Shown here: positions 1 to 64,000 of the stretch, one piece after another
How positions within the stretch are numbered: the stretch's first letter is position 1
Layout of the letters: every line of letters starts with the position of its first letter
Assembly: GCA_945877815.1 (NCBI GenBank)
Contig: CAMDWJ010000017.1
Span: forward strand, 26,219 to 90,218
Origin: Caenispirillum bisanense
Lineage (GTDB): Bacteria > Pseudomonadota > Alphaproteobacteria > Rhodospirillales > UBA2165
Length of the DNA stretch: 64,000 bases
Direction of reading: 5' to 3'
Made by a program: the position numbers and the translations under genes
The notes under the pieces: model-generated
What the model was told of the DNA's origin: nothing
Seen by the model: the letters and a program-made list of their open reading frames with translations, nothing else
Database searches by the model: none

Positions 1-194
1 CAATGGGAATTGGCGCGCGCCATATGCGCCAGCAAGGTTCCTCTCGGACCGCGGTCGGGATCGATCAGGAACGGCAGATGCGTCGCCATGAGATGTCCGT
101 CGAGCGGACTGGTCACAACGCCGAAGGCATTGTGGCGAATGATATCGTGCAGATGCCTAAGATCGCCTTCGGAAAAATGCGATGGAACGTACAT
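1..194 (-). CDS. PaiB-like FMN-binding family protein (5' end only)
   Basis: Reading the minus strand from the ATG at 194 gives MYVPSHF followed by a segment with TSPLDGHL and ATHLPFL. This is the characteristic start of the PaiB family (FMN-binding split-barrel proteins, annotated as negative regulators or pyridoxamine-oxidase-like proteins). The frame stays open to the window edge, so only about 64 N-terminal residues are present and the ORF track does not list it. Its exact role (regulator or flavoprotein) cannot be judged from this piece. The next gene downstream in the window is on the same strand but lies upstream of it by 60 bases. Confidence 0.75.
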   Translation of the reverse strand, partial: MYVPSHFSEGDLRHLHDIIRHNAFGVVTSPLDGHLMATHLPFLIDPDRGPRGTLLAHMARANSH

Positions 195-253
195 GGCCTA
201 GCCCCCAATTCAGCGGGGGCGAGTGTCGCTTTTTTTGCGGAAGGGTGAAAGAG

Positions 254-1066
254 CTACCAGCTGGCGCCGTTGCGCGTATCGTCCGAGGCGCGGCGGCCGC
301 GCTTGCGCTTGCGGCGGTCTTCGCCCTTGACGATCTTGCGCTCCTTTTGGCGACGTTGCGGTCCGCGCTGAATGCGCATGGCTGCGGGGCGTTCGGCGGC
401 CTCGATCGCGATCATCAACACCTTTTCTTGGTCGCGGTCGTGCGACGCAGCAACGATATGCGCTTCGGTCAGAACCTTGCCGTGGATCTCGCGCCATTGA
501 GACAGGGCATCGAATGCCGCCTTGCGGTCGATGCGCCCGGTCTTTTCGTTCATCGCCTTGTCGGCATCGAGCGGCACGATCGCCTGCGGCACCAGATCGG
601 GATTGAAGGCATCGCGCAGATACTGCGTGCCGATCTCGTTGATGATCTTGATGGCCTCGTTCATCGCCTCGGCATTCGGCAGATCGAGCCGGAAGAAGAA
701 AAATTCGAGACCGTCGAATTCATAGGCTCCGGCCGGACCGACAGAGCGCGACAATTGATTTTCGCAAAACCGAGTGAAGGTGTCAGCGGAGCGCTCCCCG
801 GGCTTGGCCCTGATCGCCCGGAAGAAAGGACGCAAGTCGAACGCGAAAATCTTCGCCCCGCCGCCCGCGATTGATGTGCGTTCCTCGCTTATGTCGGCTT
901 CGGCATAGACGTGGCTGGTCGCGACGACGCGTTCGGGATCGATGGTATCGTCGATATAGATGGTTCCGCTGTCGAGATCGATGGACTCGTCGACCTCAAA
1001 CCCACCCAGCGCATCAGCCGACCCCGGCTTGCGCTTGGTTGTTTTGCCAAGGAGCCTACTTAACAT
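254..1066 (-). CDS. Conserved hypothetical protein with basic KGEDRRK tail
   Basis: 270 aa, no signal peptide and no membrane segment. I do not recognise a named family with certainty. The middle (about residues 95-160, with GAYEFDGLEFFFFRLDL followed by an alternating helix) loosely recalls a degenerate GGDEF-type fold lacking the catalytic signature; this is a guess. The last 45 residues are very basic and contain GPQRR then KGEDRRK. The same pattern ends the receiver protein at 5532-6056, which suggests a shared localisation or partner module. It precedes no operon partner; sdhB starts its own run 120 bases upstream. Confidence 0.6.
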   Translation of the reverse strand: MLSRLLGKTTKRKPGSADALGGFEVDESIDLDSGTIYIDDTIDPERVVATSHVYAEADISEERTSIAGGGAKIFAFDLRPFFRAIRAKPGERSADTFTRFCENQLSRSVGPAGAYEFDGLEFFFFRLDLPNAEAMNEAIKIINEIGTQYLRDAFNPDLVPQAIVPLDADKAMNEKTGRIDRKAAFDALSQWREIHGKVLTEAHIVAASHDRDQEKVLMIAIEAAERPAAMRIQRGPQRRQKERKIVKGEDRRKRKRGRRASDDTRNGASW

Positions 1067-1185
1067 TCCAAGTCCCTCACACGCCCGGCCGATGTCGTTG
1101 CATCGGTTGGGAGGAAATCTAAGCGGAGTCCGGCGCGCGCAAAATACGTAGCTTCAACAGTCGGACTACGGGAATTGGAACGTTC

Positions 1186-1962
1186 TCAGCGCCGCTCGAG
1201 CATCAATTTCTTGGTCTCGGCGATCGCCTTGGCCGGATTCAGCGACTTCGGACAGGTATTGGTGCAGTTCATGATCGTGTGGCACCGATACAATCGGAAC
1301 GGATCTTCGAGATTGTCGAGCCGATCGCCGGTCTTCTCATCGCGGGAATCCGCGATCCAGCGATAGGCTTGCAGCAGAACAGCAGGACCGAGATAACGAT
1401 CGGAATTCCACCAATAGGACGGGCAGCTGGTCGTGCAGCAGAAGCACAGAATGCATTCCCACAATCCATCGAGCTTGGCGCGCTCTTCGGGGCTTTGCAG
1501 ACGCTCTTTGTCCGGCGCCGGCGTATCTGTCTTCAACCACGGCTCGACCGAAGCATATTGCGCATAGGCCTTGGAGAGATCGGGCACCAGATCCTTCACC
1601 ACATCCATGTGCGGCAAGGGATAGACCTTCACGTCGCCTTTGATGTCGCCCATATCCTTGGTGCAGGCCAAGGTATTGGTGCCGTCGATGTTCATCGCGC
1701 AAGACCCGCACACGCCCTCGCGACACGAACGGCGGAAGGTCAGCGTCGGGTCCATATCGTTTTTGATCTTGATCAGCCCGTCCAGAACCATCGGGCCGCA
1801 CGTATCCATATCGACTTCGTAGGTATCGATGCTCGGATTCTGGCCGTCGTCCGGGCTCCAGCGATAGACCTGGTACTTGCGGATGTTCTTGGCGCCCGCC
1901 GGGGCCTTGTGGGTCTTGCCCTGCTTGACCTTGGAATTGCGCGGTAGCGAAAGTTCGACCAT
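1186..1962 (-). CDS. sdhB: Succinate dehydrogenase iron-sulfur subunit
   Basis: 258 aa, usual length for SdhB. It carries electrons from the flavin of SdhA to ubiquinone through three iron-sulfur centres on the cytoplasmic side of the membrane (complex II). The [2Fe-2S] ligands are in [10 protein letters not shown] with a further Cys at residue 100. The [4Fe-4S] and [3Fe-4S] ligands are in [12 protein letters not shown] (about 170-181) and in [17 protein letters not shown] (about 227-243). It is the last gene of sdhCDAB, 12 bases after sdhA, so co-transcription is expected. Confidence 0.97.
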
Positions 1963-1974
1963 GCGAGGGGCCCC

Positions 1975-3765
1975 TTAATAAACGCGCTTTTGCGGCGCGA
2001 TATATTTCACATCTTCGGAGAGCGTATAGGTATGCACCGGCCGATAGCCGAGGCGAACCTTCGAACCCGGTTCGATCCAAGCGAGCGAGTGCTTCATCCA
2101 TTCCTTATCGTCGCGCTCGGGGAAATCCTCGCGCGCATGGGCGCCGCGCGATTCCTGACGGGCCTCGGCGGAATAAAGCGTAGTGAGCGAACTGGCGATG
2201 AGATTTTCAAGCTCCAGCGTTTCGACCAGATCGGAATTCCAAATCAGCGAGCGGTCGGCGACCTTCACCGAAGCGAAGCGCTTGGCAATTTCATCGATCT
2301 TCTGACAGCCTTCGGACAGAACCTCCTGGGTGCGGAACACGGCCGCGTTGTTCTGCATGAGACGTTGCATGTCGCCGCGTATTTTCGCAGTCGTTTCCGA
2401 GCCGTTGGCGTTGCGCAAAGCATCGAGACGCGCGATGGCTGCTTCGCCGGTCGAGGATTTCGGCTCTTTCACCTTGGCGCCGGGTTTGATCAGCTGAGCG
2501 GCGCGCAGCGCGGCCGCGCGGCCGAAGACGACGATATCGAGCAGCGAATTGGTACCGAGGCGGTTGGCACCGTGGACCGAGACGCAGGCTGCCTCGCCGA
2601 TGGCCATCAAGCCTGGGCAGACGGCCTCCGAATCGGTCGCGGTCGGACGCAAAACCTCGCCGTGATAGTTGGTCGGAATGCCGCCCATATTATAATGCAC
2701 GGTCGGCAGAATCGGGATCGGCTCCTTGGTCGCATCGACGCCGGCGAAGATGCGCGCCGTTTCGGTGATGCCGGGCAGCCGCTGGTTCAGCACCTCGGCG
2801 CCGAGATGCTCGAGATGCAGATAGATGAAATCCTTGTTCGGGCCGCAGCCGCGCCCTTCGCGAATCTCGACGGTCATCGAGCGGCTGACGACGTCGCGCG
2901 ATGCCAAATCTTTCGCAGTCGGCGCGTAACGTTCCATGAAGGCATCGCCTTCGGAATTGGTCACATACCCGCCTTCGCCGCGCGCCCCTTCGGTGATCAA
3001 GCAACCGGCGCCATAGATGCCAGTGGGATGGAATTGCACGAATTCCATGTCCTGAACCGGAAGCCCGGCGCGCGCCACCATGCCGTTGCCGTCGCCGGTG
3101 CAGGTATGCGCCGAGGTGCAGGAGAAATAGCTGCGCCCGTAACCGCCGGTCGCCAGCACGGTCATGCTGGCCAGGAAGCGGTGCATAGTGCCGTCGGCCA
3201 GGTTCCAGGCCATGACGCCACGGCACGAGCCGTCGTCGTCCATGATCAGGTCGATGGCGATGAATTCGACGAAGAATTCCGCATTGTGCTTCAGCGACTG
3301 CTGATAGAGCGTATGCAGGATGGCATGGCCGGTACGGTCGGCTGCGGCGCAGGCACGTTCGACCGGCGCCTTGCCGTAATCGCGCATGTGGCCGCCGAAC
3401 GGACGCTGATAGATCTTGCCTTCATCGGTGCGCGAGAAGGGCACGCCGAAATGCTCAAGCTCGTAGACGGCCGGAACAGCCTCGCGGCACATATATTCGA
3501 TGGCATCCTGGTCGCCCAGCCAATCGGCGCCCTTGACGGTGTCGTACATATGCCACTGCCAGCTGTCTTCCTGCATATTGCCGAGCGCTGCACCGATGCC
3601 GCCTTGGGCCGCGACCGTATGGCTACGGGTCGGGAAGACCTTGGTGATGCAGGCGGTGCGCAGACCGGCGGCACCCATGCCGAGCGTCGCGCGCAGGCCG
3701 GCACCTCCCGCACCCACCACAATCACATCGTGAACGTGGTCGACGATTTTATACGAAGTGGGCAT
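1975..3765 (-). CDS. sdhA: Succinate dehydrogenase flavoprotein subunit
   Basis: 596 aa from the ATG at 3765 ([10 protein letters not shown]). The ORF track extends 59 residues further upstream into sdhD in another frame, which is not credible. It oxidises succinate to fumarate. The N-terminal dinucleotide-binding motif [11 protein letters not shown] (about 16-26) is followed by [10 protein letters not shown], where the His is the expected covalent FAD attachment site. [24 protein letters not shown] and the C-terminal Arg/His-rich active-site segments are also typical. The start lies 7 bases after the sdhD stop. Confidence 0.97.
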
Positions 3766-3772
3766 GGGACGT

Positions 3773-4153
3773 TCAGCCTCCGAAGGCGACCTTGACGAGT
3801 GCGACCAGCGAAAACGCGGCCAGGAAAATACAGGCGAAAATATTGAGCACGAGCAGAACGGTCTTCGCTCTCTCGGCGTGAATGTAATCCTCGATGACGA
3901 CCTGAAGCCCAAGCTGCAGATGATAAAACATCGTGGTAACAAGCAATGCCATCAGCAGGAAGTTGGCGCCGGTCGCGAGCCAGACCTTGAAGGCCGCGTG
4001 GGAGACCCCCGCCAGATTGATTGCCTGTGTGACGAACCAGATGCCGAGCGGAACCAGGGCCACGGCCGTCAGGCGCTGAACCCACCAATGGCGCACCCCG
4101 TCCTTGGCCGAACCGAGACCGCGGACGCGGGCGAGATCGCTGCGAAGATCCAT
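3773..4153 (-). CDS. sdhD: Succinate dehydrogenase membrane anchor subunit
   Basis: 126 aa from [12 protein letters not shown] at 4153; the longer ORF start overlaps sdhC and is rejected. Three hydrophobic segments follow the motif [17 protein letters not shown]. The segment [17 protein letters not shown] contains the conserved His and Asp of the haem b and quinone region. With SdhC it anchors the dehydrogenase head in the cytoplasmic membrane and forms the ubiquinone site. It sits 11 bases after sdhC. Confidence 0.93.
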
Positions 4154-4164
4154 GTGCCTTCCCC

Positions 4165-4545
4165 TCAAGCCAGCGCGATCGCCCAGGTCAGTGCCGTCAG
4201 CACGACCGAGGCGACGATCACGGTCCAACCGGTGGCATACATCTTGGGGATATCGAAGCCCCAACCTGTATCCCAGGCGAGATGGCGAATGCCGTTACAC
4301 AGATGGAAAAAGAACGCGAAGGTCCAGCCCAGCAGCAGCAGCAAACCGAAGGGTGAGGCGAGCAGGCTCTGCGCGGTGGCGAAGCTGTCCGGCCCGTAGG
4401 AAGCCGCCGACAGCCAATAAGCCAAAACCAGCGCACCCACGCTGAGTGCGATCCCGGTGATGCGATGGGCGATCGAAAGGACCATCGTGATCTGCCACCG
4501 ATACACCCCGAGGTGCGGCGAGAGTGGACGGTTACCCGTGGACAT
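4165..4545 (-). CDS. sdhC: Succinate dehydrogenase cytochrome b556 subunit
   Basis: 126 aa with three membrane segments. The N-terminal family signature RPLSPHLGVYRW and SIAHRITG (quinone-site Ser and Arg) are visible. HLCNGIRHLAWD carries the proximal haem b His. First gene of the sdhCDAB operon. The promoter must lie in the gene-free kilobase that begins right behind it, which also holds the DnaA-box-like sites. Confidence 0.94.
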   Translation of the reverse strand: MSTGNRPLSPHLGVYRWQITMVLSIAHRITGIALSVGALVLAYWLSAASYGPDSFATAQSLLASPFGLLLLLGWTFAFFFHLCNGIRHLAWDTGWGFDIPKMYATGWTVIVASVVLTALTWAIALA

Positions 4546-4708
4546 GTTGGCAGCCCCGTCTTGAAATCTTCCGGCGCGGGAAACCGCACCCCCTGTATGT
4601 CGTCGGGTTTAGACGCTCGCCGGAATCGTGTCAACGGAGCCAGACCACGATCAGCTATGCGATGGCCACACGGCAAACCCTTGCAAACAAAGGCGCTCAC
4701 AAATTGCC

Positions 4709-4769
4709 TGTGCATAGTCCTGTGGATAAAGTGTTATTTGATTGTGCAAATAAAAGATTTTTATACACA
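4709..4769. promoter_or_regulatory. Cluster of DnaA-box-like sites beside AT-rich DNA
   Basis: TGTGGATAA at 4721-4729 is a perfect consensus DnaA box in inverse orientation. TTATACACA at 4761-4769 fits TTWTNCACA in the other orientation. TGTGCATAG at 4709-4717 differs from the box at two positions. A stretch of about 80 bases from 4731 (TTATTTG, AAATAAAAG, TTTTTCC, ATATTTATATT) is clearly richer in A and T than its surroundings. Boxes next to an unwinding-like region are what an origin shows, but two good boxes are also compatible with DnaA acting as regulator of sdhC, whose start lies about 165 bases away. Confidence 0.4.
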
Positions 4770-5291
4770 GAATTTTTCCAATATTCGCGATATTTATATT
4801 GAAGCAATTTCTGCTTTTACTCATCATTCCTCGGTACGCGAAAGCGTTTCGCCGCTTTTTCCAGCCCAGAACGCCGGTCCCTTGGGGCCGCCACCCGAAG
4901 CAGAAAGAGCGGATGCCCGTCGATGGCCGTCTTCGGGCGGCTCACCGGCGGCAGCGGTGTCCGGGCTATTTCCGATTCGCGTCGGAGGAGGGCTGGACAC
5001 AGCATCTCGCCGCGTTTCGGTGCGGGCGGGTGGACATCGACGGTCAAGCTGAGCCCTTCGGGCGCGCGGATCGTTCGAACGGATGGTTTCGTTTGGTGGC
5101 CTGACCAAGGAAACAACACATCCGTAGTGCCGCTCTTCGCACCTGGACACCGGGAGAAGCTGACGCGGAAGGCGAGGACGGTTTCGACCACGGAACCGGA
5201 TGAGCCGCCAACGTCCGGCCCGGGTCCGGTCCCCAACGGGAGCGCGCCCGTGGCGCGAAGCACAAACGCGTATAGGAGCCTAACGGCTCTA

Positions 5292-5380
5292 AAGAGGCGT
5301 CAGGAAGCGTCGCTCGCGGCGCGTTACAAAGGGATCCCAGGCCCTGCGTAACCTGACGCCTCTTAACTTTTCCCCTTTTT
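5292..5380 (+). terminator. 13-bp perfect inverted repeat followed by T-rich tract
   Basis: AAGAGGCGTCAGG at 5292-5304 is perfectly repeated in inverse at 5352-5364, with a smaller GTTAC/GTAAC stem and GGGATCCC inside. AACTTTTCCCCTTTTTT follows at once. This is the form of an intrinsic terminator for a plus-strand transcript. No plus-strand protein gene precedes it within the window, which is the main argument for a non-coding transcript upstream. Confidence 0.5.
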
Positions 5381-5531
5381 TGACGTTCCGCTTTTAACGC
5401 CGCTTGATTGAGTTGCGATTACGCATCCCGACAAGCGGCTATGTATTTTCCGAAAATGCGGACAACCCCGATGCTCAGGCCCGCGTCTCGCCCATATCAT
5501 CCGCCCATCAACCGACAGTGGATGACATCCG

Positions 5532-6056
5532 GTGGCCGGGCTTAATATCAGCAAAGTTAAATTCCTCGTCGTCGAAGACAATCCCTTCATGAAGGAGTTG
5601 TATCGCCAGATTCTGCGTACGCTCGGCGTGACCCAGACCGTGGAAGCGTCCGACGGAAGCGAGGGCTTGATCATGCTGAAGGAGATGAGCCCTGACATCG
5701 TGATGCTCGACTGGCAGATGGAACCGATGGACGGGATCGCTTTCGCCAAGCAAGTTCGCAGTCGGGAAAGCCCGAGCCCCTACGTTCCCATCATCATGAT
5801 CACGGCCTATTCGGAAATCCTTCGGGTGACCGAAGCGCGCGACGCCGGCGTAAACGAGCTGCTGGCAAAGCCTATCGCCGCCACCAATCTGTTCTTGCGT
5901 ATCCGCGCCGTGATCGAGCGGCCCCGCCTGTTCGTCCAGGCGGAAACCTATTTCGGGCCCGACCGTCGCAGGCGGAACGATCCCAATCGCAAGGGCGAGG
6001 ATCGACGCAAGGTTATCGACAAGGACCTCGCCTTCATCGGCGAGAGCGCGGCATAA
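5532..6056 (+). CDS. CheY-like single-domain response regulator
   Basis: 174 aa from a GTG start. A complete receiver domain occupies residues 9-130: acidic pair E15/D16, phospho-acceptor D60 in VMLDWQM, T91 in MITAYS and K113 in LLAKP. There is no output domain. The rest is a basic tail with GPDRRRR and KGEDRRK, close to the tail of the protein at 254-1066. It probably acts by protein-protein contact in a phosphorelay. No histidine kinase gene lies nearby, so the partner is unknown. It converges with asd, stops two bases apart. Confidence 0.88.
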   Translation: MAGLNISKVKFLVVEDNPFMKELYRQILRTLGVTQTVEASDGSEGLIMLKEMSPDIVMLDWQMEPMDGIAFAKQVRSRESPSPYVPIIMITAYSEILRVTEARDAGVNELLAKPIAATNLFLRIRAVIERPRLFVQAETYFGPDRRRRNDPNRKGEDRRKVIDKDLAFIGESAA

Positions 6057-6058
6057 AA

Positions 6059-7090
6059 CTAAGCCGCTTTTTCCAAATAATCGCGCGTCAACAACTCGGC
6101 GATCTGCACCGCGTTGAGCGCCGCACCCTTGCGCAGATTGTCCGCTACCACCCACAGACTGATGCCGTTCTCGACGGTCGGATCCTGACGGATGCGGCTG
6201 ACATAAACCGGATCTTCGCCGGCGATCTCCGCCGGCGTCGCATAGCCTTCGTTGGCGCGATGGTCGATGACGACGACACCCGGCGCATTGCGCAGGGCAT
6301 TGCGCGCCTCTTCATCGGTGATCGAACGCTCGAACTCGATATTGATCGATTCGGCATGGCCGATGAAAACCGGCACGCGCACACAGGTCGCGTTTACCTT
6401 GATCTTGGGATCGAGGATCTTCTTGGTCTCGACCACCATCTTCCATTCTTCCTTGGTCGAACCGTCATCCATGAAGACGTCGATATGGGGAATGACATTG
6501 AAGGCGATCGCCTTGGTGAAGGTCTCTTGGTACTTGCGTTCCGGCTCGTTCAGGAAAATGCCGCGCGTCTGGCTGAACAGCTCGTCCATCCCGGCCTTGC
6601 CCGCACCCGACACGGATTGATAGGTCGAAACGACGACGCGCTTGATGCGCGCGAGATCGTGTAGCGGCTTAAGAGCCACCACCATCTGGATCGTCGAGCA
6701 GTTCGGATTGGCGATGATGCCCTTCTTGCGATAGTCGGCGATCGCCTGCGGATTGACCTCGGGCACCACCAGCGGCACGTCCGGGTCCATCCGCCAAAAG
6801 GACGTATTGTCGATAACGATGGCGCCTGCCTTGGCCGCGCGCGGGCTATGCTCGGCCGACACCTTGGCGCCCGGCGACGACAGCACGATATTGGTGCCCT
6901 TAAAGTCGAAATCGGCGAGATTGCCGACCTTGAGCACGTCGTCTTCGCCGTAGGAGACCTCCACACCCATCGAGCGCGACGAGGCCAGCGCGGTCACGTC
7001 TTTGGCGGACACGCCCTTGTCCGCCAGGATCTGCAAAATCTCGCGCCCGACATTGCCGGTGGCGCCGACGACTGCATACTTCGCGCTCAT
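6059..7090 (-). CDS. asd: Aspartate-semialdehyde dehydrogenase
   Basis: 343 aa, normal length. It reduces aspartyl phosphate to aspartate semialdehyde with NADPH, the entry to lysine/diaminopimelate, threonine and methionine synthesis. GATGNVG (9-15) is the NADP-binding loop, NPNCSTIQM carries catalytic C131, and SGAGKAGMDEL and RVPVFIGHAES are further family motifs. Last gene of the rplS-leuCDB-asd run, 40 bases after leuB. Confidence 0.97.
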   Translation of the reverse strand: MSAKYAVVGATGNVGREILQILADKGVSAKDVTALASSRSMGVEVSYGEDDVLKVGNLADFDFKGTNIVLSSPGAKVSAEHSPRAAKAGAIVIDNTSFWRMDPDVPLVVPEVNPQAIADYRKKGIIANPNCSTIQMVVALKPLHDLARIKRVVVSTYQSVSGAGKAGMDELFSQTRGIFLNEPERKYQETFTKAIAFNVIPHIDVFMDDGSTKEEWKMVVETKKILDPKIKVNATCVRVPVFIGHAESINIEFERSITDEEARNALRNAPGVVVIDHRANEGYATPAEIAGEDPVYVSRIRQDPTVENGISLWVVADNLRKGAALNAVQIAELLTRDYLEKAA

Positions 7091-7131
7091 AACCTGTCTC
7101 CTGCTACCTCTTCTAGATATGCGGCGCCCAA

Positions 7132-8241
7132 TTAGGCCGCAAGCTTGTCGAGTTCCGCCAAAATCGCCGATCCCATCGTATCGGTCGAGACCTTCGCCTT
7201 GCCGGGTTCCATGATATCGGCCGTGCGCATCCCATTATTGAGCACGTTCTGCACCGCTTGATCGATACGGTCGGCGTCTTCGACCATATCGAAGGAATAG
7301 CGCAACATCATCCCGAAGGACAGGATGGTGGCGAGCGGATTGGCGACACCCTTGCCCGCGATATCGGGGGCCGAGCCATGCACCGGCTCGTAAAGCGCGG
7401 CACGGCGACCGGTCTTGTCGGGCGCACCCAGCGAAGCGGACGGCAACATGCCGAGCGAGCCGGTCAACATCGCCGCGCAATCGGACAGGATATCGCCAAA
7501 CATATTGCCCGTCACGATGACGTCGAACTGTTTCGGGTTGCGCACGAGCTGCATCGCCGCGTTATCGACATACATGTGGCTGAGCTGAACATCCGGGTAT
7601 TCGCCCTTGATGCTCTCCATCACTTCGCGCCACATCACGGTGGTCTCAAGTACGTTCGCCTTGTCGATCGAGCAAACACGCTTATTGCGCTTGCCCGCCA
7701 GATCAAACGCCACGCGACCGATACGCTCCACCTCGTCCGTGGTGTAGGTCATCGTGTTCACGCCCTTGCGGCGACCATCTGGCAAGGTTTCGATGCCGCG
7801 CGGCTCGCCAAAATAAATATCGCCCGTGAGTTCGCGGATGATCATGATGTCGAGGCCTTTGACGACATCGAGCTTCAAGGTCGACGCATTGGCCAATGCG
7901 TCGAACACGACGGCCGGACGCAGATTGGCGAACAAGCTTAATTGCTTGCGGATGCCGAGCAGGCCGCGTTCGGGTTGCTGCGCGAAGGGAAGCTTCTCCC
8001 ATTTCGGGCCGCCCACCGCGCCCATGATGATGGCATCGGCCGCATGCGCCAATTCCATCGTGCGATCAGGCAGCGGGTTGCCGGCTCCATCTATCGCGGC
8101 GCCGCCGATCAAGGCTTCGTCGAGCGCGAAAGTTACGTGGCGACGCTTGTCCATCCAGTCGATGACGCGCCGAACTTCGGCCATGACTTCCGGACCAATG
8201 CCGTCGCCGGGCAGCACGAGAAGTCGCTTGTTCGCAGCCAA
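7132..8241 (-). CDS. leuB: 3-isopropylmalate dehydrogenase
   Basis: 369 aa. Third step of leucine synthesis: oxidative decarboxylation of 3-isopropylmalate with [13 protein letters not shown] at the N-terminus, [21 protein letters not shown] and [21 protein letters not shown] (Mg-binding Asp residues) are clear. I place the start at the TTG at 8241 (reading as MAANKRLLV), because a good GAGGGAG ribosome site lies just upstream. The tracked start five codons earlier is also TTG but overlaps that site. The weak start codon may lower its output relative to leuCD. Confidence 0.95.
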
Positions 8242-8281
8242 GATAATCTCCCTCAACGAATTTTAATGAAAATTGTTCTGG

Positions 8282-8887
8282 TTAAAGCCAGGGCTGGGCG
8301 GCCTTCATCTTCTCCTCGTAGGAGGAGATTTTGGTCCCCTTCTGGAGCGTAAGGCCGATATCGTCGAGCCCGTTCAATAGGCAATGCTTCTTGAAGGGAT
8401 CGATGTCGAATTTGATGACGCCGCCATCGGGACGCCGGATCTCCTGGCTTTCAAGATCGACGGTGAAGGTGGCATTGGCGCCGTTCTCGGCATCGTGCGT
8501 GAGCTGGTCGATCTGCTCTTGCGGCAGGCGGATTAGCAACATGCCGTTCTTGAACGCATTGTTGTAGAAAATATCGGCGAAGTCCGGCGCGATGACGCAA
8601 CGGATGCCGAAATTGTCGAGCGCCCACGGCGCATGCTCGCGCGAAGAGCCGCAGCCGAAGTTCGTTCCGGCGACCAGGATCTTCGCCTTGCGATAGGCCG
8701 GCTGGTTGAGCACGAAATCCGGGCGCTCCTTGCCCTGCTCGTCATAGCGCAGGGTATAGAACAACGACGGGCCAAAGCCCGTCCGCTTGATGGATTTTAG
8801 GAACCGCGCGGGGATGATCATGTCGGTATCGACATTGACCATCGGCAAGGGGGCGGCGACACCAGTGAGGCTCGTGAACTTTTCCAT
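8282..8887 (-). CDS. leuD: 3-isopropylmalate dehydratase small subunit
   Basis: 201 aa, swivel domain of isopropylmalate isomerase. [16 protein letters not shown] near the start and [17 protein letters not shown] (the substrate-binding loop) are diagnostic. Its ATG overlaps the leuC stop by one to a few bases, so the two subunits are translationally coupled, as expected for a heterodimer. Confidence 0.96.
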
Positions 8888-10293
8888 CAGTTGAACTCCC
8901 TCACGTCCGCCAGATGACCCTTGATCGCGGCAGCAGCAGCCATCGCAGGCGACAGCAAATGCGTGCGACCACCGGGGCCTTGGCGGCCTTCGAAGTTGCG
9001 GTTGGAAGTCGAGGCCGAGCGTTCTCCCGGCTTAAGCTTATCGTTGTTCATGGCGAGGCACATCGAACAGCCCGCATCGCGCCATTCGAACCCGGCATCG
9101 GTGAAGATCTTGTCGAGGCCTTCGCTTTCGGCCTGTTCCTTAACGAGCCCCGAACCGGGAACCACCAGCGCCTGAACGTGATCGGCCTTCTTGCGCCCCT
9201 TCACAATAACGGCGGCGGCGCGCAAATCCTCGATGCGCGAGTTGGTGCACGATCCGATGAACATCTTGTCGATCCTGACATCCTGCATCGCAGTGCCCGG
9301 TGTGAGGCCCATATAGGCGAGCGAGCGTTCGAGCTTCTTGCGTTTGCCTTCGTCGGCGATGTCCTTCGGATCGGGAACATGACCTGTGATCGGCACGACA
9401 TCCTCAGGACTGGTGCCCCAGGTGACCATCGGCGTGATGTCGCGCGCATTCAACGTGACCTCGACATCGTATTTGGCGCCCGGATCGGAGGGCAGCGACT
9501 TCCAATAGGTGAGCGCCATTTCCCAGGTCGCACCCTTGGGCGACATCGGCCGGCCCATCAGATATTCGAAGGTTTTCTCGTCAGGCGCGATGAGGCCGGC
9601 GCGCGCGCCCGCTTCGATCGTCATGTTGCAGACCGTCATGCGGCCCGCCATGTCGAGATTGCGCACCGCTTCGCCGGCGTATTCGACGACGCAGCCGGTA
9701 CCGCCGGCCGTGCCGATCTTGCCGATGATGGCAAGGATCATGTCCTTCGCGGTGATGCCGACGGGCAATGCGCCGTCGACCGAAATGCGCATGTTTTTCG
9801 CCTTGGTTTGGATCATGGTCTGGCTCGCCAGAACATGCTCCACCTCGGAGGTGCCGATGCCGAAGGCGAGCGAGCCGAAGGCGCCGTGCGTCGCCGTATG
9901 CGAATCGCCGCACACCATCGTCGTGCCCGGCAGGGTGAAGCCCTGCTCCGGCCCGATGACATGACAGATGCCCTGGCGGATATCGTCCATGCCGAAGAGC
10001 TGGATGCCGAACTCCTTGCAGTTTGTCGTCAGCGCCTCGACCTGGATGCGCGACTCTTCTTCCTCGATGCCCTTATCGCGGTTTTCGGTCGGCACATTGT
10101 GATCAGGGACCGCGAGCGTAAGATCGGGGCGGCGCACCTTGCGTCCGGTATTGCGCAATCCCTCGAACGCCTGCGGGCTCGTCACTTCGTGCACGAGATG
10201 ACGGTCGATGAAAATCAGGCAGGTACCGTCTGCCTGTTGATCGACCAGATGAGCGTCCCAAATCTTATCGAAAAGCGTGCGCGGGCCGGCCAT
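8887..10293 (-). CDS. leuC: 3-isopropylmalate dehydratase large subunit
   Basis: 468 aa, aconitase superfamily. It isomerises 2- to 3-isopropylmalate together with Leu[32 protein letters not shown] and [11 protein letters not shown] hold the three Cys ligands of the [4Fe-4S] cluster. It starts only six bases after the rplS stop, so leucine genes are transcribed through from the ribosomal operon unless an internal promoter lies in trmD/rplS. Confidence 0.97.
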
Positions 10294-10299
10294 CAGTGG

Positions 10300-10752
10300 C
10301 TACTCCTTGTCGCTGGCCGCTTCGGGGGCGGCTTCGCGCGACGTCGAGGTCGCATGCAGATCGCGTTCGGCGGCCGAGAGCTTGGCCGCGTAACCGTCGG
10401 TGCGCTCAGAGATGCGCGCACTCTTGCCTTGGCGACCGCGCAGGTAATAGAGCTTCGCGCGGCGAACGTCGCCGCGACGGATCACTTCGATCTTCGCGAC
10501 GTTCGGCGAATAGAGCGGAAACACGCGTTCGACACCTTCGCCGTACGAGATCTTGCGGACCGTGAAGTTGGAATTGAGGCCCGAGTTCTTGCGCGCGATG
10601 CACAATCCTTCGAAAGCCTGGATGCGCGAGCGCTCGCCTTCGACCACCTTCACGCTGACGCGAATGGTATCGCCCGGCGCGAATTCCGGCGCGGGCTTGC
10701 CGGCCGTCAGCTTGTCGATCTGCTGCTGTTCTACTTCTTGCAACGTGTTCAT
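10300..10752 (-). CDS. rplS: 50S ribosomal protein L19
   Basis: 150 aa from the ATG at 10752 ([11 protein letters not shown]). The tracked ORF reaches 50 residues further into trmD in another frame and is not real. [26 protein letters not shown] and [29 protein letters not shown] are standard L19 segments at the 30S-50S interface. The last 30 residues are an Ala/Ser/Glu-rich extension. The start overlaps the trmD stop by four bases. Confidence 0.97.
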
Positions 10753-11492
10753 CTCTTCATCCCCGATCCTTGGGCGGCGTACCTTGTCCATAAATCGGGA
10801 CGCCGTTCTCGTGTGATCCTCTCGGCCTGATCCAAACGCCAAGCGCGAACTTTTTCGTGATGACCGGAAATCAGAACCTCCGGCACCTCCCGATCGCGCC
10901 ACGTGCGCGGCCGGGTATAGTGAGGGTATTCAAGCAACCCTCCTTCGAAACTCTCTTCCTCGGATGAACCGAGGCCTCCCATCACTCCGGGCAACAGCCG
11001 CACGCAGGCGTCGATCAGCGCGATCGCCGCAGGCTCGCCGCCCGACAGAACGAAATCGCCGAGGCTGATTTCTTCCATCGACCAAGCTTCGACAACGCGC
11101 TCGTCGATCCCTTCGAACCGACCGCACAACATCACCGCACCCGGGCCTTCGGCCAGCGCGTGAATTCGCGCCTGAGTCAACGGCGTACCGCGTGGGCTGA
11201 GGAAAACGACGGGTACTTGATCGTCGCGCGCGCTCACCACACTCGCCAGCGCCTCGTCAACGACGTCGGGGCGCATCACCATGCCAGGCCCGCCGCCGAA
11301 CGGGGCATCATCGACGACGCGGTGTTTATCGCGCGCAAAGGAGCGAATATCAACCGCATTGAGCCGCCACAACCCGTCCTCGAGGGCGCGTCCGGCCAGC
11401 GAATGGGCGAGCGGCCCCGGAAACATTTCCGGGAACAGGGTCAGAACGTCCGCAGTCCAGGGAGCGGCGGACGGGAGGTCACGAGCGTTCAT
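10749..11492 (-). CDS. trmD: tRNA (guanine37-N1)-methyltransferase
   Basis: 247 aa, SPOUT-class enzyme that methylates G37 next to the anticodon using SAM, preventing frameshifting. FPEMFPG near the N-terminus, [20 protein letters not shown] and [13 protein letters not shown] form the SAM-binding trefoil knot. It overlaps rimM by 14 bases and rplS by four, typical of this conserved operon. Confidence 0.97.
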
Positions 11493-12042
11493 CGCCGTCC
11501 CCCTCGTTCGAACGATCGCCCTTGGCCTCGCTCATCGCGGGCGGATCGACGACGACACGGCCTGCGGCAACATCGACCACGGGCACGGCAGCCCGGGTGA
11601 AGGGCAATAGAAGCTTGCCGCCCAAATCGAGCGTCACCTCCATCACATCTCCGGCGCCGTAATTGTCCATGCTCGTAACCGTACCCATCGATCGTCCGTC
11701 TTTGTCCTCGACCCGCAACCCAATCACATCCGCAACGTAAACCTCGTCCTCGTCCGGCTCGGGCAGAGCGTCCCGCCCAATATATAGTTCGACGCCCTTC
11801 AAACCCTCCGCCGCCGTCCGGTCGGCGATGCCGACGATCTTCGCGACCACGCCTTTTGCCGTCACCCGGCGCACCTTCAACGCGAAGCTGCGCTTGGCCT
11901 CCGCGTCACCGAGCGCCCCGTAAGCACCGATCGACGCGGGATCCGCGGTGAAGCTGCGGATCAGGACGGCACCATCGAGCCCGTGCGCCCCGGTAATCAC
12001 GCCAAGGCAGATGCGCCCCAACCCGATGTCCGGCGCGGCCAT
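11479..12042 (-). CDS. rimM: 16S rRNA processing protein RimM
   Basis: 187 aa. Assembly factor for the 30S head that binds ribosomal protein S19. The N-terminal beta-barrel begins [21 protein letters not shown], and the C-terminal PRC-barrel-like part holds [26 protein letters not shown]. The C-terminal tail (about 20 residues) is charged and overlaps trmD. It sits between rpsP and trmD as in most bacteria. Confidence 0.95.
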
Positions 12043-12057
12043 GGTCCGAGCGCCGTC

Positions 12058-12465
12058 TTAGGCGCCTTCGGCCGGCTGTTCGGCGGCTTCGGCCGGTGCC
12101 GGCTGAGCGGCGGCTTCGGCTGCCTTCGCGGCTGCTTCCTCGCGGGCGCGCGTACGCTCCTGAGCCTTTTCCTTCGGCTGGCTCTTCTTGGTCTGGTCGA
12201 AACGCTTCGGTGCTTCGATCAAGCCGGCATTGGCCAGGAAACGGGCCACGCGGTCGGTCGGTTGCGCGCCATTCGACAGCCAGTGCTGAATGCGCTCGGT
12301 CTGGAGCTGCAACCGCTCCGGGTGATCTTGCGGAACCATCGGATTATAGGAGCCGACGCGCTCGATGAAACGACCATCACGCGGGCTGCGCGCATCGGCG
12401 ATCACGATCCGGTAGTAGGGACGTTTCTTGGCGCCACCGCGCGACAGTCTGATTTTCAAAGCCAT
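12058..12465 (-). CDS. rpsP: 30S ribosomal protein S16
   Basis: 135 aa. The first 80 residues are a complete S16 ([34 protein letters not shown]). The remaining 50 are an Ala/Glu/Pro-rich tail, a common alphaproteobacterial extension of no known function. Second gene of the ffh-rpsP-rimM-trmD-rplS run, 68 bases after ffh. Confidence 0.97.
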
Positions 12466-12533
12466 AAGTTGTTCGTTCCTTAGCTGATAGTTGTTCGGGT
12501 TGGATAATTGATCTCTGTGTGTCGACCTTCGGT

Positions 12534-13913
12534 CTAGCGCATGCCGCCCGGGAAACCCGGCGGCATCATCGGCGGCATGCCGCCGCCGAACATCCCACCG
12601 CGGCCGCCTTTGCCCATCTTTTTCATCATGTCGCTCATCTGCTGGAATTGCTTGAGCAGTTTGTTCACGTCCTGCACGGACGTGCCCGAGCCGTTGGCGA
12701 TGCGGATGCGGCGCTTGGCGTTCAAAACCTTGGGATTGGCGCGTTCGGCCCGGGTCATCGAGCGGATGATCGCCTGTTGGCGCGCGAGCATCTTGTTATC
12801 GATGTTGGCACCCTCGATCTGCTTCTTCATCTTGCCGATGCCGGGGATCATGCCGAGCAGACCGCCGAGATCGCCCATGCCGCGGATCTGACCGAGTTGA
12901 TCGGCGAGATCGTCGAGTGTGAATTGGCCACGCAACGCACGCTTGGCCTGCTGTTCGGCTTGCGCACGATCGATGACCTGCGATGCCTTCTCGACCAGGC
13001 CAACCACGTCGCCCATGCCGAGGATACGGCCGGCAACGCGCTGGGCATCGAAGACTTCCAGCGCATCGAGCTTTTCGCCGACGCCCATGAACTTGATCGG
13101 ACGTCCGGTCACCGCGCGCATACTGAGTGCGGCGCCGCCGCGCGCATCGCCATCGACGCGGGTGAGCACGATGCCGGTAATGCCGACGCGCTCATTGAAT
13201 TCTTTGGCTGTGTTGACGGCGTCCTGACCCGACAACGCATCGGCGACAAGCAGCACTTCGGCCGGCTTCACGATGCCGCGAATCTCCGCGACCTCCGCCA
13301 TCAGAGCCATGTCGATCGACAAACGACCGGCGGTATCGAGGATCACCACGTCGTAGCCTTCGCGGCGCGCGGTATCCATGGCGCGACGTGCGATCGCAAC
13401 CGGCCGCTCGCCCATGATGGGTGTCAGCGACGCGACACCGCCCTGTTCGCCCAGCACGCGGAGCTGCTCCTGCGCGGCGGGACGCGCGACGTCGAGCCCG
13501 GCAAGCAGAACCTTCTTGCGGTCACGGCTTGTAAGACGCGCGCCGAGCTTAGCCGAGGTCGTCGTTTTGCCGGAGCCTTGCAGGCCGACCATAAGGATCG
13601 CCATCGGCGGCGTGACGTTGAAATTCAGCGCCGCATCGGCGTCGCCACCTTGGCCCAACATTTCGACCAAGCAGTCGTGAACGATTTTGACGACCATTTG
13701 GCCTGGCGTGACGCTCCGTAGCACGTCCTGGCCGATCGCGCGTCGGGTCGCGCTGTCAATGAAATCCTTGGCGACCGGCAGCGCGACGTCGGCATCAAGC
13801 AGCGCCAGACGCACCTCGCGCATCGCCGCATCGACGTCGGCCTCGCTCAGCGCGCCGCGCCGGGTCAGTCGGTCGAAAACGTCCGATAGTTTTGCGCTCA
13901 GGGCGTCGAACAC
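12534..13913 (-). CDS. ffh: Signal recognition particle protein Ffh
   Basis: 460 aa using the GTG at 13913 ([16 protein letters not shown]), where SRP54 proteins begin; the track adds 24 unrelated residues. Four-helix N domain, GTPase G domain with [23 protein letters not shown] and [10 protein letters not shown], then a Met-rich M domain that binds signal sequences and SRP RNA. The C-terminus ends in a Gly/Met/Pro-rich stretch. It works with FtsY (17318-18241) to dock ribosomes at the membrane. First gene of the long minus-strand run. Confidence 0.97.
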
Positions 13914-14356
13914 GCTGTAAGACTCCGCCTCTCCAAACGAAAAACGCCAGTGCGCGAACCCTCGCGGACTGGCGGCGCGCGGCATGGCCGGGCGTCAAAG
14001 CGACGGTAATCTAGGGATGTGAGTTATTTGAGTCAAGCAACGCACCATTGTAGGTGCCACTGTCGCTGGCGTTTTCGTGACCTATATTCAGTGAGCACGT
14101 ACCGTGTCACGGAACCATTTTTGCACGAATAAATTGCATACGATCACACAGGTTCATGCGTCTTCAACGTGTAGTTTTTGGCGAATACACCTATGAAGAT
14201 GTCTAGCGTTCCAGTTGAATTTCCGCAGTTTTCGGAGATAGTTAATCGTGCTATTTATATCTCCGGGACCGAGACCATAATAAAGCCAATAAATTAGTTT
14301 ATAAAATAACCGACAGAACAATATCCACTTGAGGGAATACGAGGACAGTATCGACT
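13914..14356. other. Divergent AT-rich promoter region between ffh and XRE gene
   Basis: 443 bases without a plausible gene. The ffh promoter should lie in the first 100 bases and the XRE promoter in the AT-rich right half (runs such as TATTTATATC and AGTTTATAAAATAAC). CCGTGTCACGG at 14102-14112 is a perfect small palindrome and could be an operator. Base composition is clearly more AT-rich than surrounding coding DNA. No RNA gene was recognised. Confidence 0.5.
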
Positions 14357-14785
14357 ATGAGAAGGCGAACCATAAAAGACGATGGACCGGACCCAATCGA
14401 CCGTTATGTCGGATCGCGCGTACGTGCCCGACGCGTCGGTATCAGATTGAGCCAGACCAAACTTGGCGAAGCTATCGGCGTTACTTTCCAACAAGTTCAG
14501 AAATACGAAAACGGCACCAACCGCATCGGTGCCAGCAATCTTTATAAGATCGGCAAGACTCTTGGTGTCGACGTCGCCTACTTCTTTGAAGGCGTTCAGG
14601 AAATCGCCGCTTCGTTGATGCCCGATACGCCTGAAGGACCGCTTGCCGGGATCAAGGAAGATCCGCTGACATCTCGCGACGCCATCGAGATGGTGCACAA
14701 TTTTTTTCGCGTCAAGGATCCAAATGTGCGCAAGCGGTTGGCCCAGTTCGTGAAAACGCTCGCCCAATCCAGCGACGATGTGTGA
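14357..14785 (+). CDS. XRE-family transcriptional regulator
   Basis: 142 aa. Residues 15-75 form a helix-turn-helix of the Cro/C1 type (LSQTKLGEAIGVTFQQVQKYENG), and GVDVAYFFEG closes the domain. The C-terminal 40 residues (DAIEMVHNFFRVKDPNVRKRLAQFVKTL) are an alpha-helical tail found in many small alphaproteobacterial XRE regulators. The short gene downstream carries a relative of just this tail. No signal for a ligand domain. Target genes are unknown; an AT-rich palindrome lies 70 bases downstream. Confidence 0.88.
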   Translation: MRRRTIKDDGPDPIDRYVGSRVRARRVGIRLSQTKLGEAIGVTFQQVQKYENGTNRIGASNLYKIGKTLGVDVAYFFEGVQEIAASLMPDTPEGPLAGIKEDPLTSRDAIEMVHNFFRVKDPNVRKRLAQFVKTLAQSSDDV

Positions 14786-14851
14786 CCTGACCTACCCAAC
14801 CAAGCCTAATTTTCATTTGGCTCGCACAACACTCATGCTATACCAAACCGA

Positions 14852-14873
14852 GTAGATTTTTATAAAAAACTAC
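14852..14873. promoter_or_regulatory. 22-bp near-perfect palindrome, candidate operator
   Basis: GTAGATTTTTATAAAAAACTAC is self-complementary at 20 of 22 positions. It lies between the XRE gene and the short gene at 14912, about 40 bases before the latter's start, so it overlaps the likely promoter. Binding by the neighbouring XRE protein is an inference. A TTTATAAAA core also occurs upstream of the XRE gene near 14300. Confidence 0.4.
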
Positions 14874-14911
14874 TACAAGTTGTATTTTGTGCTCGGGGTT
14901 GGGGAAAGTTT

Positions 14912-15157
14912 ATGAGTGATGAGACGGGGACACCCGCGAGGGTCTCAGATTCCGACCAATTCGTTGCGGAGATCGGCGCAAAGGTGCGTGATATGTTGTC
15001 CAGGGCCGGCATCCTTCCCGAGATTGGCGACACTCCGGTCGCGACAGACGTTGATATCGGCCGGATGCTTCATGCCTTCATCCATATCCGCGACCCGCGC
15101 ATTCGTACCGAATTCGTTTCGTTGATAGAAGCACTGAAAAGCTTTTCGTCTCGCTGA
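14912..15157 (+). CDS. Small protein related to the C-terminus of the upstream XRE regulator
   Basis: 81 aa, ATG preceded by GGGGAAAG. It has no helix-turn-helix. Residues 48-80 (DIGRMLHAFIHIRDPRIRTEFVSLIEALKSF) align without gaps to the tail of the neighbouring XRE protein (DAIEMVHNFFRVKDPNVRKRLAQFVKTLAQS), sharing M, H, F, DP, R and L positions. That makes it a DNA-binding-free paralogue which could pair with the regulator. Function is unknown; the similarity is what I see, the partnership is inferred. Confidence 0.7.
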   Translation: MSDETGTPARVSDSDQFVAEIGAKVRDMLSRAGILPEIGDTPVATDVDIGRMLHAFIHIRDPRIRTEFVSLIEALKSFSSR

Positions 15158-15243
15158 GGCATGCTCCGTCCACCCTTCGAGATGCGGTCTCAGCGGGCGG
15201 AAACTGTGGACTTCCGCGCCTGCGCAGCCTATATCGCCGCACT

Positions 15244-16071
15244 ATGACCGCCTTTCTGAAAATGCATGGGCTTGGGAACGATTTCATTGTGCTCGACGGA
15301 CGTGCTCGCGCGCCGAAGCTGACCTCGGACGTCGCGCGCAAGCTCGCCGACCGTCACACCGGGATCGGCTGCGACCAATTGATCGTGATTGAGCCGCCGC
15401 GCTCGGGCGATGGCGATGCCTTCATGCGCATTCTCAACGCCGACGGCGGCGAGGTTGAAGCGTGCGGCAATGCCGTGCGCTGTATCGGCGCTATCATCAT
15501 GGACGAGCGCGGACGAGATCGCGCGCGCATCGAGACCCTGGCCGGGCCGGTCGCCATCAGCGCCGGACCCCAGGGCATTACCGCCGATATGGGCCCGGCG
15601 CGTCTACTGTGGTCCGAAATTCCGCTCATTCGCGAAATGGACACGCTGTCGCTCGCTATCGAGGATGGACCGCTGCGCCAGCCGGTCGCGGTCGGCATGG
15701 GCAATCCGCACGCCGTTTTCTTCGTCGACGATGTCGAACGGATAGCATTGGCCGAAATCGGCCCGCGGATCGAACACCACCCTTTCTATCCGAAACGCAC
15801 CAACGTCGAGATCGTCGAATTGCGCGGTCCTAAGCAATTGCGCGTACGCGTCTGGGAACGCGGCGCGGGCATCACGCAAGCTTGCGGCACCGGCGCCTGC
15901 GCGGCGCTGGTGGGTGCGCACCGGCGTGGGCTGATCGGACGCGCGGCCGATATCGAACTCGACGGCGGCACACTCACTGTCGAATGGCGCGACGACAATC
16001 ACGTGCTGATGACCGGGCCGACCGCAATCGCCTTCACAGGCGACATCGATCTTGAGGCTTATGCGCAATGA
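15244..16071 (+). CDS. dapF: Diaminopimelate epimerase
   Basis: 275 aa. It interconverts LL- and meso-diaminopimelate for lysine and peptidoglycan. The two catalytic cysteines sit in EACGNAVRC (C74) and in QACGTGACAAL; the N-terminus MHGLGNDFIVLDG and GIGCDQL are family signatures. Its stop overlaps the mtaB start (ATGA), so the pair is translationally coupled. It shares the diaminopimelate branch with asd 8 kb away. Confidence 0.97.
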   Translation: MTAFLKMHGLGNDFIVLDGRARAPKLTSDVARKLADRHTGIGCDQLIVIEPPRSGDGDAFMRILNADGGEVEACGNAVRCIGAIIMDERGRDRARIETLAGPVAISAGPQGITADMGPARLLWSEIPLIREMDTLSLAIEDGPLRQPVAVGMGNPHAVFFVDDVERIALAEIGPRIEHHPFYPKRTNVEIVELRGPKQLRVRVWERGAGITQACGTGACAALVGAHRRGLIGRAADIELDGGTLTVEWRDDNHVLMTGPTAIAFTGDIDLEAYAQ

Positions 16072-17318
16072 GTGCCCCAGGTCAACGCACAGAGGTTATC
16101 ACGCTGGGCTGCCGCCTCAACGCGCTCGAATCCGAAATCATCCAAACCCGCGTTGACGAGGCCGGGCTTACCGACACGGTCGTCGTCAACACCTGCGCCG
16201 TTACATCCGAAGCCGAGCGCCAAGCGCGCCAGACGATCCGCAAGATCCGCCGCATGCAACCCGACGCGCGCATCATCGTAACCGGATGCGCGGCGCAGAT
16301 CGCGCCGCAGCGTTTCGCCGACATGCCCGAGGTCGACCGCGTCGTCGGCAACGACGAGAAACTGGCGCGCGAAACCTACGACGGCACGGCGCGCGTAGCT
16401 GTCGCCGACATCATGGCATCACGGGTCGCGCCCGATCATACGATCGGTGGGTTCGAGACGCGCACACGCGCCTTCGTGCAAATACAGCAGGGCTGCGATC
16501 ATCGCTGCACCTTCTGCATCATTCCGTTCGGCCGCGGCAACAGCCGCAGCGTTACCCCCGACGCGATCCTGCGCCAAGTTGAGCGTCTTACAGGCGCCGG
16601 ATATCGCGAAATCGTTCTGACCGGCGTCGATATTTCATCCTACGGGACCGATCTGAGCGACGCGACGACTCTTGGCGGCCTATGCAGCCTGCTGCTGGCA
16701 CGCACGCCACGATTAGCACGGTTGCGCCTCTCCTCGCTGGATCCCGCAGTCATCGACGAAACTTTGCTCGCCCTGATCGCACGAGAGCCTCGACTGATGC
16801 CGCATTTGCATTTGAGCGTGCAGGCAGGCAGCGACATGATCCTGAAGCGCATGAAGCGCCGTCATCTGCGCGGCGACGTGATCGCGTTGGCGGCACGCCT
16901 GCGCGATGCGCGGCCAGATATCATATTGGGCGCCGATCTGATTGCCGGCTTTCCGACCGAGGACGACGCGATGTTCGAGGATTCGCTTCGCATCGTCGAG
17001 GAAGCCGATCTCACCTATCTGCATGTTTTCCCGTTCAGCCCGCGCGTCGGTACGCCTGCCGCGCGCATGCCGCAACTCCCCGGCGGACTGCGTCGCGAAC
17101 GCGCCGCCCGGCTGCGCGCATCTGGCGATGCGCGGCGCGCGCTTTATATGGCAAGCCTCGCTGACAGCGTGGCCGAAATCCTCGCCGAAAAAGACAATCG
17201 CGGTTATACCCAGCATTATGCGCCGGCCCGCATCGCAAGCGACGTGAGGCCCGGAGAAATCGTGCGTGTGCGCATCACGGGCGCCGAGGGCGGAATCCTC
17301 ACCGCGGCCGCTGCGTAA
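16068..17318 (+). CDS. mtaB: tRNA t6A37 methylthiotransferase MtaB
   Basis: 416 aa. Converts t6A37 of ANN-reading tRNAs to ms2t6A by radical SAM chemistry. The N-terminal MTTase domain has Cys in LGCRLNALESE, NTCAVTSEAE and VTGCAAQ for the auxiliary cluster. CDHRCTFCIIPFGRG is the radical SAM CxxxCxxC. LHLSVQAGSDMILKRMKR is conserved. A short TRAM-like RNA-binding tail ends the protein. Gene order dapF-mtaB-ftsY is usual in related bacteria. Confidence 0.95.
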   Translation: MSAPGQRTEVITLGCRLNALESEIIQTRVDEAGLTDTVVVNTCAVTSEAERQARQTIRKIRRMQPDARIIVTGCAAQIAPQRFADMPEVDRVVGNDEKLARETYDGTARVAVADIMASRVAPDHTIGGFETRTRAFVQIQQGCDHRCTFCIIPFGRGNSRSVTPDAILRQVERLTGAGYREIVLTGVDISSYGTDLSDATTLGGLCSLLLARTPRLARLRLSSLDPAVIDETLLALIAREPRLMPHLHLSVQAGSDMILKRMKRRHLRGDVIALAARLRDARPDIILGADLIAGFPTEDDAMFEDSLRIVEEADLTYLHVFPFSPRVGTPAARMPQLPGGLRRERAARLRASGDARRALYMASLADSVAEILAEKDNRGYTQHYAPARIASDVRPGEIVRVRITGAEGGILTAAAA

Positions 17319-18241
17319 TGGCCGATTCGATAGGTTGGATCGACCGCCTCAAAGCGGGGCTCGGCCGCACTTCGCTGGCATTGGGACGCGGCATCGACGG
17401 ACTGTTCGGCGGCAGCAAGCCAGATGCACAGACGATCCAGAATCTCGAAGATCTGCTGATCATGTCGGATCTCGGCGTAACCACGGCGCATATTTTGGCC
17501 GAAAAAGTGTCGCGCGAACGCTTCGAGGAGGCGACCGCTATTACGGTGCGCGATGCGCTCGCGCGCGAAATCGAGACGATCCTCGTCCCGATCGCGCGCC
17601 CGTTGGAACCCGACCCGACGCGCAAGCCGCACATCGTCCTGGTGACCGGCGTCAACGGCAGCGGCAAGACGACTACCATCGGCAAGCTCGCGCATTTCTA
17701 CAAGGCGCGCGGTCTCAACGTCATGCTTGCCGCGGGCGATACATTCCGCGCCGCCGCCATCGAACAGCTAAAGATCTGGGGCGAGCGAACGGGCTGTCCC
17801 GTAATCGCCTCGCAGCCCGGCGCCGATGCCGCAAGCCTCGCTTACGACGCCGTAGCGCGCGCCAAAGAAGCGGGCGTCGATCTTCTGTTCATAGACACCG
17901 CCGGACGGCTGCAGAACCGCAAGGAATTGATGGCCGAATTGGAAAAGATCGTGCGCGTGCTCAAAAAACTCGATGCCGACGCACCGCACGATTGCCTTCT
18001 CGTCCTCGATGCAACGGTCGGGCAGAACGCGCATTCGCAGGTCGAAACCTTCAAGCAAATGATCGGCATAACGGGGCTCGTCGTCACCAAGCTTGACGGA
18101 TCGGCCAAAGGCGGCGTGATTGTGGCCTTGGCCGAAAAATTCAGCCTTCCGGTCCATGCGATCGGTGTTGGCGAGACGGCCGACGACCTGCGTCCCTTCG
18201 CGGCGCGCGACTTCGCGCGTGCCCTGGTCGGCTTGGACTAA
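17318..18241 (+). CDS. ftsY: Signal recognition particle receptor FtsY
   Basis: 307 aa, short form without the long acidic A domain. N domain followed by the SRP GTPase: [41 protein letters not shown] and [10 protein letters not shown]. It receives Ffh-bound ribosomes at the inner membrane and passes them to SecYEG. Its ATG shares a base with the mtaB stop. An inverted-repeat element follows directly. Confidence 0.97.
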
Positions 18242-18248
18242 TTGGAGT

Positions 18249-18317
18249 CCTCATCCTGAGCCTGTCGAAGGATGGGAGCCGTTCAAGTTGTCATGCCTCG
18301 ACAAGCTCAGCATGAGG
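18249..18317. repeat. REP-like inverted repeat, family R1
   Basis: CCTCATCCTGAGCCTGTCG and its inverse CGACAAGCTCAGCATGAGG frame about 30 bases. Similar copies occur at 27990-28048 and 60715-60803. All three are intergenic. The form (two inverted arms with CTGAGC and GTCGA cores) matches the extragenic palindromes common in this group of bacteria. Here it lies between convergent ftsY and the small hypothetical gene and may act as a bidirectional terminator. Confidence 0.8.
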
Positions 18318-18324
18318 AAAATTT

Positions 18325-18564
18325 CTAAACGCGTATGTTGAGATAAAAGCCCCGTGGCACGTCGGTGCGCAGCTGCGTGCCGGAATCAAGATTTTTATTG
18401 AGTTTGGAGATCGCCCGCTGAAATTCATCGCCGGCCATCGGCTGAGTCACATTGACCTGACGCCTTCTGCCGGCACTGAATCCGTCGACCGCATCGCTGC
18501 GATTGGGCGCGTTCGTGCCGCGAAGCGCGGGGGGCAACTGCGAAATGCGAACGTTATCGGCCAT
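18325..18564 (-). CDS. Small conserved-looking hypothetical protein
   Basis: 79 aa from the ATG at 18564 (MADNVRISQLPPALRG); the tracked start 26 residues upstream adds an unlikely leader. No signal peptide or membrane segment. The C-terminal half (FQRAISKLNKNLDSG, then DVPRGFYLNIRV) resembles small proteins of unknown function in Rhodospirillales, as far as I recall. Coding is likely from the regular amino-acid pattern, but no function can be given. Confidence 0.55.
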   Translation of the reverse strand: MADNVRISQLPPALRGTNAPNRSDAVDGFSAGRRRQVNVTQPMAGDEFQRAISKLNKNLDSGTQLRTDVPRGFYLNIRV

Positions 18565-18706
18565 GCGCGGCAGTCTAGCCCCCGATTGGTTAATAGAAGG
18601 TATTTCGATCGGGAATTTTACCGGGAAATCTCGACCGGGCATTTAGATTGGCAGGGACGTTGCCGCTTCGACACTGGGGGAATAACATAGTCGTCAGAGA
18701 GGCTTC

Positions 18707-20560
18707 ATGGCATTGAACGGTACCCGCGACAACGCCTTTCCCGGTCCCCGCGAGGATCCAGCGGAACGCACCTTCCTCGGCGGATCCTCCATGGGTGCGC
18801 GGCTAGGCTGGCTCGTGTTTTTCGGTCTGATCGCAACCGCGATCGCCGCCACCACGCTTTATTTGATCGATGAACGCACGGATCGCATCTTCGACGGCTT
18901 TGCCTTAAGTGGCGACATTTCCCGGCGAGTCGCCCGGATCGAAAACGCGACAGGCTCGCTGCGCGCCGACGCCCGCAGCTATCTCGCCACTCGCGATGCG
19001 CGCACGGCCGAATCCTATCGCCGCACAGGCGAGGGGCTGGGGGCACAGCTGAAGACGCTCAACGACGATCCGTTCGTTGCCGACGCACAGCGCCTGGTCA
19101 CGACCTTGAACGATGGGCTCACACAACACGCGGAGCAATTCCAGAGCATCGTCCGTATCATCGGACTGCTGGGCGGCCCCAATATCGGGCTGATCGGCAA
19201 TACGCAAAGCGCCGGAGCCGCGCTCGAGCGTCGTGTCGCCGACGCCTCGTCGGCGTTTGCCCAGCGAATTGTGGCTCTTCGACGTATCGAGACCGCGCTG
19301 GTCAACGGCATCGCCGCGCCGGCCGACAAAACGCTGTCAGACGAGATCGACGAAGTACGCCGTGCCATCGCCGATTCAACCTTGACGGCGAATGCCAAGG
19401 CGGACATCGACCGTCTTGCCGAGGCCTATGCCGCCGATATCGGACAGCTCGCACGCATCCGCGCCTCGCTGACGACGACGATGAGCCGGCTCGACGAGAT
19501 CGAAGCCTATATCGCGCCGTCGATCGAGGCGTTGTCGGTCTTCGCGAACGAATCGGCGCAAGGCGCCAGGCGCGAGGCCGCGGCGTTACGCCAGCAATTG
19601 CGCATCCTCGTTCCGGCGGGTATCGCCGTGGCCCTCGGGCTGCTGCTGATCGCGGGCTTCGCCCTGCTCCACAGCCTGACACGGCCCGTCCAGCGCCTGG
19701 CGGATGCCGCCGCCGAGCTCGCGCACGGCAACCACATGATCGCTATCCCGGCGTTGGGCAACGATGACGCGACGGGCACGATCGCGCGTTCGCTCACCTA
19801 TTTCCGCGAGAACCTGATTCAGGCTGATCGTCTGCGCAAGGAACTGGAATTGGCGTTGCAACGCGCCGATGCCACGCAAGCCACGCCGATCGCCGTCCCC
19901 CCACCCGTCGTGGCGACAGAACCCGTTATTCTCGAACCGTCGCCTACCGAGCCCGAGCCAGAATCCGAATTGCCGCGCTCGCGCGCCCTGGTACCCACCG
20001 CATCGGAGCGCGAGCCCGGCACTCAGATATCGATCATCAGTCGCATGCTGGCAGAAACCAGCCAGGCCGCATCGAACGCCGCGAACGAGGCTGAACGTAC
20101 CGAATCCATGGTCAACGGGCTTAGTGACGCCGCACAAAGAATCGAGGATATTGAAACTCTGCTCGCGAGCATCAGCGATCAGATGAGCCTGCTCGCCGTC
20201 CAAACCGCATTGTCCGACGAGGCGGGCGATCATCGCGAGAATCTCGTGGTGCTTGCCGACAAGCGCCACAACGGCAATATCGGCCAGTCGGTCAGCGATC
20301 GCATCGATACGATCCAGGCCGGGACCAAGCGCGCCATCAAGAGTGTCCAGCAGATCGGCCGCACGATTTCGGAAGTCAACGAGGTCGCCGTGCAATTCGC
20401 CTCGGACGCATCGAGCGAAGCGCTCGACGCGGCGACGGAACTTCTGCGTCAGTCCGAAGATCTGCGCGGCATGCTCGACGATCTCTTGAACAAGATCCGT
20501 GCCGAAGGCGGCGGAGCCGCCCCGTTCTTGCCGCGTGGCCGCCAGATCGAAAAAGAATAA
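18707..20560 (+). CDS. Chemoreceptor-like membrane protein with HAMP and degenerate signalling tip
   Basis: 617 aa. One membrane helix near 32-53, a mostly helical periplasmic region of about 245 residues, a second membrane helix near 300-322, a HAMP domain to about 375, a Pro/Glu-rich linker, then a coiled-coil signalling region. In chemoreceptors the hairpin tip reads close to QTNLLALNAxIEAARAGE; here it is DQMSLLAVQTALSDEAGDHR and the following GFAVVA segment is replaced. So CheA/CheW coupling is doubtful. No che genes are nearby. It may signal to another partner or be a decayed receptor. It converges with pgk. Confidence 0.8.
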   Translation: MALNGTRDNAFPGPREDPAERTFLGGSSMGARLGWLVFFGLIATAIAATTLYLIDERTDRIFDGFALSGDISRRVARIENATGSLRADARSYLATRDARTAESYRRTGEGLGAQLKTLNDDPFVADAQRLVTTLNDGLTQHAEQFQSIVRIIGLLGGPNIGLIGNTQSAGAALERRVADASSAFAQRIVALRRIETALVNGIAAPADKTLSDEIDEVRRAIADSTLTANAKADIDRLAEAYAADIGQLARIRASLTTTMSRLDEIEAYIAPSIEALSVFANESAQGARREAAALRQQLRILVPAGIAVALGLLLIAGFALLHSLTRPVQRLADAAAELAHGNHMIAIPALGNDDATGTIARSLTYFRENLIQADRLRKELELALQRADATQATPIAVPPPVVATEPVILEPSPTEPEPESELPRSRALVPTASEREPGTQISIISRMLAETSQAASNAANEAERTESMVNGLSDAAQRIEDIETLLASISDQMSLLAVQTALSDEAGDHRENLVVLADKRHNGNIGQSVSDRIDTIQAGTKRAIKSVQQIGRTISEVNEVAVQFASDASSEALDAATELLRQSEDLRGMLDDLLNKIRAEGGGAAPFLPRGRQIEKE

Positions 20561-20564
20561 GGCG

Positions 20565-21767
20565 CTAGACCGGGGCGCGCAGCACCGCGACGCCGGGCAA
20601 TTCGACACCTTCCAGCCATTCGAGAAATGCGCCGCCGGCGAGGCTCACATAGCTGAAACGTTCGCGAACATGCGCGCCGACAAGTGCCGACATGGTATCG
20701 CCGCCGCCCGCGACCGACAGGAGCGTGCCAGCCTCCGTCGAGGCGGCAACCGCCTGGGCGACGGCATGGGTGCCGGCATCGAAGGGTTTGGTTTCGAATG
20801 CGCCAAGCGGACCGTTCCAGACCAAGGTGTGCGAATTGCGGACCAGCGCGATCATGGCCGCAACCGATTTCGGCCCGATATCGAGCGCCATCAGATCGTC
20901 CGGGATCGCGTTCGCCGCGACGATCTTCGTGATTTGATCCGGCGCAAGCTTGGCCGCCGCGACCGCGTCGGCCGGCAGCAGGATGTGACAGCCAAGTCCG
21001 GTCGCACGCGAGCGCACGCGGCGCGCCGTATCGAGCATATCGGCCTCGACCAGCGATTTGCCGATATGGCCATCCTCGGCCAAAAGGAAGGTATTGGCCA
21101 TCGCACCCGCGATGGCCAATGTATCGACCTTGGTGATCAAATTTTCCAGCAGCGCCAACTTGGTCGAAATCTTGTTGCCGCCGACGATGGCTGTAACCGG
21201 GCGCTTGGGACGATCGAGTGCTTCGGTCAGTGCCGCCAATTCCTTTTCCATCAATCGGCCCGCCGCCGCCGGCATCAGACGCGCCACCGCGTCGATCGAG
21301 GCATGGGCGCGATGCGCGCAGCTGAACGCATCGTCGACGTAAACATCGGCCAGACCGGCGAGGCGTTTCGCCAGCTCAACGTCGTTCTCCTCTTCACCCG
21401 GCAGGAAGCGCAGATTTTCGAGAACCAGCACTTCGCCCTGTCCCAAAGCGGATGCGGCCTTCTCGACCGCGCCTTCTGACCAGTCGGCGACGAAACGTAC
21501 CTTGATCGGGGCCAGTTCGCTCGCCAACACATCGACGATAGGTTTCAGCGACAAGTCCGGCACGGCTTTACCGTCGGGACGTCCAAGATGGCTCATAACG
21601 ATCACGCCGCGAGCCTTTTTCAGCAACTCCTGGATAGTCGGCACGACTTCGCGCACCCGTGAGGTGTCCAATATCTTGCCGCCCTTCAGCGGCACATTGA
21701 GATCGGCACGCAACAACACGCGGCGACCCGAAACATTGAGAGTATCAAGCGTTCTAAATGGCAACAT
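20565..21767 (-). CDS. pgk: Phosphoglycerate kinase
   Basis: 400 aa, standard length. Transfers phosphate between 1,3-bisphosphoglycerate and ADP in glycolysis, or the reverse in gluconeogenesis. RVLLRADLNVPLKGGKILD at the N-terminus, SHLGRPDG, VENDVELAKRLAGL-like hinge and the C-terminal ATP site VAGGGDTMSAL are visible. It stands alone, without gap or fba neighbours in this window. It ends five bases from the receptor gene. Confidence 0.97.
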   Translation of the reverse strand: MLPFRTLDTLNVSGRRVLLRADLNVPLKGGKILDTSRVREVVPTIQELLKKARGVIVMSHLGRPDGKAVPDLSLKPIVDVLASELAPIKVRFVADWSEGAVEKAASALGQGEVLVLENLRFLPGEEENDVELAKRLAGLADVYVDDAFSCAHRAHASIDAVARLMPAAAGRLMEKELAALTEALDRPKRPVTAIVGGNKISTKLALLENLITKVDTLAIAGAMANTFLLAEDGHIGKSLVEADMLDTARRVRSRATGLGCHILLPADAVAAAKLAPDQITKIVAANAIPDDLMALDIGPKSVAAMIALVRNSHTLVWNGPLGAFETKPFDAGTHAVAQAVAASTEAGTLLSVAGGGDTMSALVGAHVRERFSYVSLAGGAFLEWLEGVELPGVAVLRAPV

Positions 21768-21880
21768 GATCCGAGAATTCGTCTGAAGGGGATACTGGTA
21801 TCGTTTTCGCGGGCGCGAAGCAGCGAGTCAACCGTGCCACGGACATTCGGATGCGCACGGTGGCGTGAAAGATAACGAAA

Positions 21881-21910
21881 GGGCGGCCCGGCATCTCTGC
21901 CGGGCCGCCC
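21881..21910 (-). terminator. 13-bp perfect GC-rich hairpin
   Basis: GGGCGGCCCGGCA and its exact inverse flank a 4-base loop. On the minus strand the stem is followed by TTTCGTT, a weak U tract. It lies between acnA (upstream on this strand) and pgk, so it can stop acnA read-through before the pgk promoter. Confidence 0.6.
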
Positions 21911-22106
21911 AAGAATCCCACCTGTCGCTCGGTCGGGAGACAACTAACCGGCGGGATTCTGAACAGAAACGAAGGGTTGCCGCGGACCTAGAAATCCTAC
22001 GCGGAACGTGTCGAATGCCGGTATGGGAGCGATTTTAGCCGACCCGCCCCAGCCCAGCAATCACGGTCCCCTAAACGGCGGATTTCAGCCGACTTTGCCC
22101 ATAAGA

Positions 22107-22137
22107 AAGCCCGGGATGGCAGCGCCATCCCGGGCTT
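22107..22137 (-). terminator. acnA terminator hairpin
   Basis: AAGCCCGGGATGGC and its exact inverse, 14 bp each, separated by only three bases. Read on the minus strand, the stem begins 27 bases after the acnA stop and runs into TTTCTT. Typical intrinsic terminator. The 400-base gap between acnA and pgk holds this hairpin, the one at 21881-21910 and the pgk promoter; nothing else was seen there. Confidence 0.75.
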
Positions 22138-22163
22138 GATCCGAGAATCGGAATATCGGCTGT

Positions 22164-24842
<2,679 letters not shown>

Positions 24843-25119
24843 GGCTGATCCCTCCCAAAATTGGTAACTTTCCCCGTGGGGCCCTGAACTGTGTGGGTAC
24901 ACCATGTTCAAGCACCCCGTAAAGCCCCATCATCCTTAGGTTTATACGCCGTAAGGTACTGATTTTTGGCGGTTTTGGCCGCCTGCGCGGTCACGAAATG
25001 GCTAAGTTCCAAGCATATTTTCGCCACATTTAAAGTCTCTAATCATCCTCGATCAGGCCTCCTGATTGAGAGAGACATCTCTCTCACCCCCTATAGGCAG
25101 GTTTTTCTGCCACACTTAA

Positions 25120-25159
25120 CGGCCGGGAAGCCCCCCCTGACTTCCCGGCCGAATTTTTT
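25120..25159 (+). terminator. Intrinsic terminator in the ccm leader region
   Basis: CGGCCGGGAAG (25120-25130) pairs perfectly with CTTCCCGGCCG (25141-25151) around a 10-base loop and is followed by AATTTTTT. It points along the plus strand and lies 51 bases before ccmA. A second hairpin, GAGAGAG-ACAT-CTCTCTC, precedes it near 25070. No plus-strand protein gene lies upstream, since acnA is transcribed away. So it either ends a small RNA from the 24843-25119 gap or acts as an attenuator of ccm. The rest of the 368-base acnA-ccmA gap shows only AT-rich divergent promoter DNA. Confidence 0.7.
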
Positions 25160-25210
25160 GTAGGGTGCCCGGATCAGGGCATTGAGCTCTTCGGTGGGGA
25201 TATTTCAACC

Positions 25211-25879
25211 ATGGCGGTGTTCAGCGGAACCGATCTGCGCTGTGTGCGCGGCGAACGCCCCGTGTTCGACGGTGTAAGCTTTCGCCTCAACAGCGGCGCG
25301 GTGCTCGAACTACGCGGCGCCAACGGTACCGGTAAGTCGTCGCTTCTGCGCATGATGACCGGCTTGCTGCCATCCGCTGGTGGCACCCTGAGTTGGAACG
25401 ACGAGCCGATCGCGGCCGACGCCGACGCGCATCGTACCCGCATCAATTATATTGGCCATCTCGACGGCGTTAAGGGAATGCTGAGCGTCGCCGAGAACTT
25501 GCGCTTCTGGATGTCGTTGCGTGCGGGCGCCGAAGCCGACGAAGAGCGCTATCACATGGCGCTCGCGACTTTCGGCATCGAGGCGCTGGCCGACACGCCG
25601 GCGCGTTACCTGTCCGCCGGGCAGCGCCGCCGCGTGGCGCTTGCCCGCCTTGTCGCCTGCCCCGCATCCTTATGGCTGCTGGACGAACCCGCGACTGCGC
25701 TCGATACGGCGGCGGCGGCGGCGCTCGATCATACGATGGGCTCCCATCTGGGAGCCGGCGGCATGGTGGTGATGTCCACACATGAGCCCGCGCGTCATCC
25801 GACTCCGCGCGTCGATCTCAACGACTATGCGCGCCGTGCCAGGGGTGCGGTCCGAACTGCGGCAGGCATGACGGCGTGA
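25211..25879 (+). CDS. ccmA: Haem exporter ATP-binding protein CcmA
   Basis: 222 aa, ABC-type ATPase. Walker A GANGTGKSS (about 36-44), signature LSAGQRRRVALARL, Walker B LWLLDEPATALD. With CcmB and CcmC it drives release of haem-loaded CcmE in the periplasm. First gene of ccmABCDEFGHI; its stop overlaps the GTG start of ccmB by four bases. Confidence 0.95.
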   Translation: MAVFSGTDLRCVRGERPVFDGVSFRLNSGAVLELRGANGTGKSSLLRMMTGLLPSAGGTLSWNDEPIAADADAHRTRINYIGHLDGVKGMLSVAENLRFWMSLRAGAEADEERYHMALATFGIEALADTPARYLSAGQRRRVALARLVACPASLWLLDEPATALDTAAAAALDHTMGSHLGAGGMVVMSTHEPARHPTPRVDLNDYARRARGAVRTAAGMTA

Positions 25880-26541
25880 ACAGTTTTTCCGCTCTCATTG
25901 CGCGCGATTTGCGCCTCGCCTGTCGCCAAGCGAGCGACAGCCTGACCGTACTCGCGTTCTTCATTCTCGTCACAGTGCTCTTTCCCCTCGCCGTCGGACC
26001 GGAACCCGGGATCCTCGCGCGCATCGGCGCCGGCGTGGTCTGGGTCGCTGCCCTGCTCGCCGCCATGCTATCGATGGATCGCATGTTCCAGTCCGATTAC
26101 GACGACGGCACGCTCGAACTGTTGGTTGCCGCACCGATACCGCTCGAAATCGTGGTCCTGGCCAAGGCCAGCGCCCACTGGCTGACCACAGGCGTACCGC
26201 TGATCGCCGCCGCCCCCTTGATGGGGGTCCTCTTAAACCTGGAGCCTGAAGGCTATGGAGCCTTGCTGTTGGCCCTCGCCCTCGGCACGCCAAGCCTGAG
26301 CCTCATCGGCGCTGTGGGCGCCGCTCTCATACTCGGTTCGCGCCGGGGCGGAGCGCTGCTGTCGCTGCTGATCCTGCCTCTTTTCGTGCCGGTTCTGATT
26401 TTCGGGGTCGCGGCGGTCGAAGCGTCCCTGACCGACGTCTCTGCGCGACCCCAGCTTCTGATTTTGGCCGCGTTGGCCCTGGCCGCGCTGGCGCTGACCC
26501 CATGGCCAGCCGCAGCCGCCTTAAGGCAAGCGGTGGAATAA
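25876..26541 (+). CDS. ccmB: Haem exporter permease CcmB
   Basis: 221 aa from a GTG start. Six hydrophobic helices. FSALIARDLRLACRQ at the N-terminus and MDRMFQSDYDDGTLELL in the first cytoplasmic loop are family hallmarks. Membrane partner of CcmA. A 100-base gap separates it from ccmC, the only sizeable gap besides the repeat-bearing ccmE-ccmF junction. Confidence 0.94.
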   Translation: MNSFSALIARDLRLACRQASDSLTVLAFFILVTVLFPLAVGPEPGILARIGAGVVWVAALLAAMLSMDRMFQSDYDDGTLELLVAAPIPLEIVVLAKASAHWLTTGVPLIAAAPLMGVLLNLEPEGYGALLLALALGTPSLSLIGAVGAALILGSRRGGALLSLLILPLFVPVLIFGVAAVEASLTDVSARPQLLILAALALAALALTPWPAAAALRQAVE

Positions 26542-26642
26542 TCCGCCGCCAATCGTGTTGACCTGTCGAGGCAAGCTCAACCGCGCGCCAAACCCTTGTC
26601 GAACCCTGGCAATTCAGCCCCCCACGCAGTACAACACCGGCC

Positions 26643-27356
26643 ATGCATCGTTTCGCAAACCCGACCCGGTTCGTGGCACTTGTCCGCGCGGTGCAACCGT
26701 GGGCGGCCGGCATAGCGCTGGTGACCCTCGCAGCCGGACTTTGGTTCAGCCTGATCGCGTCTCCGGCCGATTATCAGCAGGGTGAAACAGTACGCATAAT
26801 GTATGTGCACGTGCCGGCGGCCTGGATGGCGATGTTTTGCTATAGCTCCATGGCAGGCGCCTCGGCCGTGACACTCGTGTGGCGGCATGCCGTGGCCCAC
26901 GTCGTGGCGCGCGCAACCGCCCCAATCGGTGCCTCCTTCACCTTTCTAGCGCTGGCCACCGGTTCGCTGTGGGGCAAGCCAATGTGGGGCACATGGTGGG
27001 TGTGGGATGCACGGCTCACCTCCGTGCTTATCTTGTTGTTTCTCTATCTCGGCTATATGGCAATCGAGAATGCCTTCGATGATCGCGCGCGCGGCAGCCG
27101 TGCCGCCGCCATTCTTGCCATCGTCGGCGCGGTCAATGTACCGATCATCAAGTTCAGCGTCGATTGGTGGAACACGCTGCATCAGCCGGCGAGCGTCGTT
27201 CGCCTCGACGGCCCGGCCATCCATCCCAGCATGTTGACGCCCCTGGTCCTGATGGCCGTCGGCTACACCGCGCTGTATCTCTGGATCTTGGCATTGCGTG
27301 TGCGCGCAGACATCAATATGAGCAAGGTGCGCGCCCTCACATTGCGAGGAGCGTGA
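26643..27356 (+). CDS. ccmC: Haem transporter CcmC
   Basis: 237 aa, six membrane helices. The Trp-rich periplasmic loop WGTWWVWDARLTSVLILLFLYLGY is the haem-handling WWD domain, with conserved His in the flanking loops (MYVHVPAAWMAM; WWNTLHQPASV). It loads haem onto CcmE at the outer face of the inner membrane. Followed after seven bases by ccmD. Confidence 0.96.
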   Translation: MHRFANPTRFVALVRAVQPWAAGIALVTLAAGLWFSLIASPADYQQGETVRIMYVHVPAAWMAMFCYSSMAGASAVTLVWRHAVAHVVARATAPIGASFTFLALATGSLWGKPMWGTWWVWDARLTSVLILLFLYLGYMAIENAFDDRARGSRAAAILAIVGAVNVPIIKFSVDWWNTLHQPASVVRLDGPAIHPSMLTPLVLMAVGYTALYLWILALRVRADINMSKVRALTLRGA

Positions 27357-27363
27357 TCGCGCA

Positions 27364-27552
27364 ATGGACATGATCCGCGATTATTTCGCCATGGGCGGCT
27401 ACGCATCCTTCGTCTGGCCCGCCTTCGGGTTGTCGGCTGTCGTGGTGGTCGCTTTGTTAGTCGTCAGCCTGCGCAATCTCCGCCTATCCGAAGCCGCGTT
27501 GGCCGAGCTACGCCACGTAACGCTGCTGTCCGAGGAAGAAACGCACCCATGA
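27364..27552 (+). CDS. ccmD: Haem exporter subunit CcmD
   Basis: 62 aa with one membrane helix (about 14-37) preceded by YFAMGGYASFVWPAF, the usual CcmD start. A charged cytoplasmic tail follows. It stabilises the CcmABC-CcmE complex and aids release of holo-CcmE. Its stop overlaps the ccmE start by four bases. Confidence 0.9.
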   Translation: MDMIRDYFAMGGYASFVWPAFGLSAVVVVALLVVSLRNLRLSEAALAELRHVTLLSEEETHP

Positions 27553-27986
27553 AACCCAAGCATCAACGTCTTGCACTGTTGGGCTTGGGTGCGCTGGGTT
27601 TAGCCGGCGCAGCGGCGCTTGTCCTGACCGCGTTCGAAGACAATCTTGTCTTCTTTCAGACCCCGACCGAACTTGCGACCAAGTCCGTGGCGCCCAACCA
27701 ACGGCTGCGCATCGGCGGACTGGTGCAGGAAGGCAGCCTCGTCAAGCAAGGCAGCGACGTGCGCTTCGTCGTCACCGATCTTTCGCACTCCATTCCCGTG
27801 ACCTATCGGGGACTGCTGCCCGATCTGTTCCGCGAAGGCCAAGGCGTGGTCGCCGAAGGACGCTTCCAGGACGGCACTTTCGCGGCGAGCGAAGTGCTCG
27901 CCAAGCACGATGAAAATTACATGCCGCCAGAAGTCGTCGAGGCACTGAAAAAATCGGGCGAGTGGCAAAGGACTACAGGCAAATGA
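27549..27986 (+). CDS. ccmE: Cytochrome c-type biogenesis haem chaperone CcmE
   Basis: 145 aa. N-terminal membrane anchor (about 7-28), then a periplasmic OB-fold with VKQGSDVRFVVTDLSHSIPVTYRG. VLAKHDENYMPPEV contains the His that binds haem covalently and the conserved Tyr. It carries haem from CcmC to CcmF. The downstream gap holds an R1 repeat before ccmF. Confidence 0.96.
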   Translation: MKPKHQRLALLGLGALGLAGAAALVLTAFEDNLVFFQTPTELATKSVAPNQRLRIGGLVQEGSLVKQGSDVRFVVTDLSHSIPVTYRGLLPDLFREGQGVVAEGRFQDGTFAASEVLAKHDENYMPPEVVEALKKSGEWQRTTGK

Positions 27987-27989
27987 GGC

Positions 27990-28048
27990 CCTCATGCTGA
28001 GCCCGTCGAAGCATCGGGGCCGCATCTTTCGACAGGCTCAAGATGAGG
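27990..28048. repeat. REP-like inverted repeat, family R1
   Basis: CCTCATGCTGAGCCCGTCG and TCGACAGGCTCAAGATGAGG form inverted arms about 20 bases apart. It fills the 72-base gap between ccmE and ccmF, inside an operon. In that place it could protect the upstream mRNA or reduce read-through into ccmF. Confidence 0.75.
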
Positions 28049-28058
28049 TCATCAAACG

Positions 28059-30005
28059 ATGATCGCCGAATTCGGACATTTCGCACTGACGTTGGCGCTG
28101 GCCGTCGCTGTAGTGCAGTCGACACTTCCCTTGATCGGCGCGGCGCGTGGCGACGCGGGCCTGATGGCGCTGGCCCCAGCCGGCGCGATGGCGCAGTTTG
28201 GCCTTGTCGCGCTGGCCTTCGGCGCATTGATGCATGCCTATATCGTGTCGGACTTTTCGCTGGCTGCGGTCGCGCAGAATTCGCATACCGCGAAACCGAT
28301 GCTCTATAAAATTGCCGGCACTTGGGGCAACCACGAAGGGTCGATGTTGTTGTGGGCGCTGATCCTGGCGCTCTACGGCGCGGCGGTCGCGGCCTTCGGC
28401 GGCAATCTGCGCGACACCTTGAAGGCGCGTGTGATCGCGGTGCAAGGCGCGATCGGCTTTGGCATACTTGCCTTCATCCTCTTCACCTCCAATCCGTTTG
28501 CGCGACTGGAATCTGCCCCGTTCGACGGGCAGAGTCTAAATCCGCTGCTCCAGGATCCCGGTCTGGCCTTCCATCCGCCGTTGCTCTATCTCGGCTATGT
28601 CGGGCTTTCGACGACATTCTCCTTTGCCGTCGCGGCCCTGATCGAAGGCAAGGTCGATGCCGCCTGGGCACGCTGGGTACGCCCGTGGACCTTGGCAGCG
28701 TGGGGGTTTCTCACCGCCGGCATCACCCTCGGCTCGTGGTGGGCCTATTACGAGCTTGGTTGGGGCGGCTGGTGGTTTTGGGATCCGGTCGAGAATGCGT
28801 CCTTCATGCCGTGGCTCGCCGCGACCGCGCTGTTGCATTCGGCCATCGTCGCCGAGAAACGCGACGCGCTCAAAGCCTGGACCGTGTTCCTCGCCATCGT
28901 CGCCTTCGCATTGTCGCTGCTCGGCACCTTCCTCGTGCGTTCGGGCGTGCTCACCTCGGTCCACGCTTTCGCCTCCGATCCCACGCGCGGCGTCTACATT
29001 CTTTTGTTCCTCGTCGTGACGGTCGGTGCCGCCTTCGTGCTGTTCGCCTGGCGCGGGCCAACGCTGGCCGGTACCGGACGGTTCGATCCGGTCAGCCGCG
29101 AAGGCGCGCTTCTGATTAATAATTTCGGCCTCACCGTCGCCGCCGCTTCGATCCTGCTCGGCACCCTCTATCCCCTGTTCCTCGATGTGCTGGGTGCCGG
29201 CAAAGTGTCGGTGGGCGCGCCCTACTTCCAACGCGTCTTCATTCCGATGATGGTGCCAATGCTGTTGATCATGGCGGTCGCACCCATGCTGAGCTGGCGC
29301 AGCGCCAATGCAGGCCGCGCCGTAGCGTCTCTCAAATGGGCGGGGGTTATTGCCTTCGCTGTCGGATTTGGTGTTTGGCTGTCGATCGATCGCGCCAGCG
29401 CGCTCGCCTCCTTCGGCATGGCGCTGGCCGCATGGGTCTTTGCCGCGACCGTCTATGAGCTCGCCACGCGCTCGCGAACCTGGCGCGGGCTTTTGCGTCA
29501 GCCACGCGTGAGTTGGGGCATGACGCTCGCTCACGCGGGTATCGCCATCGCGGTTGCCGGAATGACGGCGTCCTCGGCCTGGAAGGTCGAAGACATCCGC
29601 GTGATGAAGCCGGGCGAGACGACCGAGATCAGCGGCTACCAGATCACGTTCACCAACGTCGTCGATCTGCGCGGCCCCAACTACACGGCCATGCGCGGAA
29701 CCTTCGAGGTGCGAAGCGGGGGGGCTGCGGTCACCACACTCCAGCCGGAGAAACGCATCTACGATGTCGGCCGGATGCCCACGACCGAAGCCGCGATCCG
29801 CCCGACGGTGTTGGGCGATCTTTATGCCGTGATCGGCGATCCCGACGGCCAGGGCGGTTATGTCGTGCGGCTGTATTTCAATCCATTGGTCGCCTGGATG
29901 TGGACAGGCGCGTTGATCATGGTGCTCGGCGCCGGCCTCAGTCTCAGCGACCGTCGCGCGCGCGCCACGCGGCCGCTCGATGCGTCGGCACAGGCCGCCG
30001 CCTAG
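28059..30005 (+). CDS. ccmF: Haem lyase subunit CcmF
   Basis: 648 aa, large polytopic membrane protein. The WWD domain WGGWWFWDPVENASFMPWL (about 235-255), TWGNHEGSMLLW (about 88-99) and conserved His residues in periplasmic loops are clear. It transfers haem from CcmE to apocytochrome CxxCH motifs together with CcmH and CcmI. Usual length. The next gene begins two bases after its stop. Confidence 0.97.
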   Translation: MIAEFGHFALTLALAVAVVQSTLPLIGAARGDAGLMALAPAGAMAQFGLVALAFGALMHAYIVSDFSLAAVAQNSHTAKPMLYKIAGTWGNHEGSMLLWALILALYGAAVAAFGGNLRDTLKARVIAVQGAIGFGILAFILFTSNPFARLESAPFDGQSLNPLLQDPGLAFHPPLLYLGYVGLSTTFSFAVAALIEGKVDAAWARWVRPWTLAAWGFLTAGITLGSWWAYYELGWGGWWFWDPVENASFMPWLAATALLHSAIVAEKRDALKAWTVFLAIVAFALSLLGTFLVRSGVLTSVHAFASDPTRGVYILLFLVVTVGAAFVLFAWRGPTLAGTGRFDPVSREGALLINNFGLTVAAASILLGTLYPLFLDVLGAGKVSVGAPYFQRVFIPMMVPMLLIMAVAPMLSWRSANAGRAVASLKWAGVIAFAVGFGVWLSIDRASALASFGMALAAWVFAATVYELATRSRTWRGLLRQPRVSWGMTLAHAGIAIAVAGMTASSAWKVEDIRVMKPGETTEISGYQITFTNVVDLRGPNYTAMRGTFEVRSGGAAVTTLQPEKRIYDVGRMPTTEAAIRPTVLGDLYAVIGDPDGQGGYVVRLYFNPLVAWMWTGALIMVLGAGLSLSDRRARATRPLDASAQAAA

Positions 30006-30006
30006 G

Positions 30007-30537
30007 ATGCGCCGACTTCTCTATCTATTGCCGATCGCGCTGCTCGCGGCGTTGGGCATTGCTTTCACGGTCGGTTTGGGGCGCGATCCGCAGAAATTGC
30101 CCTCGGTCCTGCTCGGCAAGCCGGCGCCGAGCTTCGCGCTTCCGTCCATCGACGGGAGTGCCGGCGGCTTCGCCAGCACCGAGCTCAAAGGCAAAGTCTC
30201 TCTGATCAACGTCTGGGCTTCGTGGTGCCCGCCCTGCCGGGTCGAGCATCCGATCCTAATGGATATCGCGAAATCGGGTATTCCGATCTACGGCATCAAC
30301 TATAAGGACAAGCCGGAGGACGCCACGCGTTTCCTGGCAAACCTCGGCAATCCATATGTCGGAATCGGCGCGGATCGCGATGGCAAGGTCGCCATAGATT
30401 TCGGCGTTTACGGTTATCCCGAAACGTTCATCACGGATCGCGACGGCATCATTCGCTACAAACATGTCGGCCCGATCAATAAACTCGATTGGGAACGCAC
30501 CTTGGCGCCGATCGTCCAGGAGCTGATGCGCAAGTGA
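30007..30537 (+). CDS. ccmG: Thiol:disulfide interchange protein CcmG/DsbE
   Basis: 176 aa from MRRLLYLLPIALL at 30007; the longer ORF start lies inside ccmF. Membrane anchor followed by a periplasmic thioredoxin fold with active site WASWCPPCRVEHP and YPETFITDRDG near the cis-Pro. It keeps apocytochrome cysteines reduced for haem attachment. Overlaps ccmH by four bases. Confidence 0.95.
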   Translation: MRRLLYLLPIALLAALGIAFTVGLGRDPQKLPSVLLGKPAPSFALPSIDGSAGGFASTELKGKVSLINVWASWCPPCRVEHPILMDIAKSGIPIYGINYKDKPEDATRFLANLGNPYVGIGADRDGKVAIDFGVYGYPETFITDRDGIIRYKHVGPINKLDWERTLAPIVQELMRK

Positions 30538-30959
30538 AACAGATTCTTGCCGTCGCCGTGCTGATCTGCGCGATAACGCTTCCGGCGTTTGCCGTCGATC
30601 CGCGCGAACGACTGCCCGATACGAAATTGGAAACGCGGGCCCGCGCCCTTTCCGCGGAATTGCGCTGCGTCGTCTGTCAGAACCAGTCCATCGACGAATC
30701 CGATGCCGACCTCGCCAGGGATCTGCGTCAGGTCATCCGTGTGCGCATTGCCGTCGGAGATTCCGATCAGGAAGTTCTCGATTATGTCGTCGCGCGCTAC
30801 GGCGAATTCGTGCTGCTTCGACCGCCGTTCAAAGGGGCCACGGTCGTCCTGTGGCTTGGGCCGATCCTATTCGTGCTAGCCGGCCTCGCCGGCATCGTCC
30901 TCTACTATCGCCGCCGCCCGCAAGACGAGCGGAGTGCCGCGATGGACGATCGGACATGA
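30534..30959 (+). CDS. ccmH: Cytochrome c maturation protein CcmH
   Basis: 141 aa using the GTG at 30534 (MKQILAVAVLICA), which gives a proper signal peptide ending near AFA; the track start adds 15 residues from ccmG. LRCVVCQNQSIDESDADLARDLR has the redox CxxC. One C-terminal membrane helix (VVLWLGPILFVLAGLAGIVL). Works with CcmG in reducing apocytochrome. The stop overlaps the ccmI start (ATGA). Confidence 0.94.
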   Translation: MKQILAVAVLICAITLPAFAVDPRERLPDTKLETRARALSAELRCVVCQNQSIDESDADLARDLRQVIRVRIAVGDSDQEVLDYVVARYGEFVLLRPPFKGATVVLWLGPILFVLAGLAGIVLYYRRRPQDERSAAMDDRT

Positions 30960-31825
30960 TCTTCTGGATCGCAGCCGGCCTGCTCGCGCTGACCTCCGTC
31001 GCGGGGCTAATGTTGGCGGTGCGCCGCGCGGGCGGACGCGGTCCGGTCGCGATCTTCGTCGCCCTCGCGGTTCCAGGCATCGCGCTTGCGGCCTATGGAT
31101 TTCTCGGCGCCCCCGACATGCCCGACCAGCCCCACGCCGCGCGCGGCGACATCGCGGCACGCGCAGAGATGCAGGGATTGCTCGGCGAGCTCGCGCGCCG
31201 TCTCGAAGCAGACCCGACGCGGATCGACGGCTGGCTTTTGCTCGCGCGCGCACGACTCAAGGTCGGCGACTACCGCGAAGCCGCCGAGGCTTTCGCGCGT
31301 GCCCGCACTCTCGCGCCCGACAATGGCGAGATCGCGGGAGAACTCGGCGAAGCCCTCATCCAAGCCGCGAACGGAACTGTCGATGAGGCGGCACGCGCGG
31401 CCCTCCACTTCGCCAATGCCAAGGATCCGCGCGACGCCAAGGCGCTGTTCTATCTCGGCCACGATGCGGCGACACGCAGCGACTATGCCACCGCCATCCA
31501 ATATTGGGCCAACCTGATCGCGATCTCCCCCGAAGGTGCTCCATGGATTCCCGACCTGCAGGCCCGCATCGTCGCGGCGGCGGCAGCCGGCAAGATCGAC
31601 CTCGCCACTGTGAAACCAACCCTGGAGCCTATCGAAGCACTACCGCCAGGCCCAAGCCGCGAAGATATCCGTGCGATGGTCCAAGGGCTTGCCGCACGGC
31701 TGGAAGAGAACCCTGACGATCTCGCGGGCTGGCGCATGCTGGCGCGGTCGTGGCGCGTGCTGGGCGAAGCCCAGAAAGCCGACGAAGCCGACGTTCGCGT
31801 GAAAACGCTTGAGGCGAAGCAGTAG
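30956..31825 (+). CDS. ccmI: Cytochrome c biogenesis protein CcmI (CycH)
   Basis: 289 aa from the ATG at 30956. Two N-terminal membrane helices with a short basic loop, then TPR-like repeats (GWLLLARARLKVGDYREAAEAFARARTLAPDN and AGWRMLARSWRVLGEAQKADEADVR). It chaperones the C-terminus of apocytochromes c and hands them to CcmF/H. Last gene of the ccm operon. Confidence 0.93.
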   Translation: MIFWIAAGLLALTSVAGLMLAVRRAGGRGPVAIFVALAVPGIALAAYGFLGAPDMPDQPHAARGDIAARAEMQGLLGELARRLEADPTRIDGWLLLARARLKVGDYREAAEAFARARTLAPDNGEIAGELGEALIQAANGTVDEAARAALHFANAKDPRDAKALFYLGHDAATRSDYATAIQYWANLIAISPEGAPWIPDLQARIVAAAAAGKIDLATVKPTLEPIEALPPGPSREDIRAMVQGLAARLEENPDDLAGWRMLARSWRVLGEAQKADEADVRVKTLEAKQ

Positions 31826-31831
31826 CGATCT

Positions 31832-32113
31832 CTACGGGGCGAGCTTCTTCATCCAAGCGACGGCCGGATCGATCGCATTCATCATCGCCGAATTGTGATC
31901 GCCGTCGATATCCATATAAACGCTCGCGGAATTGCCCGGCATGAGATCGAAGGATGGTTTTTTTCCTATAACGATTGGATCCTGCCTGCCCGCGGCCCTA
32001 AAAACCGGAAGCTTGGTCGCCACAAGTCCGGCGCGGTTACTCGGATAGTGCTTTATATCGCGAGAAGTCGTCGAGGATTGTCGACAGACTCCACCGTGAA
32101 TTGTTTGCTGTCC
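31832..32113 (-). pseudogene. C-terminal remnant of an alpha/beta hydrolase
   Basis: The minus frame runs RAGLVATKLPVFRAAGRQDPI and then VYMDIDGDHNSAMMNAIDPAVAW to a stop just before ccmI ends. Asp in GRQDPI and His in DGDHNS fit the last two members of a Ser-His-Asp triad of small alpha/beta hydrolases. There is no start and no nucleophile elbow. The matching N-terminal part lies at 33115-33454 on the same strand, on the other side of the methyltransferase-like gene. Confidence 0.55.
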
Positions 32114-32129
32114 ACGCCTTTAATCCCAC

Positions 32130-33050
32130 TCAAGGTTTCACAAATTTGACTATGAAACCGTCCTTGTTCATGGGCGGATACGGTACGTTACGGTCGCGCG
32201 GGTCGTCGGGATTGCGCAGATAATCCGCCTCGCCCGCCATTTTGAATCCGGCGGCCTCGACCTCGCGGATCAAAAACGACTTTTCGATCCGGTGCAGGGT
32301 ATTCGATTCCGAAATGCCGGTGTCGGGCCGACCCGCATGATCGGCGATTATGTAGAGCCCCCCCGGTTTGAGCGCGGCCAGGACTGAAGCGTTCATAGCC
32401 GCGCGGTCCACGCCCATATGACCGAAATCGTGGTAATTGAACATCAAGGTCACGAGATCGAACGCGCCCGCCGCCAGATCGAGCGGCGCCGGAGCCTCGT
32501 AGGGGCGCGCAAGCACCGCCAGCGGCGCGGCGCGCACGCCAGCATTTTGCATGGAATGTTCGCGCCGGGCGAAGGACTCGGCGGATTTTCCGGCGACGCG
32601 CGGCGTGCTGGTACCGGCGGGGCCGTCGGCAGCACCGCTGGGTTCTCCGCCCTTGGGTCCGCCGCCCTTGGCCGCCGCTCCAGTGGCTGCTCCTTTGGCG
32701 CCTTTCGGCGCGCCTCCCTGGACATTGCCCTGGGCAGAGCCTTGCGGCAGGCCATTGCGCCCGGGCCAGGCCTGGCCATAGACGATGCCGCCGGAGCCAA
32801 TGGCGCGCGCCAGCAATTCGGTGGTGTAACCGCCGGAAGCGCTGATATCGAGCGCGGTCATGCCGCGCCGAACGCCGATGAAGGCAAGCATCAGTTCGGG
32901 CTTGCGGCGTTCGTCGGTAGCGCGGTCAGTGGCGCTGCGATCGGGCGCTGCGACGATCGCCTGAATATCAGAAGGGGTGAGCGGTGATTGCGCGTGGAGC
33001 TGCGGCGCGAGGCCGATGACGAGGGCGGCAGCGAGAAGAGCAGCTTTCAT
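32130..33050 (-). CDS. Secreted SAM-methyltransferase-like protein with low-complexity insert
   Basis: 306 aa. Cleavable signal peptide (MKAALLAAALVIGLAPQLHAQ). LMLAFIGVRRGMTALDISASGGYTTELLAR resembles motif I of class I methyltransferases but with DISASGG instead of DxGxGxG. FDLVTLMFNYHDF and LKPGGLYIIADHAG fit motifs II to III of such proteins. Residues about 105-160 are an Ala/Gly/Lys/Pro-rich insert (GAPKGAKGAATG...). Export of a SAM enzyme is odd, since SAM is cytoplasmic; the family of exported homologues is known but of unclear role. It sits inside a broken hydrolase gene. Confidence 0.75.
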   Translation of the reverse strand: MKAALLAAALVIGLAPQLHAQSPLTPSDIQAIVAAPDRSATDRATDERRKPELMLAFIGVRRGMTALDISASGGYTTELLARAIGSGGIVYGQAWPGRNGLPQGSAQGNVQGGAPKGAKGAATGAAAKGGGPKGGEPSGAADGPAGTSTPRVAGKSAESFARREHSMQNAGVRAAPLAVLARPYEAPAPLDLAAGAFDLVTLMFNYHDFGHMGVDRAAMNASVLAALKPGGLYIIADHAGRPDTGISESNTLHRIEKSFLIREVEAAGFKMAGEADYLRNPDDPRDRNVPYPPMNKDGFIVKFVKP

Positions 33051-33114
33051 TATTTTGATGTCCTGTTCTATTCGGCGGCTTTATCGAGCGGTAATCCGTC
33101 GGTCTGCACCACCC

Positions 33115-33454
33115 TAGATGTTTAGTCCCATTCTTAGCGGCGAGATCGACGAGCGCATCGACGATTGAGACGGCATCGTCCACGGTACCATCTCAGCGCC
33201 GGCTCCATGGCATCAGCGGCAGATAGACAGTAATGCCGGCGCGTCCGATCCGTTCCGCGAAAGCTTTCATATTTGGAGCGGTATTAATGCCGTTTTTACC
33301 ATGCATGAAAACCAACGCCTCCCGGCCGCCCCCCCCGCATAGACATCATAGCTCAGGCGTAACCGCTTGACGTCGTCAATTGCTCCGCATTGGTCGCCAA
33401 ATTCCACCATACGGCGACGAGAATCGTGAAGATAAACCCGATCCGACGATGCAT
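33115..33454 (-). pseudogene. N-terminal remnant of an exported alpha/beta hydrolase
   Basis: An ATG at 33454 with GAGAGGGG upstream starts a good signal peptide (MHRRIGFIFTILVAVWWNLATNA). The frame then hits TGA; a neighbouring frame gives RLRLSYDVYAGG, and after a run of eight C (33329-33336) a third frame gives ALVFMHGKNGINTAPNMKAFAERI and ITVYLPLMPWSRR, then an in-frame TGA and DDAVSIVDALVDLAAKNG. The HGKNG oxyanion-hole segment and MPW fit small alpha/beta hydrolases. At least two frameshifts and a stop make it non-functional as it stands. Confidence 0.6.
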
Positions 33455-33532
33455 TTGCCCCTCTCTTCAATCCAGTCTAGCAGAAAGCCGCCTTAGCCTG
33501 ATATTCTTCGACAAAAGCATAAGGAGGATTTC

Positions 33533-34606
33533 ATGGCTGGCGCAATCCTTGCCCCTTCAATCACCATTCCGTCGATCATCGACAGTCCGTCCGTCTGGCG
33601 CGGCGCCGATATGTCGAAGCGCTCCGATTGGATCTATCGCCTGAACGCCGAGGAGATCGCAGAGATCGATGCCGCCTATCGGCAACTCGTCGCGCGCGGT
33701 ATCGCGCTGAACGACATCGAGCGCGAGAATTTTCCCCTACCCCGTTTCGCCAAAATCGCCGCGCGGGCGCAGGAGGCGATTGAAAACGGGCCGGGCATAT
33801 TTCTAATCCGCGGGTTTCCGACCCAGAATTATGAAATGCTGGCGCTACGCATGATCTATTGGGGTATGGGGAAATATCTGGGGACTGCGGTCACGCAAAG
33901 CTCGGACGGCGACTTGCTGGGCGACGTGCGTGACGCGAGCTTCGACATCAACACTAAGACCGGTCGCGGTTATCGCTCGGCCCAAGAATTGACGTTCCAT
34001 TGCGACAGCGCCGACGTCACCGCGCTGTTCGTCCTTCGCACAGCCATGACCGGCGGCGTGAGCGGATTCGCAAGCTCCATCGCTGTCCACAATGAAGTCG
34101 TGCGCCGCGATCCGAACTTGGCGGCGATCCTCTATCAGCCCTTCTATTGGAGTTTACAGGGACAGGAGGCGCCGGGCGAAGCGCCCTATTACCAACAGCC
34201 GGTCTTTCATATGCACGACGGCTATTTCGCCCTGCGCTTCGTGCGCGCGCAGATATACGGCGCGGAAAAATTCGCGGGCGCACCGCCGTTGAGTCCCGAG
34301 CAGCGCGCCGCGCTCGATCTGCTGAGCGAGGTGGCCGACGGGGACGAATTCAGCTTCCGCATGATGCTGGCGCCCGGCGATCTCGAAATCCTCAACAATC
34401 ACATTGCCATGCACGCGCGTACCGAATTCAAAGACAATTCGGTGCCCGACACCAATCGCCATTTGCTTCGGCTCTGGCTGTCGATGCCGAACAGCCGGCC
34501 GCTCAGCCCGCTCATGTCCTATATCTATCGCGATCAGAGACCGGGCGTGGTGCGCGGCGGCTTTCGTGCCTATACGGGAGCGCGCGTCCACGAGACACCA
34601 AGGTGA
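33533..34606 (+). CDS. TauD/TfdA-like 2-oxoglutarate dioxygenase
   Basis: 357 aa, AAGGAGG ribosome site before the ATG. LTFHCDSADVTALF supplies the HxD iron ligands, NNHIAMHARTEF the distal His region, and HLLRLWLSMPNSRPL the 2-oxoglutarate-binding Arg, in the spacing of the clavaminate synthase/TauD superfamily. It should couple 2-oxoglutarate decarboxylation to hydroxylation of a small substrate, which cannot be named. Cytoplasmic. A second, different member lies at 37396-38289. Confidence 0.82.
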   Translation: MAGAILAPSITIPSIIDSPSVWRGADMSKRSDWIYRLNAEEIAEIDAAYRQLVARGIALNDIERENFPLPRFAKIAARAQEAIENGPGIFLIRGFPTQNYEMLALRMIYWGMGKYLGTAVTQSSDGDLLGDVRDASFDINTKTGRGYRSAQELTFHCDSADVTALFVLRTAMTGGVSGFASSIAVHNEVVRRDPNLAAILYQPFYWSLQGQEAPGEAPYYQQPVFHMHDGYFALRFVRAQIYGAEKFAGAPPLSPEQRAALDLLSEVADGDEFSFRMMLAPGDLEILNNHIAMHARTEFKDNSVPDTNRHLLRLWLSMPNSRPLSPLMSYIYRDQRPGVVRGGFRAYTGARVHETPR

Positions 34607-34625
34607 AACCTGCGCTTTTGCTTGT

Positions 34626-36218
34626 TCAGCGAGCGGCGTTGGGCGGCAGAACCTGCGCAACGGTCCAACTTACCGGCCGCTCCGTGGTCTTTCCCCGGAA
34701 AAGCGAGATATATTTGGCGTGGCAACCTAAATCCGGCGCGTACCAGAAGGTATACAAACCTTCATAGGGGTCGCCGTCCGCCGGATCGGCCTTCGCCACG
34801 CGTCGTTCGACGACATAGGTCGCGATGTCCTTGCCTTCGACCTTGATCGTTTCGGTTCGCAGCACCTTGATCGTGTTCTTCCAGGTCGTTTTTTCGCCAC
34901 CTGGGCCATCGCCGGAATGGTCAAACTCGATGGTTTTACCGACCTGCAACGGCCAGATGGATTCGGCCGTCTGCTCGACCGGCGAGGCGCCGATCCGGGC
35001 ACCTCGCCCGAAGAAGAGCCCGGCCCAACGATAAGCTGCGTCGGACCCATTGATCGTATGGACGGTCGCCCCTTCGACCCGCTCGACCTTGAGCCGGCCG
35101 CCATTGTTCGCGAGGACGAAAGTTGTTCCTTCGGCCACCGGCCTGAACGCAACCGAGATCGGCGGTGACGGCTTCGCGCCGGGTCGTCCCGGCGCCTCGG
35201 GCGCAGCCTTGGCGATGGGCTTGGGTTTTTCCTTGACTTGGGGGGCCGCCACTTGTGGCGGAGGTTCCACCTTGGCGACCGGCGGAGGCGCGCGCTGCGC
35301 GAGTTTGGTTTTTTCGATCGCAGCCAGCAGAGCAAGTGCGTCGGGATCCTTCAACGCGAGCGCTTTTTGGGTCCAGCGTTCGGCCTCGTCGAAATTTTGC
35401 TCGACCCCGAGCCCACGAAAATAAGCAAGGCCCAGCCACGCATGTTCTGCGGGCGTCTTTGCCGCCACCGGCTGCTTCGCCAGTTGCTCGCAATAAGGAT
35501 GGGGAGCGGATCGGCTGAGATCGATGACGTCGACATTCCCCTCGTCGATCAAACGCTGATGCATGAGGCGGCAGATTAGCGGCAGGGCAAACACGCGTGG
35601 CGTGCCGACCGGAAGTTTCGGATCGTAGAGTACGCGCGCGAAAAACAAATCCCAATCCGACAACGAATTACGTGTGTTTTGCAGGCTCATCGCGCTATCG
35701 AAGACCTGGGCATGTCCGTGAAAGCCGAGCGCATGCATCATTTCATGCGGCAAGGTGCGGTAGATGCGATAAGGGTCGCCGCGATACCAATCCGGAATGA
35801 TCTTGATCGTCGCGTTCCGCATTTCCCCGGCCAGGCGCCCGAAAATCGAATTGGTTTGGCCAACCGTGAAACGCGAGACATCCGGCTGCACCATGACGTC
35901 CTTGCTCGTCTCGACAAGGAAATGCGGCTTCTCAGCCTCGTCGTTGCGAACGATTTTGAGTTTCGCGCTTTCGCCGAGAACGGCAACGGCCGATTCCAGA
36001 ACCGAGTTTTCTTTCTCGCCGAATTTCGCGGTGACCTTAAGCGTCAAGGAACCGCTACCGGGAACCCATTTATTGATTCGGCCGTTATCGCGCAAAGCCA
36101 TCTGGTCGAAGACGGTCATCAGCGTTGCGAGATCGGCGCGCTCAGCGGCGACGGCCGGCGTGCATAAGGGCAGCGCCATGCCGATAATTCCTAAACACAA
36201 CGCGGTGTATCGGGACAT
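34626..36218 (-). CDS. Secreted DUF2927-like HExxH protein with Sel1 repeat and extra C-terminal domain
   Basis: 530 aa with a signal peptide ending near AVAA. Residues 30-240 form a zincin-like domain: LPHEMMHALGFHGH (157-169) followed by LYDPKLPVGTPRVFALPLIC. HExxH is complete, but the following His fall at +5 and +7 rather than the +6 of classical metzincins. A Sel1-type repeat (AWLGLAYFRGLGVEQNFDEAERW) follows, then a Pro/Lys-rich linker and a beta-rich domain of about 190 residues absent from the neighbour. A periplasmic protease or peptidoglycan-related role is conceivable but unproven. Confidence 0.72.
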   Translation of the reverse strand: MSRYTALCLGIIGMALPLCTPAVAAERADLATLMTVFDQMALRDNGRINKWVPGSGSLTLKVTAKFGEKENSVLESAVAVLGESAKLKIVRNDEAEKPHFLVETSKDVMVQPDVSRFTVGQTNSIFGRLAGEMRNATIKIIPDWYRGDPYRIYRTLPHEMMHALGFHGHAQVFDSAMSLQNTRNSLSDWDLFFARVLYDPKLPVGTPRVFALPLICRLMHQRLIDEGNVDVIDLSRSAPHPYCEQLAKQPVAAKTPAEHAWLGLAYFRGLGVEQNFDEAERWTQKALALKDPDALALLAAIEKTKLAQRAPPPVAKVEPPPQVAAPQVKEKPKPIAKAAPEAPGRPGAKPSPPISVAFRPVAEGTTFVLANNGGRLKVERVEGATVHTINGSDAAYRWAGLFFGRGARIGASPVEQTAESIWPLQVGKTIEFDHSGDGPGGEKTTWKNTIKVLRTETIKVEGKDIATYVVERRVAKADPADGDPYEGLYTFWYAPDLGCHAKYISLFRGKTTERPVSWTVAQVLPPNAAR

Positions 36219-36288
36219 TTCGCCCCTCCCCGTTCCCCCGAGGATTATTCCCGAGACAGCGGCGAAGATACAAGCGGAGCGTGTGCTG

Positions 36289-37224
36289 TTAGGGGTTGCC
36301 TCGCGACGCCGAGCCTATCTCTTGCAGGACATAGGCTGCATCCGGGTCACCGTTTTGGGCGGCGAGACGGGCCCATTTCTCGGCCTCGGGAATACTTCGC
36401 GCCGTACCGAGTCCCTTTAGATAGGCCCAGGCAAGCCGTAGCGCATCGCGCGAGTTGAGCGAATTGACGGGTTGGTCGACAAGCTGACGACAATAGGGAT
36501 GCGGCCCGCTCCGGTTGAGATCGGCAACGTCAATATTGCCTTCGGCGATCAAACGCTCGCGCAAAAGCGTGCATACCACCGGCAATGCGAAAATCCGCGG
36601 CGTGCCGACCGGCAGACGTGGATCGTAAAGAACGCGCAGGAACAGCTCATCCCATCGCGAGGTGCCGTAACCCACTCCGCCCAGAGTCATGACGGAATCG
36701 AACGATTCGGAATGACCGTGGAAGCCGACCGCGTGCAGCATCTCATGCGGCAAGGTGCGATCGATACGGTGCGCATCGCCCCGGTTCCAGTCTCGCAGGA
36801 TTAAAATGTGTGCGCCCGAGAGTTCGCCTTCGAGCACCGTGAAACTGGACCGGGTCCTGCCGACATTATGCGCGCCGGCAAACGGCGAACCTAAATCCGA
36901 GCTCCACTCGATCAGGAAATCGGGATGCTCGGCCGTGTCGTCGCGTCCAATCGAAAGATCGGTATTGGCCGTAATCGTCGCCAGCGAAGCCTGGAGAGCG
37001 TTCAGCTCGGCCGTACCGAAGGATGCGCCAAGCTTAAGCGACAGCGGCACGGTCCCACGCGTCCATTTGGCAACGCGCCCTTGCTCGCGCAGCACGATCT
37101 GATCGAAGGCGGTCACCAGCGCCGCCATGTCGATTTGCCCGGCGGCAACGGCGGGCATTGCGGTGATACTCGCCAGAACGAAACCCACGCAAAGGACGAT
37201 GACAAAACGCATTACAGCCATCAC
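36289..37224 (-). CDS. Secreted DUF2927-like HExxH protein, paralogue of the next gene
   Basis: 311 aa; start at 37224 or four codons later (MRFVIVLCVGF). Signal peptide ending near AVAA. The same layout as the downstream gene: LPHEMLHAVGFHGH, FDSVMTLGG, LYDPRLPVGTPRIFALPVVC, GPHPYCRQLVDQPVNS and one Sel1-type repeat (LAWAYLKGLGTARSIPEAEKWARLAA). It lacks the linker and C-terminal domain. The two are tandem paralogues, 70 bases apart, on one strand, probably one transcript. Confidence 0.72.
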   Translation of the reverse strand: MMAVMRFVIVLCVGFVLASITAMPAVAAGQIDMAALVTAFDQIVLREQGRVAKWTRGTVPLSLKLGASFGTAELNALQASLATITANTDLSIGRDDTAEHPDFLIEWSSDLGSPFAGAHNVGRTRSSFTVLEGELSGAHILILRDWNRGDAHRIDRTLPHEMLHAVGFHGHSESFDSVMTLGGVGYGTSRWDELFLRVLYDPRLPVGTPRIFALPVVCTLLRERLIAEGNIDVADLNRSGPHPYCRQLVDQPVNSLNSRDALRLAWAYLKGLGTARSIPEAEKWARLAAQNGDPDAAYVLQEIGSASRGNP

Positions 37225-37395
37225 AGTTTTTTGCCGAGAACGAGGCCGGAGACAAGTGTCGTCATCCGAACATTCGGCAAAATCGTGAATTTAACTCGGC
37301 CTCGTTGTAGCCCAATATCAGAACGCACCTTGGACGGGCGAGCCCCGCTCAAATAAGGCACTGAACTTCCCGTCGGAACGAATCGGATTCGCCAT

Positions 37396-38289
37396 CTATC
37401 CTACCATTGCCCATGATGGTGCGAATTCATCCACGGTGGTGCGCCGCATGTCGCGCTTGAATTTCGTATCGTCGAAAGGCGTCGCGCGATGCAAGGTGCA
37501 GCGATTGTCCCAGATCACGAGATCGCCCTGTCGCCAGATGTGGCTATAGACGAATTCCGGCTGAGTGACGTGATCGGTCAATTCTTCCAGCAGCTTGCGG
37601 CCCCCGTCCACCGGCATGCCCGGGATGCGGCCGGCATGCGCGCCGACCATCAATGCCTTGCGGGCCGAGCGCGGGATCGTGCGTACGATGGGCTGATAGA
37701 CCGGCGGCAAAACCTGCAGTTGCTCCTCGCCGATCATCTCGGCGGGCATGCCGCCTTTCACCCGCGAATGCCAGATGCTGTGTTCGGCCACCAGCCCTTC
37801 GAGCCGCACCTTCATGGCATCGGGCAGCGCATCGTAGCCGGCGCGTGCATCGGCGAAATCGGTATTGCCGCCCTCGGGCGGGATCACGCGACCCGACAGC
37901 ATCGACCATTTGGTCGGTAGCGGATTAAATGAAGAATCGGAATGCCAGAGCCGGTCACCCAAACGCATTTGGCGGCGCGCATTGTCGAGCGGCAGGATTT
38001 CACCGTCGCGCCCGATATTGCTGGCGTCGAACAAGTACATCGGCAATCGATTTTCCGACCCTTTGCCATAAGTCGTGGCGCCGAACGGTGTCTCGCGCGG
38101 GCCGAAGAATTTCGCGAAGGCAACCTGCTCGTCGTCGGTGCAATTTTGATCGCGGAGCACAAGAATGGCGTATTTCGCCATCAGATCCTCGATCTCCTCG
38201 ACCGTCTCCGGCGAAATATTCGAACCAATCTTGACGCCGGTCGCCTCGGCCGCAAAGACCGGATGCAATTCCTGAATTGTCAGCGGCAT
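37396..38289 (-). CDS. TauD/TfdA family 2-oxoglutarate dioxygenase
   Basis: 297 aa, normal for the TfdA group. LWHSDSSF gives the HxD iron ligands, LVIWDNRCTLHRATPFD the distal His, and KRDMRRTTV the 2-oxoglutarate Arg. MLSGRVIPPEGGNTDFADARAGYDAL is a strong family match. Members cleave taurine, 2,4-D or similar substrates; the specificity here is not readable. No transporter genes adjoin it. Confidence 0.9.
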   Translation of the reverse strand: MPLTIQELHPVFAAEATGVKIGSNISPETVEEIEDLMAKYAILVLRDQNCTDDEQVAFAKFFGPRETPFGATTYGKGSENRLPMYLFDASNIGRDGEILPLDNARRQMRLGDRLWHSDSSFNPLPTKWSMLSGRVIPPEGGNTDFADARAGYDALPDAMKVRLEGLVAEHSIWHSRVKGGMPAEMIGEEQLQVLPPVYQPIVRTIPRSARKALMVGAHAGRIPGMPVDGGRKLLEELTDHVTQPEFVYSHIWRQGDLVIWDNRCTLHRATPFDDTKFKRDMRRTTVDEFAPSWAMVG

Positions 38290-38347
38290 GTTTTAAATCC
38301 CCGTCACGAGCCCTCGTGGGCTTTTGACGCGAGTTTAGGGCGCTAAC

Positions 38348-39718
38348 TTAGATGTAGTAAAGGACTGCGCCGATGCAAGCTGCGGCCCCCAAAACCAACA
38401 TCACGTTGATATGGAAGCGCAGCATGGCGACGACTGCTGCCGCAGCGAGCACGGCGATGTTCCAATCCAGGCTCGCCCAATCCGGGACCAGCACCCGAAG
38501 GACGCCCACGTGGATTTCGTCCACCTTGGCGAACAGCACGTGGAAAGCAAACCAGACAACGAGATTGAGAATCACGCCGACCACGGCGGCGGTGATGGCG
38601 CCCAGCGCACCGCTCAGCGCCCTATTCCCGCGCAGGGATTCGATAAAGGGCGCGCCGAGAAAAATCCACAGGAAGCACGGCACGAATGTCACATAGGTCG
38701 TGATCGCGGCACCGATGACGCCGGCCGTCATGGGATCGAGCGAACCCGGATTGCGATAGGCGGCGATGAAACCCACGAATTGCAGAACCAGGATCAAGGG
38801 CCCGGGCGTGGTTTCGGCAAGACCGAGCCCGTCCAGCATCTCGCCGGTCTCAAGCCAACGATGCGTCTCGACCGCCTGTTGCGCGACATAGGCAAGCACC
38901 GCGTAAGCGCCGCCGAAGGTAACGACCGCCATCTTGCTGAAGAAAATTCCCTCCTGCACGAAGACGTGCGAGGTGCCGAGACAGGCGGCGAGCGCGATCA
39001 ACGGCGCAAACCAAAGCGTTCCCCAAATGAGCAGCACCTTGATCGCGCGCGCGGCCGAAGGCCGCGTATGCTCCAACGTTCCGGCCGCGAAGGCCGCATC
39101 GACCGTCGCCGCCTCGTTCATCCCACTCCCGGTCACGGGCAGGAAAAGAGCTGGAGCCATGCGCGCGCCCGCGAAACCAACGGCAGCGGCGGCGACAATG
39201 ATCAGCGGGAAAGGTGCTTCGAGAAAAAATATCAACCCGAACGCCACCGCGGCCAGGGCATACATGACCGCGTTTTTGAGCGCGCGGCGTGCGATGCGCG
39301 CCAAGGCTTCGATGACAACCGCGAGCACGGCCGCCTTGATGCCGTAGAAAATCGCCGTGACAAGCGTGACATCCTGGAAACCCGCATAGAGGATCGACAG
39401 GCCGAGCATGACGATCGCGCCCGGCAGGACGAATAGAATGCCCGCGACAAGCCCGCCTTTGGTCTTATGCAGCAGCCAGCCGATATAGGTCGCCAATTGC
39501 TGCGCCTCCGGCCCCGGCAGCAACATGCAGTAGTTGAGCATATGCAGGAACCGGCTCTCGCTGACCAATTGGCGCTCTTCGACCAGAATGCGATGCATCG
39601 TTGCGATCTGCCCAGCCGGCCCGCCGAAGCTCAGCAGGCCGATTTTGATCCAGATGCGGATGGCCTCGCCGAATGGAATCGAATGGGGGGCGAGGACGGG
39701 GACGGCCGGCTCTTTCAT
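38348..39718 (-). CDS. chrA: ChrA-family chromate transporter
   Basis: 456 aa, two homologous CHR halves with about 11-12 membrane helices. The first half has IGLLSFGGPAGQIATMHR and LPGPEAQQLATYIGW, the second VVTFGGAYAVLAYVAQQAVE and TPGPLILVLQFVGF, the paired signatures of long ChrA proteins. It exports chromate, or possibly another oxyanion. No chrB regulator or reductase is adjacent. Confidence 0.93.
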   Translation of the reverse strand: MKEPAVPVLAPHSIPFGEAIRIWIKIGLLSFGGPAGQIATMHRILVEERQLVSESRFLHMLNYCMLLPGPEAQQLATYIGWLLHKTKGGLVAGILFVLPGAIVMLGLSILYAGFQDVTLVTAIFYGIKAAVLAVVIEALARIARRALKNAVMYALAAVAFGLIFFLEAPFPLIIVAAAAVGFAGARMAPALFLPVTGSGMNEAATVDAAFAAGTLEHTRPSAARAIKVLLIWGTLWFAPLIALAACLGTSHVFVQEGIFFSKMAVVTFGGAYAVLAYVAQQAVETHRWLETGEMLDGLGLAETTPGPLILVLQFVGFIAAYRNPGSLDPMTAGVIGAAITTYVTFVPCFLWIFLGAPFIESLRGNRALSGALGAITAAVVGVILNLVVWFAFHVLFAKVDEIHVGVLRVLVPDWASLDWNIAVLAAAAVVAMLRFHINVMLVLGAAACIGAVLYYI

Positions 39719-39806
39719 CGGGCTATCGTCCCTTCACGTTACGCACGGAAATGGCGGATGGCTTCAGGACTCAGCCGCATTAACGCCAATAACTTATGGG
39801 AAGGAC

Positions 39807-39882
39807 TGGTGGAGCAGAGGGGGATCGAACCCCTGACCTCGACATTGCGAACGTCGCGCTCTCCCAACTGAGCTACTGCCCC
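39807..39882 (-). tRNA. tRNA-Ala (anticodon CGC)
   Basis: 76 bases including an encoded CCA. The seven-base acceptor stem GGGGCAG/CTGCTCC has G3:U70, the alanine identity pair. The D arm contains TAGCTCAGTTGGGAGAGC, the anticodon loop is TTCGCAA (anticodon CGC, reads GCG), and GGTTCGATCC forms the T arm. Nearby ORFs across it are artefacts. Confidence 0.97.
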
Positions 39883-40029
39883 TTCGCCGCGCCCTTTTCG
39901 GGCGGGCGGAATATGTGGCGGGGGCCCAATCAAGTCAAGCGGGCTGGACGATTTCCGGCCCCGCCTTGCCTCCATGCGGTACTCCGGTTAGGGTCCGCCG
40001 ACCCGCGCCGCAACGGATTCCCGAAGCCC

Positions 40030-40317
40030 ATGCACTCCCTTCTGACCGTCATCGACATCATCCTCGAACTCTATATGTGGTGCATCATTATCGCCGCCAT
40101 CATGAGTTGGCTGTCGATCGGTGGGGTGCTCAACACCAGCAACCGCTTCGTCTATATGGTCTCGGATTTCCTATACCGGATCACCGAACCGGCATTGCGC
40201 CAGCTTCGCCGTTTCATTCCTGCGGTCGGCGGGATCGATCTGTCTTCGGTAGCGCTCATCTTGCTCATCTATCTCGTGCGATCCCTACTTCGCGAATATG
40301 GCGGCGCGCTTGTTTAA
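40030..40317 (+). CDS. YggT family membrane protein
   Basis: 95 aa from [17 protein letters not shown]; the longer ORF begins inside the tRNA. Two membrane helices flank a loop with [27 protein letters not shown], the YggT signature. Linked in other bacteria to cell-division and osmotic functions, not firmly defined. It overlaps the DUF167 gene by 20 bases, the usual yggT-yggU pairing. Confidence 0.92.
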
Positions 40318-40627
40318 TGCGGTCGCGGCGGGGCTCGCCGTGTCGCTGCGTGTCACGCCGAATGCCGCACGCGCGCGCATCGACGGCATCGCCGCCGAAG
40401 CCGATGGCACGGAATTTCTGAAAGTCGCCGTCACCGCGACGCCGGAAGACGGCAAGGCCAATGCGGCCGTCATCAAATTGTTGGCCAAGGAATGGCGTTT
40501 GCCGAAAACGAGCTTGTCCATCGCCAGCGGCGCGCGCGCCCGGCGCAAGACGCTCGTCATTGCGGGCGATGTGCGCGAGTTGGAAACGAAATTGATCGGT
40601 TGGCTGAAACTTCACGAAGCCGCCTGA
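40298..40627 (+). CDS. DUF167 (YggU) family protein
   Basis: 109 aa, cytoplasmic. [15 protein letters not shown] and [34 protein letters not shown] are the family signatures. Function unknown. It follows yggT with overlapping reading frames and precedes folD by 28 bases. Confidence 0.93.
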
Positions 40628-40655
40628 CGCGAGTTTATCTGTAGGGGACTGAGGT

Positions 40656-41555
40656 ATGACCGAAGCGGTACGGATCGATGGCAAGGCCTTCGCCGATAAA
40701 CTGCGCGCACGCGTCGCCGAACAAGTGCGCGAACTCAAGAGCGCGCACGGACTGACTCCGGGACTCGCCGTGGTCATCGTCGGCGACGATCCGGCAAGCC
40801 ACGTCTATGTGCGCAACAAGAACAAGTCGACCCTCGAAGCGGGCATGAAATCCTTCGAGCACCAGCTGCCGATCGATACGTCGCAAAAAGAGCTTTTAAC
40901 CCTGATCGATGGCTTGAACAGCGATCCCGCAGTGCACGGGATACTCGTGCAGTTGCCTCTGCCGAAACAGATCGACGAGCAGGCCGTACTCGCAAAGATC
41001 GACCCCAACAAGGATGTCGACGGCTTCCACGTCATCAATGCCGGCCGCCTTGCGACCGGCATGCCCGGCCTTGTGCCGTGTACGCCGCTCGGTTGTCTTT
41101 TGCTGATCAAGGATACGCTCGGCAAGGATCTGTCGGGACTGCGCGCCGTCGTGCTCGGCCGCTCCAATATCGTCGGCAAGCCGATGGCGCAATTGCTGCT
41201 GCGCGAAAGCTGCACGGTGACGATCGCCCATTCGCGCACTAAGGATTTGGCCGAGGAATGCCGCCGCGCCGATATCCTGGTCGCTGCCGTAGGCCGCGCC
41301 CAGATGGTGAAGGGCGATTGGATCAAACCGGGTGCAGTGGTCATCGATGTCGGAATCAACCGTATTCCTCCGGCGGAAGTGGGCGGCAAGGATCGGCTCG
41401 TCGGCGACGTCGATTACGCCGAATGCGCGAAGGTCGCAGGCGCGATCACCCCGGTGCCGGGCGGCGTTGGCCCGATGACCATTGCCTGCCTGCTCGCCAA
41501 TACGGTGACGGCGGCCTGCGCGCTCAAAGGTATCGCGGTTCCCGATGTCGGATAA
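40656..41555 (+). CDS. folD: Bifunctional methylenetetrahydrofolate dehydrogenase/cyclohydrolase
   Basis: 299 aa. Interconverts methylene-, methenyl- and formyl-tetrahydrofolate with [19 protein letters not shown] (catalytic Lys region), [40 protein letters not shown] and [11 protein letters not shown] are complete. The end overlaps the DUF35 gene by 11 bases, so read-through into the thiolase pair is likely. Confidence 0.97.
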
Positions 41556-41952
41556 GCCCACCCCTGCACCCATCGCCAATCCCGGGCCAGATATGATCTA
41601 TCAGCAGGCCCTCGCCGCCGGCATGTTCAAGATCCAGCACTGCGCCGGGTGCAACGCCTACGTCTTCTATCCGCGCCATCTGTGCCCGGAATGCGGCTCG
41701 GCCAAACTCGAATGGGTTCAGGCATCGGGCAAAGGCACGGTCTACACGACGACCATGGTTCGCCAACGCCCCGAGGCCGGCGGCAACAAGAATCTCTGCG
41801 TCGTTGAGTTGGCCGAAGGTCCTCGCCTGATGAGCCGTGTCGAAGGCATCGCAGCCGACGAGGTCAAGATCGACATGGCCGTGACCGCCGAGATCGTGGG
41901 CAGCGGCGAGGAGCCGAAATTCATCGTGTTCCGCGCCGAGGCGAAACAATGA
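41545..41952 (+). CDS. DUF35 zinc-ribbon/OB-fold protein
   Basis: 135 aa. [21 protein letters not shown] holds four Cys of a zinc ribbon, and an OB-fold follows ([19 protein letters not shown]...). Such proteins partner SCP2-type thiolases or HMG-CoA synthases and bind acyl-CoA. Its stop overlaps the start of the thiolase gene by four bases, so a complex is very likely. Confidence 0.9.
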
Positions 41953-43094
41953 GTACCCAGGGCATCCGCGGAAAGGCCGCGATCGTCGGCGTCGGCATTT
42001 CCGAACACGGCGAGGTTCCGGGCTGGTCCCATTTCGAGCTGATGGCCCAGGCGGTCGAGCGCGCCTGCGCCGATGCCGGCATCAAATCCAAGGATATCGA
42101 CGGTGTCTTCGCCGCGATCACACCTTCGGGCTTGCCGGTCTCGATGGTCAGCGAATATCTCGGCCTGCAACCCAAGGTGCTGGAAGGCACCATGTTGGGC
42201 GGCTCGTCCTTCGTGAATTTCCTGTCGTGGGCGGCGCTCGCCCTCGATGCCGGATTGTGCGAGGTGGCGCTTATCACCTACGGCAGCAATGCGCGCTCGA
42301 GCAAGCGACGCCCGGGCGGCGACCTGGTGCCCTACGAGTCGCCCTTTGGCCCGCGTCTGGTCGATGGCTATGCCATGGCCGCCGCTCGTCACATGTATCA
42401 ATATGGGACCAAACGCGAGCACCTGGCCGAGGTCGCGGTCGCGGCGCGCGCCTGGGCGCGTCTCAACCCCAAGGCGATGATGCGTGACCCTCTTACAATC
42501 GAAGATGCGCTCAAATCGCGCATGATCGCAGATCCCCTGACCCTGCTCGATTGCTGCCTGATCACCGACGGCGCCGGCGCGATCATAATGACCCGCGCCG
42601 AACGCGCCAAGGATTACCCAAACAAACCGGTCTATATACTGGGCGCGGCGGCCGAACATTCGCACATGCAGATCGCGCAGATGCGCGACTTGACCGTGAC
42701 GGCGGCAGCCCGATCGGGGCCCCGCGCGTTTGCTATGGCCGGACTGAAGCCCACCGATATGAGCCTGGCCATGCTCTATGACGCCTTCACCATCAATACG
42801 ATCCTGTTCCTCGAAGATCTGGGGTTTTGCAAGAAGGGCGAGGGCGGGGCGTTTGTATCGGGCGGCACTATCGCGCCGGGCGGGCGGCTCGCGGTCAATA
42901 CCAACGGCGGCGGACTTTCCTGTCTTCATCCCGGCATGTACGGCATCTTCCTGATCGCCGAAGCCGCGATCCAATTGCGGGGACTGGCGGGCGAGCGTCA
43001 GGTGGCCGGCGCTGCGACCGCCGTGGTGCACGGCAATGGCGGCACCTTGTCGACCCAGGTCACCGCCGTGCTTGGGACCGCCGAGACTCTCTAG
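41949..43094 (+). CDS. Thiolase-like protein (SCP-x type) paired with DUF35
   Basis: 381 aa. AAIVGVGISEHGEV at the start and LCEVALITYGSN, TIAPGGRLAVNTNGGGLSCLHPG (C-terminal thiolase half) place it among SCP2-like thiolases. At the usual position of the acyl-accepting Cys it reads MLGGSSFVNFLSWA, with Ser. So it may act as a retro-aldolase or acyl-CoA lyase rather than a condensing thiolase, as described for some DUF35 partners in steroid degradation; the substrate is unknown. Confidence 0.85.
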   Translation: MSTQGIRGKAAIVGVGISEHGEVPGWSHFELMAQAVERACADAGIKSKDIDGVFAAITPSGLPVSMVSEYLGLQPKVLEGTMLGGSSFVNFLSWAALALDAGLCEVALITYGSNARSSKRRPGGDLVPYESPFGPRLVDGYAMAAARHMYQYGTKREHLAEVAVAARAWARLNPKAMMRDPLTIEDALKSRMIADPLTLLDCCLITDGAGAIIMTRAERAKDYPNKPVYILGAAAEHSHMQIAQMRDLTVTAAARSGPRAFAMAGLKPTDMSLAMLYDAFTINTILFLEDLGFCKKGEGGAFVSGGTIAPGGRLAVNTNGGGLSCLHPGMYGIFLIAEAAIQLRGLAGERQVAGAATAVVHGNGGTLSTQVTAVLGTAETL

Positions 43095-43213
43095 CCGGTT
43101 TCGCCATGATTTCGGCTGGCCCCATCTATTGTGAAGGGGCCGAATCGGCTTCAATATTGTCGGCCGTCCAAAAGTAAAGATATGTCGCAGCGGCCCAGGA
43201 TAACGCCATCGAC

Positions 43214-44422
43214 ATGCCCGACCCGATCAGCCTGCAAGACATAGCCGCGATTGTTGCCTCGGTGCCAAAGGGCGCTGACAGGGGAACGCTGACCGGCGCC
43301 ATCGACAAGGCAGTGGATGGGGTCACCGGAAATCTGCAGGCCGCAACCACGGCGCTGTCACCCGACCTCCTCAAGATCACGAAATTCACACTCGAATTTC
43401 TCGAAGCCTGCGGCAAAATGGGCGATCCCAGCTTCCGCACCCATATCAAGGCGCGGGCCAGCGAACTCCATAACGAACTTTCGATAGCCGCTGCAAAAGC
43501 CGCAGCAAACGCACCCAAGCCGCCCGCCATCGATCCCAATGCAAAGACCTATGATTCATTTGAGCCGGCCTTCGCGGACTATTTTTGCGAATTCATCGGC
43601 CTGCGCCTGCGCGCTTTTCAAATCGATTCCGATCCGCCGCCCTTCGCCTATGTTCTCAATAAAAATTTCGAGGCCGTCTTCCTCGGCACCGTGCGGACAC
43701 AGGTCTTGCCGGAAATCCTCAAGGGCCGGCGCATCCGCAATATGGCCGACAGCGTCGTGGTCACCGATCTCACGCGCAATTTCTTCTTCGAAGAATTTCT
43801 GAAGGATCCGAGCGAAAACCCGACGCACATGCTGTGGACCGGATTGATGGACGATTTCCGCCTAACCCTCACCCCGCCGCCTGAACCGAAGAAGAAGAAG
43901 GATGCGAAGGGCGGCATTGCCGGCATGTTCGCAAAAAAGGCGGCGGCGCCGGCGCCCAAAAAGACGGCCACGGGCGATCGCTTCGCCATGGCCGAGAAAT
44001 TCCTCAAGGCCTTGCAGAAGGGCGCGCAAGACAACGGATTCGATCCGCCCCGCGTTGAGGATATCCGCTTCTTCCGCGCGCTGATCGATTACAAGATGGG
44101 CGACATCGAAGCCAATAAGAAGGCGCTTGGGCAATTGCTCGCCCAGGAAAATCTGCAAGACGAGGATTTGAAGGCCCGCGAAGGTGCTACCCGCGATTGG
44201 CTCTATCGCACCGTCGAACGCCTACCGCCTCATTGCGGCGAACTGCTGGCACTCTGGGCCTATCATACGCATGGCGAATTGTTCTCCCAGCAGATGCTGC
44301 GTTCCTTCATGATGGGACAGGGCACCACCGAAAAAGCGCGCGAACGCGCAGTGCCGATGTTCTCGCGCTGGATGAAGGATGTTATCGGCGTACAGGCACC
44401 GGCGCAGGCCGCAGAGGAATAA
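43214..44422 (+). CDS. Hypothetical protein, 402 aa
   Basis: No signal peptide or membrane helix. I do not recognise the family. Two helical halves are joined by a Lys/Ala/Pro-rich linker (about 225-260, PEPKKKKDAKGGIAGMF and KKAAAPAPKK). The N-terminal half has FEPAFADYFCEFIGLRLRAF, the C-terminal half HCGELLALWAYHTHGELFSQQM. The regular composition and full-length frame support real coding. It stops two bases before convergent ccoS. Confidence 0.6.
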   Translation: MPDPISLQDIAAIVASVPKGADRGTLTGAIDKAVDGVTGNLQAATTALSPDLLKITKFTLEFLEACGKMGDPSFRTHIKARASELHNELSIAAAKAAANAPKPPAIDPNAKTYDSFEPAFADYFCEFIGLRLRAFQIDSDPPPFAYVLNKNFEAVFLGTVRTQVLPEILKGRRIRNMADSVVVTDLTRNFFFEEFLKDPSENPTHMLWTGLMDDFRLTLTPPPEPKKKKDAKGGIAGMFAKKAAAPAPKKTATGDRFAMAEKFLKALQKGAQDNGFDPPRVEDIRFFRALIDYKMGDIEANKKALGQLLAQENLQDEDLKAREGATRDWLYRTVERLPPHCGELLALWAYHTHGELFSQQMLRSFMMGQGTTEKARERAVPMFSRWMKDVIGVQAPAQAAEE

Positions 44423-44424
44423 GT

Positions 44425-44592
44425 TCAGGCACCCGGCGAACGGTCATTTTTCGGGTCGTCTTCGATCAAGATCCGGTGCGCGGCTCCCTCGATATCCTCG
44501 AATTGTCCGCTTCGAAGCGCCCAGATGAACGCCACAAGCCCGAGGATTCCAAGAAAAAGGGCGGCCGGCATCAGATAGACGAGAACATCCAC
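44425..44592 (-). CDS. ccoS: cbb3 oxidase assembly protein CcoS
   Basis: 55 aa from a GTG start, too short for the ORF track. It begins MDVLVYLMPAALFLGILGLVAFIWALRSGQ, a single membrane helix followed by FEDIEGAAHRIL, the classic CcoS pattern. Needed for cofactor insertion into cbb3 oxidase in other bacteria. It starts 9 bases after the ccoI stop and ends the cluster. Confidence 0.9.
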   Translation of the reverse strand: MDVLVYLMPAALFLGILGLVAFIWALRSGQFEDIEGAAHRILIEDDPKNDRSPGA

Positions 44593-44601
44593 CGTCGCCT
44601 C

Positions 44602-46776
44602 CTACAGTTTGATCCGCCGCAATCGGACTGCGTTCAACGTGACCAGAATCGACGAGGTCGACATCGCAATTGCCGCGACCAGCGGCGTCACTAAACCTGC
44701 TACGGCGATCGGCACCGCAAACGCGTTATAGGCTATCGAAAGCGCGATATTCTCGCGCACGCGTGCCTGGGCACCCTGACCAACCCGCACCATCCAAACG
44801 ACGGGAGCCAGGAACTTGCCCTGAAACACGATGTCCGCCGCCGTGCGGCTTATATCGGCGCCGGAGGCCGGCGATGCCGAAACGAATCCCGCCGCCAAGG
44901 CAGGTGCATCATTCAAGCCGTCGCCGACCATCAGCACCCGATGCCCGGCGAGAGCGAATTCATGGACCGCATCGACCTTTTCATTTGGACGGCACCCGGC
45001 CTGCCAGTCTGCGATGCCGAGCTTGTTCGCGACAGCCGCGACGGAAGCCGTGTGATCGCCGGACAGAATCGCGACATGTATCCCAAGCGCCTGAAGTGCC
45101 GCGACGGTTTCCACGGCGTCCTCCTTGAGAGAGTCACGGAACCGGAAACGATGATAGGTTCCGCCGGACGCACTGTACCAAAGTTCCGGGCCATCGAACG
45201 GCGTTTCCAGTGCACCGGGAGCCGCCCAGGCGCGACGCCCAAGCCGCACAACTTCACCCCCAATCGTTCCCTCGACGCCGGAACCTGCGACCTCGACCAC
45301 ATTCACGGCGCACGGTTTCGGCAAATGCGCACCGGCATCGGCTACGGCACGCGACAGCGGATGGCGGCTGGCACCGGCAAGCGCCGCCGCCTCGGCCAGA
45401 ATTCCGTCGCCGGGACGTTCGACCAGTTCCAACTCGCCGCGCGTCAGCGTTCCCGTCTTGTCGAAGATCACGGTATCGACCTGGGCCAGCCGTTCCAAAG
45501 CATCCGGGGTCTTCACCAAAACACCACGCGTGAACAAAAGTCCATGCGCAACGACGCGTACTACCGGGACTGCGAGCCCCAAGGCGCACGGGCAGGTGAT
45601 GATCAGAACAGCTACGGCGTTGAGAAGACCGTCATGGACGCCCGCCCCCAACATCCACCACAAAACGAACGTGCCAAAGGCCAAGGCGTGCACCGCCGGG
45701 GAATAAAAGCGGGCGATACGATCGACCAACACGACGTATGCGGATCGTCCGCGCTCGGCCGTCTCCATCAGGCGGACGATGTCGGCGAGCAGCGTGTCGC
45801 CCACCGCTGCTTTGACCCGGATCGACAATGGTCCCGTGAGATTGAGGGTCCCGGCATAAACCGCGCCGCCGGGACGAATCGTCTCGGGGACGGCCTCGCC
45901 CGTCAATAAGCTCGAATCAATATCGGATACGCCGGTGGCTACAATACCGTCGACTGGAATTTTTTCGCCGGGCGATAAGGCGACCATCATTTCGGGCGCG
46001 ACATCGCCGAGCGGCACAACTCGTTCGTGCCCATCGGGGTCGATCAGCCGAGCCGTTTCGCCGGACATCGATAGAAGGCTTGCCGCCGCAGACCGGGCAC
46101 GCGCGCGCGCGCTGTGATCGAGATATCGTCCGATCAGCAAAAAGAACAGTAAGGTGACGGCAGCGTCAAAATAAGCGTGCGGTCCACCGCTGATGGTTTC
46201 GGCAAGACTGACTCCGCTCGCGAGAATGACGGCCAGCGAGATCGGAACATCCATATTCATCGAGCCGGACCGCAACACCGACCAGGCCGATCTAAAGAAC
46301 GGCCGGCCCGCGAACGCGACAGCGGGCAGCGCGATCAGCGCCGAAAGCCAATGGAACAAACCGCGTGTCGCAGCGCCCATATCGTCGAGGGCACCCGCCC
46401 AAACCGAAACCGATAGCAGCATGACGTTGCCGGCGGCGAACCCCGCGACGGCCAGGGCCAGTAGCAATGCCCGTTCCTCGGCCGCACCCGCATCGACGGC
46501 AAGTGCCGCGCGATAAGGCATTGTTGGATAGCCAAGCGCGGTCACCGTTTGCAGGATGGTTTCCGGTTCCAGAGTTTCCGGAGCGAAATCGACCGAGAGA
46601 CGATGGGTACTCATGTTGAGCCGAACGCCGACCACGCCGGGCAGTCCGCTCACTGCCCGCTCAATCTTCGACATGCAGCCGGCGCAGTGCACATTTTGCA
46701 CCAAGAGTTCCAAATGCTCCGCGTCGGCACCGGCCGAATGGGTCGCGAGCGGAGCACTCGACGAAATCATGTTCAT
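44602..46776 (-). CDS. ccoI: Copper-exporting P-type ATPase CcoI (FixI)
   Basis: 724 aa. N-terminal metal-binding domain with VHCAGCMSKIE, eight predicted membrane helices, CPCALGLAVP in the transport site, DKTGTLTRG with the phosphorylated Asp, and GDGLNDAPALA. It delivers copper across the inner membrane for the cbb3 CuB centre. Overlaps ccoH by four bases. Confidence 0.95.
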   Translation of the reverse strand: MNMISSSAPLATHSAGADAEHLELLVQNVHCAGCMSKIERAVSGLPGVVGVRLNMSTHRLSVDFAPETLEPETILQTVTALGYPTMPYRAALAVDAGAAEERALLLALAVAGFAAGNVMLLSVSVWAGALDDMGAATRGLFHWLSALIALPAVAFAGRPFFRSAWSVLRSGSMNMDVPISLAVILASGVSLAETISGGPHAYFDAAVTLLFFLLIGRYLDHSARARARSAAASLLSMSGETARLIDPDGHERVVPLGDVAPEMMVALSPGEKIPVDGIVATGVSDIDSSLLTGEAVPETIRPGGAVYAGTLNLTGPLSIRVKAAVGDTLLADIVRLMETAERGRSAYVVLVDRIARFYSPAVHALAFGTFVLWWMLGAGVHDGLLNAVAVLIITCPCALGLAVPVVRVVAHGLLFTRGVLVKTPDALERLAQVDTVIFDKTGTLTRGELELVERPGDGILAEAAALAGASRHPLSRAVADAGAHLPKPCAVNVVEVAGSGVEGTIGGEVVRLGRRAWAAPGALETPFDGPELWYSASGGTYHRFRFRDSLKEDAVETVAALQALGIHVAILSGDHTASVAAVANKLGIADWQAGCRPNEKVDAVHEFALAGHRVLMVGDGLNDAPALAAGFVSASPASGADISRTAADIVFQGKFLAPVVWMVRVGQGAQARVRENIALSIAYNAFAVPIAVAGLVTPLVAAIAMSTSSILVTLNAVRLRRIKL

Positions 46777-47261
46777 GGTTTCACCCGGATTTCGTGGGTC
46801 ATGCGATAGCGGCGGCTATCGGCATGGACCGCCGCTATTTCGACCGACCACGCGCCCGCGAGCGGCGGAGCCACGCGCGCCCGATAGGCGCCATCGGCCT
46901 CACGCGTCAATTCCACCGACACGTCTTCGCCGGCACTTGCCGGCCGCTTTAGATTTACGGTGACGGAAAGTCCCGATAGTGGCGTCCCGCTCATATCCGC
47001 GATACGCACGGTCAGCTTGCCGTCGAGACCAAGATCGACTCCGCTGCGCCACCCCATGGCCGCCTGGACGCGCGCCTCGTCCAAGACCCGGTTGTAGCCA
47101 ACGCCGGCCTTATAGGCGTCTTGCTGACTTAGTCCCGGCCATGTCTCGAGCGCGAAGAAGATAAAGATGGCGTTCACCGCACCGACCACTGCCCAAAATA
47201 CGAGAAGGGCGATGAGAACCATGCGCCCGGTCAGGGGACGGGGCGAAGTCATGGCGGTCAT
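46773..47261 (-). CDS. ccoH: cbb3 oxidase accessory protein CcoH (FixH)
   Basis: 162 aa. One N-terminal membrane helix (about 14-34), then DAYKAGVGYNRVLDEARVQAAMGW and a beta-rich periplasmic part, typical FixH. Required for assembly with CcoI. Overlaps both ccoG and ccoI by four bases. Confidence 0.92.
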   Translation of the reverse strand: MTAMTSPRPLTGRMVLIALLVFWAVVGAVNAIFIFFALETWPGLSQQDAYKAGVGYNRVLDEARVQAAMGWRSGVDLGLDGKLTVRIADMSGTPLSGLSVTVNLKRPASAGEDVSVELTREADGAYRARVAPPLAGAWSVEIAAVHADSRRYRMTHEIRVKP

Positions 47262-48745
47262 TTCTCGGCACCCCTAAATATGGTCTCGGCATGCACCGCA
47301 TCCCCGCCGTTGATATCGTGAAGTGAAAAAGCGATGTCGGTGGAGACCCCCTCGAAACTCTTCGCGGGTGCGGTCACATGGACACGGAAACTGCGCAGCG
47401 AATCGGGATCGACCGTGAGAACGGGTACGACCCCGGCAACGCCGGAAACGCCGACGACTGAGACCACGGCGCCCGGAATTCCATCGGCGGCGATGTTAAA
47501 CGAACGCGTGGCATAACTTTTGTTCAGGATTTTGACTGAATAGGCATTCCGGATCGCCCCATCGGACAGCTTCACAAACAATGGATTGCGATCGTGCAAC
47601 ACGTTTACTTCAATTTCCGGCCGCGTCACGAGCGCATAAAGCATGATCAGACCCGCGAGACTCCATGCCGCGAAGTAGGCCAGTGTGCGCGGTCGAATGG
47701 GCCGCACATCGCCACCCTTTCCGATCGCGGCACGGTGTTCGCCCGCGAGCGAGGCATAGCCGATAAGGCGAAGCGGGCGGCCAAGCTTGTCCATCACCTC
47801 GTCGCAGGCGTCGATGCACAGGGCGCAAGTGATGCACTCCAACTGCTGCCCGTCTCGGATATCGATGCCCATCGGGCAGGCGGCGACGCAAGCATTGCAA
47901 TCGACGCAATCGCCCAGCTTGGCATCGGCCGCAATCGATTTGACCGACCCGCGCGGCTCGCCGCGATTGGGGCGATAGGCGACGACGAGCGACTCCTCGT
48001 CCATCATTGCCCCCATAATGCGCGGCCAGGGGCACATATAGGTGCAGACCTGCTCGCGCATGTGACCGCCCAGAACATAGGTCGTGAACGTCAAAGCCGC
48101 GACGGTCATATAGGCGATTCCCGGCGCCTCCAACGTTACGAAACCTTGCGCGAGCGTCGGTGCATCGGCGAAATAGAAAATCCAGGCGCCGCCGGTCAGC
48201 ATCGCAATGACGAGCCAAACCGTATGCTTCGCAGTGCGCCGCCAGAGCTTGTCGAAACTCATCGGAGCCTTGTCGAGGCGGATGCGCGCGTTGCGATCAC
48301 CTTCGATCTGACGTTCCACGAAAATGAACAGATCGGTCCAAACCGTCTGCGGACAAAAATATCCACACCACAGACGTCCTGCGACGCTTGTGGTTAAAAA
48401 CAGTCCGATACCGGCCATGATCAGAAGGCCTGCGACGAAAAAGAATTCCTGCGGCCAGATCTCGATGAAAAAGAAATAAAAGCGGCGACCCGGAAAATCG
48501 ATCAGCACAGCTTGGTCGGGCACACCGGGACCACGATCCCAGCGCAACCAGGGTGTGACGTAATAAACCAGTAAGGTCGCCGCCATGATCCACCATTTCA
48601 GGCGGCGGTAGGTCCCATGCACCAGACGCGGTTGAATCTTGACCCGCGCCTGATAAAGCGACCGGTTTTCACGCTTATTGGTCGGCGCGACGTCGATCCG
48701 CTCGATCTCGGTCGGATGGACCTCAGGATCCAGCGGGACGACCAT
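47258..48745 (-). CDS. ccoG: cbb3 oxidase accessory ferredoxin-like protein CcoG (FixG)
   Basis: 495 aa. Several membrane helices, WCGYFCPQTVWTDLF, CTYMCPWPRI, and two ferredoxin-like clusters in CVDCNACVAACPMGIDI and CITCALCIDACDEVM. A C-terminal Ig-like periplasmic domain follows. Reported in other species as a copper reductase for cbb3 assembly. Starts three bases after ccoP. Confidence 0.95.
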   Translation of the reverse strand: MVVPLDPEVHPTEIERIDVAPTNKRENRSLYQARVKIQPRLVHGTYRRLKWWIMAATLLVYYVTPWLRWDRGPGVPDQAVLIDFPGRRFYFFFIEIWPQEFFFVAGLLIMAGIGLFLTTSVAGRLWCGYFCPQTVWTDLFIFVERQIEGDRNARIRLDKAPMSFDKLWRRTAKHTVWLVIAMLTGGAWIFYFADAPTLAQGFVTLEAPGIAYMTVAALTFTTYVLGGHMREQVCTYMCPWPRIMGAMMDEESLVVAYRPNRGEPRGSVKSIAADAKLGDCVDCNACVAACPMGIDIRDGQQLECITCALCIDACDEVMDKLGRPLRLIGYASLAGEHRAAIGKGGDVRPIRPRTLAYFAAWSLAGLIMLYALVTRPEIEVNVLHDRNPLFVKLSDGAIRNAYSVKILNKSYATRSFNIAADGIPGAVVSVVGVSGVAGVVPVLTVDPDSLRSFRVHVTAPAKSFEGVSTDIAFSLHDINGGDAVHAETIFRGAEK

Positions 48746-48748
48746 GAC

Positions 48749-49630
48749 TCATTTGCCTCCGCCCAGACTGTGAATATAGACGGCAAGCTGCTTGACGGTA
48801 ACCTCATCGAGGATGCGACCCCAGGCCGGCATCACGCCGCGGCGGCTTTCTGAGATGGTCCGCAAGATCGCATCGCGATCGCCGCCATAAAGCCATATAT
48901 CGTTGTTGAGCGCAGGCGAACCCTGCTCGATCAGACCTTGGCCGTTATCGCCATGGCAGACGACGCAATTCTCGCGGAACACGACGGCACCCGGAAGAGA
49001 CCCGGCCGAGCCATCGCGGCGTGACAAGGCCAATACGTAGTCGGCGACATTGTTCACTTGAACGCGAGTCAGCAAGCCGTCCTTGAGGAATGCCGGCATC
49101 TGAGAATTGTGCGCTTGCTCGTCGAGATCGTTACGGGCGCCGTGACGGATCGTGAAGGCGATCTGTTCCAGCGTCCCACCCCATAACCATTCGTCGTCGT
49201 TGAGATTGGGATAGCCGACAGCACCCGCCGCACCCGATCCATGACAGGTCGCGCAGTTCACGGAATAGGCAGAACGTCCGCCGGCCAAGGCGAATTCGAG
49301 CAAATTAGCATCGTTGCGAATTTCGCTGAGCGACGACGCAGCCAGGAATTTCTCTCGTAAACCCGACTGGGCCGCGCGGGCTTCGTTCACATCCTCGGCA
49401 ACCGACGCGCGGCTCGAATAGCCCAATATCCCCTTGGTGTAGCCATTGAGCGTCGGCCAGGCCGGCATCGCGATCCAATAGCCGATCGACCATACGATGC
49501 AGGCATAGAATATCCACAGCCACCAGCGCGGCAGCGGGGTATCGAGTTCGCGGATACCGTCCCATTCATGCCCGGTCGTTTCGGTCTTGGTGACGTCGTC
49601 GAAACCGCGTTGGCTGGACTGCTGGCTCAT
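48749..49630 (-). CDS. ccoP: cbb3 oxidase dihaem subunit CcoP
   Basis: 293 aa from MSQQSSQRGFDDV at 49630; the track adds residues from ccoQ. One membrane helix (WWLWIFYACIVWSIGYWIAMPAWP) and two cytochrome c domains with CATCH and CVVCH and distal Met residues. It accepts electrons from soluble cytochrome c. The AWPTLNGYTKGILGYSSR segment is diagnostic. Haem insertion depends on the ccm operon at 25-32 kb. Confidence 0.96.
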   Translation of the reverse strand: MSQQSSQRGFDDVTKTETTGHEWDGIRELDTPLPRWWLWIFYACIVWSIGYWIAMPAWPTLNGYTKGILGYSSRASVAEDVNEARAAQSGLREKFLAASSLSEIRNDANLLEFALAGGRSAYSVNCATCHGSGAAGAVGYPNLNDDEWLWGGTLEQIAFTIRHGARNDLDEQAHNSQMPAFLKDGLLTRVQVNNVADYVLALSRRDGSAGSLPGAVVFRENCVVCHGDNGQGLIEQGSPALNNDIWLYGGDRDAILRTISESRRGVMPAWGRILDEVTVKQLAVYIHSLGGGK

Positions 49631-49631
49631 A

Positions 49632-49781
49632 TCAATCCTCCCTGAACGGGATTCGCGCAGCATCGTCGAACTTCGCGCGCGATTTCGGCCGCAGCGCATA
49701 GATCAAGACGCAGGCGAAGATGGCCATGAAGTAGATTAAGCCCCAGGTCTGGGCGAAATGAGAAATATTTTCGTAGGTCAT
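49632..49781 (-). CDS. ccoQ: cbb3 oxidase small subunit CcoQ (FixQ)
   Basis: 49 aa, absent from the ORF track because of its size. MTYENISHFAQTWGLIYFM and the membrane helix to LIYALRPKSRAKFDDAARIPF are a standard FixQ. A GGAGG site for ccoP lies at its 3' end. It stabilises the CcoNO-CcoP complex. Confidence 0.9.
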   Translation of the reverse strand: MTYENISHFAQTWGLIYFMAIFACVLIYALRPKSRAKFDDAARIPFRED

Positions 49782-49791
49782 GCCGCGATCC

Positions 49792-50517
49792 TCATCGGAA
49801 ATTCTCTGCTGCCTTGAAGACCGAAAAATCGACCAAGGTGCCGAGCATCTGGAGATAGGCGATCAATGCATCCAACTCGCTCACCGCGTTCGGATTGCCG
49901 TCGAAGTCGCGCACCTGAACCTTGCCGTATCTTTTGGCCAGCGCCTCGATCCCGTCGCTGTCCGGATTGGCCTGCGCCAGCGCATCTGCCGTTGCATTGG
50001 CGATCATCTCGTCGCTATACGGAACGCCGACCATGCGATTGGCACCGAGATGCTCGCCGATCCGCTTGAAATCGATGGGTTGCTTGGCCAGGAACGGATA
50101 GCCGGGCATGACCGATTCCGGAACCAGGCTGCGCGGCGCCTCCAGATGCGCGCGATGTCATTCGTCGGAGTATTTTCCGCCGACCCGGGCGAGATCCGGC
50201 CCCGTACGTTTCGAACCCCATTGGAAGGGGTGGTCGTACATGCTCTCGGCCGCGAGGCTGTAATGGCCATAGCGTTCTAGCTCGTCGCGAAACGGGCGAA
50301 CCATCTGGCTATGGCAATTATAACAACCTTCGCGGATATAGATGTTGCGGCCGGCGAGTTCGAGCGGCGTATAGGGCCGCATGCCCTCGACCTTCTCGAT
50401 CGTGCTTTCGAGGCGGAACAGCGGCGCGATCTCGATGATGCCGCCGATCGACACGACGACCAGAATACCAACGAGCAGCAGCATCGAATTGCGCTCGAAC
50501 CAACCATGATCGAACAT
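49792..50517 (-). pseudogene. ccoO: cbb3 oxidase monohaem subunit CcoO, interrupted by in-frame TGA
   Basis: The frame from 50517 encodes a membrane anchor, [17 protein letters not shown] (haem c site) and RVGGKYSDE, then TGA at 50160-50158. The same frame continues without any shift: HRAHLEAPRSLVPESVMPGYPF through LDALIAYLQMLGTLVDF to a normal end, 241 codons in all. CcoO proteins have Trp at exactly this point (KYSDEWHR), so one base change, TGG to TGA, explains it. Everything else is intact. Either a very recent nonsense mutation, a base error in the sequence, or read-through. The two ORF-track pieces are 50158-50517 and 49792-50109. Confidence 0.9.
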
Positions 50518-50531
50518 GATGCTTATCCCCC

Positions 50532-52160
50532 TTAGATGGCGGCGCGAAGCGCAGGCGCGGCTTCGATACCCATGGGTTTTTCATTGCGCACGCGGCCGAG
50601 CGCCGTCATCCAGATGTTGTAGGCCATGATCAGTGCCCCGAAGACGTAAAGCGCGCCGCCACCGGCGCGGATGATGTAGAAGGGATGCATGGCGGCCACC
50701 GTCTCGGCGAAGGAATATTCAAGGAAGCCGAGCTTGTCGTAGGCGCGCCACATTAAACCTTGCAGAATGCCGCTGACCCACATGGCCGAGATGTAGAGAA
50801 CGATCCCAAGCGTCGCGACCCAAAAGTGGAGCGAGACGAGGCGCAGCGAATAGAGCTGCTTGCGGCCCCAAGCCACCGGCGCCAGGAAATAGAGAGCGCC
50901 GAAAGACACGAAGCCTACCCAACCGAGTGCTCCGGAATGGACGTGACCGATCGTCCAGTCGGTATAGTGGCTGAGCGCATTGACTGCCTTGATCGACATG
51001 AGCGGCCCTTCGAACGTGCTCATGCCGTAGAAGGCGACCGAAATCACCAGCATGCGCAGGATCGGATCGGTACGCAGCTTGTCCCAGGCGCCGCGCAGCG
51101 TCATCAGGCCGTTGATCATGCCGCCCCAGGACGGCATCCACAGCATGATCGAAAAGGTCATACCGAGCGTCTGCGCCCAATCGGGTAGCGCTGTGTAGTG
51201 CAGATGATGCGGACCGGCCCAGATATAGATGAAGATCAAGGACCAGAAATGGATGATCGACAGCCGGTAGGAATAGATCGGCCGGTCGGCCTGCTTTGGC
51301 ACGAAATAATACATGATGCCGAGGAAGCCCGCGGTCAGGAAGAAGCCGACCGCATTGTGCGCATACCACCATTCGGTCAGCGCGTCCTGCACGCCGGCGA
51401 ACAGCGAATAGCTCTTGGAGCCATAAATATTGGCGGGCACCGACAGGTTGTTGACGAGGTGCAACATCGCGACCGTGGCGATGAAAGCGAGAAAGAACCA
51501 GTTGGCGACGTAAATATGCGGCTCGCGTCGTTTGGCGAGCGTAAACAGGAAGACGAGCAGATAGGTGACCCAGACAATTGTCAGCCATAGATCGATATAC
51601 CATTCGGGTTCGGCATATTCCTTGGACTGGGTAACGCCAAAGACATAACCGGTCGCGGCAAGCACGATGAACAGCTGATAGCCCCAGAGCACAAACCAAG
51701 GCGCCCAGAGGCCGGCAAGCCGCGCGCGGCAGGTACGCTGCACGACATGGAAGGACGTCGTGATCAAGACGGTGCCACCGAAGGCGAAGATCACGGCGGA
51801 AGTATGAAGCGGACGCAGACGGCCGAAATTGGTCCAGGGCAGATCGAAATTCAGCGCCGGGTAGGCAAGCTGCAGAGCGATCGTCAATCCGACCAGAAAA
51901 CCGACAACGCCCCAGAATGTGGAGGCGATGACACCGACCCGGATGATCGCATTGTTGTAGTTGGGCACACCGCCGACTTCGGGCGCACGCGCATCGACAA
52001 TGACGGAGTCGCGGAAACGGATTATCGCGAAAACGGCGACGACGGCCGCTGCGAACAGCATCCAGCCATGCATTTCGAAACCTGGATCTACGGCGCGCGA
52101 CGCCGCTATAAGACCCAGTACTGCGGTGGCACCTGCCGACGCCAAAATCAATCCGCTCAC
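50532..52160 (-). CDS. ccoN: cbb3 oxidase catalytic subunit CcoN
   Basis: 542 aa from a GTG start behind GGGGAGGTG. About 14 membrane helices. [38 protein letters not shown] (with the CuB His and the cross-linked Tyr region) and [17 protein letters not shown] give the haem b, haem b3 and CuB ligands. Reduces oxygen at low concentration. First gene of ccoNOQP, 15 bases before ccoO. Confidence 0.97.
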
Positions 52161-52217
52161 GCTCTCACCTCCCCAACCCTGAGGAGTGCAGGCTAGCGGA
52201 CAGCACCCGTCGATCGC

Positions 52218-52231
52218 TTGATCCGCGTCAA
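52218..52231. promoter_or_regulatory. FixK/FNR-type box upstream of ccoN
   Basis: TTGATCCGCGTCAA fits TTGA-N6-TCAA exactly with symmetric TTGAT/GTCAA half sites. It lies about 58 bases before the ccoN GTG. In alphaproteobacteria cbb3 operons are activated under low oxygen by FixK/FnrL-type proteins at such sites. It argues that the whole ccoNOQP-GHIS cluster is oxygen-controlled. Confidence 0.8.
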
Positions 52232-52271
52232 GCCAACCGAACGAAGAGCCTAAGTATCAATACCTAAAGCA

Positions 52272-52298
52272 AAAGGGCCGGCACAGGGCCGGCCCTTT
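52272..52298 (-). terminator. Terminator after the VOC gene
   Basis: AAAGGGCCGGC and its exact inverse around a five-base loop, 11-bp stem. On the minus strand it runs into TTTTGCTTT and begins 20 bases after the VOC stop. It insulates the FixK-controlled ccoN promoter from the upstream gene. Confidence 0.8.
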
Positions 52299-52318
52299 CA
52301 GAACATCCAAACCCGCAA

Positions 52319-52756
52319 CTATTCAGCCGGAACAGGTTCTTTCTTTACGGGCGCCTTGGCCTCGCGGTCGGCGCGGGTCTCGGCCTTGTCGAAGCCATGA
52401 ACCGATAGATCGAACATATTGCCGTCCGGATCGCAGCCGCGGAATTCGGCATAGGGGCGATTCGACGGCCGCATTTTCGGATCCTCGACCCCGTTGTTCA
52501 CGAGCGTCATGCTGATCTCCGGCATGCTGTCGACCTGCCAGCCGAAGTGATTGAGGCCCGGAGGGGCTTCGCCCTGCAGCGCGCACGGCAGAACCGCAAG
52601 ATTGAGATAGCCGTCAGTCAGGTAGATGGCGGGAATGCCATGCTGACCCTTGGAGCGATTCACCTCCTCCATCTCGAAGGTGTCCTTATAGAACTGCGCG
52701 AGCTTTTCGGTATCGCGCGACATGACAGCAAGATGTTTGATCTTCGGTCGAGCCAT
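52319..52756 (-). CDS. VOC/glyoxalase-fold protein
   Basis: 145 aa. Two babbab modules: KIKHLAVMSRDTEKLAQFYKDTFEMEEV with the first metal His, and GLNHFGWQVDSMPE with the second. FRGCDPDGNMFDLSVHGF closes the fold. Metal-dependent isomerase or dioxygenase-like, but substrate unknown. C-terminal tail is charged. Single gene with its own terminator. Confidence 0.85.
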   Translation of the reverse strand: MARPKIKHLAVMSRDTEKLAQFYKDTFEMEEVNRSKGQHGIPAIYLTDGYLNLAVLPCALQGEAPPGLNHFGWQVDSMPEISMTLVNNGVEDPKMRPSNRPYAEFRGCDPDGNMFDLSVHGFDKAETRADREAKAPVKKEPVPAE

Positions 52757-52863
52757 CGGGTGCCTCCTCTTGGAATCGGGGAATTCGATAAACCACGTAA
52801 CGGTATGATGAACATTCGCATACCAGCCCCCTCAGTTAAAGCCCTCCCCGGCTCCCGGTTGAG

Positions 52864-53667
52864 GTGATACAAGCGCCCGAGATGTTAGATTCAGTGCTCC
52901 CACCACATCTGGTTCCGGACGGCTGGACGTCGGCCACCCTGGCCCTGGCGATGGCCGTTTTCTTGCTGGCCGGGCTGATCAAGGGCATCGCCGGGGCCGG
53001 CCTGCCCACCGTCGCACTTGCCCTGCTCGCCCTCGCCATCGACATCAAGGCCGCGATTGCCTTGCTGATCGTCCCCGCACTCGTCACCAATATCTGGCAG
53101 GGCCTGACGGGCGGCGCCTTCGCCCCGATCGCCCGACGCCTCGCCCCGATGTTGCTGGCCTCGGTGATTGGCATCTGGCTCGGCGTGGAAATCCTGGCGG
53201 TTGGCGACGCCAAGGTGCTAGCCGGCATACTCGGCGTCATCTTGCTCTTCTATGCGGCCTACAGCCTCGCCACCCCCCAAATCCCGCCGCCCAGCCCGCG
53301 CCTGGAGCTTTGGCTCTCCGCGCCCGTCGGCCTTACGACCGGCATCCTATTCGGCTTCACCGGATCGTTCCTGGTGCCCGGCGTCCTTTACATGCAAGCG
53401 CTCGGATTCAAGCGCGATCATTTCGTCCAGGCCATGGGCATCGCCTTTTCCTTTTCCACCTTCGTGTTGTGGATGTTCCTCGCCGGCAACGGCCTATTTT
53501 CTGTGCAACTCGGGGCAGTCTCGGCTTCCGTCTGCGTGCCGGCCCTGATCGGCATGGTGATCGGACAAAAACTTCGTAAGGGCATGAGCGAAGCCTTGTT
53601 CCGCCGTGCCTTCTTCATCACCCTGCTCGGGCTGTCGCTGTATATCGTAGCCCGCGCGTTCTTGTAG
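52864..53667 (+). CDS. TauE/SafE family membrane permease
   Basis: 267 aa from a GTG, or 261 aa from the ATG at 52882; neither has a strong ribosome site. Eight hydrophobic helices. FLLAGLIKGIAGAGLPTVALALLAL and PVGLTTGILFGFTGSFLVPGVLYMQALGF are the two repeat signatures. Likely exports or imports a sulfur-containing or organic anion; the substrate cannot be read from sequence. It precedes the diiron-oxidase-like gene by 58 bases on the same strand. Confidence 0.88.
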   Translation: MIQAPEMLDSVLPPHLVPDGWTSATLALAMAVFLLAGLIKGIAGAGLPTVALALLALAIDIKAAIALLIVPALVTNIWQGLTGGAFAPIARRLAPMLLASVIGIWLGVEILAVGDAKVLAGILGVILLFYAAYSLATPQIPPPSPRLELWLSAPVGLTTGILFGFTGSFLVPGVLYMQALGFKRDHFVQAMGIAFSFSTFVLWMFLAGNGLFSVQLGAVSASVCVPALIGMVIGQKLRKGMSEALFRRAFFITLLGLSLYIVARAFL

Positions 53668-53725
53668 ACACGGGTGCGGACGACGAATCACGAGAAACGA
53701 CCGGATAGATTTAGGAGAATCGAAC

Positions 53726-54469
53726 ATGAGCGAGTCGAAAAACGTCGTCGAACGCCTGGACGCCGTCGTCAACGATTTCAGCAGCCGCGTGCGCTTTTTC
53801 AACGAACCAATGACGGTGAGCCGCGCCAAGATGTTCGTGCTCCAGCATCGCCAGAATACGCGTTACCGCAATTCGGTTCTGAAACTGCGCGTCGCCACCA
53901 ATACGCCGGACTGGGACACGCGCCTGCGCATTCTCGGCGCCTGCGCCGAGGAAATCATCGCCGACAACGAATTCGGCGGCGGACGTCCGCATTGGGCGAT
54001 CCTGCAGGCGTTGGGGCGGCGTATCGGACTCACCGATATTGAAATGGAAGGTGCGACGCCGCTGGTCTCCACGCGCATCGCCTGGCTCGCCTGGGAAGCG
54101 CTGATGAGCAACCGACATTGGATCGAAGGGCTGATCGCCAATACCTGCGCCGAGCGCGCCAATGTTCCGGGCTATGGGACCGGCATCATCCGCGCGCACG
54201 GCTGGTTCGGTCTCGAGCGCCATCGCTGGAAACAGGTGTTCGGCCTTTCCGACGAAGAACTCGAATTCTTCGGTCTGCATGAAGAAGCCGATATCGTGCA
54301 TTCGAATCTCGGCTGGCAAAAAGCCGCCGATCAAGCAGCGCTGCTGCACATGGAAGATCAGCTGGTTACGGCCTGCCGCACCAATCTGCTGGTGTGGGAA
54401 AGCTATCTCAACGGCATCGCCGATGGCGGCGACGCGCTCGATCGCGGCGAAGTGCCGATGGCTGCCTAA
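53726..54469 (+). CDS. Haem-oxygenase-like diiron oxidase (TenA/PqqC/CADD fold)
   Basis: 247 aa, AGGAGA ribosome site. All-helical. NEFGGGRPHW places E82 and H89, E143 lies in NTCAERANVP, and FGLHEEADIVHS places H185, D189 and H192. The order and spacing (E-x6-H, E, H-x3-D-x2-H) are those of the haem-oxygenase-like diiron oxidase group, such as CADD, UndA and BesC. So a non-haem diiron, oxygen-using enzyme is likely rather than a thiaminase. The substrate is unknown; no thiamine or PQQ genes adjoin. Converges with the DUF2937 gene. Confidence 0.8.
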   Translation: MSESKNVVERLDAVVNDFSSRVRFFNEPMTVSRAKMFVLQHRQNTRYRNSVLKLRVATNTPDWDTRLRILGACAEEIIADNEFGGGRPHWAILQALGRRIGLTDIEMEGATPLVSTRIAWLAWEALMSNRHWIEGLIANTCAERANVPGYGTGIIRAHGWFGLERHRWKQVFGLSDEELEFFGLHEEADIVHSNLGWQKAADQAALLHMEDQLVTACRTNLLVWESYLNGIADGGDALDRGEVPMAA

Positions 54470-54966
54470 TACCGGATGTCCGAACGGCGGGCATCGCGCC
54501 TGCGTAGCCGCAGGACAAATGGTGCCTTGAGAAGTTCGTAGACGATCAGGCCCAATATGATTCCCGTGCCGGCATAGATAAGCCCCGTGAGATCGAACGG
54601 CAGCGCCGGACGAAAGGTTTCGAACGTGCGCGCCGCGATGCCCGTATCCATGTTCGCGAAAAACGAGAAGGGTCGGTGCAGGATGTCGCTCTCGGCGATG
54701 CTGCGGAACGCGGAATCGAGTTCGTCCGCTCGGCTGCGTGCTTCGGCCAGCAACATCGCCCGCACTTCGGTCGCCATATCGCGATAGTGGTCGGGGTCCA
54801 GCGCCAGTTTGTAACTGCGCTGCGCCTCGTCCATATGGCCGCCAAGACGTTGCAGATATTGCAGGACGAAGGCATCGAACTGCGAAGCAAGCGCGCCGCC
54901 GACGCCGCCGAAGACGGCGCCGATCAAGCTATCGAGTTTGCGCGTCAGCCAGGACAATGCCTTCAA
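54466..54966 (-). CDS. DUF2937 family membrane protein
   Basis: 166 aa. GAVFGGVGGALASQFDAFVLQYLQRLGGHMDEAQR at the N-terminus is the family signature, with one membrane helix near 125-145 (GLIYAGTGIILGLIVYEL). Function unknown. Its ATG overlaps the stop of the methyltransferase gene, so they are co-translated. Confidence 0.82.
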   Translation of the reverse strand: MKALSWLTRKLDSLIGAVFGGVGGALASQFDAFVLQYLQRLGGHMDEAQRSYKLALDPDHYRDMATEVRAMLLAEARSRADELDSAFRSIAESDILHRPFSFFANMDTGIAARTFETFRPALPFDLTGLIYAGTGIILGLIVYELLKAPFVLRLRRRDARRSDIRY

Positions 54967-55616
54967 TCCCTGAAAAGTTTCACCGCGATGGTGCCGGACC
55001 GAAGATCGAGCTTCTCAAAACGATATCCACCCAAAAAATCATAAAAGGCCTGCGGCGTCCATATTTGGTGATCGTAGGGGCCCGGCGTCTCGCCGGTGCC
55101 ATCAGGCGTCGTGATGATGGCAAAATTGCGAACCGCGCGATGGATCTTGGCGAGCAGCACAGCCGGCTCGGCGACATGTTCGATGACCTCGACGCAGATC
55201 GCACAATCGAATGCGCCGTCTTCCGTCAGATCGAAGGCGGAGCGACAGGCAAATACCAGTTCGCCGGCGGCGGCTCGCGCGCTCTTCCGCGCCTGCGCGT
55301 CAGGCGACAGTGCATCGTCGCCGACCGCCTGAAACGCGGCCTCGAATTTCCCGGCAACGGCATCGGCGCACACGATCTCAGCAAGCCCGATCGCCAGTTC
55401 ATTATTGTCGATGCCGAAGACTGAGAGCCCGCGACGGAACGAGGCGAAACTCATCAGCCCGTCGCCACAGCCGATATCGAGGACGCGGCCCGCGTTCGGC
55501 AATTCAGCCATGATGTTTCTCACGAATGTCCGGTATCCCAGATAGTCCGCGAGATACCACTTCCAGTGATAGGCGCCGCCGATCTCGTATTTCCGGAACT
55601 CGTCGTTGTCCGTCAC
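54963..55616 (-). CDS. Class I SAM-dependent methyltransferase
   Basis: 217 aa. VLDIGCGDGLMSFASF is motif I, FGIDNNELAI motif II, and FDCAICVEVIEHVAEPAVLLAKIHRAV motifs IV-V, as in UbiG/BioC-type enzymes. KYEIGGAYHWKWYLADYLGYR at the start is typical of a sugar or lipid-linked group. Substrate unknown. It overlaps both neighbours by four bases, placing it after the CoxL-like gene in one transcript. Confidence 0.88.
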   Translation of the reverse strand: MTDNDEFRKYEIGGAYHWKWYLADYLGYRTFVRNIMAELPNAGRVLDIGCGDGLMSFASFRRGLSVFGIDNNELAIGLAEIVCADAVAGKFEAAFQAVGDDALSPDAQARKSARAAAGELVFACRSAFDLTEDGAFDCAICVEVIEHVAEPAVLLAKIHRAVRNFAIITTPDGTGETPGPYDHQIWTPQAFYDFLGGYRFEKLDLRSGTIAVKLFRD

Positions 55617-57946
55617 GGGGTCGGAGTCCGCGCCTCATTGATCGCACGCCAGACCTTTTCCGGAGTGCATGGCATATCGATGTGGCGGATGCCGAGCGGC
55701 GCCAGTGCGTCGTTGATGGCGTTCATCACGGCCGCGAGACCGCCAACAGTGCCGCATTCGCCGGCCCCTTTGACACCCATCGGATTGGTTTTGGTCGGCA
55801 CCGGATGGCTGCCGGTATCGAACATGCAGAAATCCGAGGCGCGCGGCATCGCGTAATCCATGAAGGAGCCGCTCAGTAATTGGCCGCTGGCCGGATCATA
55901 GACGATGTTTTCCATCATCGCCTGGCCGGCGGCTTGCGCGATGCCGCCCTGCATCTGGCCGCGCACCAAAGCGGGATTCAATTCGACGCCGACATCGTGT
56001 ACGGCGGTGTAGCGTTTCATTTCGATCTTGCCGGTCTCGGGATCCACCTCGACCTCGCAGACATGCGCGGCGTTCGGGATGTTCTGCACGTCGGGCGACC
56101 AAGTCGCGGTCTCGAACAATCCGATCTCAATCTCGGGCGGTAATTTGTTCGGCTGAAAGGCAGTCTTCGCCACATCCTTGAAGCCGACGGCGCGGTCGGT
56201 CCCGGCGACGCGGTAGCTGCCGTCGGCGAATTCGATATCGGCCGTCGCCGTCTCCAGCATGTGCGCCGCGATCCGCTTGCCCTTCTCGACGATCTTATCG
56301 ACCGCCTTGAAAACCGACGTGCCGCCGATGGTCGCGGTGCGCGCGGCCCCCGTGCCGGTGCCCCACGACAGCTTGCCGGTATCGCCCTCGATCACCTTGA
56401 TGGTTTCAGCCTCGATCCCCAACCGATCGGAGACGATCTGGGTATAGATCGTCTCATGGCTTTGGCCGCCCGCGGTCGAACCGACCAGCACCGTCACCGT
56501 GCCGCCGGGATCGAAACGCAACTCGGCGGTTTCGGGTGACGGTCCGGCCGAGGGATCGACCGACGAGGAAACGCCGACGCCATAGAGCTTGCCGCGCGCC
56601 TTAGCCGCCGCACGGCGCGCGGGTGCACCGGCGTAATCGGCCTGCGCCAAACATTTATCGAGGACTGCTTCGAATTCGCCGCAATCGTAGGCGCCGCCCG
56701 AAGCGACCCGATACGGCATGGCATGGGCGGGGATCAGATTGCGTCGGCGCAACTCGGCCGGATCGATTTTCATTTCAAACGCCGCGATATCGATGATGCG
56801 TTCCAGCGCGTAGGTGCCGGGCGCACCGCCAGGGGCGCGATAATTGGACACCGGCAAGGTATTGGTCAGCACCGAGGCTGCGCGGCCATGGACGGCAGGC
56901 ATCGCATAGGTGCCGACGACATTACGCGCGATGCCGAGCGTCGAATTGAAACCGAGCCAGGAAACATAAGCGCCGATATTGTTGTTGGAATTGCGGCGCA
57001 TGGCGAGGAACTTGCCGTTTTCATCCAAGGCCAACTCGTCCTCGACGACCATGTCGCGGGCTTGGTCGTCCGACATCAGGGCCTCGCCGCGCTCGCACAC
57101 CCATTTGACGGAGCGGCCGAGTTTCTTCGCGGCCCAAGCGACCAGCACGACCTCGGGGTAAAGTCCGCCCTTCATGCCGTAGGAGCCGCCGACATCGCCC
57201 GCGATCAAGGTGATCTGATGTTCGGGGATGTGAAACAATTCATCGGCAAGCAGCGAACGCCACACATAGGGGCGTTGGTGGCACGCATAGATGGTGGTGT
57301 GGTTCTGGCCGCGATCGTAGTGTGCTACGACCGCACGCGGCTCCATGGAACTGGCGGCGACGCGATTGACGCGCATGGTGGCGCGCACAACCTTGGCCGC
57401 CTTTTTGAAAGCCTCTTCGACCGCAGCCGCATTGCCGGCTTCCGTATACATGGGCTCGTTATCGGAGCATCCGTCCCATAGCGCCTGGGTGCCCGGCGCA
57501 TTAGCGCTCGCCGTATCGAGATGGACGGGAAGGACCGCGTAATCCACCATGATCGCTTCAGCCGCATCTTTCGCTTCGTTCACGCTGTCGGCGATCACGA
57601 GCGCCACCGCCTGGCCGATATGACGCACGCGATCCCCGATCAACGCGGGACGCGGCGGGCGGAAGGTCGGCGCTCCATTGCGCCGCTTGGACGGCGACGG
57701 GCCGATGATCTGGCCAAGATTGTCGGCTTGGTAATCCTTCGCGGTCAGGATCGCCACCACGCCCGGCATCTCGGCCGCCGCGCGCGTATCGATGCTTTTA
57801 ATTTCGGCATGGGCGTGGGGCGAGCGCAACACGATCGCATGGGCCTGACGCGGCAATTCAACGTCGGCGGCGAAACGGCCCTGCCCGGTTAGAAGCCTCG
57901 GCGCCTCGACCTGAGTGACCGACTGATTGATCGCGTAGCGGGTCAT
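55613..57946 (-). CDS. Xanthine dehydrogenase-family molybdenum subunit (CoxL-like, copy 1)
   Basis: 777 aa from MTRYAINQSVTQVEAPRLL at 57946; the track start 15 residues earlier is made by an intergenic repeat. ERPHAHAEI-like N-terminal domain, then the molybdopterin-cytosine-dinucleotide domains: GDVGGSYGMKGGLYPE, NYRAPGGAPGTYALER, GSTAGGQSHETIYTQ and KGAGECGTVGG with the catalytic Glu. The active-site loop is not the CSFR of true CO dehydrogenase. No CoxM or CoxS gene follows in the window, so partners must be encoded elsewhere. Confidence 0.92.
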   Translation of the reverse strand: MTRYAINQSVTQVEAPRLLTGQGRFAADVELPRQAHAIVLRSPHAHAEIKSIDTRAAAEMPGVVAILTAKDYQADNLGQIIGPSPSKRRNGAPTFRPPRPALIGDRVRHIGQAVALVIADSVNEAKDAAEAIMVDYAVLPVHLDTASANAPGTQALWDGCSDNEPMYTEAGNAAAVEEAFKKAAKVVRATMRVNRVAASSMEPRAVVAHYDRGQNHTTIYACHQRPYVWRSLLADELFHIPEHQITLIAGDVGGSYGMKGGLYPEVVLVAWAAKKLGRSVKWVCERGEALMSDDQARDMVVEDELALDENGKFLAMRRNSNNNIGAYVSWLGFNSTLGIARNVVGTYAMPAVHGRAASVLTNTLPVSNYRAPGGAPGTYALERIIDIAAFEMKIDPAELRRRNLIPAHAMPYRVASGGAYDCGEFEAVLDKCLAQADYAGAPARRAAAKARGKLYGVGVSSSVDPSAGPSPETAELRFDPGGTVTVLVGSTAGGQSHETIYTQIVSDRLGIEAETIKVIEGDTGKLSWGTGTGAARTATIGGTSVFKAVDKIVEKGKRIAAHMLETATADIEFADGSYRVAGTDRAVGFKDVAKTAFQPNKLPPEIEIGLFETATWSPDVQNIPNAAHVCEVEVDPETGKIEMKRYTAVHDVGVELNPALVRGQMQGGIAQAAGQAMMENIVYDPASGQLLSGSFMDYAMPRASDFCMFDTGSHPVPTKTNPMGVKGAGECGTVGGLAAVMNAINDALAPLGIRHIDMPCTPEKVWRAINEARTPTP

Positions 57947-57964
57947 GCTTTTTGTCCCCCGGCT

Positions 57965-58049
57965 CGTCATGCCCGGACTTGATCCGGGCATCCATCTTTG
58001 ATTGCACCGTCCGGGAAGATGGATTGCCGGGTCAAGCCCGGCAATGACG
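57965..58049. repeat. Composite two-hairpin intergenic repeat, family R2
   Basis: CGTCATGCCCGGACTTGAT... forms a hairpin with ATCCGGGCATCC, and a second hairpin GGATTGCCGGG/CCCGGCAATGACG follows, with AAGATGG arms linking them (CATCTT and AAGATGG). The same architecture recurs, interrupted, at 63006-63370 and inside the inserted element at 63108-63248. It lies upstream of the CoxL gene start. Confidence 0.8.
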
Positions 58050-58069
58050 ACTAATCTGTTCAGTTCCGT

Positions 58070-58211
58070 ATCGACAGAGACTCTACATTTGCTCTACCGA
58101 ATTTCGAGAGTCTTCTACACGGACTCTACATTTCCTCTACATCTTCTCTACACGAACTCTACATTTTCTAGACAGAAACTCGTCCATTTCACCGGCGATT
58201 CTCTACATCAG
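58070..58211. repeat. 11-bp-phased tandem array of CTCTACA heptamers
   Basis: CTCTACA or near-copies begin at 58081, 58092, 58113, 58124, 58135, 58146, 58157 and 58201. All fit an 11-base step except for a one-base loss before 58113. Decayed units fill 58070 (ATCGACA), 58168 (CTAGACA), 58179 (CTCGTCC) and 58190. Each heptamer is followed by four bases, often TTTN. The array lies 124-265 bases upstream of the copy-1 CoxL start and downstream of copy 2. Seven-base direct repeats with four-base spacers are how OmpR/PhoB-class regulators bind, which makes a regulator array possible; simple repeat expansion is the alternative. Confidence 0.7.
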
Positions 58212-58331
58212 GAGAGCATTTTTCCCGGAAAACCGCCGTTTCTTTGTCGCCGACCCCGGCGTGAGCGCCATCCGAGACGCTGTAACAGAGACCGCGATTC
58301 AAGGTAGGTAGACAGGGCTCCGAAGTCAATA

Positions 58332-58359
58332 AATTAATTCCAATTATGAGGAATTAATT
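58332..58359. terminator. AT-rich 10-bp inverted repeat after the second CoxL gene
   Basis: AATTAATTCC and its exact inverse GGAATTAATT surround eight bases, starting 10 bases after the stop of the copy-2 gene on the minus strand. It could end that transcript or be an operator. The other parts of the 58050-58368 gap hold the 11-bp array and nothing else recognisable. Confidence 0.5.
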
Positions 58360-58368
58360 ATGTGACGC

Positions 58369-60693
58369 TCAAGCTCGGCCGCTGCCTTGAATCGCCCGCC
58401 AGACTTTTTCGGGCGTCGCCGGCATATCGATATGGGTGATGCCGAGCGGCGACAATGCATCGACCACAGCATTCATAATGGCGCCGAGCCCGCCGACATT
58501 GCCGGCCTCGCCCGCCCCCTTGATGCCCAGCGGATTGACCTTGGTCGGCACCGGATTGTTGGCGCATGCGAATTGCACCATATCGTCGGCGCGCGGCATG
58601 CCGTAATCCATGAAAGAGCCAGTGATGAGCTGACCGGCCTCGTCATAGACGATGCCCTCGCTCAGGGCCTGACCCACCGCCTGGCCGATGCCGCCGTGGA
58701 TCTGGCCTTCGAGCGTGAGTTTGTTGATGACCACACCAACATCGTCGACCACCGAATATTTGAGGATTTCGGTGCGTCCGGTCTGCGGATCGATCTCGAC
58801 CTCGCAGATATGGCAGCCGTTCGGGAAGGTCGGGATATTGGGCGAAAAGGTCGCGGTGTCCGATAGACCCGGCTCGAACCCTTTGGGCAGCTTGGCCGGT
58901 TCGTAGGCCGCGCGCGCGATGGCCTGCAGGCCGATGGAGCGATCGGTGCCGGCGACGCGGAACGAGCCGTTCGCAAATTCGATATCGCCGGTGCCCGCCT
59001 CCAACAGATGTGCTGCGAGCACGCGGCCCCTGGCGATCACCTTGTCGGCGGCATTGGCGGCGGCCGAACTACCGAGCACCGCCGTGCGCGACGCAAACGT
59101 GCCGCCGCCATGCGGCGCCATATCGGTATCGCCCCACAGGATGCGGATATGATCGGCGTCGAGCCCGAGGCGATCGGACAGCACGACCTTATACATGGTC
59201 TCGTGTCCCTGGCCGTGGCTGATCGAGCCCGCGATGACGGTGAGCGTGCCGGACGCATCGAAGTTGAGGCGCACCGTCTCGCCCTCGGCATTGGCGGTCT
59301 GCTCGACAAAATTGCAGATGCCGATGCCCAGCAATTTTCCACGTGCTTTCGCCTCAGCGCGGCGTTTCTCGAAACCCGCGACGTCGCCCATCTCGAGCGC
59401 CATATCCATGTTCTTCTCGAACTCGCCGCAATCGTAGGTAAAGGTGAGCCCGGTCTTGAAGGGCATAGCGGCCGGCGCGATGAGATTGCGCCGGCGGATC
59501 TCGGCGCGATCGATTTTCATTTCGCGCGCGGCGGTATCGATGAGACGTTCGAGGATATAAGTCGTCTCGGGCCGACCCGCGCCACGGAACGGGCCGGTCG
59601 GCGCAGTATTGGTGAAAACGACAGACGCCTCGACATAGATCGCCGGCGTACGATAAAGCCCGGCGAAGCCGCCGAGATGCGCGGACGGCGTGATCAATCC
59701 CCCCGATTCGAGCCAGGCGCCGACGCTGCAAGTGTTGGAGACGCGAAGTCCGAGAAAGGTTCCCTCCGCATCAAGCGCCAGTTCGGCTTCGCTGATCTGG
59801 TCGCGGTCGTGATAATCGGAGAGATGCCCTTCGGCACGCTCACAAATCCATTTGACCGGGCGGCCGACCTTGGACGAAACCCACAGGCAGGCATGGTGTT
59901 CCGGATATTGACCGGACTTCATCCCAAAACTGCCGCCGACATCGCCCGCGACAACACGTACGTTGGTTTCGGGAATCTTGAAGATATGTTTCGCGATGCC
60001 GTGGCGCACGCTGTAGGGGCGCTGGCTTGCGGCATAAAGAGTATAGCGGCCTGATCCCTGGTCGTAATCGCCGATGCAGGCGCGCGGCTCCATCGTATTC
60101 GCGGTGACGCGATTGACCTTCACCTTCAGCTTGGTGACATGGACCGCCCGGGCGAACGCCGCCTCCACCTTCGCCTTGTCGCCCTCGATAAACAAAAAGG
60201 CTTCGTTGTCGGGGCAACCCGCATGAATGACGGGGGTGTCGAGCAAACGCGCTTTGAGCGGATCCGTCAACGCCGGCAGGGGCGCATAATCGATGCGCAC
60301 GCGCTCGGCCGCGTCACGCGCTTCGTCCAATGTTTCAGCGACGACAATGCAGACCGCCTCGCCGGCGACGCGAACCTTATCGAACGCCAGGGCCGGACGG
60401 ACGGGGCGGAACATTGGCGAGCCGTCGCGCCGCTTGCGCGGGAATGCCGGCGGATGATCGCCGAAATCACCGGCCGCCCAATCCGCGCCTGTGAGGATCG
60501 CAAGCACACCCGGCATTTGCTGGGCCGCGCGCACATCGATGGACGTGATCGTCGCGTGACCGTGCGGCGAACGCACGAAGAAAGCATGCGCCATCGCGGG
60601 CAGGACGAAATCGTCGATATATTTGCCTTCGCCCCGCAAAAGGCGCGGATCTTCGGTGCGCGGCACCGATTGGCTGAGCGCGAATTGGCCCAT
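58369..60693 (-). CDS. Xanthine dehydrogenase-family molybdenum subunit (CoxL-like, copy 2)
   Basis: 774 aa. Same domain order as copy 1: QSVPRTEDPRLLRGEGKYIDD, GDVGGSFGMKSGQYPE, FRGAGRPETTYILERLID, GSISHGQGHETMYK and KGAGEAGNVGG with the catalytic Glu. GPFRGAGRPE is the form II CoxL loop, again not CO dehydrogenase proper. The two copies are clearly related but well diverged and separated by 420 bases of repeat-rich DNA. Each may oxidise a different aldehyde or heterocycle. Confidence 0.92.
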   Translation of the reverse strand: MGQFALSQSVPRTEDPRLLRGEGKYIDDFVLPAMAHAFFVRSPHGHATITSIDVRAAQQMPGVLAILTGADWAAGDFGDHPPAFPRKRRDGSPMFRPVRPALAFDKVRVAGEAVCIVVAETLDEARDAAERVRIDYAPLPALTDPLKARLLDTPVIHAGCPDNEAFLFIEGDKAKVEAAFARAVHVTKLKVKVNRVTANTMEPRACIGDYDQGSGRYTLYAASQRPYSVRHGIAKHIFKIPETNVRVVAGDVGGSFGMKSGQYPEHHACLWVSSKVGRPVKWICERAEGHLSDYHDRDQISEAELALDAEGTFLGLRVSNTCSVGAWLESGGLITPSAHLGGFAGLYRTPAIYVEASVVFTNTAPTGPFRGAGRPETTYILERLIDTAAREMKIDRAEIRRRNLIAPAAMPFKTGLTFTYDCGEFEKNMDMALEMGDVAGFEKRRAEAKARGKLLGIGICNFVEQTANAEGETVRLNFDASGTLTVIAGSISHGQGHETMYKVVLSDRLGLDADHIRILWGDTDMAPHGGGTFASRTAVLGSSAAANAADKVIARGRVLAAHLLEAGTGDIEFANGSFRVAGTDRSIGLQAIARAAYEPAKLPKGFEPGLSDTATFSPNIPTFPNGCHICEVEIDPQTGRTEILKYSVVDDVGVVINKLTLEGQIHGGIGQAVGQALSEGIVYDEAGQLITGSFMDYGMPRADDMVQFACANNPVPTKVNPLGIKGAGEAGNVGGLGAIMNAVVDALSPLGITHIDMPATPEKVWRAIQGSGRA

Positions 60694-60714
60694 TGTTTTT
60701 GTTTCTCCCTGTGA

Positions 60715-60803
60715 CCCTCATGCTGAGCCTGGTCATGCGTTTCGCATGCGAGCATGCCTGAGCATGAGGGAAGCCGCCATCCTTCGACAAGCTCAGGATG
60801 AGG
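60715..60803. repeat. REP-like repeat, family R1, expanded form
   Basis: CCCTCATGCTGAGCCTGGTC pairs with an inverse arm (GCATGCCTGAGCATGAGGG) around CATGCGTTTCGCATGCG, and a further arm CATCCTTCGACAAGCTCAGGATGAGG follows. It is a compound version of the units at 18249 and 27990. It fills the gap between the VOC gene and the copy-2 CoxL gene. Confidence 0.75.
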
Positions 60804-60805
60804 TT

Positions 60806-61366
60806 TTATTTTCCCGGCTTGTAACCTTTGATCCCAAGGTTCTCCGCCGTCTTCACGCGCCAATCGTCGAAGGGCTCGAATTTCGGATCGGCGCGCACAT
60901 AGGCCTCGGTCTGACGGATGATCTCGTCGTCGCTTTTCGTGAAATCGATATCGAGACCGGCGGGCTGCGGAATATGCCAGGGCGTATCGGTATAGATTTC
61001 GATCCGGTTGTCTTCCGGATCCCAAAAATACAGGCTCCACGCATTGCCGTGCGTAGTCGTATAGATGCGCGTCATCTTTGGGTCGCTGCTCACCGCTTTC
61101 CAATAACCGCGCACATCGTCCAGCGTGTCGGCATAGAAGGAGAGTTGCTGGATCGTGCTGGCGCTGCCGGGTGCGCGACCCGACGAGATGACGAAGGTAT
61201 GATGCGCGGCTGGATCGTTGGTGAGGAACGCCGTTTGGCGCTCGACCGATTGGACCTGGTCTGAAATCTGAAATCCGAACAACTTCACGTAGAAGTCGAG
61301 CATCAGTGGAAAATCGGTCACGAAAATCCCGGCATGTTTCAAACTGACTCGGGGCAGAGATGCCAT
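60806..61366 (-). CDS. VOC superfamily dioxygenase-like protein
   Basis: 186 aa. RVSLKHAGIFVTDFPLMLDFYVKLFGF and IQQLSFYADTLDDVRGYW give the two His positions, and DPEDNRIEIYTDTPW the acidic metal ligand, as in extradiol catechol dioxygenases. The family is broad; ring cleavage is possible but not shown. Together with the adjoining CoxL genes it hints at degradation of an aromatic or heterocyclic compound. Confidence 0.85.
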   Translation of the reverse strand: MASLPRVSLKHAGIFVTDFPLMLDFYVKLFGFQISDQVQSVERQTAFLTNDPAAHHTFVISSGRAPGSASTIQQLSFYADTLDDVRGYWKAVSSDPKMTRIYTTTHGNAWSLYFWDPEDNRIEIYTDTPWHIPQPAGLDIDFTKSDDEIIRQTEAYVRADPKFEPFDDWRVKTAENLGIKGYKPGK

Positions 61367-61446
61367 GTCCTACCTATGCTCGCAGCGGCTAATTTTCGAT
61401 GCTAAACTTAATGATCGACGTCTTAAAAATTCGGGGGAAGGATGAC

Positions 61447-62988
61447 ATGAAACCCTTTACGCTGACAATGCTCGCCGGCGTGGCCGCGAGCGCGCTCGCC
61501 TTCGGGACCGTGCCCGCGCAAGCACAAAAAGACAAAGACACGTTGCGCTACGCGTTCCAACGCTCGACCCAGGCGCTGGATATGTATCTCGATCCCGGCT
61601 TGCATACGACCTTCACCCAGGAAATCGTGTTCGACACCTTGATCAGCTACAACGACGCCACTATGAAGTTCGAGCCGCTGCTCGCCAAGTCATGGACCCG
61701 CGTGTCGCCCACCGTGATCGAGTTGGATCTGCGCGACGACGTCAAATGGCATGACGGTCAGGCCTTCGGCGCGGACGACGTGGTTTATACGTTCGAATGG
61801 CTACTCGATCCGAAATCCAAGGTCTTCTTCAAGCCGCAATGGTCGTGGATCGACAAGGTCGAGAAGGTCGGGCCTTACAAGGTCCGCCTGACCGCGAAAC
61901 AGCCCACACCGTTCGATCTGCTGAACCTTGCGGTTCTCACACCGATCATGCCGAAACACGCGCACGGCCCGCTCGCCAACAAGGCCGACTTCGTTCCGAA
62001 AACGACGGGCACAGGGCCCTATCGCGCGGTGTCGGTCGATACCAGCCGCGGCGCGGTGCTCGAACGCAACGACACCTTCAAGCATGGCAACACGTGGAAG
62101 ACGCCGGCCAAGATCAAGCGCATCGAGATCATGCTGATCCCAGATTTCGGCACGCAGGTCGCGCAATTGCTGGCGGGCGGCGTCGATCTCGCCACCATGC
62201 CATGGGCCGAGGCGCAGGCGCTCGCGCAAAGCCCGAACCACTACACCTACGCACATGAGAACTTCAGCTACGTCTATATGATGATCGATTCCACGGGCCG
62301 CAGCGGCATCAAGGAGCTGCAAGATCCGCGCGTGCGGCGCGCCCTCATGATGGCGGTCAATCCGGCCGAGATCATCCAGGTCGTCGCGGGCGACACCAAG
62401 GTGCAGATCCCCGAACATGTCTGCTGGAAAAACCAGTTCGGCTGCGCCTATACCAAGCTGCCACCGAAATACGACCCAGACGGTGCGAAGAAGCTGCTGG
62501 CCGAAGCGGGCTATCCCAACGGCTTCGACATCGACGTCTATTCGGTGGACGGCATCTACAAGGATACCAATCAGGTGATCGCCGGCCAGCTCCGCAAGAT
62601 CGGCGTGCGCGCCTCCACCAAGGCGCTGACCCGCGCCGCCTTCCGCCAGGAAATCGACAAGAGCAAGATGGGCATCGTCGCGACCGTGTGGAACGGCGGC
62701 GGCATGGCCGATGTCGCCTCCTCGCTCGATTATTTCCTGTTCGCCGATCTCAAGGATTATATCGAGGGATCGGACCTGCGTGATCTGGCGACCCAAAGTG
62801 CGGCCGAGATGGACGATGCGAAGCGCAAGCTGCTCGTCGGCCGCATCATGGATCGTTTGACCGACAGCTACGCCGTGCGCCAGCTCATTCCAGCGCCGAC
62901 CGTGTATGTCGCAAATAAGACCGTACAGATCGGCCGCAGCACCCACATGGCGGGCGGCCTGCTCGGCTACGATTTCAGCTGGAAGTAA
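61447..62988 (+). CDS. ABC transporter substrate-binding protein (family 5)
   Basis: 513 aa from MKPFTLTMLAGVAASAL with a GGGGGAAGG site; the tracked start 16 residues upstream is poorer. Signal peptide ending QAQ. VKWHDGQAFGADDVVYTFEWLLD and GTGPYRAVSVDTSRGAVLERND are the SBP_5 signatures, so it binds peptides or similar oligomers in the periplasm. No permease or ATPase genes follow within the window; a 400-base repeat zone comes next. Confidence 0.92.
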   Translation: MKPFTLTMLAGVAASALAFGTVPAQAQKDKDTLRYAFQRSTQALDMYLDPGLHTTFTQEIVFDTLISYNDATMKFEPLLAKSWTRVSPTVIELDLRDDVKWHDGQAFGADDVVYTFEWLLDPKSKVFFKPQWSWIDKVEKVGPYKVRLTAKQPTPFDLLNLAVLTPIMPKHAHGPLANKADFVPKTTGTGPYRAVSVDTSRGAVLERNDTFKHGNTWKTPAKIKRIEIMLIPDFGTQVAQLLAGGVDLATMPWAEAQALAQSPNHYTYAHENFSYVYMMIDSTGRSGIKELQDPRVRRALMMAVNPAEIIQVVAGDTKVQIPEHVCWKNQFGCAYTKLPPKYDPDGAKKLLAEAGYPNGFDIDVYSVDGIYKDTNQVIAGQLRKIGVRASTKALTRAAFRQEIDKSKMGIVATVWNGGGMADVASSLDYFLFADLKDYIEGSDLRDLATQSAAEMDDAKRKLLVGRIMDRLTDSYAVRQLIPAPTVYVANKTVQIGRSTHMAGGLLGYDFSWK

Positions 62989-63081
62989 GTCTCACCAAAA
63001 AATGTCGTCATGGTCGGGCCCAGACCCGGCCATCCATCTTCACAGCGGTCGAAAGCTAAAAGATGGATGCCCGGATCAAGT

Positions 63082-63352
63082 ACACTACTGTCCGGTTTAA
63101 ATTCAGCCGTCATGCCCGTACTTGTTACGGGCATCCACGGACGAAAGCGCAATAGCGCGAAAAGACCATAGAAGCGCGGATACGCAGTTTTGCCCTGCAT
63201 GATCCGATGGCCGATTCGTGGATGGCCGTAACAAATACGGCCATGACGAACCTATTTTTGGAGTTTGAGTCTCAGACGGTTCGATCATGCAAAAATATAA
63301 GAAGAGGAAGGCTTTGTACCGATTCGAAACATTTTAAACCGGACGGCAATGG
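63082..63352. mobile_element. 271-bp MITE-like element with terminal inverted repeats
   Basis: Ends ACACTACTGTCCGGTTTAAA and, in inverse, CCATTGCCGTCCGGTTTAAA agree at 16 of 20 bases with a perfect 12-base core. ATCAAGT (GGATCAAGT with flanking match) is duplicated at both sides, 63075-63081 and 63353-63359, as a target duplication. No transposase frame exists inside. It interrupts an R2 repeat and contains another copy of R2-type sequence. A non-autonomous element moved by an unknown transposase is the best reading. Confidence 0.65.
63108..63248. repeat. R2-type arms carried inside the inserted element
   Basis: CGTCATGCCCGTACTTGTTACGGGCATCCACG on the left and CGTGGATGGCCGTAACAAAT...GGCCATGACG on the right form the same two-hairpin arrangement as family R2, with TTGT in place of TTGAT. 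The region between the arms has no gene. The minus-strand ORFs at 62967-63200 and 63103-63288 arise from these arms. Confidence 0.65.
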
Positions 63353-63391
63353 ATCAAGTCCGGCATGACGGCTTCTTTCTTTTGCGGATTC

Positions 63392-64000
63392 TCAGTCCTG
63401 GCCCGTGTGGATGAAGGGCCAGGGACTGACCTCTTCATCGGGATCGATTAAAATTTCGATGATGGTCGGAACATTCTTCTCGATCGCCCGCGCCAATGCG
63501 GGCCTGAGTTCTGTCGGACTGGCTACGCGATAGAAATCGGCGCCAAAGGCATCCGCCAATTTCTGAAAATCCGGATTGCGGAATTCGGCCCCGAGCGCGC
63601 TGCCTTTATAAAGGCGGCGCAGGTCGCGGCGTACATTGCCGAACCCTGAATTGTTGAACACCACCGCGATAACGCCGAGACCCTGCCCCACCGCGCTCGC
63701 CAAATCCTGCACCCCAAACATAAAGCCGCCGTCGCCGTTGATCGAGACCACCGCACGGTCGGGATGGGCGGCCTTGACCCCGAGCGCGGTCGAAAAACCG
63801 AAGCCGAGGGTGCCTTGGAAACCGGGCGTCACATAAGTGCGCGGCTCGAACACCGGAAACGCGAAATAGGATGTGAATCCGGCCTGACACAATTCCTCGA
63901 CGAAAAAACCATCGCGCGGCAGAACGTCACGGATCGCTCGCAAATATTCGACATGCGGCTTCACGACCTCGACACGGCGCGCCGCCTCGGCCGTTGCGCG
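63392..64000 (-). CDS. Thiamine diphosphate-dependent enzyme, C-terminal part (cut by window edge)
   Basis: About 203 C-terminal residues; the frame stays open past 64000, so the tracked start at 63964 is internal. GFGFSTALGVKAAHPDRAVVSINGDGGFMFGVQDLASAV and VVFNNSGFGNVRRD form the GDG...N site that binds thiamine diphosphate and Mg in acetolactate synthase/decarboxylase-type proteins. Substrate class cannot be fixed from this domain alone. Probably a catabolic decarboxylase rather than IlvB, since no ilvN lies downstream. Confidence 0.9.
   Translation of the reverse strand, partial: RATAEAARRVEVVKPHVEYLRAIRDVLPRDGFFVEELCQAGFTSYFAFPVFEPRTYVTPGFQGTLGFGFSTALGVKAAHPDRAVVSINGDGGFMFGVQDLASAVGQGLGVIAVVFNNSGFGNVRRDLRRLYKGSALGAEFRNPDFQKLADAFGADFYRVASPTELRPALARAIEKNVPTIIEILIDPDEEVSPWPFIHTGQD

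Follow-up and report, generated by a model that had tools for sequence, protein, structure and literature searches.

The window, by which the whole stretch of 64,000 nucleotides analysed here is meant, contains an array of short direct repeats at positions 58070–58211, located between two CoxL-like genes (Table 1). Both genes are encoded on the minus strand, so that the array follows the 3′ end of one and precedes the 5′ end of the other, in agreement with the first-pass annotation, which had placed it upstream of one of them. That annotation had also described the array as heptamers CTCTACA on an 11-bp step, and this description is correct: there are 13 slots in an 11-bp register, interrupted by a single 10-bp step between 58103 and 58113 (a 1-bp slip), with six exact and two near-exact copies of the heptamer. 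The lag-11 identity for the whole window peaks at the array (0.49, compared to a mean of 0.25 with a standard deviation of 0.04). Furthermore, the pattern CTCTACA-N4-CTCTACA with at most two mismatches yields seven matches, all inside the array, against 0.05 expected, while the spacers hold 0.16–0.25 bits per position. These values uphold the earlier proposal that the copies are helically phased sites of the type bound by proteins. Spacer identity in the window array is 0.40 for adjacent pairs compared to 0.31 for random pairs.

Table 1. Features at and around the repeat array, with positions in the window
Feature	Position	Strand	Basis or domains
CoxL-like gene, downstream neighbour, outside the element	55613..57946	(-)	Ald_Xan_dh_C, MoCoBD_1, MoCoBD_2
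Array, unit TGTAGAG-N4 on the minus strand	58070..58207	(-)	pattern match and lag-11 identity
CTCTACA cores, exact (n=6)	58081, 58124, 58135, 58146, 58157, 58201
CTCTACA cores, 1 mismatch	58092, 58113
CTCTACA cores, 2 mismatches	58070, 58168
CTCTACA cores, decayed, 3-5 mismatches	58103, 58179, 58190
Leader, promoter to array; occupies the place of the TerS gene in complete copies	58208..58300	(-)	alignment
-10-like TACCTT, 17 bp from -35; family consensus TAGACT	58301..58306	(-)	consensus only
-35-like TTGACT, family promoter	58324..58329	(-)	consensus only
AT-rich motif TAATTGGAATTA conserved in the family, 5′ of the promoter	58335..58346	(-)	shared by family copies
CoxL-like gene, upstream neighbour, outside the element	58369..60693	(-)	Ald_Xan_dh_C, MoCoBD_1, MoCoBD_2

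The promoter elements of the window copy span 58346–58301 on the minus strand, approximately 90 bp ahead of the array, and no exact LexA box is present at this promoter. Between the array and the start of the CoxL-like gene, a palindromic repeat pair (GTCATGCCCGGACTTGATCCGGGCATCCATC ... GATGGATTGCCGGGTCAAGCCCGGCAATGACG) is found at 57962–58050. Pieces of this pair match many places in the genomes G001 (a sister species) and G008, which identifies it as a separate REP-like dispersed repeat.

A genome-wide search for further arrays, as suggested beforehand, was performed on the window's own genome (G000; 3.98 Mb, 84 contigs) and revealed a dispersed family. The three-unit pattern TCKACA-N5 gives 46 exact, partly overlapping matches, with none for the reversed control, and once mismatches are allowed TCKACA-type arrays are found at about 25 places. 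Together with four arrays of the ATGCCTAGA type, the genome holds about 30 arrays in total, counts that derive from pattern searches and are minima. The arrays are intergenic, with none overlapping a predicted gene. For the 25 arrays, reading of the translated proteins showed that the neighbours are ordinary chromosomal genes unrelated to each other; for 16 of them, the next downstream gene is in convergent orientation.

The copies have a common layout over about 350 bp, which, read opposite to TCGACA, consists of TTAATTGGAATTATTTTC, TTGACT, 17–18 bp, TAGACT, then some 100 bp of leader and the 11-nt units. The order is the same in one direction: promoter (AATTGGAATTA..TTGACT), short leader, then array (TGTCGATN4 or TGTMGAGN4). 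The 11-nt register is kept even through two units with fixed deviant forms, TGTTTAT and GGACTAT. With three mismatches allowed, the promoter motif occurs 19 times, and in four cases an array with another 11-nt unit, ATGCCTAGANN, follows. In addition, exact LexA boxes lie upstream of some of the arrays (on C9, C10, C14 and C34) that lack the linked gene described below; promoter and LexA calls rest on consensus. A search for the four-unit pattern TGTMGA-N5 across 85,462 genomes gave, among the matches listed, mostly isolated hits from unrelated taxa. Within the order, three-unit TCKACA-N5 matches just one further genome, G185 (L072, L139), where a single TCGACAGTATT tandem repeat looks like an ordinary minisatellite.

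The window's own genome (G000) encodes four proteins of the terminase small subunit (TerS) family PF03592 (Terminase_2), scoring 36–54 bits each against a curated cut-off of 26.1. Three of the four genes are followed by an array whose start lies no more than about 75 bp past the stop codon, and the unit differs from gene to gene: TGTCGAT behind the gene on C36, TGTCGAG behind that on C39 and ATGCCTAGA behind that on C22. Their products are 158–188 amino acids long. The TerS proteins match the phrog_51 TerS family, and a profile match at the sequence level to SF6 TerS in the PDB (4zc3, 3zqp, 2cmp; ~1e-9) extends over the helix-turn-helix (HTH) DNA-binding domain. Two copies of the family promoter lead into a TerS gene, while the third TerS gene is preceded by a promoter variant and followed by its array. 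At the promoters of the C36 and C22 genes an exact GTTC-N7-GTTC box is present, which we take to be the alphaproteobacterial LexA site. The deviant unit GGACTAT stands in the same place in the C36 array and in TerS-less copies. No Terminase_6N large subunit was found in this genome in a search limited to Terminase_6N. The fourth solo TerS-like gene (L187:7367-7993, G000:C3) has a TTGACT promoter and at most a short, imperfect array past its stop codon. A second dispersed set, with the unit ATGCCTAGANN / ATGCACAGNNN and the same promoter, was observed at G000:C1:180938, C12:2952, C6:55522 and C29:9532 (L178, L179, L180 and L182), and the arrays of these loci match that of the C22 TerS gene.

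The linkage between solo TerS genes and arrays extends to other genera. With a profile built from the four TerS proteins, 317 genomes of the order were compared, many of them fragmented assemblies, and 47 of these, belonging to 28 genera, proved to contain relatives; 74 TerS frames were taken with their downstream DNA. Arrays begin at or shortly past the TerS stop codon in many of these loci, with different units, such as GACGAC-N5, ATGTCCACC.., ATGNTTACC.. and ATGATGAG.., and 10-bp versions, for example AAAGGTCGCC and TGACANNTGC. A lag-10/11 identity of at least 0.5 follows 24 of 66 TerS stops; among 257 other stops taken from these loci there is one such case. A strict LexA box is present upstream of 15 of 67 TerS genes, against an expectation of 0.35 in total (0.0053 each). 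The corresponding p-values of 1e-17 and 2e-20 are too small, since the loci are related to each other. The arrays at or above 0.5 are spread over sixteen genomes that belong to several families; 35 of the 66 TerS genes are without a clear array by this measure (<0.45). When the seven unit classes are placed on the TerS tree, six changes suffice, which is the minimum, whereas 200 shuffled assignments needed 15.6 on average and never as few as six. Genome G063 alone holds three unit classes, and for each of them the nearest TerS is one with the same unit in another genome. This agreement between unit and tree could be explained by linkage alone.

Searches limited to Terminase_6N detected no large subunit in 10 of 12 array-rich genomes. 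The one Terminase_6N large subunit of G063 adjoins an array-less TerS gene (contig C211), as expected for a real prophage. No relatives of the solo TerS proteins were confirmed in IMG/VR, and phage records gave only weak relatives, at about 33–37% identity.

Dispersal of gene-less copies was also observed in one other genus, of another family. Each of the eight genomes searched contains arrays of four GACGAC-N5 units, with between 3 and 83 overlapping matches and none for the control. Array places far outnumber TerS genes in many of these eight genomes. In the four loci that were read, the 260 bp ahead of the array contain no full TerS gene, and the promoter of the genus is present in three. 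In one leader (L274), apparently both ends of the TerS frame are kept (start MPT.., end MTTNDDIS..; compare the full gene L194), so that this copy appears to be an internal deletion. Presence and absence of copies were further compared with the sister species G001 (Rhodospirillaceae bacterium RE-9nov16-338, a metagenome assembly). The arrays on C57 and C34 and the C22 TerS cassette, the latter with a changed unit, are found there at orthologous places, and the C33 copy is missing together with a neighbouring gene. The window array is absent as well, the orthologous CoxL genes lying 24 bp apart. With one outgroup compared, this reflects either an insertion here or a deletion in G001; the tight 24-bp spacing favors insertion. 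No target-site duplication was recognised at the window locus.

Few gene-bearing and many gene-less dispersed intergenic copies are a feature shared with REP/RAYT systems; however, the protein here is TerS-like instead of a tyrosine transposase, and the repeats are direct and phased instead of palindromic. Similarities also exist with the TerS proteins and pac sites of phages. As in SPP1/SF6 and ES18, the protein belongs to PF03592 with an N-terminal HTH, and SPP1 has a direct-repeat site beside its TerS gene (PMC4737164). In contrast to the phage arrangement, the genes described here are solo chromosomal genes without an adjacent large subunit, whereas in ES18 and a Bordetella phage TerL is located directly behind TerS. 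Long regular 10–11-bp arrays 3′ of TerS and many dispersed gene-less copies likewise set the family apart. SaPI/PICI elements are also chromosomal elements with their own TerS, and SaPI operon I is under LexA control (PMC6092414), but no integrase, replication or capsid-remodelling genes were seen among the neighbours read as translations, and the cassette is only about 0.35–1 kb and present in many copies. The TAACTGA repeats of Beggiatoaceae (PMC4679880) are likewise directly repeated heptamers that are scattered between genes and have no known function. Their layout differs: the heptamer is another one and is mostly found a few bases before start codons, and the paper makes no mention of a spacer or of a link to terminases or phages. 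The family described here is placed with the phage TerS/pac kind, rather than with the PICIs or with the proven pac sites. The open-access literature yielded no description of solo TerS, TerS-linked repeat arrays or domesticated TerS. The protein family is known; a solo, LexA-boxed chromosomal TerS gene combined with a regular array and with gene-less copies at dispersed places appears to be undescribed.

The window array is probably a degenerate, TerS-less member of this family of chromosomal elements, and most likely serves as a binding site for a TerS ring. A complete element consists of a promoter, often LexA-boxed, a solo TerS-like gene and about 9–13 units with an 11-bp step, or a 10-bp step in some lineages. 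TerS-like rings supplied in trans by the complete copies would then occupy the TerS-less arrays. With HTH domains positioned around the circumference of the ring and sites spaced one helical turn apart, the DNA would wrap around the protein, as at a pac site. Judged from sequence, binding of the array by the TerS protein with wrapping of the DNA is the part of the proposed mechanism that we consider likely. It has a parallel in the SPP1 pac site, with its direct repeats beside the TerS gene (PMC4737164), whereas the pac-type TerS proteins studied so far show weak, little-specific DNA binding in vitro (PMC9611059, PMC4737164) and HK97 TerS encircles DNA (PMC11331095). The window copy itself counts against this reading with its decayed units and the missing exact LexA box. 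The earlier guess of an iteron-like locus came nearest to it, although the linked protein is TerS-like and not a replication initiator.

Under DNA damage or phage growth, bound arrays could act as pac-like marks that recruit a phage large terminase to host DNA, resulting in transduction-like transfer or in interference with the phage. We regard this step as tentative and clearly less probable than the binding itself. The LexA control of SaPI operon I, which is needed for packaging (PMC6092414), provides a precedent for LexA control of a satellite TerS. The absence of Terminase_6N from this genome and from 10 of the 12 array-rich genomes leaves a packaging role without a resident partner, as far as Terminase_6N is concerned. 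More doubtful still is the broadest reading, namely a new class of element in which an SOS-linked solo TerS and about 30 phased wrapping sites mark the chromosome for phage packaging, with gene transfer or misdirected packaging as a defence as the outcome.

Several other explanations have to be weighed against TerS binding. The first-pass annotation had compared the array to the sites of OmpR/PhoB regulators, and such an operator array, with 11-bp direct repeats, might serve the downstream CoxL gene or a regulon. The comparison has some appeal, since pho-box-like sites have the same layout of a heptamer and a four-base spacer and the window copy does lie 5′ of a CoxL gene. It does not hold for the family: some 30 arrays stand beside unrelated genes, mostly facing convergent gene ends (16 of 25), and they are located 3′ of the family promoter, in complete copies directly behind a solo TerS gene, an arrangement repeated behind TerS stops in many genera. 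An operator would be expected over or upstream of the promoter that it regulates, and with dispersal and context also against it, an operator function is very unlikely. Growth of a plain minisatellite by slippage is even less credible and can practically be dismissed. The tandem layout, the slightly greater likeness of adjacent spacers and the nearly perfect repeat of the G063 array L214 are what slippage would leave, yet the cores are kept while the spacers are near random, separate arrays have a common core and step, and the linkage to TerS is left unaccounted for. Neighbouring units are not alike over their whole length, spacer included, and the decaying minisatellite proposed earlier is rejected with it.

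An unlikely, though less remote, explanation is that the 11-nt repeats act as a transcript, in a multicopy small RNA or leader RNA. Promoter-like sequence is present ahead of nearly every array, and pairing in a leader hairpin is kept, with a few compensatory changes. The covariation is weak, however (4 of 25 pairs, covariation term -0.6), the product of the linked gene is an HTH protein of the DNA-binding type, and in every lineage the step corresponds to one turn of the DNA helix. A search of seven array loci with Rfam at the gathering score matched only a tRNA. We assign a similarly low probability to a nonautonomous mobile repeat with the promoter and array as its ends, for which TerS would have been co-opted as a mobility accessory without a packaging role. 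Full and internally deleted copies, the many TerS-less copies per TerS gene and the differences in presence between species all agree with mobility, but no transposase or integrase was found at the loci examined, no target-site duplication marks the window locus, and some copies hold orthologous places. Mobility of the repeat is compatible with binding of TerS to the array.

How TerS recognises DNA, by wrapping or by threading it through the ring, has been described as a major debate (PMC11331095, PMC9611059). The pac sites studied so far are without a clear code, whereas the present family offers many TerS-array pairs with a clean unit and a fixed 10- or 11-bp step. If TerS does bind these arrays, both wrapping versus threading and specificity become testable, since changes of the unit track the TerS protein. 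Furthermore, the family shows that a component of phage packaging has become established as a dispersed, SOS-linked element in the chromosomes of a single order. Transduction and interference with phages may be affected by it, and such effects are measurable. Beside the array-linked genes, several species have a single TerS-like gene of family f22 per genome (L199, L200, L203, L204, L206 and L210). No array follows this gene, which possibly represents an older role of the protein family in the chromosome.
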